Assembly (NCBI GenBank): GCA_028564705.1
Contig: JAPXFQ010001674.1
Location: forward strand, 1-64,000
Length of the DNA stretch: 64,000 bases
DNA from: Apricaphanius iberus
Taxonomy: Eukaryota; Chordata; Actinopteri; Cyprinodontiformes; Aphaniidae
Reading direction: 5' to 3'
The notes beneath the pieces are model-generated. The model was not told where the DNA came from. It did no database searches and worked only from the letters and a program-made list of their open reading frames with translations. A program made the translations under genes and the position numbers. Within the stretch, counting starts at the first letter, position 1; every line of letters starts with the position of its first letter. Shown here piece after piece: positions 1 to 64,000 of this stretch.

Positions 1-1571
1 ACACTGATGACCTCCCTGCCCCATTGGGGCGACCATGCTTCGTGTCATCATCTGCTAGAACGCCAAAAGAAATCCAACAGAGAGAGATGTTATGTAACCT
101 CCTTAGCACATCTTGATGACATATTAAATCTTGAGTCGGTGTTGAATTGTGTACTCTTCCCTCTGTTTTTGATTGTAGCTCATCGCCCTGAGCCCCAAGG
201 TCCACCTCTAGTTCCCCTCAGCCTCTGCGCCGAATGGCCTCAGCACTGCCGAGTTACTCCCAGAAGGGAAGGGATCATTAGTCAGGAGACCTGCATTTCT
301 GGAGGCCCCAGATGTGATCTTTTAGCTGAGTTATTAAGTGTTAGTGCTTGCTATGATTTGAAACAAATTATGAGATCAGAGATTAGCAGACATGGGAGTC
401 TGGTTTAGATTATGTTGATGTCGCTGCTGCATCAAGCAATCGTAAACAAACTCCACAACTGAAATTAATGTGCAAAGGATCATTAAAGCCCCCATGTGTA
501 ATAATTACCTCCAACTAGTGGTGCGCTTAGTGAATGCAAGCAACTGAGCAGTGTTTTCTGGTTTCTTGCCGTTATAACACATCATTACTACTACGGAAAC
601 TGCAGAGTTAAACGGAAGATAAAGTATTTGCTGGACTAACCTGTCCTGTGTCAAACATAACGCTAACATAAACTTCAATGTTTCATGTAATTAACTTACC
701 TGTCCAGCAGAAAGCCTGTAATCTCCGCGTCCGTCTTCAAGTTCTTGACGCTCATAAATAGTCTCCATCTGGTAAACGCTCAACCGATGTAGATTTCTTC
801 CGGTTATTTCTTTTTCTTTTCGGGGATATTGTTTTCACCCTCTAAGGGGGCAAAGAGTACGGATGGTCCTCCATTGAAATTGAAAACTATGATCCAGGGT
901 CCTCTATGCTCATTGCACGTTTCTTCTCTTCACCTCTCCCCCTCCCCCCGATGTCACTGGCTAAAACGCGTAAAGCAAACAAGTTTAACCCATTTCGGCG
1001 AACGTATTCAAAGATGGCAATGCAACATGGCAGCCTCAGATGGGGGGCAGTGCACCCTCTGTATCTATAAACAACGTATTCTAAGACACGGGAACGCTTT
1101 CATGATAATGCAATTGTGATTAGACCTCAGTAGAATACATATTTATGAAGGCAGTACTTGATTTTTAGTAATAAAAAGCAGAATCTGTTACACACTGGGC
1201 CTTTTACTTCTTATGCAAGATGAAATTAGTCAAGATAATAAATGAGAAACATGATCTAGTACAATGCTATTATTTTACAAACTCTTCTCAAAGGTGTGAT
1301 TATGTTCAGGTTTGACAAAAATCCTAAATTCAGCCCAAAAATTCAATTATCCAATTGGATCATGATAGCAATCTAATTCCCCCTGTTCTTGAAGATAATA
1401 AAGCCCTGTTAGGGCCTACCCAGTGCAATGCATGGGCAGGCACCTATTACTATTCACTTAACCAAGAAAGTTTTCATAAAGGTAATTACAAAAAATTTAG
1501 AACCAGCAAGTATAATATTGAAGACCAAAGAAGATAATCCATTTTGATTACAAAATATATTTAATTGAAAA
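1..1571. other. No gene recognised
   Basis: I see no domain, splice pattern or repeat family I can name here. The open frames are short, lack recognisable motifs and look like chance ORFs. The sequence between about 1330 and 1560 is AT-rich and leads into a TA microsatellite. Confidence 0.4.

Positions 1572-1612
<41 letters not shown>
1572..1612. repeat. (TA)n microsatellite
   Basis: About 18 consecutive TA units are visible, flanked by AT-rich sequence. It lies just beyond the 3' end of the minus-strand MADF/BESS gene. Confidence 0.9.
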
Positions 1613-1613
<1 letters not shown>

Positions 1614-1724
1614 AACAGGAATGTAAAGGAACTTGATGGATGAAGTGCGGTCGAAAAGAGAGAGGGACACAGAAAGGAGTCTGATTCCTCCCCTGAAACA
1701 AATGCCACCTTCACTGAGTAAAAA

Positions 1725-3150
1725 CTACTCTGTAGGCTCCAATGGTTCCAAATTTAACAGAACAGTGCTGTTTTCATATAATAATTTATGCATTCGAAAT
1801 TTTTCTGTCTGTTTGGAATGAGGTGGAATATTTTTGAGGAGAGGAAGCAGAGAGAGAAGGGAGATCTCATCGGCATCCTGGATCCGAGGAGCGGGAGGAT
1901 CCTGTCTGGCCTTCAGCGCTTCCAGCATCTCCCGCTCGAAGTCCGGTGGCTCGGTGGACAGCTGCGGCATCCGCCTCGCCCTCTTCCTGACCGGGCCTTC
2001 AAAAAATACAGGGCAATGAGAACGTTGCTAGATTAGATTAAGAGGGTTTCACCAAAGACTTGTTGTTTCTGAAAAATAGGCAAAAAAAAATCTATGTATG
2101 TCCAATTTATTAACAAATTTTTCAAAGATATTTGATACTAAATAAAAAATTCCCATTGCAATTATTAATGTGCGTATTTAATTTGTAAATGCTTTTTTTC
2201 TGGGAACCTAAAAAGATTTATAAAATGTTCAGTTCCAAAATGTCATACACATCTGCAGTTCTAGTTACAGAAGCATGAACAGAGTGGCCAGATGACTCTG
2301 TAGGACCAGGGCGGGCAGCAGCAGAAGCAGGAACAGGGTGGGCAGAGGAAGCAGCAGAAGGGCCCGGCTGCTCTGAATAACCTGTCACTGGAAGGCCTGG
2401 TGATTCTGATTCCGGAGGGAATCCGGGATCAGGCTCCATGTCGGCTCGTTCTGTCATGGGAGATATCAAAATTATTTCCCTGCTGCCAGTTTTCTTTGTG
2501 CTAAACTGCTGCTGTAATCAAGGATATAAATAATAAAAATAAGTAATATACAAACATCTATGACAGAAATTGGCAGACAAACGTAGTGGACCTCCTGTTG
2601 TTAATTCTGCCGGTGTGTGTGCGTTTGCTGATCAAAACCAAAAACCTTCTTGCTCTGAAAGCCCTGCTGCTGCTCCTTCTGCTTCTCTGTAGTCGTACCC
2701 AACCGTCTGCTCTTCCTTGAAGCTCATGTTGCTGGAAGATGGTCTGGGCGCGATGAATGGCTCGAGGAAGGACAGGACGGACAGGTATTTCCACTTCTTC
2801 TGTCTCCCTGCTTCTGAACCGCTCTTCCTTCTCTCCTTTTCCTTTCTGCTCTCCTTTGCATATCTATCCCTCAGACTCCTCCACCGCTTTTTGCACACTT
2901 CCCCTGATTAAACAAAGGCAAACTAGTAGGGGCCGGACATTTTTGAATCTGCTCATGACTGTCTTTCGCTAGCTAACAACATGGGCTATAACTACTTTGA
3001 GAAAAGATTTGATAACGTACCCGACACCCCGATCTCTTCAGCGATCTTCATCCAACCAAGTTCCTTTACATTCCTGTCTCTATACAAAGATGAGGAAGGA
3101 TCATACAGTTCTCTGCGATTGCAGACGGCCACGATCAGCTTATCTTCCAT
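1725..3150 (-). CDS. MADF-BESS domain protein, four exons (Harbinger-accessory type)
   Basis: Minus-strand gene with exons at about 3150-3021, 2903-2646, 2450-2269 and 1996-1725. Exon 1 opens with ATG and MEDKLIVAVCN, the start of a MADF (Myb/SANT-related) DNA-binding domain; exon 2 completes it with CKKRWRSLRDRY and KKWKYLSVLSFLEPF. Exon 3 is Pro/Ser/Ala-rich linker. Exon 4 is basic (KRARR) and then carries a BESS-like dimerisation motif (DEISLLSLLPLLKNIP). Junctions 1-2 and 2-3 join in phase; the last junction is off by one base with the splice sites I chose, so its boundary is uncertain or damaged. Proteins of this build in fish are often encoded next to PIF/Harbinger transposases and help target the transposase, but I found no transposase here. 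It could be a transposon accessory gene or a captured copy. No stop codon interrupts the exons. Confidence 0.65.
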
Positions 3151-4709
3151 TGTTGAAAATGTTTTATCCCGCTTCATTCAAGATATGTGTATGGTGACAT
3201 CACTACAGTGAGACACTCTGACTGGTTGTCGCACTACGCTAACTGCGTTGGATCCGTCAAAAGTTCAGCTTGCTGAACTTCTGTGACGCATGCATTGGTA
3301 CGTTGCCGTATGAAATGCAAGCGTCGTTGACGGAGCCAACGTACTCAACACAACGCACAGCCCTTGACTAACTTACTCCACCATAGACTTTACATGTAAT
3401 CTTGCCGCAACTGATGCTAACGTATGGGGCTGTGTGAATGCGGCATTACTGTGTCACCATACAATAACCTAGCAACCCCATTTGAAATTCAGGGTGTAGC
3501 TACCTCCCTGCTCTGTTCAGCAGTGAAGACCGAAGGGGATAGCTGTTACGTTTTTTTCACAATTTCACTTTGTTTCGACCCAAAGTTTGCCCCAAATCGC
3601 CATCTCCAGAGTGGAGCAGTTCGTTAAGCAGAGTCTGCAGCGATGTCATTTTGGAACCTGCTGGAGTGAAAATTTTACATTAACGTGTTCCTCTATTGTG
3701 GATTAACTCCAAAACTGTCAATTAGCTCTGTTCACGGTTTTAGGATCCAGCGGTCCTTCAGCAGGGTCAAAATAATGATATTCTGTTCCAGGAAACAAAG
3801 CAGAAAAGACAACAACAGATTTGTTTGTTATAAAACGAACCTGCAGGTCCGGCCCCACGTATGTGCGTGTGCTCTGACTAACAGGGCTCATCTCTTTTTA
3901 TTAAACACAAAGAAACCAATCACATGACATGGTCACTCCCAGTACATAAACATTCATTGTGTGCCAAAGTATCGTATACTCCTTCAGCCTGGTTCTCCCC
4001 TAAAATTATTTACAAACACCCATTTTTGTGGGGGTCCTGCCCTAAACTATCTTTTCTTCCTGTTTAACACAGTCATCTGCAATTTATCAGTTCCTGGTCT
4101 AAACAAAACCTGGTATTTATGACTGTTATAAAAGCCTGGTACAAATTTAGGATGTTTTTTTACTTCAAACTTGATGGTAATATTTTAACTCGCTGTTACG
4201 GTCACATCTTTCAGACTAGTGACTTGAGTTTTAGTCATGAAATAGACTGAAAATTTCTGATTCACACAATGTTTTCTAAATTTCCCTATGTCTCACGGTT
4301 TTCTACCAGCAAGCTCTAGAGCGCTCAGGGTGGAAGCCATTCTGAAGGGATTTCTCCTACACTTTACCATTGAGCCTGCTCAGGATTTTCTGAAACCGAG
4401 AGATTTTCTTAGTCATCTCTCTCTTGTTCGTTCTCGGACTGTGAATAAGGTAGAGAGTTGTGCTGTGAGATTGTTGAAGATGAAAGATAACTCTTGCTCC
4501 CACTTCAAGAATTGTTCTGATACCTTGTACGGTTTTTGAATGGGGACTATTTGTTCGGAGCACTTTTTTGGCAAAAAAGGGGATTAGGCAGCTGTAAATT
4601 GAGTGTGTGACAATCAGCTGCAGCTGTCACTGTCATTTGTTGCCGGACAACAAAACACCTTTGATCAGAGGTCATCAAAGTTAAGCTTACCGTCTATACA
4701 TTGAAGGCC
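3151..4709. other. Unassigned spacer
   Basis: The part next to the MADF gene (3200-3440) is GC-richer with CG and AACGC/GCGTT motifs and may be the promoter or terminal region of the element that carried the gene. The rest is AT-rich with no coding motif that I recognise. Confidence 0.35.
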
Positions 4710-5362
4710 TAATAAAACCCAGTATACAGTACTAAATAGTACTACATTGTAAAATACAGTACTACACAGTACTACATGGTCAAATACTGTACCAGAAAGT
4801 ACAATACAGTACTACACGGTACTACAATGGTATGGTATAATACAGTGCTACAGGGTACTACATGGTCATATACAGTATTACACAGTACTACATGGGGGCG
4901 ACTGTGGCTCAGTGTAGAGTAGAGTTGGCTTGCAATCGGAGGACCGTGGGTTCGATTTCAGCTTCCTCCAGGCATCGTCCTACCGAGCCATGTTGGGTGT
5001 CGGTGTATGAATGTGAGTGTGAATGGGTGAATGTGGCTTCAATGTAAAGTGCTTTGAGTCGTCAGTATGACTAGAAAAGTGCTATATAAGTTCAGTCCAT
5101 TTACCATTTACATGGTCATATACAGTACTACATGGTACAGTACAATACTACACAGTACTACATGGTCAAATACAGTACTATAAGGTAGAATACAGTACTA
5201 CACGGTACTAAATGGTACAATACCATACTACAATGTACAATACAGTACTATAGGGTACTACATGGTACAATACATAACTACACGGTACTACATGGTACAA
5301 TACAGTACTACAGAGTACTACATGGAAAAATACAGTACTACACAGTACTGCATGGTCTCCGT
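4710..5362. repeat. Minisatellite built on TACAGTACTACA units
   Basis: Irregular tandem units of roughly 20-40 bases contain the near-palindromic core CAGTACTACA followed by TGGT or CGGT and AAATA/ACAATA. Copies recur many times from 4725 to 4890 and again from 5113 to 5355, interrupted by a SINE. Each unit contains AGTACT, a self-complementary hexamer. Confidence 0.8.
4892..5112 (+). mobile_element. tRNA-derived SINE inserted in the minisatellite
   Basis: The 5' part resembles a tRNA gene promoter: an A-box-like TGTGGCTCAGTGTAGAGTAG and a B-box-like GGTTCGATTTC spaced about 35 bases apart. The body continues with GTGAATGGGTGAATGTGGC and ends with GCTATATAAGTTCAGTCCAT then TTTACCATTTA, a 3' end common in spiny-rayed fish SINEs. 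A second, 5'-truncated copy of the same family lies at 21838-21985. A short ACATG match on both sides may be the target duplication. Confidence 0.8.
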
Positions 5363-5745
5363 CAAAACGCAGAAGCATAAACTAAGGTTTAGGAAACCAC
5401 AACTTCGGGGTTCATAAATTTTCATACCAGTTATAAAACTTAAAGGTTCTTAGGAGCATGCTAGGCCTCGTATGCATTTTAGTTAATTTTAGATTTTTAA
5501 GTATATTTTCGTACTCATCCCATTTATACTAATGCCAAAATGTTAGCTAGCATTAGCATGCTAGTTAGCATTACCATGCTAGCTGTTGTCAGCATTTTAG
5601 CAAATTTTAGCTTTTTCACTATATATTTGTACTAATCGGGTTTGTAGCAATGCCAACATGTTAGCTAGAATTAGCATGCTAGTTAGCAATAGCATGAAAG
5701 CTGTTGTTAGCATTTTAGCTTATTGACTTTATTGCTAGATCTAAC
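5363..5745. repeat. Two-copy tandem repeat rich in GCTAGC/TTAGCATGCTAG
   Basis: Two copies about 119 bases apart (near 5534-5615 and 5653-5730) share ATGTTAGCTAG, TTAGCATGCTAGTTAGCA and AGCTGTTG followed by AGCATTTTAGC. Many hexamers are self-complementary, so the tract could form hairpins. No coding content. Confidence 0.65.
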
Positions 5746-5964
5746 TTGGCAACACTACGTCTTATTGGGGTTGGGAGAGATTATGCACCACGTGCCAGGC
5801 CCCTTTTAAATTCCTGAAATTTTCTAGTTTATGACTGCTCTCAGCTGTGGAGATAAGAAGTTAAACACAACAAACAAATGTCATCTTCTCCTTCTGTACC
5901 TGTGGAAAGAAATTGTTAAAACAAAAAACAAAAACAAAAAATTGTACTCTTACTGCCACTACTA

Positions 5965-5994
5965 CCACTGCTCCTCCTCCTACTACTACTACTG

Positions 5995-6033
<39 letters not shown>

Positions 6034-6055
6034 ATAATAATAATAATAATAATAG
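5965..6055. repeat. (TAC)n then (TAA)n trinucleotide microsatellite
   Basis: An interrupted CTC/CTACTA run passes into a pure ACT repeat and then TAATAA units. It generates artificial open frames of poly-Tyr and poly-Val on the two strands. Confidence 0.9.
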
Positions 6056-6134
6056 GAAAATGCAATGATAATAAGAAATAATCAAAAATGTATCAACATT
6101 TAAGAGTTATGAATGTGACTTGAGATATTTCCAT

Positions 6135-6242
6135 TAATTCAATTCAGTTTATTTATATAGCGCCATTTCACAACAGATGTCATCTCAAGGCACTTTACAA
6201 AAAGAGTTATTACAATACAATGTTAAGTGTAGAAATTACTAA
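6135..6242 (-). mobile_element. L2 LINE 3' end fragment
   Basis: Read on the minus strand this matches the terminal part of the L2 copy at 59690-59815: AGTGCCTTGAGAT, CATCTGTTGTGAAATGGCGC, TATATAAATAAACTGAATT. Severe 5' truncation is typical of LINE insertion. Confidence 0.75.
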
Positions 6243-7224
6243 TCATTGTAGAATTCCAGTTCTGCCATTTGAAACCCTTTAACCAATGCCAAACTTCATA
6301 TTTCCCAAGAATCTTCTTTTCGAGCTTATCTTTGTTTACCAAGATCACCTCTGAATCAGTTTGGAGTAATCCTTCTAAATATTCTTATTAGCCCTTATTC
6401 TTCAGCAGACCTGATCTCCAAAGCCTTCATTCATCAATATTGCTACTTCAAAGTTTCCCTAGCTGTGGCTTGGCTTAGCAAGGCAAAAAGGTTGAGCGCT
6501 TGAGCCTGCTTTTAAAAAAACATAAACATTCTCTGTGGCCCTGAGGTCCTGCAGTAGCCTGACTCTTTCGGAAGACCAGGAATTCTGCTGGTGATAAAAG
6601 GATGGATCAGAGTCTCTGTATTGGTGAGGGAATGGGGCGAACTCTGGCATTGTGCTTTAGGTGATAAAACCTATCTTTGTAATGGTTTTAACTCATTCAC
6701 TTCCACTGATGACTTAAGTCGTCATTTTAAATACAACCGCTCACTGCGCTCATTGCATGCAATTGCACGCAAAAAAAACAACACGCAATTGACGACTAAA
6801 GTCATCAACTGCGTTTTCTGACAGGGTGGACTAGGGAACGACCTTGTGTACCTTGTGAGTAAACATCATGCGTCTAAAGGAAGTATAAATTGATTTTCAC
6901 CTGTGTGTGGCAGTGACATTGATAATCAATGAAAGAGGAGAGCGTTTTAGGAAGCTAACATGCCGAAGGCGAGGCACAAACCAGAAAACCTTATGCAGCT
7001 CACACTTCAACATTTTCTCTCTGCCTCTCTATAGTTCCTTTTCAATTTTTTGAGATCATCATTTGTCCAATTTTAGGCGGACTGAAGCCTTCTGTTAAAA
7101 TCGTTGACGATAAAATCACAGTGGACAGGTAAGAGAATATGAGGAAGCTTTTGAAAAACTTCCACAAAACCTACAGCGATTTCAGGGGTTAGATGACATT
7201 AAATAACAGTTCTCACAGAGGTCT
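6243..7224. other. Unassigned spacer
   Basis: No gene seen. Around 6700-6815 the motif GATGACTTAAGTCGTC and its variant GACGACTAAAGTCATC occur about 90 bases apart in a small inverted arrangement, perhaps a remnant MITE. Confidence 0.3.
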
Positions 7225-7425
7225 CTAGTTGAATAGAACTGGTGATATAGATAACACACAGTTGTCATCAGAGACAGCCAAGTCAATAACAGAGGAAACA
7301 CTGGTGGACAGGCCATACCTGATGACCAAGTCCAGGGCGTGTCCTCTGTTGTGAGACATGTTGACTAAAATCCATATTGTTGAGTCACACACAGCCATCG
7401 GGGGCACTGTGCTGCTCTCTTCCAC
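7225..7425 (-). pseudogene. LINE endonuclease C-terminal fragment
   Basis: The minus-strand frame contains HNRGHALDLVIRYGLS followed by a run ending DLAVSDDNCV, the pattern near the end of the apurinic endonuclease domain in CR1/L2-type LINEs (H-x-x-G-H-x-L-D-L-V and S-D-H). The final catalytic SDH reads SDD, so the fragment would be inactive. No RT follows in the window. Confidence 0.6.
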
Positions 7426-8794
7426 CGGAAGTCGGCCAAGTGAAACTATAAATAGGACCGCCCCAACCTGTTTACCTTCCTTCTGAATCTACCTCTGGCG
7501 GGAGAAACAGGAGGGATTTAAATCTCCATCCATCCTCCTTCGCTGGCGAAGGAAGTCCCAAGTTTCTGTCAGAAACTTGCTCCAAAGGAACCTTAAGACC
7601 ACTCCAGGTGAATCTTAAACATTGACAAACAAAGACATTTGTCCCAGAGCCCGATGCTACCTCTTTGAGTTTTAGGACACCGACAGGCTGCAAGACTGAA
7701 TGAGTGGAAGCCAAATTAGCAAGGCCAGAACCAGCAGAAGCCGCATCAAATTGCCGCTACACAGCAGACAAGAATTGCCGCGCTGGAAAGCTGCCAAAGA
7801 GGTACTGTAAAAAGTAGATGCCGGGGGCCGATCGCCACGCAGCTAGAGCCAGATGCAGCTGGACGGAGCAGCAAGCCATTGGTGCTCCAATTCATGATGC
7901 CAATAACAGATGCGTACCGGCGGATTTGGCTGAATTGATTTTTTTGACGTATGTAGTTAAGTGTTTGTTTCCATAGTTATGTGGGATGTGAGCAGGGTGC
8001 GATTTGTGAAAAAAACAGGGTATATTTTTTTAACTTTTTATTCATGAAAATAACAACAGATTAGTGTATGCTGGCTGCAGAGATCTTGAACATAAATGTA
8101 TCCTTTCAAAACGGACAAAAAAATTTGAATGTCTTGTTGACATGAAAATATTAAGATTATGTTACATATATTAAGATGATTAAACTTAAAGATAAGAATT
8201 CACTTTTCTTATCCAGTCAGCAGGTGAGAGTATTTGTAACTGCATCGGCAGCAGCTTGTCTGCAACTCTGTATATTTTCCTGTGGGGAAAAAGTCCACCT
8301 CTAGACGAGAGGAGCCAAGCCGGAGTCACGTGCGGAAATTATTTCAGGTGTAAGAATCTGAACCATTGGTTTATTAAACGGATTTGGGTTCCTGCAGGAA
8401 AGTATAGGCATTTGAGTCATTGCACCCCGGTAATATTTATGAATTAAAGTTTTGTCCACTTAAAAACCAGATTTATTATTTTAAAGTGCATCCACCACCT
8501 CAATTTTCATATAATCAGTATCGGAATTGACAGGTTTTCCACTATCTTACACAGTTTCGCTATATGCGAATACTGTAGCCTTTTTTGCAGACATGGATAT
8601 GAGTAAGACTGCATTTGGAAAAATTCAACATTTCCTAACCACAAAGATAAGCTACATAGCACTCCTGTCACTTTTGTTATGACTACTTGCTGGACATGTT
8701 GATTTACTCATTGGTCCCCAAACTTTTCTTATTGGGTCCCCTTTTGGTTTATAGGGTCGTCAAGCAGGACGGGTCAGGAGCACCTACTGTAGGA
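7426..8794. other. Unassigned spacer
   Basis: No domain recognised. 7440-7930 is more GC-rich and could be a 5' portion of the LINE whose endonuclease scrap lies beside it, but I cannot support that from sequence motifs. Confidence 0.3.
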
Positions 8795-10492
8795 AGAGAC
8801 TCGGAGAAAACAGGTTAGCGCTTTAATTGACAGCACATCATGCAGTTGGGGAGAAGTAGGAGAGAAAGTAGGAACAGACCCTAATAATGTCCTCCAACAG
8901 CCTAGCCTAAAGCAGCATAGCTACTAACATTAACCTGTCTCCTAGCTACTAGGAGACCTAGCTACTAACACTCTACCTGGCTTACATTAATCTATCTCTA
9001 CCTAGCTAATCTACCTGACTACTAACATTAACCTGTCTCTTCCTAGCTACCTGTCTAACCTGTCTCTAACTACCTATTAACATGTCTCTAACTGTAAGCT
9101 TTGTCAAAGAGGAAAGTTTTAAGCCTAGTTTAAAAGATAGACAAATTGTCTGCTTCACAAACCAAACCAAACAACACCACAACAAAAAACAAAACAAAAC
9201 ACAACAACAAAACCACCAACACCAAAAACCACAAAAACAAAACCCCCAACCAAAAACACCAAACAACAACCCAACAAAAAAAAACAAAAAACCAAAAAAA
9301 CAAAAACCAACCCTGGGATCTGTTCCATAGGAGTGAGCCTAATAGCTGAAAATCTGCCGACCCATTCTACTTTAAGAACATCCTAGGAACTAACCAGTAA
9401 AACCTGGAGTCTGAGAGTCGAAGCGCTCTGTTAGGAACATATGGAACAATCAGGTCTCTTATGTATGATGGAGCTAGATTATTAGGAGCTTTATATGTCA
9501 GAAGGAGGATCTTGAATTCTATTCTAGATTTTACTGGGAGCCAGTGAAGAGAAGCTAAAACAGGGGAAATGTGATCTCTGCTTCTTTTATTCATTAGAAC
9601 CCTTGGAGCAGCATATTGGACTAACTGAAGACTTTTAATTTTATTCTGTGGACTACCTGATAATAAAGAGTTACGATAATCCAGCCTTGAAGTAACAAAG
9701 GCATTAACTAGTTTTTCAGCATCACTACTGGACAGGATGGTAATAATCTTTTGCAATATTCCTAAGGTGAAAAAAGGAAATCCTATAGACTTTTTTAATG
9801 TGAGATCTGAATGACATATCTTAGTCAAAAATAACACAGAGGTTCTTTGCTTTATAAGTGGAGGCTAATTAATGCCGTCCAGGTGAAGGGGTTGACTAAG
9901 TAGTTTTTTGTTCAGAGCTTCTGGTCCAAAGACAAAAACTTCTGTTTTATCAGAATTAAGAAGCAAGAAGTTTAGAGTCATCCAAATTTTTATATCTCCC
10001 AGACATGCTTGTAGTCTACCAAACTGATTGGATTAATCAGGTTTTATAAATAGATATAGCTGTGTATCATCTGCGTAACTATGGAAATTTATCCCATTCT
10101 GGCTAATGATTTTACCAATAGGAAGCATATATATAGTAAAAAGAATCGGCCCAAGCACCAATCCCTGTGGTACTCCACAAGTAACCATTGAGACCCAGGA
10201 AGATCTATTGTTTACGTGAACAAACTAAAATCTGTTGGACAAATAAGATTTAAACCAGCCTAGTGCTGTTCCTATTATACCGACACTTTGAAGCCTTTCT
10301 ATGAGAATATTGTGATCGACAGTGTCAAAGGCAGCACTGAGATCTAACAGGATGAGAATGGTCACCAGTCCATTGTCTGAGACTATGAGAATATCATTAG
10401 TAACCTTCACCAGAGCTGTTTCAGGGCTATGATGAGCTACAGTATAAAGCCTGACTGAAACAGCTCCTTATTGTTTAAATGCCTACACATCC
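8795..10492 (-). pseudogene. L2 LINE copy B, 3' half (RT part, C-terminus, 3' UTR)
   Basis: Minus strand. 10225-10410 holds RT motif A ([16 protein letters not shown]) and 9367-9837 the thumb and C-terminal region with RDHISPVLASLHWLPV and the following region typical of L2. The frame is disrupted several times. The 3' UTR (8795-9130) matches, in reverse complement, the UTR of the plus-strand copy at 59096-59410. The 5' continuation lies beyond the Harbinger insertion at 19465-20265. The element ends abruptly near 8795 without the expected tail. Confidence 0.85.
9146..9321. repeat. A/C-only low-complexity expansion inside the L2 C-terminal coding region
   Basis: About 175 bases consist almost only of A and C on the plus strand (AACAAAACCACC type). 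On the L2 coding strand this is T/G-only and sits exactly where other copies read GGGTTGGTTTGTGAAG, so it looks like slippage expansion of the GGTTTG seed. Confidence 0.8.
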
Positions 10493-10511
10493 GGGGCCGT
10501 ATTCACAAAGA
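10493..10511 (+). repeat. Left terminal inverted repeat of the Harbinger-type element
   Basis: GGGGCCGTATTCACAAAGA, reverse complement of 19446-19464. Confidence 0.9.
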
Positions 10512-11900
10512 ATCTTAGGGCTAAAAGTAGGTCCTAACTGCCGAATTTAGGAGTAACTCCTAAAAAATGGGGGCGTGTCACTCTTAAATTTAGGACTCCT
10601 AGTTTGCTCTTAAGATAAAAGAGTAATTCACAACTCACTTTTAGGCCTAAAAGTAGCTCCTAAGTCTGGGAGTCCTTAAAAGAAGTCAAAGACGACTATA
10701 TTTTGTAGAAATGTGGTAGTAGGGTAGGGCTGGCACTAGGTTGTCTGCTTACTCTCTCTTGCTTCTGTTCAGCATTCGTGGTCACATCCATATCTCTCTG
10801 ATGGACTTTTTCTTCCTTTGTCTTTCACACACAGCAGACTTTTAATCAGGGCATATTCAAGTTTTTTCCAGTCATTGCTAATCATTCGTTACAGCACCTG
10901 TAGTGGTATGTTATGTCCCCTCGGCTTTAATCTCTGCTTGTGGATTTTCAATCAGGTAACTCCCATAGATAATCCAAGACTAACACCTATATTCATACCT
11001 ATGGCAATTGTAAATGTCTAATGTTCCATCTTAGCCCTATGATTCCTGTAAACATATTTCTAACATGGAATGATTCAACGGATCAGGCTCCAGAGAAAAA
11101 AGATTTAAGATTTTTCAAACCATCCTTAAAAGATTGAAAGGCAGATGTCCGTCTTACTACAGGAGACTCATAAATCAAAGCTCAACCAGCTAATGATTTA
11201 AAAACAACCGTAGTATCCTATTATATTTTCTTCATGGCGTATATCTCTCGAACAACGAGGAGCAGCAATATTAATAAATAAAAATACCTAATTTATAAAG
11301 TAATAGACCCAGTTTAGCAGATCCAAGAGAGGTAGAAGTTATAGAAATCTAACGTATTTATACCATAAACCAAAAGCTATGTATAGTTAAGTGTATATGG
11401 TAGCCAAATGTTGACGACACTCTTCTTTCATAGTTTTCTTCTCAGGGTTTTGGCTAATCGACATGATTGCTCACTATGTTCTGAAGATTCCAATTTGAGA
11501 TGTAAATGAAGAAATAGACAGGCCGCAGTCCAAGCCAGGGACTAAGCGCTAGCTGCTGCAATCAATAGATTATAGTTTAAACAGTACATGAGCGATTAGT
11601 GGACTTTTGCGTATGCCAATGTCGCATTTAATTCATCCCAATGACAGAAAATACAACACATTTTAACTCAAAATGTACATCATTTCTTATTCCTAGACTG
11701 GACTATTTGTTAGTCAGCATGCTCCCTGTTGAATGACATTTCAACGGCTGAGATACATCCTTATAGTTATCAGCGATCACGGCTCCCGAATCCTTTTCTT
11801 TAAATTTTAGCAAATAGAATAGCAACCCTTCATATAAAAATTGGATATTTTAATACATCATTACTTAAGGATTTGGTGAGTTTGTATCGGAGCGAGTCCC
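10512..11900. other. Harbinger-type element interior, no gene seen
   Basis: After about 180 bases of subterminal repeats built on CTAAAAGTAG / CTCCTAA, the sequence is AT-rich with only short ORFs. No DDE transposase motifs are visible on either strand. Confidence 0.4.
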
Positions 11901-12579
11901 TCGCATTCAGAGAGGATCTGTGACTGAGTTGCTGCACAGGCAGATTGCTTCAACTTTTCCCAATCGCTGTTTGTTGCTTTATAAGGATGCTGGTTGACAA
12001 CTCTTCAGCGCCTGATTGGTACCATACCGGTACAATCCAAGCCTCTGTTTCCCAGTATTTTCTAGATCCAAGGTGTCTCGTGGTCTCCTGTGATTCTCAG
12101 TCCACTTGTGATGTCTTCAGGTTTTTATGAATGGAGTTTTTTTTGAAGCAACCAGTCTCCGGTAAAGCCTCCAAGTTTGACATGCTGTTTGCCAATGGTG
12201 GGGGGAATTACTCACCTCCATCACAGTCAGCTTCTGTGGCGCATTCTACCTGCCTGCTCGCTCTCAGCCACACCGTCTCTCCCGTACTCCCCATAAGCCT
12301 CCAGTCCCGCTCAGCAAACCTCACTTTCCTCCTGCCCAGGATCAGACATCCCCCCCGATCAGTGAGTACTGACACATTCAGGAATCCAATTAATTTCCAT
12401 TAGCCATCATTCCTTCCTAATCCAATCTCATCCGTTCCGCAGAATGCGACAGCTCCTACCAGTTCCCCGACGTTCTCTAGCTGAACATTTATTTCTTATT
12501 TAAATAAACCCCTTTGAATTGTCATACAGTCTCAGTGTGGTTCTGCATGTGGGTCAGGAGCTTGGGCCGAACCATGACA
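11901..12579 (+). repeat. Probable solo Gypsy-type LTR or 3' LTR end
   Basis: The stretch ends with TTAAATAAACCCCTTTGAA (poly-A signal) and then a tail ending GGGCCGAACCATGACA, the pattern with which many fish Gypsy LTRs end just before the primer site. It is promptly followed by L1 sequence. I cannot place the left boundary, and no second LTR is seen, so this is inference from the terminal motifs. Confidence 0.4.
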
Positions 12580-13379
12580 AGGATAGAGAATTTATTAAAT
12601 ATATTGAAAAAGAATGGGCTTCATACATGGAATTTAATGATCTCCCTGGTATGTTCGGCGCAACCACTCTCTCTGGAGGCAGAGAGATAGCTGTGATTAT
12701 GAGGTAAAATAAGTTGCATTCTCATACCTAAAATACAAAAGAGAAACCGAGAAAAATAAACGATGTTCAGGAATCAGAAGAAACTAGCAAATCATTAGAA
12801 GCTTCCCTGGATTAAGAGAGCTTTAAGCAAAATAGACGGAAAGCAAAAGTATGAATTACATTTAATATCATTAATTAAACGTCGCAGTTTTTTTAATCAA
12901 AAAGCCTTCGAGATAGAGAGAAACTTTTGAACATAGTAAATAAAATCAGGCTAGCTTCTTCGCTAATCAGTTAAAAATAAAGAAAAAAACAAGCTATATC
13001 TGCCAACGAAAGAACAAAATTTGTGTGAATATAAGATATGATCCTGAAAGAATAAACAACACATTCCAAGAGTAATGAGACTTTATACACCCCAGAGATA
13101 AACCTAATCATATAATGTAAATTGAGACAATTTCTGGATAAAATAACTCTTCCTAAACTTTCAGGCAATCAAGCAAAGGCCCTTGATATCACCGCTATCA
13201 GTGACTGAACTCCAGGAGGCCCTCCAATTCCATACCTAATAAGAAAGCCTCCCAGGCCCAGATGGATTTTCCAGGAGAGTTCTATAAAGAATTTCTGGAA
13301 TATGCTGTGCACCAAACATTTGTTACCGACAAATGTGTAAAGGGAAAGCAAAGGAAACATGGTCTGAATACCCACCAAA

Positions 13380-15639
13380 CATGAACTCTAGGCCTACATC
13401 AATCTTCACACACAAACCAGGAAGAGAGACCCTATGTCTCCTACCAGTTATCGTCCCATTTCTCTTATCAATGTTGTCTTAAAATAATTTTGCAAAGCTC
13501 TTGCAAAAAGGATTGAGAAAATAACACCTCTAATTAATCCATCCTTGATCGAGAACAGGATTTAAAAAGGTAGGCTCTCTTGCCACGAAAATTTCACGTG
13601 GATTAATAGATAGTTATAGTGGTTATTGCCCTACTGTAAAAACGTCCGAAACTCAATATATTATTACTTTAGATGCCAGAAAAAGCATTTGATAGAGTTA
13701 ACTTGGAAAATTTTTATTTGCAGCAACCTTACATTCCATTCCCGGTTCCAGTAAATTCTTTATAAACTGTTAAAACTGGTAACATATGATAACAGCTCAC
13801 CGAAAGCATGTATGTAGTGGACAAATCAAACAGCATCCAAGGTGTTTTCTCCTTCAGAGAGGTAACCAGGCCGGGATGTCACTTTACTCCCTCCCTCCTG
13901 TTGCTAGAACCCATTACAGCAGCAATCAGGGCAAAATAATAATGTTAAAGGTATACAATTGCAGACAAAATAAGAACATAAAATTAGTCTGTATGCAGCT
14001 GATGTACTACTCTTTCTACAGCATTCACAAACTTCCTTCTCTCAGGTAATTGAGTTGATAAAATCTTATTCAAGAGTTTCAGACTATTCCATAAATTGGT
14101 TAAAATCTACAGTCCTTCCAATCAACTGTTCTTTCCAGGGTCCCGTTGCTGTGCAACTCCGGTCGGGAAATATTACATATCTAGGTATCCATATCTCACC
14201 AAGACTGGCAGACTTATCAAAGCTAAACTATGTCCCACTTTTAAAAAAGTGGAAGATGATCTGGCAAGATGGAAATCCCTTCCAATATCACTTATTGGAA
14301 GGGTAGCTACTGTACAATAAAAATGATGGTTTTGCCTAGAATCAATTATTTATTCTCAATGATCCCAAGCAAACCATCACCTGATTGGTTTAGATCTCTG
14401 GACTCTTCTGTCTCTAAATTTCTTTGGAAAGATAAACCCCCACGTATCAGCTTAAAAACACGGCAGAAGTCCTAAGATAAAGGAGGTCTAGACCTACCAA
14501 ACTTCCGTCATTATTTCTTAGCCAACAGGCTCCAATACACATCAAGATGGGTAAAACACAGTTATATCGATGAGTGCTGGGTAGATGTTGAACAGACATT
14601 ATGCAATAAGATAAAACTTTCAGATCTACCATTTATTAGCTCAAATATAAAACAAAATTAATGTTTTAAAAGTATAAGTATCAGCTCCTCTCTGACAGCT
14701 TGGTGGGAATTTCTTAAAATGACAGAGACCTTACTAGTCACATGCAGGCGTACACCCATATGGAACAACCCGGATATCTTACAAAAAAAATGCATGATCA
14801 ACTTTCCAAACTGGAGTTGTAAAGGAATTGAATACCTGGAGCATATGTTTGATGGAACAGACTTTATCCCATTTAATACATTGGTTACACAATACGGAAT
14901 TAACTAGAATAAATTCTTAGAATATCAACAAATTAAATCAATTATAAAAAATAAATTTAGGCTCAATACGGTTAAATTACAAATTCCAGAAAAAGTTTTA
15001 GACTTTCTTAATTTTAACCCTCCCAAACTGCTATCTAAAATAAACAAAACATTACATAGAATAGATGAATCAATAGCCCTTCCTATTTTAAAATGGGAGA
15101 TGGACTTGTCCATCTCATTGGACCAAAACCTCTGGTCTCAGATTTCTTTTAGAACATTTACATTTCTTAAAAATCCTAATCTACGATTTATACAATATAA
15201 AATCCTTCATAGAGTGCATTATACAGGCCAACGAATATTCAAGATGGGTTTCACGCCATCTAAGACCTGTTTACACTGTACAAGCAATCTACCAGACAAT
15301 TATACTCATGCTCTTTGGTTCTGCCCAGCTGTCAAGAAATATTGGTACCAGATATGTGAAGACCTATCAAAGTGTCTGAAATGTAATATCACACCTTCTC
15401 CCACAGTTTGCTTGCTGGGAAATTTAGATGAAGTTACCATGGATACAAAGTCTATGCAATTAGTTCACATTGCCTTATGCATCGCTAAGAAAAATATCCT
15501 CTTGAACTGGAAAAATAAAAATACTCTTAATATTAATCAATATAGAGATCTCCTTCTGGATTACATTGGTCTAGAAACGGCTTCTGCCTCCACATCTGAT
15601 CAATCTTTCTGGTCTCCCTTGATCAGCTCCATCACCTAG
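13380..15639 (+). pseudogene. L1 reverse transcriptase remnant with intact C-terminal frame
   Basis: Only fragments of the RT remain in frame. The longest, 15100-15639 (179 aa), is the C-terminal region: QYKILHRVHYTGQRIFKMG, a Cys-rich CLHCTSNLPDNYTHALWFC segment (C-x2-C ... H-x3-5-C type) and LLNWKNKNTLNINQYRDLL, all typical of L1-group ORF2 ends. Upstream frames (13786-14900) show RT finger and thumb residues with multiple stops. The protein would be non-functional. Confidence 0.75.
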
Positions 15640-18028
15640 TGGGGTCGGGCGCTTGATTTTGTTCTGTGGGACACGATAGCCGATGTGGAGTTTAAGGGTT
15701 GGTGGTGACTGCTAGGGGTCCTCGGGGTTGGGTCCGCTTGCGGTTGGGGCGGTAGGTGCCGTGAATCTCGCCTGGGGTGGGACTTTGGGGGCTTTGTGTG
15801 GTGACTCCTAGTGGCTGCATGCGCGCACCTTAGGGGGGTCGTGCTGGCGGACACTGGTTACTGGCCTGGTGCTATGCTGCTCTGGGGGGGGGGGTCTGGG
15901 CTGACATCCAGGCCTAAACTCAGCCTGGATGTCTAGTGTCATGTGTTTTGTTAGTAGTTTGAATGTTGGGAGGGATTTAGGTCTGCCCCTGGGGTGGGGG
16001 CGGGCGGATGGCCTGGGCCCCCATGGGGCTCGGAGGGGCCGCTGCCGTGGGCCCCGACTTGACGTGCTGGGGCCTCCCGCCCCTGGTGGATCAGCTGAAC
16101 TGGGGTGCCTATTGGGGTCAGCAGGGGAGCTGGCTCCCTGGTGTTGGCATCGTGTCACCCCAGTTATTTCCTCCCCATCCCCATTTGCCTCTGTCCACCT
16201 GCTCCTTCATTCTACCATTCACAAGGCCTTGGGGACGTGGGCACGTCACTGGGGTGCGGGATGGAGTTTCCGTCTTTGCTACCCGGTGGCGGCCTGGGTC
16301 CCAATTTTATTGAGCAACTTAGACACTTACACTTGCAACATTTACATGACACACGCACATGTAGGGACCTGGCGGTGGGTGCGCCTCGGCACTGGAGGCG
16401 GGGCCCCTTATACGGGGCCTCGCTTGTGGTGCCGGTACCCACTGTTTAAATGCATCTAGACACTGAGGGCCCGGGGAGGGAGATGGGGGTACCTGGCAGT
16501 ATTCCCATGTCCCACCCCTCTGTTTTAAGTGCACATTAGAACAACACGCAACAACACCACAATTGCGCAGGGGGAGAGAGGCTGGGGGTCTTTCCACACC
16601 CCTGTTCGTTGGACCATCAGGGGTTGCAGCCCGGGTGGATTATCAGACCGTCTGGTCCGGGACCTGGGCTCGTGGGCTACTCTTGCCGGGGTGGAGGCCT
16701 TGGCGGTCTGCTCGTCTCCGTCCTGGTGGGCAAGGGGTCCGTCTCCCGGGTGCAGGGGCAGGGTGCTCTATTGGGGCGTCTGTCCCTGGGCCTGGGAGTA
16801 TAGAGTATGTATAGGGTGTATGAATGAGTGTACAGCGTCCTTTTTTCGTGTGTCCTGTATATGTAAGAATGTGTGCGCATGAGAGGGAGGGTACGTATGA
16901 GTGTCTCTGTCTGTCTATGTCTACTTGGCAGGTTGGGTGTTTGGCTGCCCTCTGGCCTGGTGCATCTTCTTCCCCTCCGTCACTCTCCGTCGGTGATGGA
17001 TGGTCCTGCCCGCTGGTCGATGATGGCTCTCGATGCCTGGGGCCGGGGGTTCCGGTTGCGGCCCGGCTCGGTCTTGGTGCATGCCTGGCTGGTCCTGGGT
17101 GGGCCGTTGTGTCGGGCGGCCGCTGTTTCAGGCCGACATCCTCCTTGGATTGACTGGGGCACCTCTTATGGGGTGCCGGGGTTGTAAAGTAGGTTGGTGC
17201 CGTCCGGTGGATCGGTGGGGACCGTGCCCGGCACCCAACCTCCTGCCAGTTCCATGAGTTCCACTGCGTTGGTCGGTTCATCTGGGGGGGCTGTCCCGTA
17301 TTGGCTGGGCCCCAGATCTTGGCGCTCTGCATGGGGCGGGATCTGGACCCGGGAGCTGGTAGATCTGGATGTCCAGGTGCTGGCTTGGCACAGCCTGGGG
17401 AGGGCGTACATCCGCTGTGGCTTTTACCGTGGCTCCCTGGCATGTGGGTGTGATGGGGGGGCAGGTTGTTGGCGGTGGGCATGCATGCGTCTCCTGCCTC
17501 CTTCATGTCTGTGTCGATTCCTGTAGGACGGATTGACGGTTCCTTACACCAGATATCAATCACTTGCATGGGGAAACCTTATCTAGACCTGCATGCTCGC
17601 ACACACACACACATAGGTGTGGGGACATTGGTGTGGACGGACATATCTTGAGCTGAGGTTATTGTCATTAGTTAGCTTTTACCAGGAGCTTAACAGAAAC
17701 ATTAGTATTGTGTTTATTAATCCATGCTTGTGTGTAGTGAATGTGCAATTCTTAATTTTTATTACTGGATCTGAACTATTGGTGTGGTTCTGTTAAGTTC
17801 GTTGTTTTTGTTTGTTTTGTTTTACCGCTTCTCTGCCATCCGGCAGAGGCGGAGGACTGGGATGTTTTCTTGTTTTCTTTGTTTGCCTCCCTGTCTTGTG
17901 TCGTCAGTTCGCGCCTCTGCTGGTGCGGTTTCTTTTCTTCACCTTCTTCCTTTCTTCCTTCTTGTCTCGGTTTCATGTCCATGACTTCAGGGAATCAAAC
18001 ACTCAGTAATCACTAATAAAGATTTTTT
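15640..18028 (+). other. L1 3' UTR, G-rich
   Basis: Strong excess of G over C on the L1 sense strand, with many GGGG runs, including a run of about a dozen G near 15885. Such runs could form G-quadruplexes. Long open frames here on both strands (up to 308 codons on the minus strand) are by-products of high GC content and low stop frequency, not genes. The end is marked by CTAATAAAGATTTTTTAAC. Confidence 0.7.
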
Positions 18029-18154
18029 AACACATATACATCAAGTGGAGTATTATAGCAAAGCTGTAATACTCTGCTTGGGAAAGTAAATCTGTTGAGC
18101 TTTTAATTGGTACTCAGACACCAATTCTGAGTGGCAAACTGCTAGACAGGACAC

Positions 18155-18159
<5 letters not shown>

Positions 18160-18185
<26 letters not shown>

Positions 18186-18625
18186 AAATAAATATCTCCA
18201 TCCACACGTAACCGGAGAAATGCGTTTTACAGCACATTCATAGACGTGACAAAGCAGTACGGGGCAGTAGTTCTCCCAAATCCTATTCGCTAAGAGTGAC
18301 TTTCTTTCCTCTATCTTCAGTACGCAGCAGTGATAGAGCTTATAAAAGCAAACAAACAAAACCTGCTTTAACAATGGATGATACCAACACAGCTCTGAGG
18401 GCATAAAGGCTTCTTTTTTTTTGAGTAGCCTACACACAGGTCACACAAGTGATGTTGGAGCATTTTTTGTTGCGGATGGTGCCGTTACGGAACTTAAAAA
18501 TCCGTTTTCAACCATCCACATGCAGATACTGAAAAGGGAGAAAACGCAAATCTCCACTTTAGCCGGGGTTTTCCAAAAGATTCATTTTTGGTGCGAAAAT
18601 CTCCGGTTACGTGTGGGTGACAGGC
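18160..18625. mobile_element. MITE-like element with CTCCGGTTACGTGTGG inverted arms
   Basis: CCACACGTAACCGGAGAAA at about 18203 and its reverse complement near 18597 (TCTCCGGTTACGTGTGGG) face each other across about 400 bases, with an (AAAT)n run at the left edge. It lacks coding content. The pattern matches non-autonomous DNA transposons common in fish; boundaries are approximate. Confidence 0.5.
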
Positions 18626-18664
18626 TAAACGTAGAAAAATATATCAGTTTTGTGAGATACTCGG

Positions 18665-18853
18665 CTACGTGTTGTTCCCCCTGCACAAATACCATCTCTT
18701 CTCACAGTCTTCTGCCGTTCGAGACACCGCTGGATAAGATGCATTTATGTTTCTGCTAATTTCCACCCATGCCTCCCTTTTCTTCTTATTCGGTAATCCC
18801 GGCTTGTTGAATGGCCTTTTAAATAGGTATCCTTGTGTTCTTTTCTCGGCCAC
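18665..18853 (-). CDS. Myb/SANT-like DNA-binding protein, N-terminal part
   Basis: 62-codon frame with KPGLPNKKKREAWVEISRNI and RTAEDCEKRWYLCRG, the Myb/SANT-like helix pattern (W ... W-x-E-I ... R-T-x-x-D-C-x-K-R-W) of Harbinger-encoded Myb proteins and relatives. The frame opens at a GTG, not an ATG, and stops soon after the third helix, so this is a first exon or a truncated remnant. In Harbinger elements this protein binds the ends and helps import the transposase. Confidence 0.6.
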   Translation of the reverse strand: MAEKRTQGYLFKRPFNKPGLPNKKKREAWVEISRNINASYPAVSRTAEDCEKRWYLCRGNNT

Positions 18854-19445
18854 TCATTTCCAGTTTTTCACGAGTGCTTTTCACGGTAGTTAGGGGGGGG
18901 GAGGGGGGTCTATTTAAGATGTGGCTGATGTGCTCATATTCACAATTGTTTACAGCCTACTTCCAATCACTCCCTTAATATGATGCATCCATCCATTGCT
19001 GGAGCTTATCCCAGTTACGACGGCAATCTGTCACATAATATGATGCATTTCACGTTTTTTCGTTTTTAGACTTTACCCTCTCTGTAAGTAGGCTATTGTA
19101 TGTGAGTTGTATGAAGTGTCAGTCTCGTGGCCGACACAAATGTCATCATGCATTATTTCTGCTATTTGCACTGTTCATAATCACGCTTTTATCGACATTG
19201 AAGTTTTCCATTTCCTGGTTTCACACGTGTCATTCAACAACCAATCACACTGCTGTCCGTCTATTTACTCATACATAGGAAATGACGTTTTCCATAGCTA
19301 CAGTACGTCACTATTATCTTACGTTTAGGAATTTGTCCTACGTAAAAGTAGCTCTTAGTGCGTTTCTGAATAGATTTTAGACGACAACTCCTACGTAAGA
19401 CCTTTTAGCGCGAGTTAGGAATAACACCTAGCGGTAAGATAAGAG

Positions 19446-19464
19446 TCTTTGTGAATACGGCCCC
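19446..19464 (-). repeat. Right terminal inverted repeat of the Harbinger-type element
   Basis: TCTTTGTGAATACGGCCCC, the reverse complement of the left end. Confidence 0.9.
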
Positions 19465-20265
19465 TGATGTGCAACTATTTTCTCAAGAATTTTACATAAG
19501 AAGGGAAGATTAGACAACAGTCTATAGTTAATTAAGTCGTTTTGATCAAGAGATGGTTTCTTATGTAGAGGTTTAATTAAGCAATCTTAAACTCCTGTGG
19601 TACATATCCATTGACTAAGGATAGATTCATTGTATCTAAAATTGGAGCAGCAATCAAAGGGAAACCTCTTTTAAAAGTTTAGTTGGGACTGGGTCTAACA
19701 TGCAAGTTGAAGGTTTTGATTAAGCTAATAATTTTAGTAGACCTGAAAGTTCGGCTGCATTGAAGCAGTTCAAGCATATATTGGGTTCAACCATTTTTGA
19801 TGCTGCCTCACTAACTAAGGAAGAAGCAAGCATATTGGGAAGGTTCCCATTTATCTTATTTTTTATAAAAAAAACGCACTACTAAGAGCTGGGGGAATGG
19901 TTGGCTCGACAGAGCTATGATCCTGTGTGAGTTTGGCAACTGTATTAAAAAGAAAACTAGGATTGTTTTTATTCTCCTCAATTAAAGATGAAAAATATGC
20001 TGTTCTGGCTGTTTGAAAGCTCTTTATATAGCAATAGACTATTTTTCCACACTAAATAAGAATCCTGTAAATGCGTGGAGCGCCACTTTCTCTCTAGTTT
20101 TCTAACATTCTGCTTTAGGGTACAAAGCTCTAAATTAAACCAGGGAGCTAATCTTCAATGGCTAGCCACCTTCCTTTTCAAGGGGGCAACTTTGCCATAC
20201 GCAGGGAGGAATCAACGCTATGAACTAGAACGTCAAGTTGTGATACCTTCCACTCTCAATTGCCA
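19465..20265 (-). pseudogene. L2 LINE copy B, 5' half (RT fingers region)
   Basis: Minus-strand translation gives, across a frameshift, APILDTMNLSLVNGYVPQEF and then KPLHKKPSLDQNDLINYR and CKILEKIVAH, the RT motif 0-2 region of L2. Its 5' end, around 20100-20265, repeats the endonuclease/RT linker also present in copy A (20840-21000), so copies A and B overlap in content and are separate insertions. The next residues lie across the Harbinger insertion at 10492. Confidence 0.8.
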
Positions 20266-20823
20266 TGCTACCATACAAATTCTGCTGAAACCACAAAACA
20301 ACATGAGGTCAGAGCCTGCAGCCATGTGCTCACCACCATAGAGCCACTGGGTCAGCGTGTGAGGTTGGGGGTGGGGCTGTGGCAAGACAGACGGTAGCTG
20401 GGGAGAGCCTGACAGATGCCTGGCTGCTACAGGTCACAGTGTCGGTCAAAGGTCTCCATGGCTGCTGTATTGTGTGGGCAGGTCAGTAATGGAGAAGAAC
20501 ACATTATCAAATATTAAGAGAAAGAAGGCTTAAAATACTAATCAGCAATTCAATCTGAATCTAGAGTTGAGTATGGATTAATGTGAAGTATTGCATTCTC
20601 AACAGAAGATGAAGGATTTGACAAAGACAAAATGAAGAAGTGTTTAACTTAAACACAGCTAAAAGATTGGCAAAGTCTGAACTTCACCCTTAAAATCTTC
20701 TGGTGTCTACATGATGATCCAAACATCACAATAACTATGAATTAGATTTAGTTCATTTTAGAACATCAGTGTCACTGGATGTGACTTGGACAGAACAGAA
20801 TGTTACTTCAGGAGGCTGACCTC
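20266..20823. other. Unassigned spacer between two L2 copies
   Basis: No gene or named repeat seen. It separates two L2 fragments that share sequence at their facing ends. Confidence 0.4.
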
Positions 20824-22560
20824 CTATACCCCCTGTTTCTCTAGGTTTCTAACATTCTGCTTTAGGGTAAGTAGCTCCAAATGAAACCATGGAGCTAATT
20901 TTCTATGGCTAGCCATCTTCCTTTTCAAGGGGGCAACTTTGTCTATTGCCAGACGCAGGGAGTAATTAACGCTATGAACTAAAATGTCAAGTTGTGAGGG
21001 GTCAGGAGTTAAATCGCTATTTTCTATTGTACTTTGTTGTACTGAGGAAAATAAATTTGGAAGAGCTTCTTTAAAACTTGCTACAGCATTGTCTGATAAC
21101 GCTCTGGTATAATGAAGTTTTCTTTCAGGTTTGAAATGGTCAGTTAGAGTGAGTTTAAAAGTGATCAGAAAATTATCAGACAGAATAGGGTTATGTGGAA
21201 AGACTGTTATTTCTTCACAGTCAATGCCATAAGTCAACACAAGATCTAAAGTGTGGTGACAAGAGTGGGTTGGTCCCTGTACATTTTGAGTAAAGCCTAT
21301 TGAGTCTACGATGATGTTAAAAGCTGTTTTCAGACACATCACTTTCACTATCAACACGAATATTGAAATATCCAACTATAATAACTATCAGTGTTTAAAA
21401 CTAAGTCAGATAGAAAATCTGAGATCTGATCTAAAAATTGAGAATAAGGGTCTGATGGACGATACAAGACTTTGCTGCTTTGTTATGTGTATTAGGAAGG
21501 CTAAAGATGAACTGTTCAAAGGAACTGTAACTATTATTTTTTGGGGGATTAATTAGTAAATCTGAATGAAAAATGGTGGCTACTTCACCTCCTCGACCAG
21601 TACTTCGAGGGAGACTAAAGTTTAAGTAGCTAGGAGGAGTTGATTAATTTACTGTGACATGGTCCTCTTCCTGTAACCATGTTTCTGCAAGACAAAATAG
21701 ATCAATATTATTATCGCAAATTAAGTCATTTACCAAGAGTGTTTTTGAGGGGAGAGATCTTATGTTTAGTAAACCACATTTAATTAATTAATTTTTCTGT
21801 TCAGTCGGAGTTGTATTTATCTTTATAAAAAACATCATCCTACCAAGCCATGTTAGGTGTCGGTGTATGAATGTGAGTGTGAATGGGTGAATGTGGCTTC
21901 AATGTAAAGCGCTTTGAGTGGTCAGTATGACTAGAAAAGCGCTATATAAGTTCAGTCCATTTACCATTTTACCATTTATGAGATTTTTATACTTTGCTCT
22001 AGTAGCATTAACTTTTAATTCATTTTTTTTGGGTAGTGGACGGGAAACTGTCTCTATAGGGTAGTGGGTGGGTTGCAGTCCCTGTTCCCTGACCTGGACT
22101 CTGGGTTGTCACGGCATTCGGGAACTAGAGATAACCCTATCAATGTTCCTGGAAAGAAGGGCAGCTCCGTCTGCGGTGGGATGCATGCCATCTCTAGCTA
22201 ACAGTCCAGGTTTTCCCCAGAAGGTCTCCCAGTTATTAATGTAGCCCACATCGTTTTCTGGACACCACCTTGACAATCAAAGGTGAAACGACAGCATACG
22301 GCTGTACATGTCATTTCTAGTACGATCAGGCAAGGGACCAGAAAAAAGTACAGAGTCAGACATCTTTTTGGCAGCCCTACACACCGAAGCTACGCTAATT
22401 TTAGTGACCTCCGCTTGTCGTAACCGACTGCCTATTGCAAAGTATCGGCTTCTTTGACCGCGGTGCTGAGTAGGGAATTTAACATGAGACATGAAGAGGT
22501 GCTTGTGAACTGTTGTCAAAACTTTAAAACAAGATGCCAAGGTGGACTGAGCGTTCAGTT
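20824..22560 (-). pseudogene. L2 LINE copy A (ORF1 end and endonuclease region)
   Basis: Minus strand. 20824-21375 encodes the C-terminal endonuclease region (GPTHSCHHTLDLVLTYGID and PILSDNFLITF, where the S-D-H triad reads SDN) and a linker ending WFHLELLTLKQNVRNLEK. 22100-22540 corresponds to the ORF1 C-terminal part and ORF1-ORF2 region seen in copy C at 36750-37060, including LRQAEVTKISVASVCRAAKK. The RT is missing. A SINE is inserted at 21838-21985. Confidence 0.8.
21838..21985 (+). mobile_element. 5'-truncated tRNA-type SINE
   Basis: Shares TAGGTGTCGGTGTATGAATG, the GTGAATGGGTGAATGTGGC body and the GCTATATAAGTTCAGTCCAT / TTTACCATTT tail with the copy at 4892-5112 but lacks the tRNA-like head with boxes A and B. 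Confidence 0.8.
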
Positions 22561-22914
22561 GTGAGGTGCTACTTGGGGGCTTCCCGCTAGTTTAGCTGAA
22601 AGCCTCAACCGGGTTAGCCTTCAGTTAACATTTGCAGCCCAGCACCGTACCTTCCAAGGCACCTGTGCTTTCGTCTGTTGCTCGCAGGAGCCCTCCATGT
22701 CAAGGACAGACGTGGTGATAAAGCAGCATTATTCTGACAGTGAGAATCCAGCAGCCTTGTAGCTCAACTCTGTCACAGACACACAGAGTAGCTAGCAGAT
22801 GCTAATGCTCCTCCATCCTCAGCCACTTCAGTGTAAATACAGAGACTTGAAGCTGACCAGTCAGTGTTAGAAACACCCCCTTATTAGAATACACTTCTGT
22901 AAATCTGGAAATAA

Positions 22915-23760
22915 ATGTGATGTAGAGATGTGTAAATAAATAAATTAATGGGGGATAAATAAATATGTAAATACATAAATGTGGAAATAAATAAATAAAT
23001 GGGGAGATAGATAAATAAATACATGTGAAGACGGATATGAAATAAATGTAGAGATCAATAAATAAATATGGAATTAAATAACTCAGTAGATGTGTACATA
23101 GATGAATTAATAAATGTGTAAATAAATAAATAAAAGTGGAAATTAGTAAATAAATGTAAATAAACATTTCGATAAATAAATTTGGACATAAAAAATTTAA
23201 AATAAATAAATATGAACATAGATAACTAAATAAATGTGTAAATAAATAATTAAATAAATTTGGAAAGAAATATTTAAATGAATGTGTAAACAAACATAGC
23301 AACAAATAAATACATATATAAATAAATGTGTAAATAAGTATGTGAATAAATAAATGTTTAAATAAAAAATACACAGGAAAATAAATAAAAATGTTACATA
23401 AATACATGTGGAAATAATGGTACTAGTTCTTATATGTATTCCCACATATATTTATTTAGTTAGTTCTTTATTTATTTTTTATGTATTCTATTGAACCATT
23501 TGGTTATTTATTACCATCTTTATTTATTTAGTTCTTTATTTATTTATTTACAAATGTATTTTCAAACTGATTTATTTGTTTAACTCTATATTTAATTTTC
23601 TCTGTTTATTTATATATTAACAAATGTATTTTACTTTTTTTATTCCTGTATTTCTTATTCCCAAATGTATGTATTTTTATATTTATTTATGTATTTACAA
23701 ATTTATTTTCTCACTTATTTATTTATTTATATCCACATTTATTTATCTATTTATTGTCAA
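22915..23760. repeat. Strand-switching TAAA / TTTA repeat tract
   Basis: From 22930 to about 23415 the plus strand repeats AAATAAATGTG-like units; from about 23440 to 23755 it switches to TTTATTTATTTAC units, the reverse complement type. The two halves could pair as an imperfect long hairpin. A 201-codon minus-strand frame rich in Ile/Tyr/Leu/Phe is a by-product. Confidence 0.8.
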
Positions 23761-23789
23761 TTATGGCTGAGTTGGTCCTCCATAAGAAT

Positions 23790-24185
23790 GTCTAAATTTT
23801 TTAGCAATTTTTTTTATCTTGAAGTAATTTAGTATTACAATACCAATAATATTTACAAGATTTGCATTTAACAGTATCTGCAATATGAAAAACAAAAGTA
23901 ATTAGATGATGCTCAGTGAACCCTACAGGACTAATACTGGATTCTAAAAGTCTGTTTCTATAAATGTCTGTAATGTAAAACCTGTCCAGTCTACCAGCTC
24001 TAATACTTCCATCTACAGATTTAATCCAGGTGTACTTTTAAGAAAGGGAATTTTTAACCCTCCAAACATCTACCATTCCAAACTCTGATGTAATATGGGA
24101 TAGCTTTGTGGAAGACTGAAGATGGGGTTACTCTCCTGTCCCATTCTATTGTAAAATTGACTGTACAGTTCCAATCATTATGATT
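23790..24185 (-). pseudogene. L1/Tx1-like LINE endonuclease fragment
   Basis: Minus-strand frames contain DWNCTVNFTIEWD, then after a frameshift VDVWRVKN and SIRAGRLDRFYITDIYRNRL followed by ISPVGFTEHHLITF. The order N-x-x-V-D-V-W-R and L-D-R-F-Y-I with a late D/E-H-H-L-I is that of the endonuclease end in the Tx1 branch of L1 LINEs. No RT follows. It is interrupted on its 5' side by the SINE at 24195-24526. Confidence 0.6.
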
Positions 24186-24194
24186 AGTTTCGTT

Positions 24195-24526
24195 TAAAAA
24201 AGACCATCCATTTTCTGAACTGCTTAGTCCTCAAGGGGGTTGCGGGTGCCTATCTCCAGCTGTCAACAGGCAGGGTACACTCTGGGCAGGTCACCAGTCC
24301 ATCACAGGGCCAGAGAGAGACAGACAGGACAAACAACCATACACGCACACCTAAGAACAATTTAGACTGATCAATTAACCTGACAGTCATGTTTTGGACA
24401 GTGGGAGGAAGCCGGAGTAGTCGGAGTGTACACATGCACGGGGAGAACATGCAAACTCCATGCATGTATCCTGGGCCGGGATACGAACCCACAACTTTCT
24501 TGCTGCAAGGCCACCGTGCATTTAAT
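24195..24526 (-). mobile_element. tRNA-derived SINE with GGAT tail
   Basis: On the minus strand: ACGGTGGCCTTGCAGCAAG, a B-box-like GTGGGTTCGTATCCCGG, a middle with ACATGCAAACTCC-type and GTGATGGACTGGTGACC sequence, and a tail AGAAAATGGATGG. A related plus-strand copy lies at 54989-55320. This dispersed repeat is very common in spiny-rayed fish. Confidence 0.7.
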
Positions 24527-25681
24527 GTTTACAGTTTTAAAGAATCATGAATTCATTAAAAAATGGAAAGAACTGTCTCAAATTATACGTGACTGAGAAA
24601 GATCTCAGAGAAGCACGTAATCTTATCAAAATTATAACAGATTACAACAGTTTAGTGGCTTTAGCTTTTACACCAAAAGCATAGTGCATGTAATTTGGAA
24701 TCTAAAGCTAGCCATTACCTCCAAATTTAACTACAGATGACTCTAAATCTGTTGTATTTCTGTGGTTGTTTTTGAAATAATCAATGGCTGAATAGTTTTT
24801 TTTTTAACAGCACTAGGCTGGAAGGATAAGAAAATTGTTTAACAAAGAAATTTGGGGAAAGAAAAATAGTTACTCAGTTTGACAATCTGTTGTGCTTGAA
24901 ATGTTTGGTAGCTTATACTATAAAATTAATTTAAATGTTTACATTTAAACTTATGCATACATACAGAGTTTTGTTCTCCCTAGAGTGAGAAAGGTTCATA
25001 ATGAAGAGTGTTGTTGACAGTAATATAATTTAGAGGCATTTTTTGTTTGTTTTTCTTTTTGATTTGTATACATTAACTTGTAAACAGAATCCTGTACAAC
25101 ATTACATAATTGCAGTACATTCTAACTGACGCAAATGCATAGATTGAAATTTGATTCTCAAAATGGGGAAAAAGAAAATCATTAGGATTAAAATATTGGA
25201 CATTTCTAAAAGCTTCAATTAAATTCGGTGTTTACTTTTTGAGAAACAAGTTGAGGACTGAAAAGATAATTGAAACTGCCTGTAAAATTCAGATTTTTGT
25301 TGTTTGTTTTATTTTCAGAAACATTATGCTTAGTAAAATTTAAAAGTTTCATATTTAGAATGAAAATATGCACGTTCTGCCTCTGTGCAAATGAACATCT
25401 CTGTTTTGACACATGGGAGTAATTGGTGGGTATAGTGCAATGATACTTTACTACCTACGAAATAAACCCCTACTTTAAAAAGTAGCCAGTTTCCGTAACC
25501 ACAATACCCTTTCCAAGTGATGTGCAGGGATTACATTGAATTGAACCAGAGTGGTCCCTAAAAATACTGTTTGGTGATGATTGATGTACATTTTTTTTAA
25601 TGAGTTGAAATAGTCCCATCAAAAATGCTGCAAAACATGGTTGACCATCTAAAAATAACTCTTTAAAAAAACCACTGTGCC
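24527..25681. other. Unassigned AT-rich spacer
   Basis: No gene, splice pattern or repeat family recognised. An apparent minus-strand frame at 25470-25691 has no motif I can name. Confidence 0.4.
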
Positions 25682-26167
25682 TATCACCCACAGAGTGCAG
25701 GTTTGGTGGAAAGAACGAACAGCACCATAAAAAGCAGACTAAAGAAATGCATGGAAGAAACCAAAAGGCCCCGGTCAGACTGTCTAGACCTGGTTAAACT
25801 ATACATGCGAATCACACCTACAGGGACAGGTTTAACACCATTTGAGATAATACATGGAAGATCATACAGACTTCCACTATTATCAGCTGACTTAGAACAA
25901 ATAATAGAACAAACAACTGTGGCAGACTACATGAAAAAGCTTTTGAACCTTAAAGAATTGTCAAATGCAAATTTACTGCCATCTGATTCTGCTCCCCCAC
26001 AGGACAAGCCACTGGTGAAACCACGAGACTGGACCTATATCAAAGTCATCAAAAGGAAAAACTGGTTCCGTCCAAAGTGGGAAGGCCCATACCAAGTGCT
26101 CCTGACCGCAGCGAAAATCGCTGAAAGACAAAGTTGGATACACCTCCGTCACTGCAAGCTCCAGTGA
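25682..26167 (+). pseudogene. Endogenous-retrovirus integrase C-terminal remnant
   Basis: The open frame begins in [13 protein letters not shown], the catalytic-Glu region of a retroviral integrase, passes [11 protein letters not shown] and ends with a DNA-binding C-terminal fold ([16 protein letters not shown], then [10 protein letters not shown]). This wording is that of gamma/epsilon-type retroviruses rather than Gypsy. The upstream catalytic Asp pair and the rest of pol are absent, so this is a truncated old copy. A stop follows HCKLQ directly; no envelope is recognisable downstream. Confidence 0.75.
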
Positions 26168-27000
26168 GTGCTTTTTACCCTATACCTATATTGCACCCCC
26201 AAAGGCAGAAGAAGCCGGGAAATAAGAACTGTGAACTAAAGGGTTATTATTTTTAACCATATATTTGATTCATTAATAAGAATTAAGCTGCCTACTTATC
26301 TTTGTAATGTTAACAAAGTAAAAGAGAGTTTTATGATAATAGATGAATTAATCATTAAAAAGTGTTGCTCTTTACATTGACAAAGTCTCAAGGTTCACAT
26401 TTTAATTTACTTCAGTTAAAGGATAATATTTAGTCGAAGGTTTTATTAGACAGGCCAAAAGCAGAAGTCACGTAGGACATTTGGTTAGAATTATTTTTGT
26501 AAGGTATTGGTCCAAATAAGGCAATTAGTAGTTGATTAATCAGATATGCAGGACTGTAGGAGATAGACTTAGCAACAGTTTGAAAGAACCAATCATGTTT
26601 TGTATACCATATTTAAAAGTGAAAGAGGAGGCTCCCATATATGTTAAACATGATTGTAAGCTGAGTGTCAGATGGTCGAGGACCCTGAGTTAATATGAGT
26701 AAAAACAGTTTGAGCTCCCATCAGATGGTGTTTGACCCCGAGATCTGAGAATATGTTAATCTTCTGACACAGGAGATTTAACTGAGGCGCCTCTACAACT
26801 TGGTAAGGAGTAACCATTATTAATGCTTTCTATATTGAATATGATTAAATAAAAAGTTGTGTTGAAGGCGTCATGCTCTGTTAATGAAGTGGCACCACTC
26901 TGAGTTTATTGAAAGACTGCGTTACAGAACCAGTCTGAGAAGTGTGTTAATCTGTGATCCTATTCAGGGGGTGGCCAGCTCTAACCAGGTGAAAGACGGT
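26168..27000 (+). other. Possible LTR-like sequence downstream of the integrase remnant
   Basis: Non-coding stretch with a TATA-like GTATACCATATTTAAAAGTG near 26610, then an AATAAA at about 26854, spaced like U3-R of an LTR. I see no partner LTR, no polypurine tract with certainty and no TG...CA boundaries, so the call is tentative. Confidence 0.25.
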
Positions 27001-29410
27001 CAAGGGACCAGAAGGCTGGGTGAACAGATGACCCGGTAGCTGAGCACTATCAAACACCTGCACATTGGGTTGGATCACAGGTCAAAAATCAGCTTTGGAA
27101 GCAGAGAAAAGACACAAGGACTCTACATAATGATGTTGGATGTTGATTTAAGAATAAAATACGTTATTGAATATGAATAAATTAAAATTAAACCTAGGTG
27201 AGTGAATGAGAGTGTGCACGTAACTGCTGACATTTTTTTCTCTTTTCTCTTCTGTTTCGCCCTGTCTGCACGCCAAAGGAGAAATATGTGGGCTGCTATA
27301 GTCAGGCCAGGTTTGGAGCTTAAAAAAAAAGTCCTCCGCCTCAGAGTGAGGTTAATAGAAGGCCAGCAGACGGTCCTGAGGGAGTGAGGATGTCATATGT
27401 TGCAAAACACTGCCTTAAGTTTACTTGATCAGGTAACCTCATGTTTTGTTTTCAGAATGTATTGCTGTGTTTGGTGTTTTGTCTTTTTAAATTGTTGGAC
27501 TGGGTAACCTGGATCACAAACTGTAAACAAAGGTCTGAAGTGCTAGAGACACACCTGAACTTCATCACACAGGTGCTTGTATTCTTCCAGTTCTTCCCTT
27601 CACTCCCTATAAATGAGAGGCCAGTTACCTGTGACAGGGAGACTTGGGTGGATGGGTTGCTGCTGGTCTCCTTCGCCTCCTGCTGCAGCTGCTACCACGA
27701 TCGGGCCCTAGATTCCTAAGCCATGGCGCTGGCTCCTGGCTTGGTGGTGTCGATCTCTGGACCTCGTCATACGACGCTCGCTAGTCTGTACAGGAAGGGA
27801 AGTAGTCATTCTCTTTATTGAGTGTGTGTGACCTCTGTATCTGCATTTTCTGATGCGCAGAAAAGATGCTGAGCTCTTTCTCTACTGTGTGTTGAGGGTA
27901 GGCGGCTGAGGGTGGAGTGGAAGACCTGGCACGAGATCTATGGATTGGACATCAGTGTTTTAACCCAAATGAGTCACAACACCAAGGGAGAGCAGGAGAT
28001 CTGGACTGGATTGGACTTTGCTGTTCCGGCACTGCAAACCTGGTTGCTGAAGGGACTGCAGGGGCAGGCATTAATGCTTCATTGCATTGGACTTCTTTTA
28101 ACTCATTTTTTTGCTACCTTTTTAAGGGTGTCTTTTTAAGAAATTAAGCAGTTTCTGAAATATCATCTGTGCTTCTCGCTGTGTTGGTGTGGCCCGGGAA
28201 TCAAGCCTTATAGGCGAACAACATATAAAAAAAGGGAATACAAAACAAATAAAGAATTGTTACAGGGACAGGTGACGAAACTATCTTTTCAAGATGCAAC
28301 GTCGGTGAGTAAAGTAAACTTTATAGACTTTAACTAACGTTATTAAATAATTTGCATCGCTTAGATGCAGGACTGGGTTTGAATATGAGTTAATAAGTAT
28401 TGTGTCAGAGTCCTGGTAGACTATAAACATAAGATAGGAAGCGCTTGTGAGTGTGTGTGTATGAATGGAGATAGCTTTGTTCTGAGTTCTGGAGTCGTGG
28501 TTTCGCTTTTCTTGATTAAATTTCGAGTATAAAAGTATGACTAAAAATAATAATCGATAAGTAAAGTAAAAGAAATTGAATTAAATGTACTAATATCAGA
28601 CAGAAAGTAAACCATAATGAAAGATTGCAGAATTGGGAGTATGTCTGATGGGAAATACGAATGTCTTAAGAAGATCCGGTTCATAAGGCTTGTTTCGTTT
28701 AAGATCATTTCGGGTCCTATAAAAGAACTTGGCTAGAGTCCCTCATAGAGTTGGTTCTGAGAAATTTATAGTTCAGGACCGATAGACCAATGATTGTTCA
28801 CAAACTGAGAAAGCAGCAGACGTTCTTTTAAAAATGCACAATGCAGATGGGTAGGTACAAAAGTATAATCTAAAGTTCTCCTACCTTCTTATCCTCCTGA
28901 TTTATAAAACTTGTGTAAAGAAGAGCGAAAATGCTTTCCCCTTTAATTTAAAAAAAATCAACTGAATATGCTTTCTCGTTTGTCCAATATAGAGACACTT
29001 TTGAGATGAAAGGTGAGGCTGAAACAAATAAGCTAATATTGCCCCTAAATAGATATTTTAATGTTAAACAGAGGATTTTTTGACCACAATTTATCTGTTG
29101 TAGAGGAGCTTTCTGTCAGGTCTAATGGAGTTCTGTTCGGAATGCCGGCACAGAATATGGACTCTGCTTAGATACCAAATTTTGGACAGTTCAGTCTTAG
29201 AGCTTCCGATTAAAATAATCTAAAAATAATCTAAAAATCTAATACTGAAAATTTTGATAAGGGGCAAAACAAAATGATTAATTAATGAAAACATGAAAAG
29301 GATGGCAGAAGGATGGGTTTTTATTAAATAAATAATGGCTAAATTCCTGAAAAGAAAATGTAAAAAAATTGGATAGATGTTGGGGTTGTCTATTGTTATA
29401 ATCATTTAAT
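27001..29410. other. Unassigned spacer
   Basis: No coding motif, tRNA or repeat family recognised. ORFs are under 100 codons and look random. Confidence 0.4.
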
Positions 29411-29478
29411 ATTCAATTCAGTTTTCAATTCAGTTTATTTATATAGCGCCATTTCACAACAGATGTCATCTCAAGGCA
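29411..29478 (-). mobile_element. L2 LINE 3' end fragment
   Basis: TTCAGTTTATTTATATAGCG and CACAACAGATGTCATCTCAA are the reverse complement of the L2 terminal tail also found at 6135-6242 and 59740-59815. Confidence 0.7.
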
Positions 29479-30330
29479 TACACACGAGATAAACAAGAAA
29501 TGTATTAAATTAATAAAAAAACAAATAGGAATGATAAAATATTGAGATGAACACTGAAAATAATGACTTTGTGTTATATTTCTAAAATCTGTTGCATTAA
29601 TTCACATAACTTAAATGAGAAGAAAGAGGAAATTTGTTCAGATATTTACAAATACTATTTAGTGTTTTATAGTCATAGCAAATTTACGTAAAAATACTAA
29701 GTGCATTTTAATCTTTGCAAGAGTTTAAGTGGTTTGGGATGTATTTTGCTGGTGAAAGATAAATAATAATAAAAAAAGAGAATGAAAATGTGTCAGTGTG
29801 AATATAGATATTCAAAACACTTGACCACATTATTATGCAAGTCAGTAGATTAAAAAATAAAATGTAGTTGACTATAGTGATGTTGTCCTGCTCACACTCC
29901 TGTCGGAAGGAATTAGCACCTGATCTTTCTGCTACTGTTTATTAGAGGAAAACTTTGGGAGAACATTTCTGCCATTTCCCAGGAGAATACAATTACAATT
30001 TGGGGGAGGATAATTCTCTCTTCTCGCCTAAAACCTGTAATGCTTGTGCTAAAAACTTCTGCTGTCTATCAAATATTCTCTCTTCTCTCTCAAAACCTGT
30101 AATCCTTGCGCCCAAAACTTCTGCTCTTTCTCAGATATGCTCTATTCTCTATCAAATTCTGTTTCTTGTTCACAGATTTTCTCCACGGTTGTAAACTGTA
30201 TCTCTGCGCAAATCAAAACTGCACTCATGAACCTCTCTTTTCTGCTTGTGGATTCTGTTACTGCACCTGGTTATAATACCCAACTGCAGCCGCTACAAAC
30301 CACGCCCCTACAAAAAACTCAGATTCAGGG
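29479..30330. other. Unassigned spacer, perhaps including part of the LINE 5' UTR
   Basis: No gene seen. 29990-30190 has a short imperfect tandem repeat around CTCTCTTCTC and AAAACCTGTAATGCTTG (three rounds about 65-70 bases apart). Confidence 0.4.
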
Positions 30331-30492
30331 CAGACGGAAAGTCGGCTGTGCAGGTGGAGTTGTTCTTCCGACGCGGTTTGGTGATAGAGGACGCTTCTGT
30401 TGAGCAGCAACGAAGGACGAGGTGGTGGCAGAGATACAGCACCGACGAGTTTAGGGCGCGATTGACATAAACTGGTTTGTGACTGGATCGGG

Positions 30493-31701
30493 ATGGCTAC
30501 ACAGGTAGTAGAGGACGAAGATGATATGGAATTTGATGATTGGTCACAGGTTGATAAAGGAGGAGGGCGAGGAGGTAAAACAAGTATGAGGCAGGGAAAG
30601 GAGGTTGGAGCACCGGATAGCCGGAATATTAAAAGAAGTTTAGAGGGAAGTAGTTCAGATGAAGAAAACCGCATAGTTCGCAAGAAGGTTGAAAGGGAGG
30701 AATTTGCAATAATAATCAAATTCAGGAAGGAAGATGAACAGATTAATCTTAGCCCAATAGCATTGTCCAGAGAGCTGAAAAAGAAGATAGGAGACATAGA
30801 AATGGCTAAGGTTCTTAGAGATGGGAACTTGTTGGTAAAATGCAGGAATGAAGATCAGAGAAATAAAGCCTTGCATATGGAGAATATTTGTAAAAAAGTA
30901 GTGACGGAAAAAAGAGCTCTGGGTGGGAATAAAATGTCCCGAGGTGTGATAACCGGCATACCCATTCACGAGGATTTGGAAAAAATTTAAAGAAGTATTC
31001 AAGGAGGCAACGTGACGAGGCTGAAAAGGTAGTTAAGAACAGTGAATGGGGAGAGAGAAGAAAGTTTGTCAATCCTTCTTGAGTTCCAGGACTCGAGACT
31101 TCCAGACAGAATAAAAGTAGGCTGTATGAGTTTTCCAGTCAGGCCTTATGTTCCACCTCCACTTCGATGCTACAAATGCCAGAGGTATGGGCATATAGCC
31201 GTGGCTTGCAAAGGTAAGCAAAGGTGTGCTAAATGTGGAGAGGATCACAGATTTGAAGAGTGTGGAGTTAATGTGCAGCCCAAGTGTTGCAATTGTGGTG
31301 GCCAGCACAGTGTGACATATGGGGGATGTGAAGTCAGGAAAAGAGCTGTGGAAATTCAGCATGTGAAAACAATGAATAACATAAGTTATGCTGAAGCAGT
31401 AAAAGCAGTGCAGGGACAAAAGACAATAGAAGAAACAGCTACAATCAGCCAAACTGTAAGATCAGAAGGAGGTCAACGAGAGCAAGCTAACAAGAAAGCA
31501 GAGCTGGAAGTGGATAAGTTGATTTTGTTTGTTGCCTATGTGATCAACTGTGCAGATCAAGTCAAACACAAAACAGAGAAAATCAAGATAATTGTGAAAG
31601 GGGCTGAAAAATTCTTGGGTATGAAAGACTTATCCTGGGAAAAAATCAACAGAAGACTTGAAGAAGTCTGGAAAACAGGGGGTCAGGGGGAAAAAACTTG
31701 A
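30493..31701 (+). pseudogene. I-like LINE ORF1 (nucleic-acid-binding, CCHC knuckles)
   Basis: One frame of 403 codons interrupted by two in-frame stops (TAA and TAG near 30988 and 31030), which read as point changes in Lys/Gln-type codons. The N-terminal part is acidic then basic, followed by an RRM-like segment. The C-terminal part has zinc knuckles: CYKCQRYGHIAVAC (C-x2-C-x4-H-x4-C), CAKCGEDHRFEEC, then CCNCGGQHSVTYGGC. Such proteins coat the LINE RNA. The stop TGA overlaps the ORF2 ATG as TGATG, suggesting reinitiation. Start chosen at the ATG in GGGATGGCT. Confidence 0.85.
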
Positions 31702-34700
31702 TGCTCATTCTGCAATGGAACGCAAGGAGCGTAATTGCAAATGGTCAGGAATTTAAAGGATTTATTAAAGATCTCAGAAGGAAACCTGAAATAATATGCA
31801 TTCAAGAAACTTGGTTAAAAGCAGTATTAGATTTTGGAATTAAAGGTTATAAAAGTATACGCAGAGATAGGGAAAAGGGTAATGGAGAAGGCTGTATAAT
31901 ATTGGTAAAACAGGAAATGCAATATAGAATAATAAAAAAGGGGACAGAGTGGGAAATGATAGTGATTGAAGTATGGACAAAGGATGGTTTTATCAAAATA
32001 ATCAACTTTTACAACCCATGTAAAAAGTTATCACTGGAAGGACTTGAGGAACTGGCAATAAATTTAGATGGGAAAGTTATTTGTTGTGGAGATTTTAATG
32101 CACATAGTACATTATGGGATAGGTATAATGACGGGAATGGAGAAGTGATTGAAGAACTAATGGAGTCTAAAAACATGGTATGCCTCAATAATGGAAAGGG
32201 TACAAGAATTGATGTCAGAAATGGGAGGGAATCTGCCATGGATCTCACTTTAGTGTCAGAAACTCTGGCAGGTATTTGTACTTGGGACATTGTTAAAGAG
32301 ACAACAGTAGGAAGTGACCACTATCCAATAATAATAGAAGTAGGCTTAAGACAGGAAATGTATGACACTGAAGGAGTAGAAAGATGGGTTTTCAGGAGTG
32401 TTGACTGGGAAAAATTTAAGCAGCTTAGTGATAAGGAAATGGAAAAAGTTAATATTTGTCAAGATGTAGATGAATTAAATCATGATATTTGTGAAGCCGT
32501 TCTAGGGGCAGCAAAACAAATAATTCAAAGGAATGGAGGGAGAAATAAAAAGAAAGTTGTACCATGGTGGACAAAGGTGTGTGATAATGCAATAAAGTCT
32601 CGGAATAAAGCATTTAGACTTGTTAAAAGAAATCATAATTTCCAAAATTTTATTGAATTTAAAAGGTTGCAAGCTAATGTGAGTAAAACAATTAAAAATG
32701 CAAAGAAGGAATATTGGAGGAAATTCTGTAATTCAATAGGAAGAGAAACCAAAATAGGTAAAATATGGGGAATGATTAAAAGAATGAATGGGATTAATAG
32801 AGAATATGGATATCCAGTATTAACTGAAAATGAAAATGTTTCAGTGACAGATGGGGAAAAAGCAGAGATGTTGGTACAGAGTTTCATCAAAGTTCATAGC
32901 TCAAGTAATATTAATGAAGAGGGTCGAAGAGGAAGGGAAGCTACATTAAATGAGAATGAAGAATTGTTACTACAAGAAGAAGATGCCGATGATTTAATAA
33001 ATATTTCATTCACAAAGGCAGAACTGAATCGTGTACTTAAGAAAACAAAGATGTCATCACCTGGAAAAGACCAGATATGTTACATTATGCTAAACCATCT
33101 CAGTGAATCATCTAAAGACATACTACTGGAGTTATATAATAAAGTTTGGGAGAAGGGGAAAGTACCACGAAAGTGGAAAGAAGCAGTGGTAATTCCGATA
33201 CAGAAGCCAGGGAAAGACTGTAAAAACCCAGGGAGTTATAGGCCTATAGCTTTAACATCTAATGTATGTAAAATAATGGAAAGAATGATAAATGAGAGAT
33301 TAACATATTACGTAGAAAACAAAGGATATGTATCAAAATATCAGAGTGGATTCAGAAGAGGTAGAAATACCATGGATCCTGCTTTATGTTTAGAGCATGA
33401 AATAAGAAAAGCACAAATAAATAGGGAAAGTGTAGTAGCCATATTTTTTGATTTGGAGAAGGCTTATGATATGATGTGGAAAGAGGGGTTATTAATTAAG
33501 CTACATAAAATAGGAATTAAAGGACCAATGTATAGATGGATAAAGGATTTTTTGTTGGAAAGATCTATACAAGTTAAAATAGGAAAGTGTTATTCAGATA
33601 AAACAGTTATTGAAAATGGAACACCTCAAGGGAGTATAGTGAGTCCTTTGTTATTTTCTATTATGATAAATTATGTTTTTATGGGTTTAGAAAATGGGAT
33701 GGGATTTTCTCTTTTTGCGAATGATGGGGCAATTTGGAAGAGGGGTAGGAATTTGAAATTTATAATGGGAAAAATACAAGAGGCTATCACTAAAATAGAG
33801 GAATGGTCATTCAAGTGGGGGTTTAAATTTTCTGTTGACAAAACAAAGACAATGATCTTTACAAAGAAAAGAGTTGTCGGTAATTTAAAACTTAAATTGT
33901 ATAATCAAGAATTGGAGAGAGTAAAGGAATTAAAATTTTTAGGTTTGTGGTTTGATGAGAGAATGACATGGAAAGTACATGTTCAGAAAATAAATGACAA
34001 GTGTAAAAAAGTTTTAAATGTAATGAGATGTTTGGTAGGAAATGAATGGGGAGCTGATAGAACATCAATGAAAACCATTTACATAGGATTAATTAGATCA
34101 GTATTGGATTATGGATGTATAGCGTTTGGATCTGCAGCAAAAACATCTTTGAGAAGGCTAGACAATATCCAATATCAGGCTTTGAGATTGTGTTCAGGTG
34201 CTATCAGAACAACCCCAACAGCAGCACTACAAGTGGAAATGGGAGAAATGCCACTGGAGTTGAGGAGAACACAGCTGTCATTAAATTACTGGGTCAATTT
34301 AAAAGGTCATAATGAAGATCATCCAACACAAGAAATACTGAAACAATGCTGGGAAAAGGAGAAAAAAGAAACAGAGTTTTGGATGGATCATTGAGCAGAA
34401 AGCAAAAGAGCTAGAAATAAATGAAATGAATATTTGTCCAACAGTACCACTCTCAGCAGTACATCCCTGGATACTTCCTGATCCTGTGGTAGACTTGACA
34501 TTGCTAGACAAAAAGAACAGAGATAAGGAATTCATTCTGCACCAACAAGTAATACAGACACACATAGAAAATAACTATTATAGCTGTATTCAAATTTATA
34601 CAGATGCTTCAAAGAACTCAGCTAACAAAGTTGGTATTTCGTTCATAGTTCCAGAATTCAACATAAAAATATGCAAACGAATTACTGATGGATTGTCAGT

Positions 34701-35445
34701 GTATACTGGAGAGATGTTGGCAATCTTGTTAGCATTACAGTGGGTTGAGGAGGTGAGACCTTTGAGAGCAGTGATATGCTCCGATTCAAGCTCTTCATTA
34801 ATCAGTATACAGAATAACAAGTCAGAGGGCAGATAAGATATATTAATGGAGATACAACAAACATTATATAGAAATCAAATGATGGGACTCAGTATAGTAC
34901 TTGTATGGATACCAGCACATATAGGAATAAGGGGAAATGAATTAGCGGACAAGGGTGCAAAGGAAGCAACAAAAAGAAATCATACGGACATGGAAGTTCC
35001 TTTTAGTTAAACAGAAATGTAAACTACGATAAAGTATAAATTGAGAGAATGGTGGCAAAAGCAGTGGGAAAAAGAACACACAGGAAGATGGTTTTACAGT
35101 ATCCAAAGGAGAGTTGGCATGATGAGAAACACGGGGAAAACCAGGAGAGAGGAAACAATCATATCCAGGCTACGCTTTGGTCACACCAGATTAAACAGCA
35201 CGTTATTTAAAATGGGAAAACACAACTCGGGGAGATGTGAATTTTGTCAGGAGGAAGAAACAATAGAGCATGTTATGCTTCATTATCAGAAGTATGTTGT
35301 TGAGAGGAGAGAAATGGTTTTTAATCTCAAAGAAATCAAGGTGAACTATGATTTGAGGGATATATTACAGAGAAGTACTGAGAAAAAGTGTTATCGATTC
35401 TTAATTCAGTACCTTAGAAGCACTAAATTGTTAGAAAGAATATAA
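31701..35445 (+). pseudogene. I-like LINE ORF2: endonuclease, RT, RNase H
   Basis: Residues 1-230: apurinic-type endonuclease (LQWNARS, IQETWL, GDFNAH, GSDHYP). Residues about 430-760: RT with motif A FFDLEKAYD, motif B GTPQGSIVSP and motif C FSLFANDGA, where the first catalytic Asp of F/Y-A-D-D is Asn (codon AAT at 33720). The first frame ends at 34394; a one-base shift there leads to the RNase H domain (IYTDAS, YTGEMLAILLALQW, VICSDS, then WIPAHIG and NELADKGA) and a C-terminal knuckle (CEFCQEEETIEHV). Three further in-frame stops lie near 34834, 35008 and 35020. It is dead on several counts. Confidence 0.9.
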
Positions 35446-35458
35446 TTGTGGATGTGCC

Positions 35459-36640
35459 GCCCATTCTACTTTTAGAAATCCTCGGAACTACCAGTAAACC
35501 TGGAGTCTGAGAGCGAAGTGCTCTGTTAGGAACAAATGAAACAATCAGGTCTCTTATGTATGATGGAGCTAGATTATTGAGAGCTTTATATGTCAGAAGG
35601 AGGATCTTGAATTCTATTCTAGATCTCACTGGGAGCCAGTGAAGATAAGCTAAAACAGGGGAAATGTGATCTCTTCTTTTAATATTCATCAGCATCCTAA
35701 CAGCAGCATTTTGGACTAACTTAATACTTTTAATTGTATTCTGTGGACTACCTGATAATAAAGAGTTACAGTAATCCAGCCTTGAAGTAATAAAGGCATG
35801 GACTAGTTTTTCAGCATCACTCCTGGACATGATGGTAATAATTTTTGCAATATTCCTAAGGTGAAAAAAGGAAATCCTAGATACTTCTTTAATGTGAGAT
35901 CTAAATGACATATCTTGGTCAAAAATAACAAAGAGGTTATTTGCTTTATTACTGGAGGCTAATGTAATGCCGTCCAGGTGAAGAGGTTGACTAAGTAGTT
36001 TCTTTTTCAGAGATTCTGGTCCAAAGACGACAACTTCTATTTTATCAGAATTCAGAAGCAAGAAGTTTAGAGTCATCCAAATGTTTATGTCTTCCAGACA
36101 TGCCTGTAGTCTACCTAACTGATTGGGTTCATCAGGATTTTTGTGTATCATCTGCGTAACTATGGAAATTTATCCCATGCTGCCTAATTATTTTACCAAT
36201 AGGAAGCATATATATAGTAAAAAGAATCGGCCCAAGCACTGAACCCTGTGGTACTCCGCTATTGAGGTACCTATTGAGGTTGAGGAAGATTTATCATTTA
36301 CCTGAACAAACTGAAATATGTTAGACAAATAAGATTTAAACCAGCCTAGTGCTGTTCCTTTTATACCGACACTTTGAAGCCTTTCTATGAGAATATTGTG
36401 ATCAACAGTGTCAAAGGCAGCACTGAGATCTAACAGGACCAGAATGGTCACCAGTCCATTGTCTGAGGCTATGAGAATATCATTAGTAACCTTCACCAGA
36501 GCTGTTTCAGTGCTATGATGAGCTATAAAGCCTGACTGAAACTTCTCAAACAGCTCATTATTGTTTAAATGCTCACATATCTGGTGTGCCACTATTTTAT
36601 CAAGAATTTTAGATAAGAAGGGAAGATATTAATGCCATAA
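35459..36640 (-). pseudogene. L2 copy C reverse transcriptase region
   Basis: 36188-36592 carries [15 protein letters not shown] and [16 protein letters not shown] (RT motif A); 35423-36151 carries SDKIEVVVFGPESLKK, FRSHIKEVSRISFFHLRNIA, LDYCNSLLSGSPQNTIKS and SPVLAYLHWLPVRSRIEF (palm end and thumb). The catalytic F-x-D-D block lies in a frame-shifted gap between the two. Closely related to the copy at 58525-59815. Confidence 0.85.
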
Positions 36641-36972
36641 GGCAGCACAAGATCTAAGGTGTGGTGACCAAATGGAGGTACTACAGCAATGGAGGAGCAA
36701 TGGCGGCCTCCATGGTATGCGGTCACAAAGCAGAGCAGCCAGCGGCAATTGGTTGTCACGGCTTTGGGGAACTAGAGATAACCCTATCAATGTTCCTGGA
36801 AAGAAGCGAAGCTCCGTCCGCGGCGGGATGGATGCCGTCTCTATGTAAAAGTCCAGGTTTTCCCCAGAAGGCCCCCCAGTTATCAATGTAGTCCACATCG
36901 TTTTCCGGACACCACCTTGACAACTAAAGGTGAAACGACAGCATACGGCTGTACATGTCATCGCTAGTACGA

Positions 36973-37653
36973 TCAGGCACGGGACCAGAAAAAATTACAG
37001 TCAGACATCTTTTTGGCAGCCCTGCACACCGAAGCTACGCTAATTTTAGTGACCTCCGATTGCCGTAACGGGGTGTCATTGCCACCAGCATAGATAACGA
37101 ATCTGCTATACCGTCGTTTGGCCTTGGCCAAAAGCTTCAAATGGGACCTAATGTCCGCAGCTCTGGCCCCGGGAAGGCATTTCACAATGGTCTTTCGTGT
37201 CTCTGGAGCCACGTTCCTAACTATGGAGCAGCCAATTACAAGAATCGGCCTCTCCTGCTCGGCGGGTGCGTCACTGAGTGGGGCGAACCTATTGTTAAGA
37301 GAAAGGGGCTGGAGGTTGGCCGCGGGCTGGGGTCTGGCGCTAGACTTCCTACGAACCGTCACCCAGCTCGCCTCAGATCCCGGCTGCACGGGAGCTGTTG
37401 GAGGATGGCCAAGGGGTCCTGTCCTAACTGACTCCGCGCTAGCTACTGCTGGGCCTGGCTGTTCTAGAGTGCGGCGCCGGGTCTCTAGCTCAGAAACCCT
37501 CGCCTCCAAGGCTACAAAAATGCTGCACTTATTACACCTACCATCTTCACTAAATGAGGCGGAGGAGTAGCTAAACGTCTGACAGAGAGAGCAGGAAAGA
37601 GGAGGAGGTTCAGAGAGAGACGGAGGAACAGGAGAGAAAGCTGCCGAAGCCAT
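36973..37653 (-). CDS. L2 ORF1, esterase-like (SGNH-type)
   Basis: 226 codons, start ATG at 37653 (MASAAFSPV). N-terminal Cys-rich segment (CSLCQTF ... CNKCSIF) then a coiled segment (LEARVSELETRRRTLE), a Pro-rich linker, and a C-terminal domain with ILVIGCSIVRNV, CLPGARAADI and FVIYAGGNDTPLRQSE. The order G-x-S ... G-A ... G-x-N-D matches the SGNH-hydrolase-like domain described in ORF1 of CR1/L2 LINEs. The final residues after KKMSD differ from copy A, where the frame goes on, so the C-terminus is probably shifted. ORF1 acts in the LINE ribonucleoprotein. Confidence 0.75.
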   Translation of the reverse strand: MASAAFSPVPPSLSEPPPLSCSLCQTFSYSSASFSEDGRCNKCSIFVALEARVSELETRRRTLEQPGPAVASAESVRTGPLGHPPTAPVQPGSEASWVTVRRKSSARPQPAANLQPLSLNNRFAPLSDAPAEQERPILVIGCSIVRNVAPETRKTIVKCLPGARAADIRSHLKLLAKAKRRYSRFVIYAGGNDTPLRQSEVTKISVASVCRAAKKMSDCNFFWSRA

Positions 37654-37890
37654 GCTAGCCGTGAAGCTAAGCTAACCTAGCGGTACCTTACCGAGCCCAG
37701 AAAACCAGTGTAACGCTTAACGAGTCCCAAAACGTAAAGAACACCAACAGAAAATAAATGTTTTAATGTGTTTGTGTGTTAAAGTAACTCAGAAAAACTT
37801 CTGGACAGAGAAAATTAGATCATTTCAAGAGAGAGAGAAACACTGACTTGCTTCAACCGAGTGAGTCACCAAACAGGAAATGACGCGATA

Positions 37891-38593
37891 CGTCCTACCA
37901 ACGCAGTTCCAATTATAAGTTATAAGTTCCAATTAAAACTCCCCCTAATGTATCTTTCTTTGATTCATAACATTTTTATTGATATGGTAAGCACACAGCG
38001 TTGTAATTTCAGAATATGTAGTTAGATGACATCTGTTTAAAACAGCTTCAGTGCTTCAAGTACAAGCAAAGCTGTCTCATTCTCAACATATCACTATCAG
38101 CATATCCTGATACTGGACAATAAGTGGTAGTATTGTGTTTGCACCCTAGACTCGCTGGTGCTATCTTTGCTTTGTATTGTATCACCAAGTCACATTTGTT
38201 CTGCAATCCCATTTTACCCATACCCTTTGTGGCTGATACAGCTCTTGGATTACTTCTGGAAGTGGATAAGAGCTGTAAAAGGGGTGGTCCTCTAATATGT
38301 GTCAACATCCTTCAAATAATCATGAGGTGTTCAGAAAATTTAGGTTACTGATGATTTAACAAAGGTTATTCCTTTGAGTTAAAAATCCCATAACTCTAAA
38401 ATGTGCTTGTTTAAAAAATCAGTACTACAACCAGCCATCTCGAATTATTTGAAAGTAAATTTAATGTAGACTTGAGTGTCTTCGGTAATGGACTCAATAC
38501 ACGACTGTGATTAGTGAAACTTGTCACAGGCTTTTTGAAAACCAGACACGCAGGAGGCGGCAGCGTGCAACGCACTCTGTTCAAGGTTAAACA
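37891..38593. other. Unassigned spacer between L2 copy C and the giant transposon
   Basis: An 86-codon minus-strand frame at 38048-38308 (containing GLQNKCDLVIQYKAKIAPAS) reads like a protein fragment but I do not recognise it. Confidence 0.35.
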
Positions 38594-39494
38594 TATGAAG
38601 TGAGATCGATGACATAATCTGAAACTGAAAAAACAAGTTTTGAAACCTTGAAAATCAGTATTTGAACATTTAAAACCTGAAATAAAGTTTTGAAAGTCTG
38701 AAAATAAAATTTGAATCTCTGCAATTATAATTTTGTAAATAGCATTTATGTTTTCATTAATTCAACATGCAAAGTACAGAGTTTCAGCCTCACGTTTTCA
38801 GGGATTCAAACTGCTTGTTTCACCTTTGCCGTTTTTCAAGTAAGCTTTTTCACAGTTTCAAATATGGCATTGTTTTCCCACCACGCTATTTTTGCAAAAA
38901 ACCTTTGAAAGCTTGTAATATGATATCTGAAAAAATATTCAACTTTCCAACATCTGTCTTTCGTAGATTCGTCTGGTTGCGATGACGTGATTTTTGGCAG
39001 CGTTCTCTCGGTGCTTTACGATTCGAAACTCTGAAACTCACACTCGCTGAAAAAAAAAAAAAAAAAACCTCATCGCTCCGGGGAGGGACACGTGCCCAAT
39101 CGTGTAGTCCAATCAAATGTAAGAACAAGTAAGACTGACAGTGTGATGCGCCAATGACTGACAGACTGGTGCCAAAGGAGCCTGTCTGTTGAAAGTTCGG
39201 GAATCGGGGAGAAACGGACGCCGTCGCCGACACGGACAACGACACGGTCACCGACACCATGGCTGAGAGACCGGTAAGCGATTTTGATCACCTTACAACT
39301 AACAGTAACTTACTACAAAACCGTTCTCCCACGCATTTGATAATAATTTTACCACAGTCATTTCATTAGGTAGTGCTACTTAGCTAGCTACCGAGTAAGT
39401 AGCTAAACGCACCAATGAGCCGTTATAAACAAGGCGTCTTTTACTATAGCTGACTTTTGGCTATATCATGAAACTATTGTGTGAAATAATGAAA
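38594..39494 (+). repeat. Left long terminal inverted repeat
   Basis: Pairs with 53862-54796. The outer 200 bases are AT-rich with many TTTGAAA/CTGAAA-type motifs in both orientations; the inner half is GC-richer, contains three CCAAT boxes and exon 1 of the integrase gene. Relative to the right copy, the main difference is a stretch near 39425-39445 where the right copy has about 40 extra bases, plus an A-run length difference (17 versus about 13). Confidence 0.95.
39085..39258 (+). promoter_or_regulatory. Putative promoter and 5' UTR of the integrase gene, inside the left TIR
   Basis: CCAAT motifs at about 39096, 39109 and 39151 precede a CG-rich leader (GACGCCGTCGCCGACACGGA) and a good start context (GACACCATGG). 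No TATA box is evident. The same DNA, inverted, precedes the HECT gene. Confidence 0.6.
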
Positions 39495-41305
39495 CGTGAC
39501 CCGTGACCCATTACGATTCTTCACACCCGTTTCAGATGTGGTAGCTCTAACCGAGCTGAACCGACACAAAACGTGACGTAACAGGCTGCTGTCCACGAGG
39601 TGTGTGGTGGGGGGGGGAGATGGAGGAAATAGAGAGGCAGAGAGGATTTGGTGATAATTTATGATGAACGATGCAAAATTAATATTATAAGTGGAGAAGT
39701 ACAGGGAGGTGTATGATCCCCAGCCGATGTTCTACAAGGACTGTTATGTTTTGATTAAAACATAAAAAAAATAGACGTGGGTTTCTTCATAAGCCGTTTA
39801 TTGAACTTGCTGCTTCTACTTCACATATAGTAGACCAAAACTCACGGCAGCCCCCTAGCGGTCTAGCTGTATTAATGCTTAATACTTTTAATCAACACAA
39901 GGACAACAGCTGATCAGAAATGCTTGCTGACCGTGGCGGAAAAATACGTGTCTGGTGTGAAGGGGGGGCAGATAGAACATAACAGAACACACAACAGCCT
40001 CGCTTCTTCTATATGTTTCTTGCTCTGTCTTTTGGTGTTTTCGCTGACTACCAGCCACAGAGCACACAACAGCAGCAGTAACACCTCCATTGTTGTGTTT
40101 ACTTCACTGCTGACAGTAGGCTACATACGCCGTCTAAAAACGACTTCACGGCAGTGTCGACCAACTCCCCCCAGATGACACTACCTACTGTATGGAAACA
40201 CAACCCATCCTGGTTGTCCAAAGCGTGCCGTGCTGTACCGTGCCCTATGCAGTTACAGTGGAAAAGGGGCATTAGTTATCGAGTTCGTACAAATTAATAT
40301 TGCGCTATGGACTCACATATTGTTTTGTTGTATTATAGATTACACTTTGAGAAACTTCAAGCCAAGTTGATATTATTTTGTGTGTGTTTTTGAGAATTGT
40401 TGATCAAATTTCTGATGTTTTTATCTACAGGATGGACTTCAAGATGTGCTATTTGAACGTCTACAATCAAGGCTGCCGGATGCACTATCCAGACAACCTT
40501 TGAATTTAGATTTTCTTGAGTTTGTCTGTGAAAGTGAACTAAACTTGATTGAATCTTTTGCTGATCAAGTGTTTGTGAATAATGACATTGTTCAGCAGCT
40601 AAATAATTTGTTGCATCTTGTCCAAGGTGCAATGACAGAGGGTGCAGCTGTTTCTCACATTGAGGAAGTGGTGGGTTCCAGGGGAAGACCCACACTTGTT
40701 ATTGAAAAACAGCGCCTTGAATTTCTGTTGGGATCACAGTTCTCAGTTCCATTTATTGCTGATCTTTTGGGAGTTTCGACCAGAACCATTTTTCGCAGGA
40801 TGCAAAAATATGGACTTAGTGTTACAGCAGGCTACAGTACCATGACTGATGCAGAACTGGATACCATGGTCAGAACTGTAAAGCAACAGTTTCCAAATGC
40901 AGGCTACAGAAACGTCAAAGGACAGCTCATGGCAAGGGGTAGCCGTGTACAGTGGGATAGGATCAAGGCATCCATGCATCGCGTGGATGCAGCTGGAGTC
41001 CTGACCCGCCTATTTCAACTTGGATGTGTTGCACGAAGATCTTACTCTGTCCCAGGCCCTTTGGCATTGGTGCATGTGGACACCAACCACAAACTAATCA
41101 GGCATTTTTTATACCTACTAATTTTCCTGCCTGCTTTAAAATCTTATAATTTCTTTTGTGCTTGCATCAGTGTTCACATTTGTAAAAAAACATTACTATG
41201 TTTGTAATATATTTTTGTTTTTTTGTTATACAGGTACAACCTGATTATATTCGGGGGAGTTGATGGATTTTCCAGAAAGGTAATCACATGTCCTGTTTGC
41301 TGGTT

Positions 41306-41346
<41 letters not shown>

Positions 41347-43296
41347 TACTCTAATACAGTGGTTCTCAATTGGGGGTACGTGAAGGCACTCCAGGGGGTA
41401 CGTGAAATTTTAAAAGGCATGTTTAAAAAGTAGCATCCATGCAAAAATCCTTTACAAATAATTATTTAATAAGTATAAGCTGATAAAATTTATTTTGTTT
41501 TCAGTAGGGCATCTCAATTCCATTATCCTAAACCTAAAACCTCTTTCTAGTTCTATCTTTTTATTTCCAAATAGTTCAGGAGAGAATTAATGTTTTTCAC
41601 ATTTATGGAGTTTTAAAGGACCTAACCATAATCTTATGGTTTTAAATGGTTATATGGTCACTATTTTCACTAAATAAGATTGAATCACTGCGTTTTTGTG
41701 ATGATAAATATTTGCAATAAATTCAGTTATGGATTATGTTAAATCTTCTTTTTTCAAATGTTGGAATTTTGTTCATGTTTATCAGTTCCAAAGTTTAATA
41801 AATCCGACACTGATGGCACAGTTTTCTGTTTTAGGTCTTTTTTTCCAACCAAAAATGCTTTGCGCTGGTTAGGAATACTTGGCTGAAAAATTATTTTACA
41901 GGAGGGTCATCACTGAAAAAAGGTTGAGAACCACTGCTCTAATGTGATATTAATATAAGCAGGATACATTCATTAGTTAATCCTAATGTGTCACTATCCA
42001 TTTGCACAGTGCTAAATAGTTTTTCTGTAAATTGCCAATTCTGCGTTAAGATACTATAGGTAATAACTTTCAGTTTTACATAGGTCCTGTATTTGGATGC
42101 AGCAACGAACAACCGTGCAAGTACAGCATTCTCCTTTTTCCTTGAGGCTACCCAGATCCACGGTCTGCCATCGAGGTTATTATGCATGCTGTTATTAGAC
42201 TGTTATCTGCTTTGCTTGTTTTTTTTTTAATTCATTTACATGATCTCTACATATATTACATTACACTTTTTATGTTTCCTTTGTTACAGGGTACGTGGTG
42301 ATCAAGGAGTGGAGAATGTAGACATAGCATACTTTATGTTTTGCAGACGGGGAACTGGTCGAGCAAGTTTTATATCTGGAAAAAGTGTGCACAATCAAAG
42401 GCAATGTTTGACAAATAGCTTTAGAAGTAGTAATGTCAGCTTGTATAAGGAAGTACGCTACTTATAATTATTAGCAGTAATTACACCTGATCACTTTTCT
42501 TCTTTTAACAATGAATGTTTGCATTTCATAGTTGTAACTCTCAATGGGCGTATTCTTTGCACATTTAAGCTATAATTATGATTTAATATACTTACTATTT
42601 TGCAAGTCTTTTAAACAAAAAAATAATTTTTAAACAATCAGTTAGTAAATGGTGTAAACTGCATATTGTAGACATGGTATCAATTCTGAAAACATTTCTG
42701 AATTATATTTGTTCTATTTCAGAATTGAGCGGATGTGGCGTGATGTGTGGATTGCAGTGACCTGTGTCTTCTACGAAGCACTTCACACTTTGGAGGAAAA
42801 TGGTTTCCTAGACATTTCAGACATGGTTCACCTTTTCTGTGTGCATTATGTTTTCCTTCCTCGGCTTCAGTCTGCGCTGCACGCTTTTAAAGCTGGCTGG
42901 AATAACCATCCCCTCAGTACTGAGGGAAATCACACCCCAGAACAGCTGTGGAGAATGGGCCAACGGAGCTCTTTGGTGGAAGAGGGAAATCTTGAGGTAC
43001 AGTTATGTAATGTAAGTATATACAGTTACAGTAGTTCAAATTTTATTTTTAATTATTTTCCTTCTATTTAGGGCCCACAAGATTCTGAAATGGACGGGGA
43101 GGGTGCTGAGATGACCCTTGACACCTCTGAGAGTGGAGTTCAGGTCCCGGAAATTGTAGTACCTTTGTCTGATGAAGATCTCACAGCACTTCAGTCTGCA
43201 GTTGACCCTCTGAGTGACTCAGAATCCAATGGATGTGATATATTTATACAGGTGTTAGATTTCATCAGACGAAACACTTCAACATCCATAGAATAA
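39259..43296 (+). CDS. Integrase-like DDE transposase, 7 exons, 477 aa
   Basis: Exons: 39259-39273, 40431-41101, 41234-41279, 42084-42175, 42290-42400, 42723-42996, 43072-43296; all junctions join in phase with no stop. Exon 1 encodes MAERP and lies in the TIR. Exon 2 has an N-terminal helical region, then a helix-turn-helix ([20 protein letters not shown]). The integrase core follows: first Asp in [13 protein letters not shown], then [20 protein letters not shown] and IHGLPSR; second Asp in RGDQGVENV; catalytic Glu in [12 protein letters not shown]. All three DDE residues are present. The C-terminal part has [18 protein letters not shown] and an acidic tail. Introns 2 and 5 use GC instead of GT. 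It should cut and join the element ends. The stop TAA is part of an AATAAA signal. Confidence 0.85.
41309..41344. repeat. (AT)n microsatellite in integrase intron 3
   Basis: About 17 AT units directly left of the hAT-type MITE. Confidence 0.9.
41357..41936. mobile_element. hAT-type MITE with CAGTGGTTCTCAA ends
   Basis: Starts CAGTGGTTCTCAATTGGGG and ends AAAAGGTTGAGAACCACTG, inverted repeats of 13 or more bases. Flanks CTCTAATA (41349-41356) and CTCTAATG (41937-41944) match in 7 of 8 positions, the 8-bp duplication expected for hAT. 580 bases, no coding capacity. It lies in intron 3 of the integrase gene. Confidence 0.85.
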
Positions 43297-43734
43297 AGAA
43301 CTGCTTTCTCATATCACCCTGGACTTTTTACATTGAGTCGTGTCTTGTGACTACCTGTTATATGTATTACAATTGCAAGGTGGCAGCTCTTTCTCCCTTT
43401 TCCATAGTGTATAGAACAGTGAATGCTAGTGAAGTAGTATGAATGAGAAACAGCTGGTGTCCAGCAAGTGGCCCATCTTTAACTATTTAATGTTAAAACT
43501 AAGACAATAGCAAGAGAAAAATTATTTCTTTGCATTTTTCTCTTTGAACAAGAAAAAACTATTTTTTTGACAAATGGTTGAGGTAACAGTTAATGATGAA
43601 GTAACAGTGCAGTGGTTAAAATTTTAAACTGTATTCAAATAACAAAAACTTAATTCTGGACTAAATAAAACAACCAATGATAAAACAACCAATACATCTG
43701 GACTAAATAAAACAAACAAGAATGATGAACAACA
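43297..43734. terminator. Intergenic region between convergent genes with poly(A) signals
   Basis: AATAAA at 43293-43298 overlaps the integrase stop codon. On the minus strand an ATTAAA lies near 43485, suited to the HECT transcript. The two transcripts therefore end within a few hundred bases and may overlap antisense. Confidence 0.5.
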
Positions 43735-44411
43735 TCAGACAAGGCCAAATCCAGTGTGGCATGATCCAATTGAGGCTTCTAGTGCATGTCTGAAGTCCTC
43801 ATAAGTGCTGAAATGGCCAGGGATCCGGAGGGTCTGGTAACAGGTGGAGGCTTTTGGGAGCTCCCCACGCACAACCTCCACCTTCAGATCTCCAGAGAGT
43901 ACCGCCCAGCCTGTCCAAAATGTAAGGAGGTTGCAGCGAGTCTGTGTTGGTACTGAATAAATGAAAAATCAAATTAGACAAATTGGTGCAGCCCCTGATG
44001 GAATCACCAGACATGAAGGATGTTTATTCAGTTATTTTAGACTTGTAAAAAGCTAATCACTGACATGCCACAAAACAAAAGAAATTGCTGTTGACAGGAT
44101 AATATTTACAAACGTCATAGTGGGCCAAAATACAAGGAGATGAGCCAAATTTTACCTCTGCACCTACTTTATTTTTATGCAGGGAAATGTGCATATAACG
44201 GGCAGTACAGCATAGGAATATAACATACCTGTTTCAATGAAGTACCTAAGGTACATCCCAATCTTCATCCTTGTTTCCTTCGGGAAGTCCTCATCTTCTT
44301 CATCCACTGACTCCCCGGGCCAGGTGATGTGATCAAGCATGATCTAGTGTTTGAAAATTAAAATTCATTACTTGAAATTAGATAATCTTGCACATCAGTA
44401 TCACTCAGGAG

Positions 44412-44878
44412 TAGAGGTGGGCGATATATCTCGTCATCGATAATATCGTCAAAGTAACTTTGAAGATATGCATTTTCCCATTATTGAGTATTTATACTGT
44501 CTCCTAAAGAAAAAGACTAGCGGTGCATGGCTTGTAAAAGAGAAGCCCATGCTTCCCTCAGAAGCCAATCAGTAATGATCAGTTTTTTAATCTCTTGACA
44601 GCACTAACAATAGCATACATCAATAGTTAATATATAGTCACAATAACTGAGAGTTTGTCATCACTTATGTAACATTTAGTTAATAGTTATCTATCAAATA
44701 CTTTTCAGCTTTTTCTTTACCTTTTTAAAACCCCACAATGGCTGTTTTACTGAATATTTAATGAGTTACTGAGTAATTGTATCTTTAAAAGTCACATTTT
44801 TAAAGATATCGTCACATTATCGTTATCGGGAAATAAGAAAAAATAGGGTTTTTTTTTGGCATATATCGCCCACCCCTG
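44412..44878. mobile_element. hAT-type MITE with GGTGGGCGATATAT ends
   Basis: Left end TAGAGGTGGGCGATATATC, right end GGCATATATCGCCCACCCCTG; perfect 8-bp duplication CTCAGGAG at 44404-44411 and 44879-44886. 467 bases without coding content, in an intron of the HECT gene. Confidence 0.9.
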
Positions 44879-46257
44879 CTCAGGAGGATTACAAAAAAAT
44901 ATCTATGTTTGTGATGAAAGGAAGTAAATGGCTAAATCATTAGTACAAATCTTCTTATTCATATATAATGTCTGCTTCATCACCTCAGGAATTCAGACAG
45001 GAATATATGTCTAATGAAGCAATGCCCAGGCTTTAGTACATTTCAGTTGGAAATCATACCCACACAAAGTATTACCTGGGGGTTACAGATTAAATCTTTT
45101 TCTCTTGGGAATAGAGATTCAGCCACATCCCTCCTCTCAGACAGTATTGGCCATATGCCCGTCTCTTTTATTCCCTTCCTTATCTGCTTGATCTGCACAG
45201 AAGATCTGCCAAGAATCTAAAATAAATGAGGACAATGTAGACAAGTCAAATTACAAAACAGAAATTATGATCAGAACAATAATCTATAAATTACAGGTGA
45301 AAAACATTTTGCTTCCAACAGGCTCTCCCATTACCACATGCTGCAACATATGTTGATGAAGATACATCCTATTTTGGTTGGTCAGTCGGGGCAATTCCCA
45401 CATATCGCATAGGCTATTCACTGCTGCCCTCTCTTCCTCTGACAGCTCTATGTTGCCATCCAGCTGTATAAGAGAGATACAAAATCTATTCATTATTTTG
45501 AAACACCAAAGAAAGTTCTCAAAGAGACTATACATAATACCAGCTGGATCGTGTTTCTCTGATCTATGTCTGGGCAGTCCTCCAGTGCCAAGGTTGTTGT
45601 TTCCATCTGCCCCCCTAATAGCATGTGAACTACAGCAGGGCTGATCCCTGCCAAACCTGGACCACCATGTAAGAAGGAATGCCCAAGCATCCTGCCTGCC
45701 ATCACGAAGAGGTCAGATTCAACAAGAACTTGAGAGGCACATGGGATGAGGTGATCCCCCTGTCCCTCAAACAGTTTTGTCACATCTGCATTGCCTAAAT
45801 GATAAAAAAAGGAACAAGTATTAGCTCATTGGTTTTAATCATAATGTATTTCATCAAAGACCTAAGATGATGAATTATTTGACCAAATGTCCAGTGATGA
45901 TTATAACAAAAGAAAAAGGATGCAGGCTGCCTTAATAATTCTATTCAACATGTACAAAGCAAAAAAAAAAATATCACCAAGTATTATAAAGGATATATTA
46001 ATATCATACAAACCCCAACAGAGGCTCAAACTGTCTCAGCTGGTCTATATTAGACCAAAATTGGCTAGTGTTGGTTTTGGCAATATTATAAAACTGGACA
46101 TTAATGTTAAACAGAAGTTGCAAATTCATACCAAAATTGATGTGGAATCCCGACTGCAGGGTATGCATGGCAAAGCTGATGAAGTAACGACTAACACCTT
46201 CACCAACAGCAGCATCACCTATAACACAGAAATTAATTACTGAAACAAAATTGAATG

Positions 46258-46326
46258 TATTGGCTCCAGCCCCCTGTGACTCTACATGGCAGGGTTAAAG
46301 TGGGTTTAAAAGATGGATGGAAAATG
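46258..46326 (+). repeat. SINE tail fragment with GATGGATGG end
   Basis: TGGCTCCAGCCCCCTGTGAC, ATGGCAGGGTTAAAG and AAAGATGGATGGAAAATG match the tail type of the SINE at 54989-55320. Confidence 0.5.
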
Positions 46327-46623
46327 TATGATTATTACCATGGCCAGGAACCAATCACAGATCTGTATTTTATTTCTTTTTTTTATCTTTATTGTGCTCT
46401 ATTCTTGCATTATTTCAGGGTTTATACAGGAATCCTAGAGTTGAATTTACTACCTTTTACTATCTTTTTGACTACCTCTCCATAATTTTTACTACCATCA
46501 CAACATTGAGCTGCGGCCTCTTTTGGGGTAGTGATACTGACCCATGCGTGATGATGGCTCATCCGTGACCCAAAACTGAATGTTATCCCACTTACTTCAA
46601 GGTATAAATGTGAGGCCGTCTTC

Positions 46624-46800
46624 AAAAGGGGTACTATATTGTGAGGCGTAATAATACGAGGAGCACTACGTCCACGCACTAAGGTCACAGGTCACGCTGC
46701 TTTTATTGACGGAAGTGAGCGGGAGAGAAGTCTTTTGGAGTTAGTGCGCGGACGTAGTGCTCCTCATATTATTACGCTTCACAATATAGTACCCCTTTTT
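46624..46800. repeat. Foldback hairpin element, about 60-base arms
   Basis: AAAAGGGGTACTATATTGTG, GTAATAATACGAGGAGCACT and ACGTCCACGCAC on the left are matched in reverse complement on the right (GTGCGCGGACGTAGTGCTCC, TATTATTACGCTTCACAATA, TAGTACCCCTTTT). The spacer is about 58 bases. No coding content; in a HECT gene intron. Confidence 0.85.
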
Positions 46801-47014
46801 ATCCGCTTAGAAAATCGACATATTACATTTCTGTGTTACTATACTTTGTAGTGTAACAGTTCAAGGAATTGTATTTAAATAGGGAAAACGTGGAAGAGTT
46901 TGGTAGCTTCTAACAGGAGCTGATTTGGAACTATACAGTATGTGGAAGAGGCTGCGTTTTCACTCCGTTTGCATGACAGAGCGCACGGACAAAGACCAGA
47001 CAGGTACATATCAA

Positions 47015-48498
47015 CAGTGTTGGGCAAGTTACTTCAAAACTGTAATACGTTATTTATTACTTGTTACTGTCATTTCAAAGTAATTAGTTACATTACAATA
47101 TTACTGTATTTATAATGTAATGCATTACACTACTATTACATTACTTTTAAGTTACTCTCACCAAAATAACTTCAAATATCGATTTGTGTAAATGACCCAA
47201 AGAGAGAGACAAACCCAGTGCTTTTATTTGTTTATTTTTGCTTCTTCCTGGGCTTTATTTTGGTAAAAATACAAGGTAGGAACCGCACCACTGATTATAA
47301 TGATATGCAGGTGTGATTCACCAGCAAACAACTTGGTGTGGTTTCTCAAGGAAAGCAACCAGCTAGAAGTGGGATTAAGGTATTTTTCATTTTCTGAATT
47401 TATTGTTTTTATTGTGAAACAGTTAAATGTTTTGGAAAAACCTAACCACTTAGCTGATGTAAAAGGGTAATAATTTTAATACTTTGTATTTTAATATTGT
47501 TATGTTTTATGTCTTTTAGTTCTTACGGTGTTTCGGAGTGAAAGGTGTTCAAAAAGGGAATTGTACAAAAGAAAAACAATGAACACAAATAAAAGACAAC
47601 TCAAAACATCAGTACGCTTTACCTTTACCTGGCTGGGTCTGCTACAATTTGTCTATCTAAATGTAGCTCATGGTGCTCAATTAGCTCATTACACATCCAG
47701 TAGAAGGTGATGTGGTATCTGACTGAGCTTGGATTGTAGTTAAAAAACAGTAAGATGCTGCTGCTTGTGGCGACAGGGATCTTGCTGACGAGTTTTCGGA
47801 AAGCTGGCGATTCCATCGTTGAAAGCGGCAGCATATCTTCGACAACATACTCCGCCACAAGTCTCCTCACCTCTCGGGGCTGAAGTAGTGTGTCAGATCG
47901 GGAGAAGGTTCATTTAGGCTGCTTCATCGGGTGATCGCCCTTGTCATCCTCTGCATGTCGTTTTGCTAACTTCACGTGACTGACTGTGGCACCTCAGTAA
48001 GTGTTTCATTAAATTACTGGTGCTATTTTGGGAAGTTGACAGTTCTTTGGGTGTAACACACAAAGTGCCTTGTTTTTAACAAACTTAAAGTAATGGGCAT
48101 ATGCCCATCTGGAGAATGTACTATCCACTGCAGGCTCATTCATCTCGGCTCTGTCTGACTACAGGAAGGGAAATATTTTGTGCGGACTTCCCTTTTATCC
48201 TCTGCTGATCTCGCATTTTTTTTCCTTCTTCTTCTTTTACTTCTTCTTCTTCGGGGTTTATGGGCAGCCGGCATCCAATCCGCGTTTTTTTGTTTTTTGT
48301 TAATTTGTATGAAGAAAAGGAAAACCTACCACTTTATTCCGGGTTAACGATGGATTGTAACGCGCATTACTGACATTTGCACCGAGTAAAATATTACATT
48401 CCCACTCCCCTGTAATGCCTTACATTACTGCGTTACAGCAAAAAGTAATGCTAATTACAGTAATTTATTACTTTTGTAACGCGTTACTCCCAACACTG
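47015..48498 (-). mobile_element. hAT transposon copy, internally deleted
   Basis: Starts CAGTGTTGGGCAAGTTACTT and ends AACGCGTTACTCCCAACACTG; both sides carry the perfect 8-bp duplication CATATCAA (47007-47014 and 48499-48506). Subterminal regions on both sides are full of GTAATGCATTAC/AGTAATTTATTAC-type motifs. At 1484 bases it is far shorter than an autonomous hAT and keeps only a transposase scrap. It lies in a HECT gene intron. Confidence 0.9.
47625..47870 (-). pseudogene. hAT transposase fragment
   Basis: The frame contains VVEDMLPLSTMESPAFRKLV followed by SKIPVA, the conserved N-terminal block after the BED finger in hAT (ZBED/Charlie-like) transposases. Flanking parts including the catalytic core are gone. 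Confidence 0.75.
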
Positions 48499-50180
48499 CA
48501 TATCAACTAGTCTAAGGTAAGGTAAGAAAAAAGGTCGCTATGTAAAGACGGTGGCCTATTCCTTTAACATTCAATGGTCACCAGGAAGGAAAATAAATGC
48601 ATTCATGGATACGTTTTGCAAACATTTTGGAAAGAGCTTGAACATCCACAAAATGTAAGACTTCAAAAAAAAGCGATTAAGACTTTGTAATACTTTTTAA
48701 GTGCCATAATTTTCTCATAACTGATTTATCAACTTTTAATACTTTTTAAAACCCTGCGGACAACTTGATGTAACCCGCACTTCCCGTATCTGTGCTGTCT
48801 GCATTTTCTGTATTTTAACAGTCAATGTATGTCCCTCCGTATTTTTTTAACCTTTAAAAGTTTAATCACTTATTGACACGTGGTAAGGTGTTATTACCAT
48901 AGACTGTTCATTGATATATTACAAGTTATCTGTGAATCCACCTTTAGTCACGCTGTCGCCAGCATGCCGTTGACCCCTTTCCTGTCACGCAACTTTCATA
49001 TAAAGGCCACTAGAGACCAAGAAACTTGAACTTGAGAGGATGTGCCATGAAAAAACCCTATCAAGCTTACAGAAAGCATGATATTAATATTTTATTGTCT
49101 TTACTACTCAGGGAAGTGATGAAATATTGGTCTCACACAGACTGTGAGGTCGAACGAAACAAAAACCCTCCAAAAGAATTTTCTTTTTTCTATTACTTTT
49201 CGAAAATTGTAGGTACCTTCAAGCACACAGTAGAGAGGGGAAGCCCATTTAGCCCTCTTGGTCTTGTAAAAGGTGATGACAGCCCTTTCTCTGTCCTCAA
49301 CATCTGAGCGTAGATCCATTGTAAGGCGAAGAGGTATCTCCACCTGTTACTCCCTCAAGAGTCTTTCTCTGAAGATCTTAGCTGCACTTGAAGCATTTAT
49401 AATTTGCTTCCATTCTATGAGGGACACACAATAAACAAGTGTTAATGTACACATTCATGCAACAGATAAGTTTTACAATGTAATTGCAATGGCAACAAAA
49501 ATGTTGAAATCTTGACGAATACCGGGGACATAGTCAACACTGGATGATGGTCCAGATGTGTCATTGACTGCAACTGACGCAGTGGTTCTTCCCGTTTGAC
49601 CAGAATCACTGCGTGCTGATCTTGAAGTCCCCTCTCCAGCATCATTTTGAGGATATGGCAACACATTTTCTGAAAAACTAAAAAAAAAAAGCAAATATTT
49701 GTACCATGGAATATTTGACAATAAATAGCCTACATCTATCACTCTTACGAAATTTTATAAAATAGTACCCGTCTCCACAACTGCTGGCGTGAAATTCAAT
49801 TTCTTCTTGTGCGATTTGCTCGTCACATATTGGGCAAGCCATCTGAGTGTGGAAAACGAAGACAAATTGTTATAGTATTTTACAAGCTAATGTAAAACAA
49901 ATTTTTTAATGAAGATGATTATGTTACTCAACTGTGGAGCTGCCTTCTCTTTGTTGAGGACTTAGCATTTCAACCTCATAAGAGCTCTGTGAATTTACAA
50001 TGAAAAATAACTGAAGAAAAGAAACCTTTAGCTGACAAAAATAGTTGTAGTTTTACTTACATCATCATTGCAGGACTTGATGTGCAGAGCCAGGAACTGT
50101 AAAGGCATAACAATCCCACACATCTTGCACGTGGCCTTTGGCATTTTGGTAAATTCCGGAGCATCATGGGGAAGTGGACT

Positions 50181-52345
50181 TGATTGATTGATTGATTGAA
50201 AAAGTTTATTTGAACATAAAGACAACTTAATAAGTGACAAACAACAAAATAATCGATACATACAAAAAAAATGAAAAGATGTCTTTGTTCAAAAGGGAGT
50301 GGGAAGAAGCAGGCGCTTATTCAATCCCACCCCCTTGCCCCACACCACCAACTACCTTGTATATATATAAAATACAACAAAATTTATGGATTAATAACAA
50401 ATAGTAGTAATTAGTATAACAATAATAGTTACATCAGTTATAATAATAATAGAGACAGTTCTAGACTATCAATTTAATAAAAATGTATTTCATATTAATA
50501 TTAAAAATCATCATTACCATAACATTTTTTAAATAACAACTAATCATGATCACTACCATTACCGCAATAACTATCATCAGTATAATATCAATAATGACAA
50601 ACAATAAATAGTAAAAATCACAGTCCCTCATTTTTATACCTTTCAAAGACCGTATTCTTATATAAAGATTTAAAGGAGTGTATATGAGGACATTGCCTGT
50701 GTTCGTCTTCCAGCCTGTTCCACAGTTTTACCCCACATACAGACACACAAAAACTCTTTCTGGTTGTTCTGACTAAATGCATTTTAAATTTTGTATCCCC
50801 CCGTAAGTTATAACCCCCGTCTCTCTGACTGAAAAGATTTTGGATGTTGAGTGGTGCTAAATGTTTGCTAACTTTAAACATGATCTGTGCTGTGTGATAA
50901 TGAACCAGGTCCTGAAGTTTAAGTAACTTTGATTGTAGAAACAGAGAATGAGTATGATCTAGATACCCAGCTTTGTGTATGACACGGACTGCCCTTTTCT
51001 GTAATACTGACAGTGAGTATAGTGAATTTTTATAATTGTTTCCCCAGATCTCTATACAATAGATGAAGTATGGAAGAACTAATGAGCAATACAGAATATG
51101 AAGTGAATTATAATCTAAAAATTGCTTTATTTTATTTATGATTCCAATGTTCTTTGCTACTTTAATTTGTATGTGTCTTATGTGGGGCTTCCAACTGAGT
51201 TTATTGTCTATTATCACACCCAACATCTTCATTTCCTTTACATTTTCAATTATTATATTATCAATTTTTATATATTCATTATCCTTATTACTGTATTTTG
51301 CAAATGCTATAACCTTAGTTTTCTCTATATTCAATGACAATTTATTACTGTCCATCCATTTTTTAACTTTATTTAATTCATTATTTATAGTATCAATTAC
51401 ACTACTGTAGTCATTTCCAGAATAAATTATAGTAGTATCATCAGCAAATAATATTAATTTTAGCAGTTTAGACACTTGAAATATATCATTTATATATATG
51501 TTAAATAATTTAGGACCCAAAATCGACCCCTGGGGGACCCCACAAGCGATCTCCATACACTCAGACATGTATTCACCCATTTTCACAAACTATTTTCTCC
51601 CAGATAGATAACTTGTAATCCAGTCCAGTGCCACACCCCTAACACCATACAGCTGAAGTTTATTGATTAGTATTGAATGGTTTATTGTATCAAATGCTTT
51701 TTTTAAATCTAAAAATACACCAATTGCATATTTGCCTTGATCTAATGCATTTATTATTTCTTCCTTTGCTTCTACTATTGCGAGAGAAGTTGTACTCTTT
51801 GCTCTGAATCCGTAATGACTTTGGTTAAGTATTTCATGTTTATTTAAGAAGTTTTCCAATCTATTGTTAAAAAGTTTTTCCAGGATTTTTTAAAACTGTG
51901 GTAGGAGTGACACTGGTCTGTAGTTTGTGTATAAGTGTTTGTTCCCTTGCTTGAATAATGGAATGACTTTTGCTGTTTTCATATTTTGTGGAAATGAACC
52001 GGTTTGGAATGATAGATTGCAAATATATGTTAATGGTTTTAAAATGCTGTCGATAACTCTTTTAACTAATGACATATCAATATCTTCACAGTCCGTAGAG
52101 AATTTGTTATTAAAATTTTTTACAATTGTTTTTACCTCCAACTCATCTACTGCTGAGAGAAAGACTGAGTGAGAGTTATTCTTAATCAGCGTTCCAAACA
52201 TGGTGTCTCTTCCTTGGTCTGAAATCCTTGCTGCCAACTCTGGTCCCACTTTCACAAAAAAATAATTCATTCTATTTGCTATGTTTTTCATATCATAATT
52301 ATTATCATGGTCTTCAATAAAATATTCTGGATATATCATTTTCTT
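50181..52345 (-). mobile_element. CR1/Rex1-like LINE inserted in a HECT exon
   Basis: Minus strand, 5'-truncated near 52345, with its 3' end at 50181 marked by TGATTGATTGATTGATTGAA (an ATCA-type tail on the LINE strand). Outside it, HECT exon 5 coding sequence resumes on both sides. No obvious target duplication. The 3' UTR (50181-50617) is AT-rich. Confidence 0.85.
50618..52339 (-). pseudogene. CR1/Rex1-like LINE reverse transcriptase
   Basis: A single frame of 574 codons with only two stops (TAA after SLLPQF, TAG after LSGRK). RT motifs are intact: FKQGNKHLYTNYRPVSLLP, motif A GVFLDLKKAFDTINHSIL, motif B CGVPQGSILGPKLFNIYIND and motif C LILFADDTTII. The C-terminal part has LWGVIIDNKLSWK-like wording (MLGVIIDNKLSWKPHI) and ends near VCGVKLWNRLEDEH. 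The endonuclease is lost by 5' truncation. The near-intact frame implies a rather recent insertion. Family placement between Rex1 and other CR1-group LINEs is by wording only. Confidence 0.85.
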
Positions 52346-53861
52346 ATTTCCACCTTTGCATCCAGCTCCTCTTGGAGTGGGACAATGTAAAGGATGTGTT
52401 TCCCATTATTTGTCACATTTTTGAGGAGTTGTGCAGTATAACCCTCTGACTCTGTGGCAACCACATTCAGTTTCCGGTGTCCTTGACCACCTAAGTAAAA
52501 ATAAATACATTACACAATAATTCTATGTAAAATTTTGTATTTGCAGCTGTTTTGCTTATATGTTGTTTTCTTGTAGCTGTGATTTGTGGTGTCTTAAGTA
52601 CACCACCAGTTATGCAACAAAGGTGAATTAACATTCACATTATAATAGCTGAACAAAAACTTAGAAAAAAAACTTAGTCGCATATTTACTGTACCTGATG
52701 CTTTGTAACAAAGCCACCCTCCAGACAACTGTTTCAGTTTGGGATAATGATCTTCAAGTACACTGACAATCTAAAAATTAAAGATTTCCATGAAAAACAG
52801 TATGATGTATAGTTTAGATAAATGATATATAGTTTAGATAAAATGCATACATAAGCCGGGCATGCACTCACACACCTTGAAGGTCAAAGGTTGCATCAAT
52901 CCATAAAAAAAGCAAACAAAACTTTAGGAAAAGCTAATCTTAACTGACCAAACCTTTTATACATAAAATTATACCCGATTTAAAAAAGTAAGCTGCTATG
53001 ATACACAGGTAATTTATACAATTATGTGAAATTACCTCATCGTGACAAGAATTGTCAGCCACTATCACAGTTCTTTTCCCCAAGCCTGCCTCAAGGAGTC
53101 TGATATATTCAGATGCCTTTGGAGTGTGATCAGTTGGAGAAGCGATAAGAAAAAACTGCAGCGTAACCGATTTTACAGGCAGTGCTGGGGACATTCTGGA
53201 TAAGGCAAGAGGGCGTCTCTTGGTGCGGATCACTTCACGGCGAAAATAACCTGGAAATGACCTGCATCACAGGAAGACATACACTGAACAATAAATCTTG
53301 AAAATATTTGTTTTACACCACACTGACATCTTAACTCTGTTCACCCCCCTTTACAGGATCTATAAGTACTGGAAAACAAGTTTCATGTACTTAAATTATA
53401 AAAAAATAAAACAGCTGTCCAGACAGGCAACAACATTAGCTTACTCTTAAATTGACACCTGCTGATGTTGTGCATATCACCTTTAGTAACACAGAGAACA
53501 CTGGAATAGTATCTAATATGCAATTAAAATCTTCAAATCTTCTGGTGTGGTTGTACTGTATTACTCTATCAACGAAAAAGTATGAAATTGTATCCCTACC
53601 GTCGCATTTCATTTGCAACAGATTGGGTTGTCACAGCAGGAGTTGAGGAGGCCAACCTTGCAAGGACTTGGTCTGTCCCTCCCTGGCTACTTTCAAGTGG
53701 CTGTCCAGATGGCTGGTGCCTTGAAATGAGGCTGAGTAGTGATTGTGCGGCATCTGCAATAGCAGCATAGTTGTCCTACAAGAAACATAAGCAGAAAAGT
53801 GTTATCAAGTGATTTTTCGAATAGAGAAACCTCCGACCGAGTGGCCAGATCAAATTAAAAT

Positions 53862-54796
53862 TTTCATTATTTCACACAATAGTTTCATGATATAGCCAAA
53901 AGTCAGCTATAGTAAAAGAGCAAGTGTAAATTTACAGACTACATTCAGAATTAAAAATTCAGCCGTGGATAACGGCTCATTGGTGCGTTTAGCTACTTAC
54001 TCGGTAGCTAGCTAAGTAGCACTACCTAATGAAATGACTGTGGTAAAATTATTATCAAATGCGTGGGAGGACGGTTTTGTAGTAAGTTACTGTTAGTTGT
54101 AAGGTGATCAAAATCGCTTACCGGTCTCTCAGCCATGGTGTCGGTGACCGTGTCGTTGTCCGTGTCGGCGACGGCGTCCGTCTCTCCCCGATTCCCGAAC
54201 TTTCAACAGACAGGCTCCTTTGGCACCAGTCTGTCAGTCATTGGCGCATCACACTGTCAGTCCTACTTGTTCTTACATGTGATTGGACTACACGATTGGG
54301 CACGTGTCCCTCCCCGGAGCGATGAGGTTTTTTTTTTTTTCAGCGAGTGTGAGTTTCAGAGTTTCGAATCGTAAAGCACCGAGAGAACGCTGCCAAAAAT
54401 CACGTCATCGCAACCAGACGAATCTACGAAAGGCAGATGTTGGAAAGTTGAATATTTTTTCAGATCTCATATTACAAGCTTTCAAAGGTTTTTTGCAAAT
54501 ATAGCGTGGTGGGAAAACAATGCCATATTTGAAACTGTGAAAAAGCTTACTTGAAAAACGGCAAAGGTGAAACAAGCAGTTTGAATCCCTGAAAACGTGA
54601 GGCTGAAACTCTGTACTTTGCATGTTGAATTAATGAAAACATAAATGCTATTTACAAAATTATAATTGCAGAGATTCAAATTTTATTTTCAGACTTTCAA
54701 AACTTTATTTCAGGTTTTAAATGTTCAAATACTGATTTTCAAGGTTTCAAAACTTGTTTTTTCAGTTTCAGATTATGTCATCGATCTCACTTCATA
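53862..54796 (-). repeat. Right long terminal inverted repeat
   Basis: Inverted partner of 38594-39494. Contains exon 1 of the HECT gene at 54136-54122 and the mirrored promoter-like region. Has about 40 bases not in the left copy near 53925-53965. Confidence 0.95.
54137..54310 (-). promoter_or_regulatory. Putative promoter and 5' UTR of the HECT gene, inside the right TIR
   Basis: Mirror of the left TIR: CG-rich leader, CCAAT boxes (seen as ATTGG on the plus strand near 54240, 54282 and 54295), start context GACACCATGG. The sequence is nearly identical to the integrase promoter. Confidence 0.6.
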
Positions 54797-54988
54797 GTTT
54801 GGGGTATCAACGCAGTTCAGGGGTGAAAAAGCGGCAGATATCTCACAAGGTTTTGCTAGAGAATCTTACTTCTAACTATCCAATAGAAGCAATGAAAAAT
54901 ACCTGAATGTTAATAGCATTGACATTTCTCCATGTCTTTCCAAAAATGATTGAGCTGACATCCTGTGAGCTCATTGGTTATGAAACAT

Positions 54989-55320
54989 AGGGCTGCACGG
55001 TGGCGCAGTGGTTAGCACTGTTGCCTTGCAGCAAGAAGGTTGTGGGGTCTTTCTGCATGTTCTCCCCGTGCATGCGTGGGTTCCCTCTGGGAACTCTGGC
55101 TTCCACAGTCCAAAAACATGACGTTTAAACCAGAGTAGAGGTTAATTGATCTCTCCAAATTGTCCTTAGGTGTGCATGGTTGTTTGTCCTGTCTGTCTCT
55201 ATGTCACCCTGTGATGGACCTGCCTCTTGCCCGTTGATAGCTGGAGATAGGCAAGTACAAGTGGAGATAGGCACCCCGCAACCCATTAAGGATTAAGCGG
55301 TTAAGAAAATGGATGGATGT
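54989..55320 (+). mobile_element. tRNA-derived SINE with GGAT tail
   Basis: Head GGGCTGCACGGTGGCGCAGT followed by GGTTAGCACTGTTGCC (A-box-like), then CAGCAAGAAGGTTGTGGGGTC where the B box is damaged, a middle with CATGTTCTCCCCGTGCATGC and CCCTGTGATGGACCTGCC, and the tail GATTAAGCGG ... GAAAATGGATGGATG. Same family as 24195-24526. Confidence 0.75.
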
Positions 55321-57769
55321 CTGCTTATTGGTCCTCATCTGAGGAACAGCAATGAAAATATGTATTAGATTATGCAGAAGTCACGGGCCTGCGTGTGAAC
55401 AATACATGCAAAAATGCATAATTTTACTTAGCAGGAGGGGAAACTCCTGATTATTACTTTATCCCGTGTGTCCAATTGAAAATGAAGGGGTGATGTGGTC
55501 TAGAAAACTAAGTATACTGCCCCAACTTCTGAAGATGCAAACACTTATGGACCAGATGTTTAACTTAGATCATGACAACCTGAGTTTAGGAATGATGTAT
55601 TTAAGTATTTTTCCGATATTGACTCTGAAATGATGAATCCCTCAGGATGTTGTTTTGTTGTACCAGCTAGAAAACAAACAGTTATGCCAAATCTTTTATT
55701 CCTTCTGCCATTAAACGTTTAAACCAGAGTAGAGGTGATATTACTTTGAAGTAAAGATGTACCTGTGTTTAACTTAATACTTACATTTTCTTCTACTTCT
55801 ACATAATTTAATTCCATGCCAGTCAAGTGTCACTGAATGACCAGGGACATGTAAAATTTTGTAAGTTTGATGTCTCTAAAATGCTATTCCTTTGTCATTG
55901 TTTGCTTGTTGTCATTGTAATGTATTAGACATTGTATTAGTTTTACTTCTACGCTTGAGAACTGTTTAAACTGAATTGCCCCTTAAGGACTTATAAAGGT
56001 TTCTATCTATCTGTCTGAAAACCCTTTTAAAGGAATGATTCACTACATATCAAGTCAAAATCTGAATCTTGATCTGAATAAAGTGTGAGAAATGTTTAGT
56101 ATTTGTGTTCATTTTTTGTCCCCAGTGTAGCACAAATACATTATATGTAAACTAACTGAGAAAGCAAAAATTGAGAAGCATTAGTATTTTTTTTGCTTAA
56201 TGAGGAACTGTGATAGTTGATGGACCACTTACCAGATATTATTTTTAATAAGAACAGGATTAGAGAAGGGCACAGAAAGAATGAAAGAAAGAATTTCATT
56301 TTCTTCATCTGGAAACATTAATAATGATAAAAATCTTGATAATGAAAAATAATCTGGCCTTCTACATTACAAGCACTATGGTTGACTTTCCCCCATTTGC
56401 CCAGCTCACAAGCTGGTGACAGAACTTTGACAGACTGAAGTGTAGGATTAATTGATAAAACAGACGTACTGTATACGTGTGGAAAAAAAGGCTAGCTTAC
56501 ACAAACACACGCACACACACGGCAGCCGTGAGCTGGTCATTCTCCTCTATTCTTTACCTCAAGCCTGCCACTTTCCAGCACCTCTACACACGTTTTTTAG
56601 CTCTCACTAGTCCCTTCATGGTTTTCACACTCTTTTACTTACTCAGACAATGGCCTGTGAATTAAGACCAACCAAAGAGATGTATATGTAATTTCAGCAG
56701 ATCAACACTTGCTGTTTTCCAAGAGGCCTACAAGGTTTCTTATTGCCACGGAAACATAAGAAAAAGTGGTTGGGATGACGTGTTAACGTGACCAAGTGAA
56801 ATACCCTGTAGCTGTTTTTACGCATCATGCTACATTTCTAGTCAGCTGTCTTAATCTTACAAACTCAATTTAGGGCAGTCTGACAAAGTCCAGACAACAC
56901 CAGTACACTGCATTACTGTAGAATTAAGTGTGTTTCCACTATCAAGACTTCAGGGTAATTTAACCAGATCTTTCTCTGATGGGGTAATCTATTGGTCTGT
57001 TCATCTCAGCCGCCGTGTCTCCATGCACATTTTGCCCCCTTAAGGAGTCAGCCAAAGACATCCGCATATCTCATCTTTTAAGCAGTGGGTAGCATTACTG
57101 ATGAGCAGAAAAAGGAACCACAGCGGCAGAAACAAACAAGATATTTTATTAACTACTTCACTATCATCTGTTCTTATTTTACAAAGCTGGCTGTTGCAGT
57201 TATCTGCTCATCTCTCTCTGAATTACAACCAATCAGCACACCGTAAAAACAGCTCCTGCTGAGTGACTTATACAGGTACTCAATTGGTTCCTAATACAGC
57301 CCTTAAAATGGCCCTGTAGAGCTGGCCCAATAAAGAGGAGCCCCACATATACTTAGTTGGTCCGGTGAAACTACGCTGGAATTCCGATAGTGGAAATGCA
57401 TCTATTGTGAATGCAATCTGCCCTTGTCGTAGTCCCATAGAGTTTGACTTTGGTTGTGTGTTAGCTTTGCCTTCTGGTTGTGGTTTGTTACTTCTGCCAA
57501 GGAGATTATATTTTAAAATAATTGGCAGATATTCTTGAAACTGTCAGGAAATGCCAGCAGTGGGCCCAAGAACAAGTGATAAGATACTATGGTTGATAAG
57601 GAACACTTTCTGGGAGCGGGGAGGGTTAGAGGTGGGAAGGGAACTAACTTGGCAGATGTCTGCGCTTAATAGTTTTTTGTTGTTTTTTTCCTATATGAGG
57701 AATTGTTATTTGTGATGGAACTGTTATTGACTGGCAGGGCCATGAGAGCTATATTGTTATGTCTGTCTT
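55321..57769. other. Unassigned spacer
   Basis: No gene recognised. Near 55975-56020 the string AATTGCCCCTTAAGGACTTA followed by TAAAGGTTTCTATCTATC resembles a common fish LINE 3' tail. Short CA-rich run at 56500-56522. Confidence 0.4.
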
Positions 57770-57870
57770 CTCAGAGCCCCAGACGGTCGTGGCAGATGAC
57801 CGCTTGTACTGAGCCATGTTCTGCCGGAGGTTTCTTCCTGTTTAAGGGGAGTTTGCACTTCAATTGCCCC
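57770..57870 (+). mobile_element. L2 LINE 3' UTR fragment
   Basis: Shares CGTGGCAGATGACCGCTTGT-like sequence, TTCTGCCGGAGGTTTCTTCC and GGGGAGTTT with the L2 UTR at 59540-59620. Confidence 0.65.
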
Positions 57871-58524
57871 AACAGCTCAGACAGTTGTTTTTTTAAGAGA
57901 CAGCAAAGTCCTTCGTTGCCCTGGTCTACATTTCAAAGAACACAAGACACATTATTGACACACTCCAATGGTACCTTCAGTGTTATGAGGTGTTTTTGGT
58001 GTCTCTATAGAAATAAAAGTAACAGTAAATTAAATATAACAGAAAGCACAACTTCAAATTTAAGAGCTTGTTCTGTTCTACAAATAAAATACATTTTAAT
58101 ATGACTTGGTAATAAAACATGCAATGTGCACTCTGCATTGATTTCTGTTATCTGGTCTTGCTTACCTCCAGCTGCCCGTTCAATCACCTCAGAGATCCAC
58201 TGTGATGTTTCATCATCCGAACAATGCAGCTCCGTTTTTAGCTCAGCTAGCCTTGCAGTCTCATCCAGGTGTCTTTGGCATGTCTGATAAATAGTGTTAT
58301 ATAATCATAGGCGTCATTTTAACCGGGGACGCCGGGGACACATCCCCAGCAATATTTATGATTGGCAGATTTGTCCCCACCAAGCCTGATGTGGAAATTT
58401 TTACTGACCTAACAGCCACTTCTCCTCCCAGTAAAGTTTCCGCATCAGTGTCTAACTTGCATTGATTTAATAAAGATAGAATTTTCACTACGTTTATACT
58501 CTGCAATGCATATTGTAATGAAAC

Positions 58525-59815
58525 ATCTCACATTAAAGAAGTATCTAGGATTTCCTTTTTTCACCTTAGGAATATTGCAAAAATTAGAACCATCCTGTCC
58601 AGGAGTGATACTGAAAAACTAGTCCATGCCTTTTTTACTTCAAGGCTGGATTACTGTAACTCTTTATTATCAGGTAGTCCACAGAATACAATTAAAAGTC
58701 TTCAGTTAGTCCAAAATGCTGCTGCTAGGATTCTGATGAATATTAAAAGAAGAGATCACATTTCCCCTGTTTTAGCTTATCTTCACTGGCTCCCAGTGAG
58801 ATCTAGAATAGAATTCAAGATCCTCCTTCTGACATATAAAGCTCTTAATAATCTAGCTCCATCATACATAAGAGACCTGATTGTTCCATATGTTCCTAAG
58901 AGAGCCCTTCGCTCTCAGACTGCAAGTTTACTGGTAGTTCCTAGGATATCTAAAAATAGAATGGGTGGCAGATCTTTCAGCTATCAGGCTCCCCTCCTAT
59001 GGAACCAGCTCCCAGGGTTGGTTTGTGAAGCAGACAATTTGTATATCTTTAAAACTAGGCTTAAAACTTTCCTCTTTGCCTGTGCTTACAGTTAGAGATA
59101 CGTTAATAGGCAGTTAGAGACAGGTTAGACAAGGTAGCTAGGAAGAGACAGGTTAATGTTAGTAGTCAAGTAGAGTGTCAAAAGCAAGGAAGAGATAGGA
59201 AGAGGTAGAGTAGCTAGGTAGAGATAGATTAATGTAAGCCAGGTAGAGAGTGTTAGTAGCTAGGTCTCCTAGTAGCTAGGAGACAGGTTAATGTTAGTAG
59301 CTATGCTGCTTTAGGTTAGGCTGTTGGAGGACATTATTAGAGTCTATTCCTACTTTCTCTCCTACTTCTCCCCAACTGCATGATGTGCTGTCAGTTCAAG
59401 GGCTAACCTGTTTTCTCCATCTCTCACTAAGATGGCATTGCAGTGACGGAAAGTTCTCCACGTCCTGCAACAAACTTCTGCATCAGTTCTGTTGCTCTTT
59501 CTGTGTCTCTGTACTGTCACTCTGTTCTGTATTTTCCAAACCACAGACGGCCTCGGCAGATGACCGCTTGTGCTGAGTCTGGTTCTGCCGGAGGTTTCTT
59601 CCTGTTAAAAGGGAGTTTTTCCTTTCCACTGTCGCTTCATGCTTGCTCAGTGTGAGGGATTGCTGAGAATTACACGACGCAATCTTCTGTGGTTCTCTAA
59701 TTTCTACATTAAACATTGTACTGTAATAACTCTTCTTGTAAAGTGCCTTGAGATTACATCTGTTATGAAACGGCGCTCTATAAATAAACTGAATTGAATT
59801 GAAAAATTGAAACAA
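58525..59815 (+). mobile_element. L2 LINE copy D, 5'-truncated, complete 3' end
   Basis: Plus strand. In-frame coding 58529-59095 is uninterrupted (IKEVSRISFF, DYCNSLLSGSPQNT, RRDHISPVLAYLHWLPVRSR, ending LKTFLFACAYS and a stop). The 3' UTR follows, with GTTAATGTTAGTAGCTAG repeats, and the end CTGTTATGAAACGGCGCTCT then AATAAACTGAATTGAATTG. It serves as the reference for the other L2 tails in this window. Confidence 0.9.
58529..59095 (+). pseudogene. L2 ORF2 C-terminal fragment
   Basis: About 188 codons of RT thumb and C-terminal domain, open throughout, lacking the endonuclease and RT palm because of 5' truncation. Contains RISKNRMGGRSFSYQAPLLW and the LICEADNLYIF-type ending (LVCEADNLYIF). 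It is the best preserved L2 C-terminus in the window. Confidence 0.9.
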
Positions 59816-60571
59816 ATGAATACTTAAAGGCTAGATAAATATCCTCAAACCACATTCAAGTTCATAATTACGTCCCCACCAATCTTAAAAACAAACTGAC
59901 GCCCTTGTATACAATAATCAGGTTAAAGCCCTTAAGGATTAACAAGCCAAGTGTCCAACAGACAGTCATACAGACTTACCTTTACATATCTAGTGGAAAG
60001 TGCTTGTTGTAGCGAGGCACCTTTTTTGTGGTTCCACCCCAATGCATGTAGTGTAAGCATGTCCACACATGCTGTTGAAAACAAATTAGTTTGTAAAAAG
60101 TAATCTAAATAGGGTGCAAGAATATGGTAAACAGTTTAATCACCTGCTTTCGACATATATTTTTGTCATCAGGGCACAACGAGATAGGTACCTGTTAACT
60201 TGCTCCACCTCCTCACCAGCAGTTGCCCTGCTCCATCCTGGTTCCTACCACTCCATTCGATCTTTAAGTAAGTAAACCATAGTTGTTCATAAACTTGTAT
60301 ATTACAGTGCTTGTAAATGTTAAAAATACCTCACACTTAGTTGCATGAGCTCTTGCATACATGACACTCAGGAATGGCTTCATTTTTGTCAGCTCCTGGA
60401 GGGCAGGAAGGAACCTGGCAGCTTTCTCCAAGTAGGGCCAATATTTGCAAGCCACATCTATTGCAAATAACTGAGGCTTGGCCGGCATCAGCTCTTTTTG
60501 AAGGTACAACGGGTAAGCAAATATCTCTCCCTGTACATATTAAGAGCCTTCAAAAGGAAGCCATGGCGACA

Positions 60572-61504
60572 CACGGCAACATCCGTCCCCTCTTCTTCCA
60601 ATTTGGTGGCCCTCCTTGAACTCTCTCTTGCTTTGGTCCACTGGGAGGCCTAACATTTTCCTTTTCCATGTTTCTGTAACATACACAACAAAAATAAATA
60701 ATATAAATGCAATTGTGTCTGTTATATAGATCATTGTTTTTCAAAAATGAAATTCCAATAATATTTCTCCATGCAGTCTCCATGCAGTCACAGCATCACT
60801 GACACCCATCAGCTGATTGGGTGTAACAGCGTGACTTGAAGCTGTAGTTGAGATTTCTCCGACTTCTGCGCCGGACATGAAATGCTGCGCACATTTTCGG
60901 TCGCGTCTGAAACGCACCAGCCGCAATACTTGTCCGCAAAAAACATGGCAGAAAAGCTTTTTCGCAAAGCAAATCTGCGTCTGACGTGTCGCGGGATGCC
61001 CAGTCGCGCTTTATCGCACTCCTTCTTTCACTTTACATGTAAACTGGACTGTCTGGTCACGTCTATCGCGTTTGGTGCGTGTGTTATGATTGAGCAGAGT
61101 TTTATGTGATGTCTACTTGCTACTATCTGAGAAACAACACAGAATTATCCATGCCAAAATAACTGTAGGAAGTCTGCTAAGAATCTTAATAAAGCATGTA
61201 AAATAAATCAAGTTGAGGAATCGTTGGTTTATGTACCTGATATTAAGTGGTCGCCACATAAGCGGAAACCTTTGCTCACGAGGGTCCCCCAACTTAATTT
61301 TTGCCTGATCGCTAGCATGTTTAACCGTCATTTTCTGTGTTATGGATCCTGCGGAATCTTGTTGAATGTGCTTTCCTTATCAAATCTGTTATGGCATTGT
61401 ATGGCATCCATCTGCGGGAGACTGCCTGCCAAAATGGCATCGCTTCGATTTGAACTGTTGCATGCTGGGAGAAGTGACGTCAGCTCCCAGAGCTCTATAG
61501 AATA
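60572..61504. other. Unassigned spacer
   Basis: Might include 5' exons and promoter of the KDZ element; 60850-61090 is GC-richer with CG-rich motifs. No motif I can name. Confidence 0.35.
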
Positions 61505-61565
61505 GAAAAATCCTTTATTGTCCCACAAGGGGGAAATTTGGTTTTAACATCAGCAAAGTGGCAGG
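61505..61565. repeat. Dispersed repeat tail (TTTATTGTCCCACAAGGGG)
   Basis: AAATCCTTTATTGTCCCACA followed by AGGGGGAAATTTGG is a frequent end sequence of fish LINE-like repeats. No body of such an element is attached. Confidence 0.4.
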
Positions 61566-61899
61566 AAATACCCAATTGAAATAAGACTTAGTAGTGGAAA
61601 GGTTTAAAAAGCTAGCCTAGCGAAGCCATGCTCAATTCTAATAAGAATGTGAGTCTGATACTGCTCCATTGGGATGTGATTATGGGGTGTGTTTTAACTG
61701 AATAAGGAAAAAAAATGCCTCTGCCTGCACCCAAATGGATAGAGCTATAACCAAACAGAGTTACGGAAGTGTGTGACGTTACCCTGCAGAACAACAGACG
61801 TTATCTGTTCCTCTTTTAAAATTCCTCTTTTAAAATGAATGCGCTGTCGATATCTTCTAGAACAGACTCGATGGCAGAATCTTGATGGCTTGTAAACAG
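61566..61899 (+). repeat. Candidate Gypsy 5' LTR remnant
   Basis: Non-coding sequence ending GGCTTGTAAACA directly before a primer-binding-site match. A 3' LTR partner is not seen and the left boundary is unknown. Confidence 0.35.
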
Positions 61900-61917
61900 T
61901 GGGGGCTTGTCCGGGAA
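61900..61917 (+). other. Primer-binding site, tRNA-Pro-like
   Basis: TGGGGGCTTGTCCGGGAA matches the 3' end complement of tRNA-Pro used by many LTR elements with about two mismatches, and it sits right after an LTR-like ACA end and before gag. Confidence 0.65.
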
Positions 61918-61964
61918 TTTTTTTTTTGAGCCAAGGACAACCATATTCAAGACATTTGGTGGAC

Positions 61965-62499
61965 ATGAGGGCAAGTTTTGATTTAGAGGACTTCCCACAG
62001 GCACCAATTTATGAAAAAGTGGAGTTGTGCCAAAAGGATGTCTTGCTGTGCCTAGCAGTCCACTTTGGTACCTTGAGGAAGCAGGATGAAAAAGAGAAAA
62101 TAAAAAATGTGCTTCTGCAGAAGCTGGTGAAGATTAAAATTCTAAAGGACTCAGCACAGGGCTGTCTAGTGAAGCGGAAGATGGTTCTCCAGTCAAGGCG
62201 GATGCAACGGGGACTCCTGTAAGGAGGTAGTGGAACCAAAGGGTGCCCTGGGAACCCTACCTCGGTTTAACCCAGTTTCTCCTGAGCTCAGCAGGTCTGA
62301 TGGCAGCACCCGACTCAATGTGCGTCTAGCCAATCTCCAGATGGAGGCACAGGAGTCGGAGAAGGTGCGACAGATGGAGAATGAGCTCCAGGTCCGGAAA
62401 ATAGAAATAGAAGCAGAGAAGGAGATCCCGTTGAAACGGCTTGAGGTAGAGGCTGTCAACTTGTCTCAAAGCGTGGTAAACCTTCTGCTTTTGATGTGA
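61965..62499 (+). pseudogene. Gypsy gag remnant
   Basis: First frame (ATG at 61965): MRASFDLEDFPQAP then CQKDVLLCLAVHFG, the N-terminal wording of gag in a fish Gypsy group. After a stop and frame change near 62222, a second frame (62230-62499) has FNPVSPELSRSD, RLNVRLANLQMEAQESEK and LQVRKIEIEAEKEI, a charged coiled-coil. No capsid-nucleocapsid CCHC is present. Non-functional. Confidence 0.6.
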
Positions 62500-62721
62500 T
62501 GTTCTTAGTTGTTGATAAAGTTTCGTAGCGTACCTCGTGAGGCAGCAAGGCGGGTCCTGCATTACCCGGCGTTGCGCAGCATCGTTTTCATAGCAGATAT
62601 AATTTCTCACAACTGATGTACTGTTCCTCTTTGGTACCAACTATTGTGCAGCGTCGAATTCTGTAAAGCTTTAGACCATTTTATAACAGGTTAAAGTGCA
62701 GCGTTTCCTTCTCTCTCTGCA

Positions 62722-63375
62722 TTGTTTGAGCTGTTTGCAAGTCACGTGACTTTACCAGATATGTTTTTGTCAAGTCAAATTGCAGCCGGAAATCGCATTT
62801 TATCAAATTGCGATTTAATTAAACATCTGACCTCAAGTGCTTACCATCCTGAAAGCCAGGGGGCGTTAGAGAGGTTTCACCAAACCCTTAAGGCTATTTT
62901 ACAAAAATAGTGTGTAGACACAGGAAATGAATGGGATGAATTCTATTTTTGTTTTTCGCAGCCTGAGAGGCAGTTCAGGAGTCTTTAGGGTATAGTCCAG
63001 CGGAGCCAGTGTTCAGACATGACGAGAGAGGACCTTTGACTGTTCTTAAAGAGACATTGGTCCAACCCTCAGAAACTCTTATAGGTATTTCTGAGTATGT
63101 GAACAAGATGAAGCAGCGGCTACTTGTGTTCTGGCTCAAGAGTCTTTAACCTCCATGCAGAGTGGTATGAAAAAAAATGTTATGACCAAAAAGCTGTGAC
63201 GCGTAAGTTTTGTCCAGGAAACAAGGTACTGGTTTTGTTACGGATACCTGGTTCCTCCTTGCAGACAAAATGTTCTGGTCCATACGTGGTTGACAGAAGC
63301 TTATTGAGACAAAGTTTGTTTTCAAAACTAATAATTGCCAGCGTAGGACTAGAATGTGTCATATTAACAAGATGA
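62722..63375 (+). pseudogene. Gypsy integrase remnant
   Basis: LTSSAYHPESQGALERFHQT holds the catalytic Glu of the integrase core; then after frameshifts a segment TVLKETLVQPSETLIG can be read, and finally KCYDQKAVTRKFCPGNKVLV and KCSGPYVVD of the C-terminal domain. Protease, RT and RNase H are deleted between gag and here. Confidence 0.7.
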
Positions 63376-63379
63376 AGAG

Positions 63380-63570
63380 CAGTGCTGGGAGTAACTAAAT
63401 TTATAACGATGTTAATGTTAATGTTTAGCTTAATGTTAATGTTTAGGTAACGGAGTAATCAAATTAATTACTTTTCCCACTGTTACAATGCCGTTAATGT
63501 TATTGGGGATGTACAGCGGCGCGTTACTACAATGTGGTTAAATGAAGCACAGTGCTTTCAGGCTTTCTGA
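63380..63570. repeat. hAT-like end fragment
   Basis: Starts CAGTGCTGGGAGTAACTAAA and continues with GTTAATGTTAATG and GGAGTAATCAAATTAATTAC, like the subterminal region of the hAT copy at 47015-48498. No matching opposite end before Gypsy sequence begins. Confidence 0.45.
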
Positions 63571-64000
63571 CAGTCGGTGGGTGACCACATGGAGCTCATT
63601 GAGTTTCTCGTCATTGCTTCCAGTTCCGCGCCCCTCATCCTGGGCTATCCGTGGTTCCGCACGCACGACCCGTACATCTCCTGGTCCACGCAGCGGATAC
63701 TCGGCTGGGGAGGCAACTGCAGGACGAGGTGTCTTTGCCCTCAATCCTCAGCTCCGCCCGAGGCCATTCCAGTGCCCGCGCTGGAAGATATCCCTCCGCC
63801 CTACAGGGATCTGGCGGAGGTTTTCAGCAAGAGCAGAGCTGCGAAGTTACCACCGCATAGATCCTATGACATGGCGATCAATTTGATGCCAGGGGTGGAG
63901 CCTCCACGTTCCCGTCAATTTCCCCTCTCACAGACTGAATCAGCCCAGATGGAGACCTACATTGACGAATCCCTGGACCAAGGATTCATCCGCCCATCTA
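63571..64000 (+). pseudogene. Ty3/Gypsy pol fragment, protease end to RT start, runs off the window
   Basis: The frame from about 63571 is open to the window end. It reads HMELIEFLVIASSAP, LILGYPWFRTHDP (the late ILG motif of the aspartic protease), a linker with PPPYRDLAEVFSKSRA and then LPPHRSYDMAINLMPGVEPP and LDQGFIRPS, the conserved start of a Gypsy RT. The 5' side is cut within the protease, after its catalytic D-S/T-G. Whether the RT continues intact lies outside the window. Old, truncated or rearranged copy distinct from the gag/integrase remnant upstream. Confidence 0.85.

What the first reader, a model, noticed from the sequence alone, without database searches (positions are those of the whole stretch)
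38594..54796. A 16-kb transposon pairing an integrase-like transposase with a HECT ubiquitin-ligase gene
Near-identical inverted repeats of about 0.9 kb enclose only two genes, convergent and both spliced. One has a complete DDE integrase core; the other has zinc-finger-like motifs and a HECT C-lobe with the catalytic Cys. No polymerase B, ATPase or capsid genes are present, which separates it from Polintons. A mobile element carrying its own E3 ligase suggests it manipulates host ubiquitin pathways or regulates its own transposase. I cannot tell from sequence alone whether Repbase already names the family.
Basis: partly seen in the sequence, partly recalled or inferred. Interest (0 to 1): 0.9.

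Follow-up and report, generated by a model that had tools for sequence, protein, structure and literature searches.

The report
Fish transposon carrying a ubiquitin-ligase gene
This is a recently mobile family of fish "jumping genes" that carries, next to the enzyme that moves it, its own ubiquitin-tagging enzyme, and several distantly related families in the same genome keep the same pair of genes.

Summary
The finding holds up. Window 38594-54796 is a DNA transposon with long inverted repeats (TIRs) and two convergent spliced genes: an open 477-aa DDE transposase and a HECT-type E3 gene, broken in this copy by a LINE insertion and one stop. It is no segmental inversion: the genome gave 40 scored identical TIR ends, two further full-length copies with both genes, and perfect 6-bp target duplications at 13 of 15 other complete copies (not at the window copy). 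TA..TA ends, 6-bp duplications and an IS3/IS481-like transposase point to the IS3EU superfamily. The pairing is systematic: 21 of 50 HECT loci lie within 25 kb of a DDE locus (0.17 expected), all convergent; other calls add 7 convergent and 1 same-strand, some perhaps assembly duplicates. Both genes take their first coding exon (MAERP) from the TIR arms. 31 of 31 HECT relatives with a complete C-terminus keep the active-site Cys. What the ligase acts on is unknown; my best guess is transposase complexes or host factors at transposition sites. Ten literature searches listed no IS3EU with HECT; Repbase and Dfam could not be checked. New variant of a known kind.

The parts
38594..39494 (+). left TIR arm, begins TATGAAGTGAGATC; holds the first coding exon of the transposase gene (promoter inferred)
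   Evidence: its first 107 bp have 40 scored identical matches in the genome
53862..54796 (-). right TIR arm, ends GATCTCACTTCATA; holds the first coding exon of the HECT gene
39259..39273 (+). DDE exon 1 (MAERP) inside the left TIR, followed by GTAAGC
   Evidence: exon plus donor present in both arms of 3 of 3 full-length copies
40431..43296 (+). DDE transposase exons 2-7 (40431-41101, 41234-41279, 42084-42175, 42290-42400, 42723-42996, 43072-43296); PF24764 integrase core; two introns begin with GC
   Evidence: fold of a relative
54122..54136 (-). HECT exon 1 (MAERP) inside the right TIR, followed by GTAAGC
52356..53775 (-). HECT exons 2-4 and first part of exon 5 (53775-53600, 53261-53036, 52770-52695, 52490-about 52356): conserved N-terminal domain
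50183..52355 (-). nested LINE (apparently 5'-truncated) with reverse-transcriptase ORFs and a TCAA-repeat tail, inserted in HECT exon 5; absent from the two other full-length copies
49217..50182 (-). rest of HECT exon 5 and exons 6-9 (49986-49933, 49842-49769, 49677-49523, 49414-49217): two CxxC-x11-HxxxC fingers; one in-frame stop in exon 9 in this copy
47015..48498 (.). nested hAT-like element with 8-bp flanking repeat CATATCAA in a HECT intron; its end is present in all three full-length copies
46624..46799 (.). small palindromic element in the same intron; its end is present in all three full-length copies
43735..46218 (-). HECT exons 10-15 (46218-46132, 45794-45541, 45463-45335, 45216-45076, 44343-44229, 43952-43735): HECT N-lobe and C-lobe with the STC active-site motif and C-terminal GFGLV
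   Evidence: relatives

Best explanation
The locus is one copy of a recently mobile DNA transposon family, best placed in the IS3EU superfamily, in a fish genome (host inferred from relatives). Its full-length form is about 14 kb and carries two genes as a unit: an IS3/IS481-related DDE transposase and a HECT-type ubiquitin ligase. Shown: TIRs, TA..TA ends, 6-bp target duplications, independent copies, gene pairing across diverged families, and a first coding exon inside the TIRs. Inferred: the transposase binds the TIR ends, moves the element into a 6-bp staggered target and also mobilises the short TIR-only derivatives; each TIR doubles as promoter and start exon, so the genes are transcribed inward from both ends. 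Inferred, about one chance in three: the HECT protein, guided by UBZ4-like fingers, ubiquitylates the transposase/strand-transfer complex so that repair can finish (as ClpX clears Mu; recalled), or host proteins gathered at transposition sites. The confidence below is for the structural part.
Against: The window copy lacks a 6-bp duplication and its HECT gene is broken; C1092 has a HECT stop, a changed HECT donor and a replaced catalytic Glu in the transposase; the C112 HECT frame is open but its last residues are replaced. So none of the three full-length copies has both genes whole. Silent/changing differences among the copies (HECT 3/6, 3/9, 6/9; DDE 3/1, 2/5, 5/6) show no clear constraint. 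29 of 50 HECT loci and 58 of 79 DDE loci were unlinked (capped lists; 8 of the 29 are linked by other calls). Some linked loci may be assembly duplicates: the 3.2-kb stretches at C1927, C1406 and C1949 differ at 0-1 positions and those at C952 and C10 at none, and other linked groups repeat the same spacing, so loci are not independent events. C1736 has both genes on one strand. Deep branches disagree: family B has a DDE 79% identical to P0003 over its second exon but a HECT nearest to the very long P0170/P0172 branch. No reference IS3EU sequence, expression, activity or substrate data.
Confidence: 0.9

Rival explanations
1. The HECT ligase acts on host defence: it marks a silencing, restriction or checkpoint factor for degradation so that the element escapes control, as proposed for TET/JBP genes in fungal transposons.
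For: Accessory enzymes recur in IS3EU (alpha-kinase and TET/JBP in fungi; passages of PMC12730594); the HECT gene is retained in diverged families.
Against: No substrate or localisation evidence; UBZ4-like fingers (WRNIP1 E=0.00055, RAD18 E=0.026, weak) would fit DNA-damage sites as well.
Confidence: 0.35
2. The HECT gene is a passenger carried along without a role in transposition.
For: Differences among three copies are not biased to silent changes; HECT is broken in the window copy and in C1092 while the DDE frame stays open in both.
Against: Active-site Cys kept in 31 of 31 complete relatives, and HECT is linked in families whose transposases are only 41-60% identical to this one; a passenger should decay faster. 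C1092's transposase has itself lost a catalytic residue.
Confidence: 0.2
3. The repeats are a segmental inversion or assembly artefact around two unrelated host genes.
For: No target duplication at the window copy.
Against: Identical TIR ends on many contigs, target duplications at 13 of 15 other complete copies, two further full-length copies.
Confidence: 0.01
4. The element is a Ginger, GingerRoot or Polinton relative rather than IS3EU.
For: All share the integrase-type DDE; IS3EU and GingerRoot form one group in the published tree (passages of PMC10045372).
Against: TA..TA ends with 6-bp duplications are the published IS3EU marks, though GingerRoot shares both; no polB-sized ORF.
Confidence: 0.1

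Closest known systems
IS3EU superfamily (Repbase; described in PMC10045372, passages)
   Same: TA..TA termini, 6-bp target duplications, DDE transposase with IS3/IS481 similarity
   Different: a HECT E3 gene as second gene and 0.7-0.9 kb TIRs that hold the first coding exons; the papers searched do not list this combination
Fungal IS3EU with TET/JBP and alpha-kinase (PMC12730594, passages)
   Same: transposase and accessory enzyme gene in opposite orientations, 6-bp duplications, TAYGG..CCRTA ends (families B and C here begin TATGG)
   Different: accessory enzymes are a kinase and a dioxygenase, not a ubiquitin ligase; fungi, not fish
HECT-type E3 ligases (AREL1, HUWE1, UBR5, NEDD4 family)
   Same: HECT fold, catalytic Cys motif, C-terminal FG tail
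   Different: very divergent N-lobe, an N-terminal domain without a significant Pfam or PDB sequence match, encoded in a transposon
Polinton/Maverick
   Same: integrase-type DDE and 6-bp duplications (PMC10045372); long TIRs (recalled)
   Different: no polB-sized ORF; two-gene unit

Membership tests
IS3EU superfamily | TA..TA termini | tested here: met
   TATGAAG..CTTCATA at the window copy, 13 of 13 short copies and 2 of 2 further full-length copies; the short copies were found by this end, but the duplications set the boundary. Families B and C begin TATGG
IS3EU superfamily | 6-bp target site duplication | tested here: met
   11 of 13 short copies, C112 TGATTC, C1092 TTCAAC; family B C427 GTAACT, family C C1836 TGTAGG. 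Not met at the window copy, C917, C472 and C1668; C1965 reads as 7 bp; C1927 not assessable (contig starts in the TIR)
IS3EU superfamily | DDE transposase related to IS3/IS481 | tested here: met
   NCBIfam IS3 4.3e-6 and IS481 6.1e-6 for P0003, IS481 1.6e-6 and IS3 1e-5 for P0002, far below the curated cut-offs; tested on two relatives, not on the window's own protein
IS3EU superfamily | clusters with reference IS3EU transposases | not testable with these tools
   Repbase sequences not held
Polinton/Maverick | protein-primed polymerase B, ATPase and capsid genes | tested here: not met
   longest stop-to-stop ORF in the element is 323 aa, reverse transcriptase by eye; Pfam on 10 chosen pieces gave no polB, ATPase or capsid match; short fragments not excluded
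Ginger1 | HHCC integrase N-terminal zinc domain | tested here: inconclusive
   only weak HTH matches in the N-terminal region, below cut-offs
HECT E3 ligases | HECT domain with catalytic Cys in the C-lobe | tested here: met
   PF00632 37.4 bits against cut-off 23.9 on the read-through model; Cys aligned with AREL1/HUWE1, kept in 31 of 31 complete relatives of 55
HECT E3 ligases | ubiquitin transfer activity | not testable with these tools
   needs an in vitro assay
UBZ4 ubiquitin-binding fingers | CxxC-x11-HxxxC finger that binds ubiquitin | tested here: inconclusive
   spacing present at least once in 43 and twice in 31 of 55 relatives; WRNIP1 E=0.00055, but the top row was a RING fragment (RNF4); Pfam finger match for the first row below its cut-off

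The most novel reading that the evidence does not exclude
A whole fish branch of IS3EU has made a ubiquitin ligase a core transposition gene: transposase and HECT are co-expressed from TIR-encoded promoters and start exons, and the ligase, recruited by ubiquitin-binding fingers, drives disassembly of the strand-transfer complex or reprograms repair at the insertion site, a cut-and-paste transposon with its own ubiquitin-dependent step.
Probability: 0.3. Interest if true: 0.85.

Novelty: new variant of a known kind. Interest (0 to 1): 0.66.

Why it matters
Accessory genes of eukaryotic DNA transposons are few and rarely understood (general knowledge). A catalytically plausible E3 ligase that stays paired with the transposase across diverged families, with its first exon in the TIR, makes a direct question testable: does a transposon use ubiquitin to finish its own transposition or to disarm the host? 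It also suggests that a set of uncharacterised fish HECT and "integrase core" database proteins are transposon genes.

Tried and rejected
Viral contigs (IMG/VR): 62 pattern matches for HECT and 26 for DDE, no relatives; prokaryote genomes with DDE: 40 pattern matches, no relatives. Rfam on the window at gathering scores: nothing. Segmental inversion: rejected by copies. My first idea that HECT exon 6 (49986-49933) had a broken donor: rejected, an in-frame GT 6 bases upstream is present in all three copies; my notebook entry is wrong on this. Fold of the N-terminal domain alone: no prediction jobs left; its strand/helix order in the whole model looks like a beta-grasp to me, but sequence searches found nothing significant, so I do not claim it. 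Silent/changing counts were uninformative. Eight single-ended TIR loci (L051-L058) were fetched but not analysed. GingerRoot paper not held; its superfamily is cited only through PMC10045372.
Full report
OBSERVATION. Arms 38594-39494 and 53862-54796 are inverted repeats; the first 833 bp differ by 7 substitutions and 5 gap columns. The ends read TATGAAGTGAG...CTCACTTCATA. Inside, the + strand gene has 7 exons and encodes 477 aa without internal stop; PF24764 matches at 2.3e-72; the triad is D222/D279/E314. Two of its introns begin with GC. The - strand gene has 15 coding exons with the LINE set aside. PF00632 matches the read-through model at 3e-9.

DAMAGE AND NESTED ELEMENTS. In the window copy a LINE with reverse-transcriptase ORFs sits in HECT exon 5 (about 50183-52355); the two other full-length copies are continuous across that point. 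There is also one in-frame stop in exon 9 (49414-49217). A hAT-like element (47015-48498, flanked by CATATCAA, by eye) and a palindromic element (46624-46799) lie in a HECT intron; their ends are found in all three copies, so they are older.

INDEPENDENT COPIES. The window's genome (unnamed, 1.195 Gb, 1,979 contigs) gave 40 scored matches of 94 candidates to the first 107 bp of the TIR, 40 of 40 identical: 14 pairs including the window's, and 12 single ends. The 13 other pairs bound copies of 852-1,136 bp; 11 of 13 have perfect 6-bp duplications. The seven short copies I compared with the window consist of TIR pieces in inverted order without either gene. Three 1,135-bp copies are 100% identical at different sites, a sign of recent movement. 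DDE exon 2 found two near-identical loci, C112 and C1092, and ten at 67-72% identity. C112 and C1092 are full-length copies of 13,925 and 14,024 bp with duplications TGATTC and TTCAAC and both genes. In C112 both frames are open, but the last residues of HECT are replaced; C1092 has a HECT stop and a changed donor, and its transposase has a replaced catalytic Glu. The window copy itself has no duplication, so its flanks may have been rearranged.

SYSTEMATIC PAIRING. Six of the ten diverged DDE loci were read with flanks: 6 of 6 hold a HECT gene, 5 convergent and one (C1736) on the same strand. They include family B (C1668, C427; 10.1 and 10.2 kb; 0.8 kb TIRs) and family C (C1965, C1836, C1927; 0.74 kb TIRs, 100% identical in C1965 and C1836). 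Their transposases are 41-60% identical to the window's. Families B and C begin TATGG; 6-bp duplications are exact at C427 and C1836, absent at C1668; C1965 reads as 7 bp and C1927 cannot be judged. In the reverse test I took eight of the 60 HECT matches, before a DDE protein list existed: 6 of 8 have a convergent DDE gene in the 4 kb read; at C193 the HECT gene itself continued into the stretch, and C178 gave none. Genome-wide, 60 scored HECT matches (429 candidates) form 50 loci and 94 DDE matches (608 candidates, 88 scored) form 79 loci. 21 of 50 HECT loci have a DDE locus within 25 kb against 0.17 expected from density, 21 of 21 convergent. Loci not linked there but linked by other calls are C1223 (110), C1836 and C1927 (93), and by listed coordinates C1406, C1949, C952 and C10 (77 with 98): 28 convergent, plus C1736 on one strand, of 50. 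Some may be assembly duplicates: the held 3.2-kb stretches of C1927, C1406 and C1949 differ at 0-1 positions, and C952 and C10 at none; other groups repeat the same spacing. The remaining 21 HECT loci and 58 of 79 DDE loci stayed unlinked in these capped lists; not every DDE relative need carry HECT.

TIR-ENCODED START. In the window family both genes begin with the same coding exon MAERP followed by a GTAAG donor inside the arms; exon and donor are present in both arms of all three full-length copies. Families B and C have plausible first exons in the arms (read by eye). In proteins of other fish, Phoxinus HECT P0147 (MTEQGGSSQ) and Leuciscus DDE P0084 (MTEQSGSSQ) agree at 7 of 8 residues after Met. 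I saw this and tested it: among 16 HECT and 116 DDE N-termini the next best pair shared 5, and 0 of 2,000 shuffles reached 7 (highest 6). As a yardstick, 13 of 6,670 DDE-DDE pairs reach 7 or 8. It is the only such pair, and the two fish are different species.

HISTORY. DDE relatives: 953 proteins, 120 listed; the organism names that I could read there are ray-finned fish, apart from one merged name. HECT relatives: 24 and 38 proteins, 55 different. I used 68 of the 120 and 42 of the 55 in trees. In the DDE tree the window groups with Boreogadus and Carassius (100*), these two together at 80; in the HECT tree it groups with Gadus, Arctogadus and Cyprinus (100*), these together at 86. The host groups are distant, so the two genes appear to have travelled together, possibly between hosts. 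Against this, family B pairs a DDE close to P0003 with a HECT near the very long P0170/P0172 branch, so exchange or fast change of HECT is likely at depth.

KNOWN AND NEW. IS3EU has TA..TA ends and usually 6-bp duplications (passages of PMC10045372). Fungal TET/JBP-bearing IS3EU have that gene between transposase and alpha-kinase genes, which lie in opposite orientations (passages of PMC12730594). IS3EU is counted in a four-teleost study (first value of its row 0.21%, which I take to be zebrafish; passage of PMC4746887) and discussed for a killifish (passages of PMC12763893). PMC9587614 (passages) names accessory genes of Kolobok and does not contain the words HECT or ubiquitin; nor do the two IS3EU papers above, and the two fish papers lack HECT. 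Searches listed no paper that by title, abstract start or term counts joins IS3EU with HECT; the library lacks most subscription papers, lists were cut, and Repbase and Dfam were not available. The superfamily is known; the HECT-bearing build looks like a variant not described in what I could search.

Noticed in passing
window 50183-52355: LINE with reverse-transcriptase ORFs and a TCAA-repeat tail inserted into a HECT exon; private to the window copy among three full-length copies
   Followed up: yes
G000:C1127, C985, C372 (L022, L025, L031): three 1,135-bp derivatives 100% identical with different target duplications; in several of the short copies compared the TIR sequence stops just before the TIR-encoded start codon
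   Followed up: partly
L043-L044 (C1736): only locus seen with HECT and DDE on the same strand; could be a rearranged or composite element
   Followed up: no
L045-L046 (C1965): family C copy with an apparent 7-bp target duplication CACTTAG
   Followed up: no
G000 loci such as C267, C927, C1323, C1803: DDE matches to residues 231-478 in single long open frames with no HECT match nearby in the lists; may be intronless relatives or another integrase family
   Followed up: no
L016, L017, L019, L020, L021: identical or nearly identical family C stretches, pairs of them at the same coordinates of different contigs, possibly assembly duplicates
   Followed up: partly
window 41102-41233 and 42401-42722: two transposase introns begin with GC instead of GT
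   Followed up: no
window 31662-34391: 910-aa open frame reading like an endonuclease/reverse transcriptase of another LINE (by eye only)
   Followed up: no
P0145 and P0154: Misgurnus and Arctogadus HECT proteins group closely (support 93, not starred) although the hosts are distant, which may mean horizontal transfer
   Followed up: no
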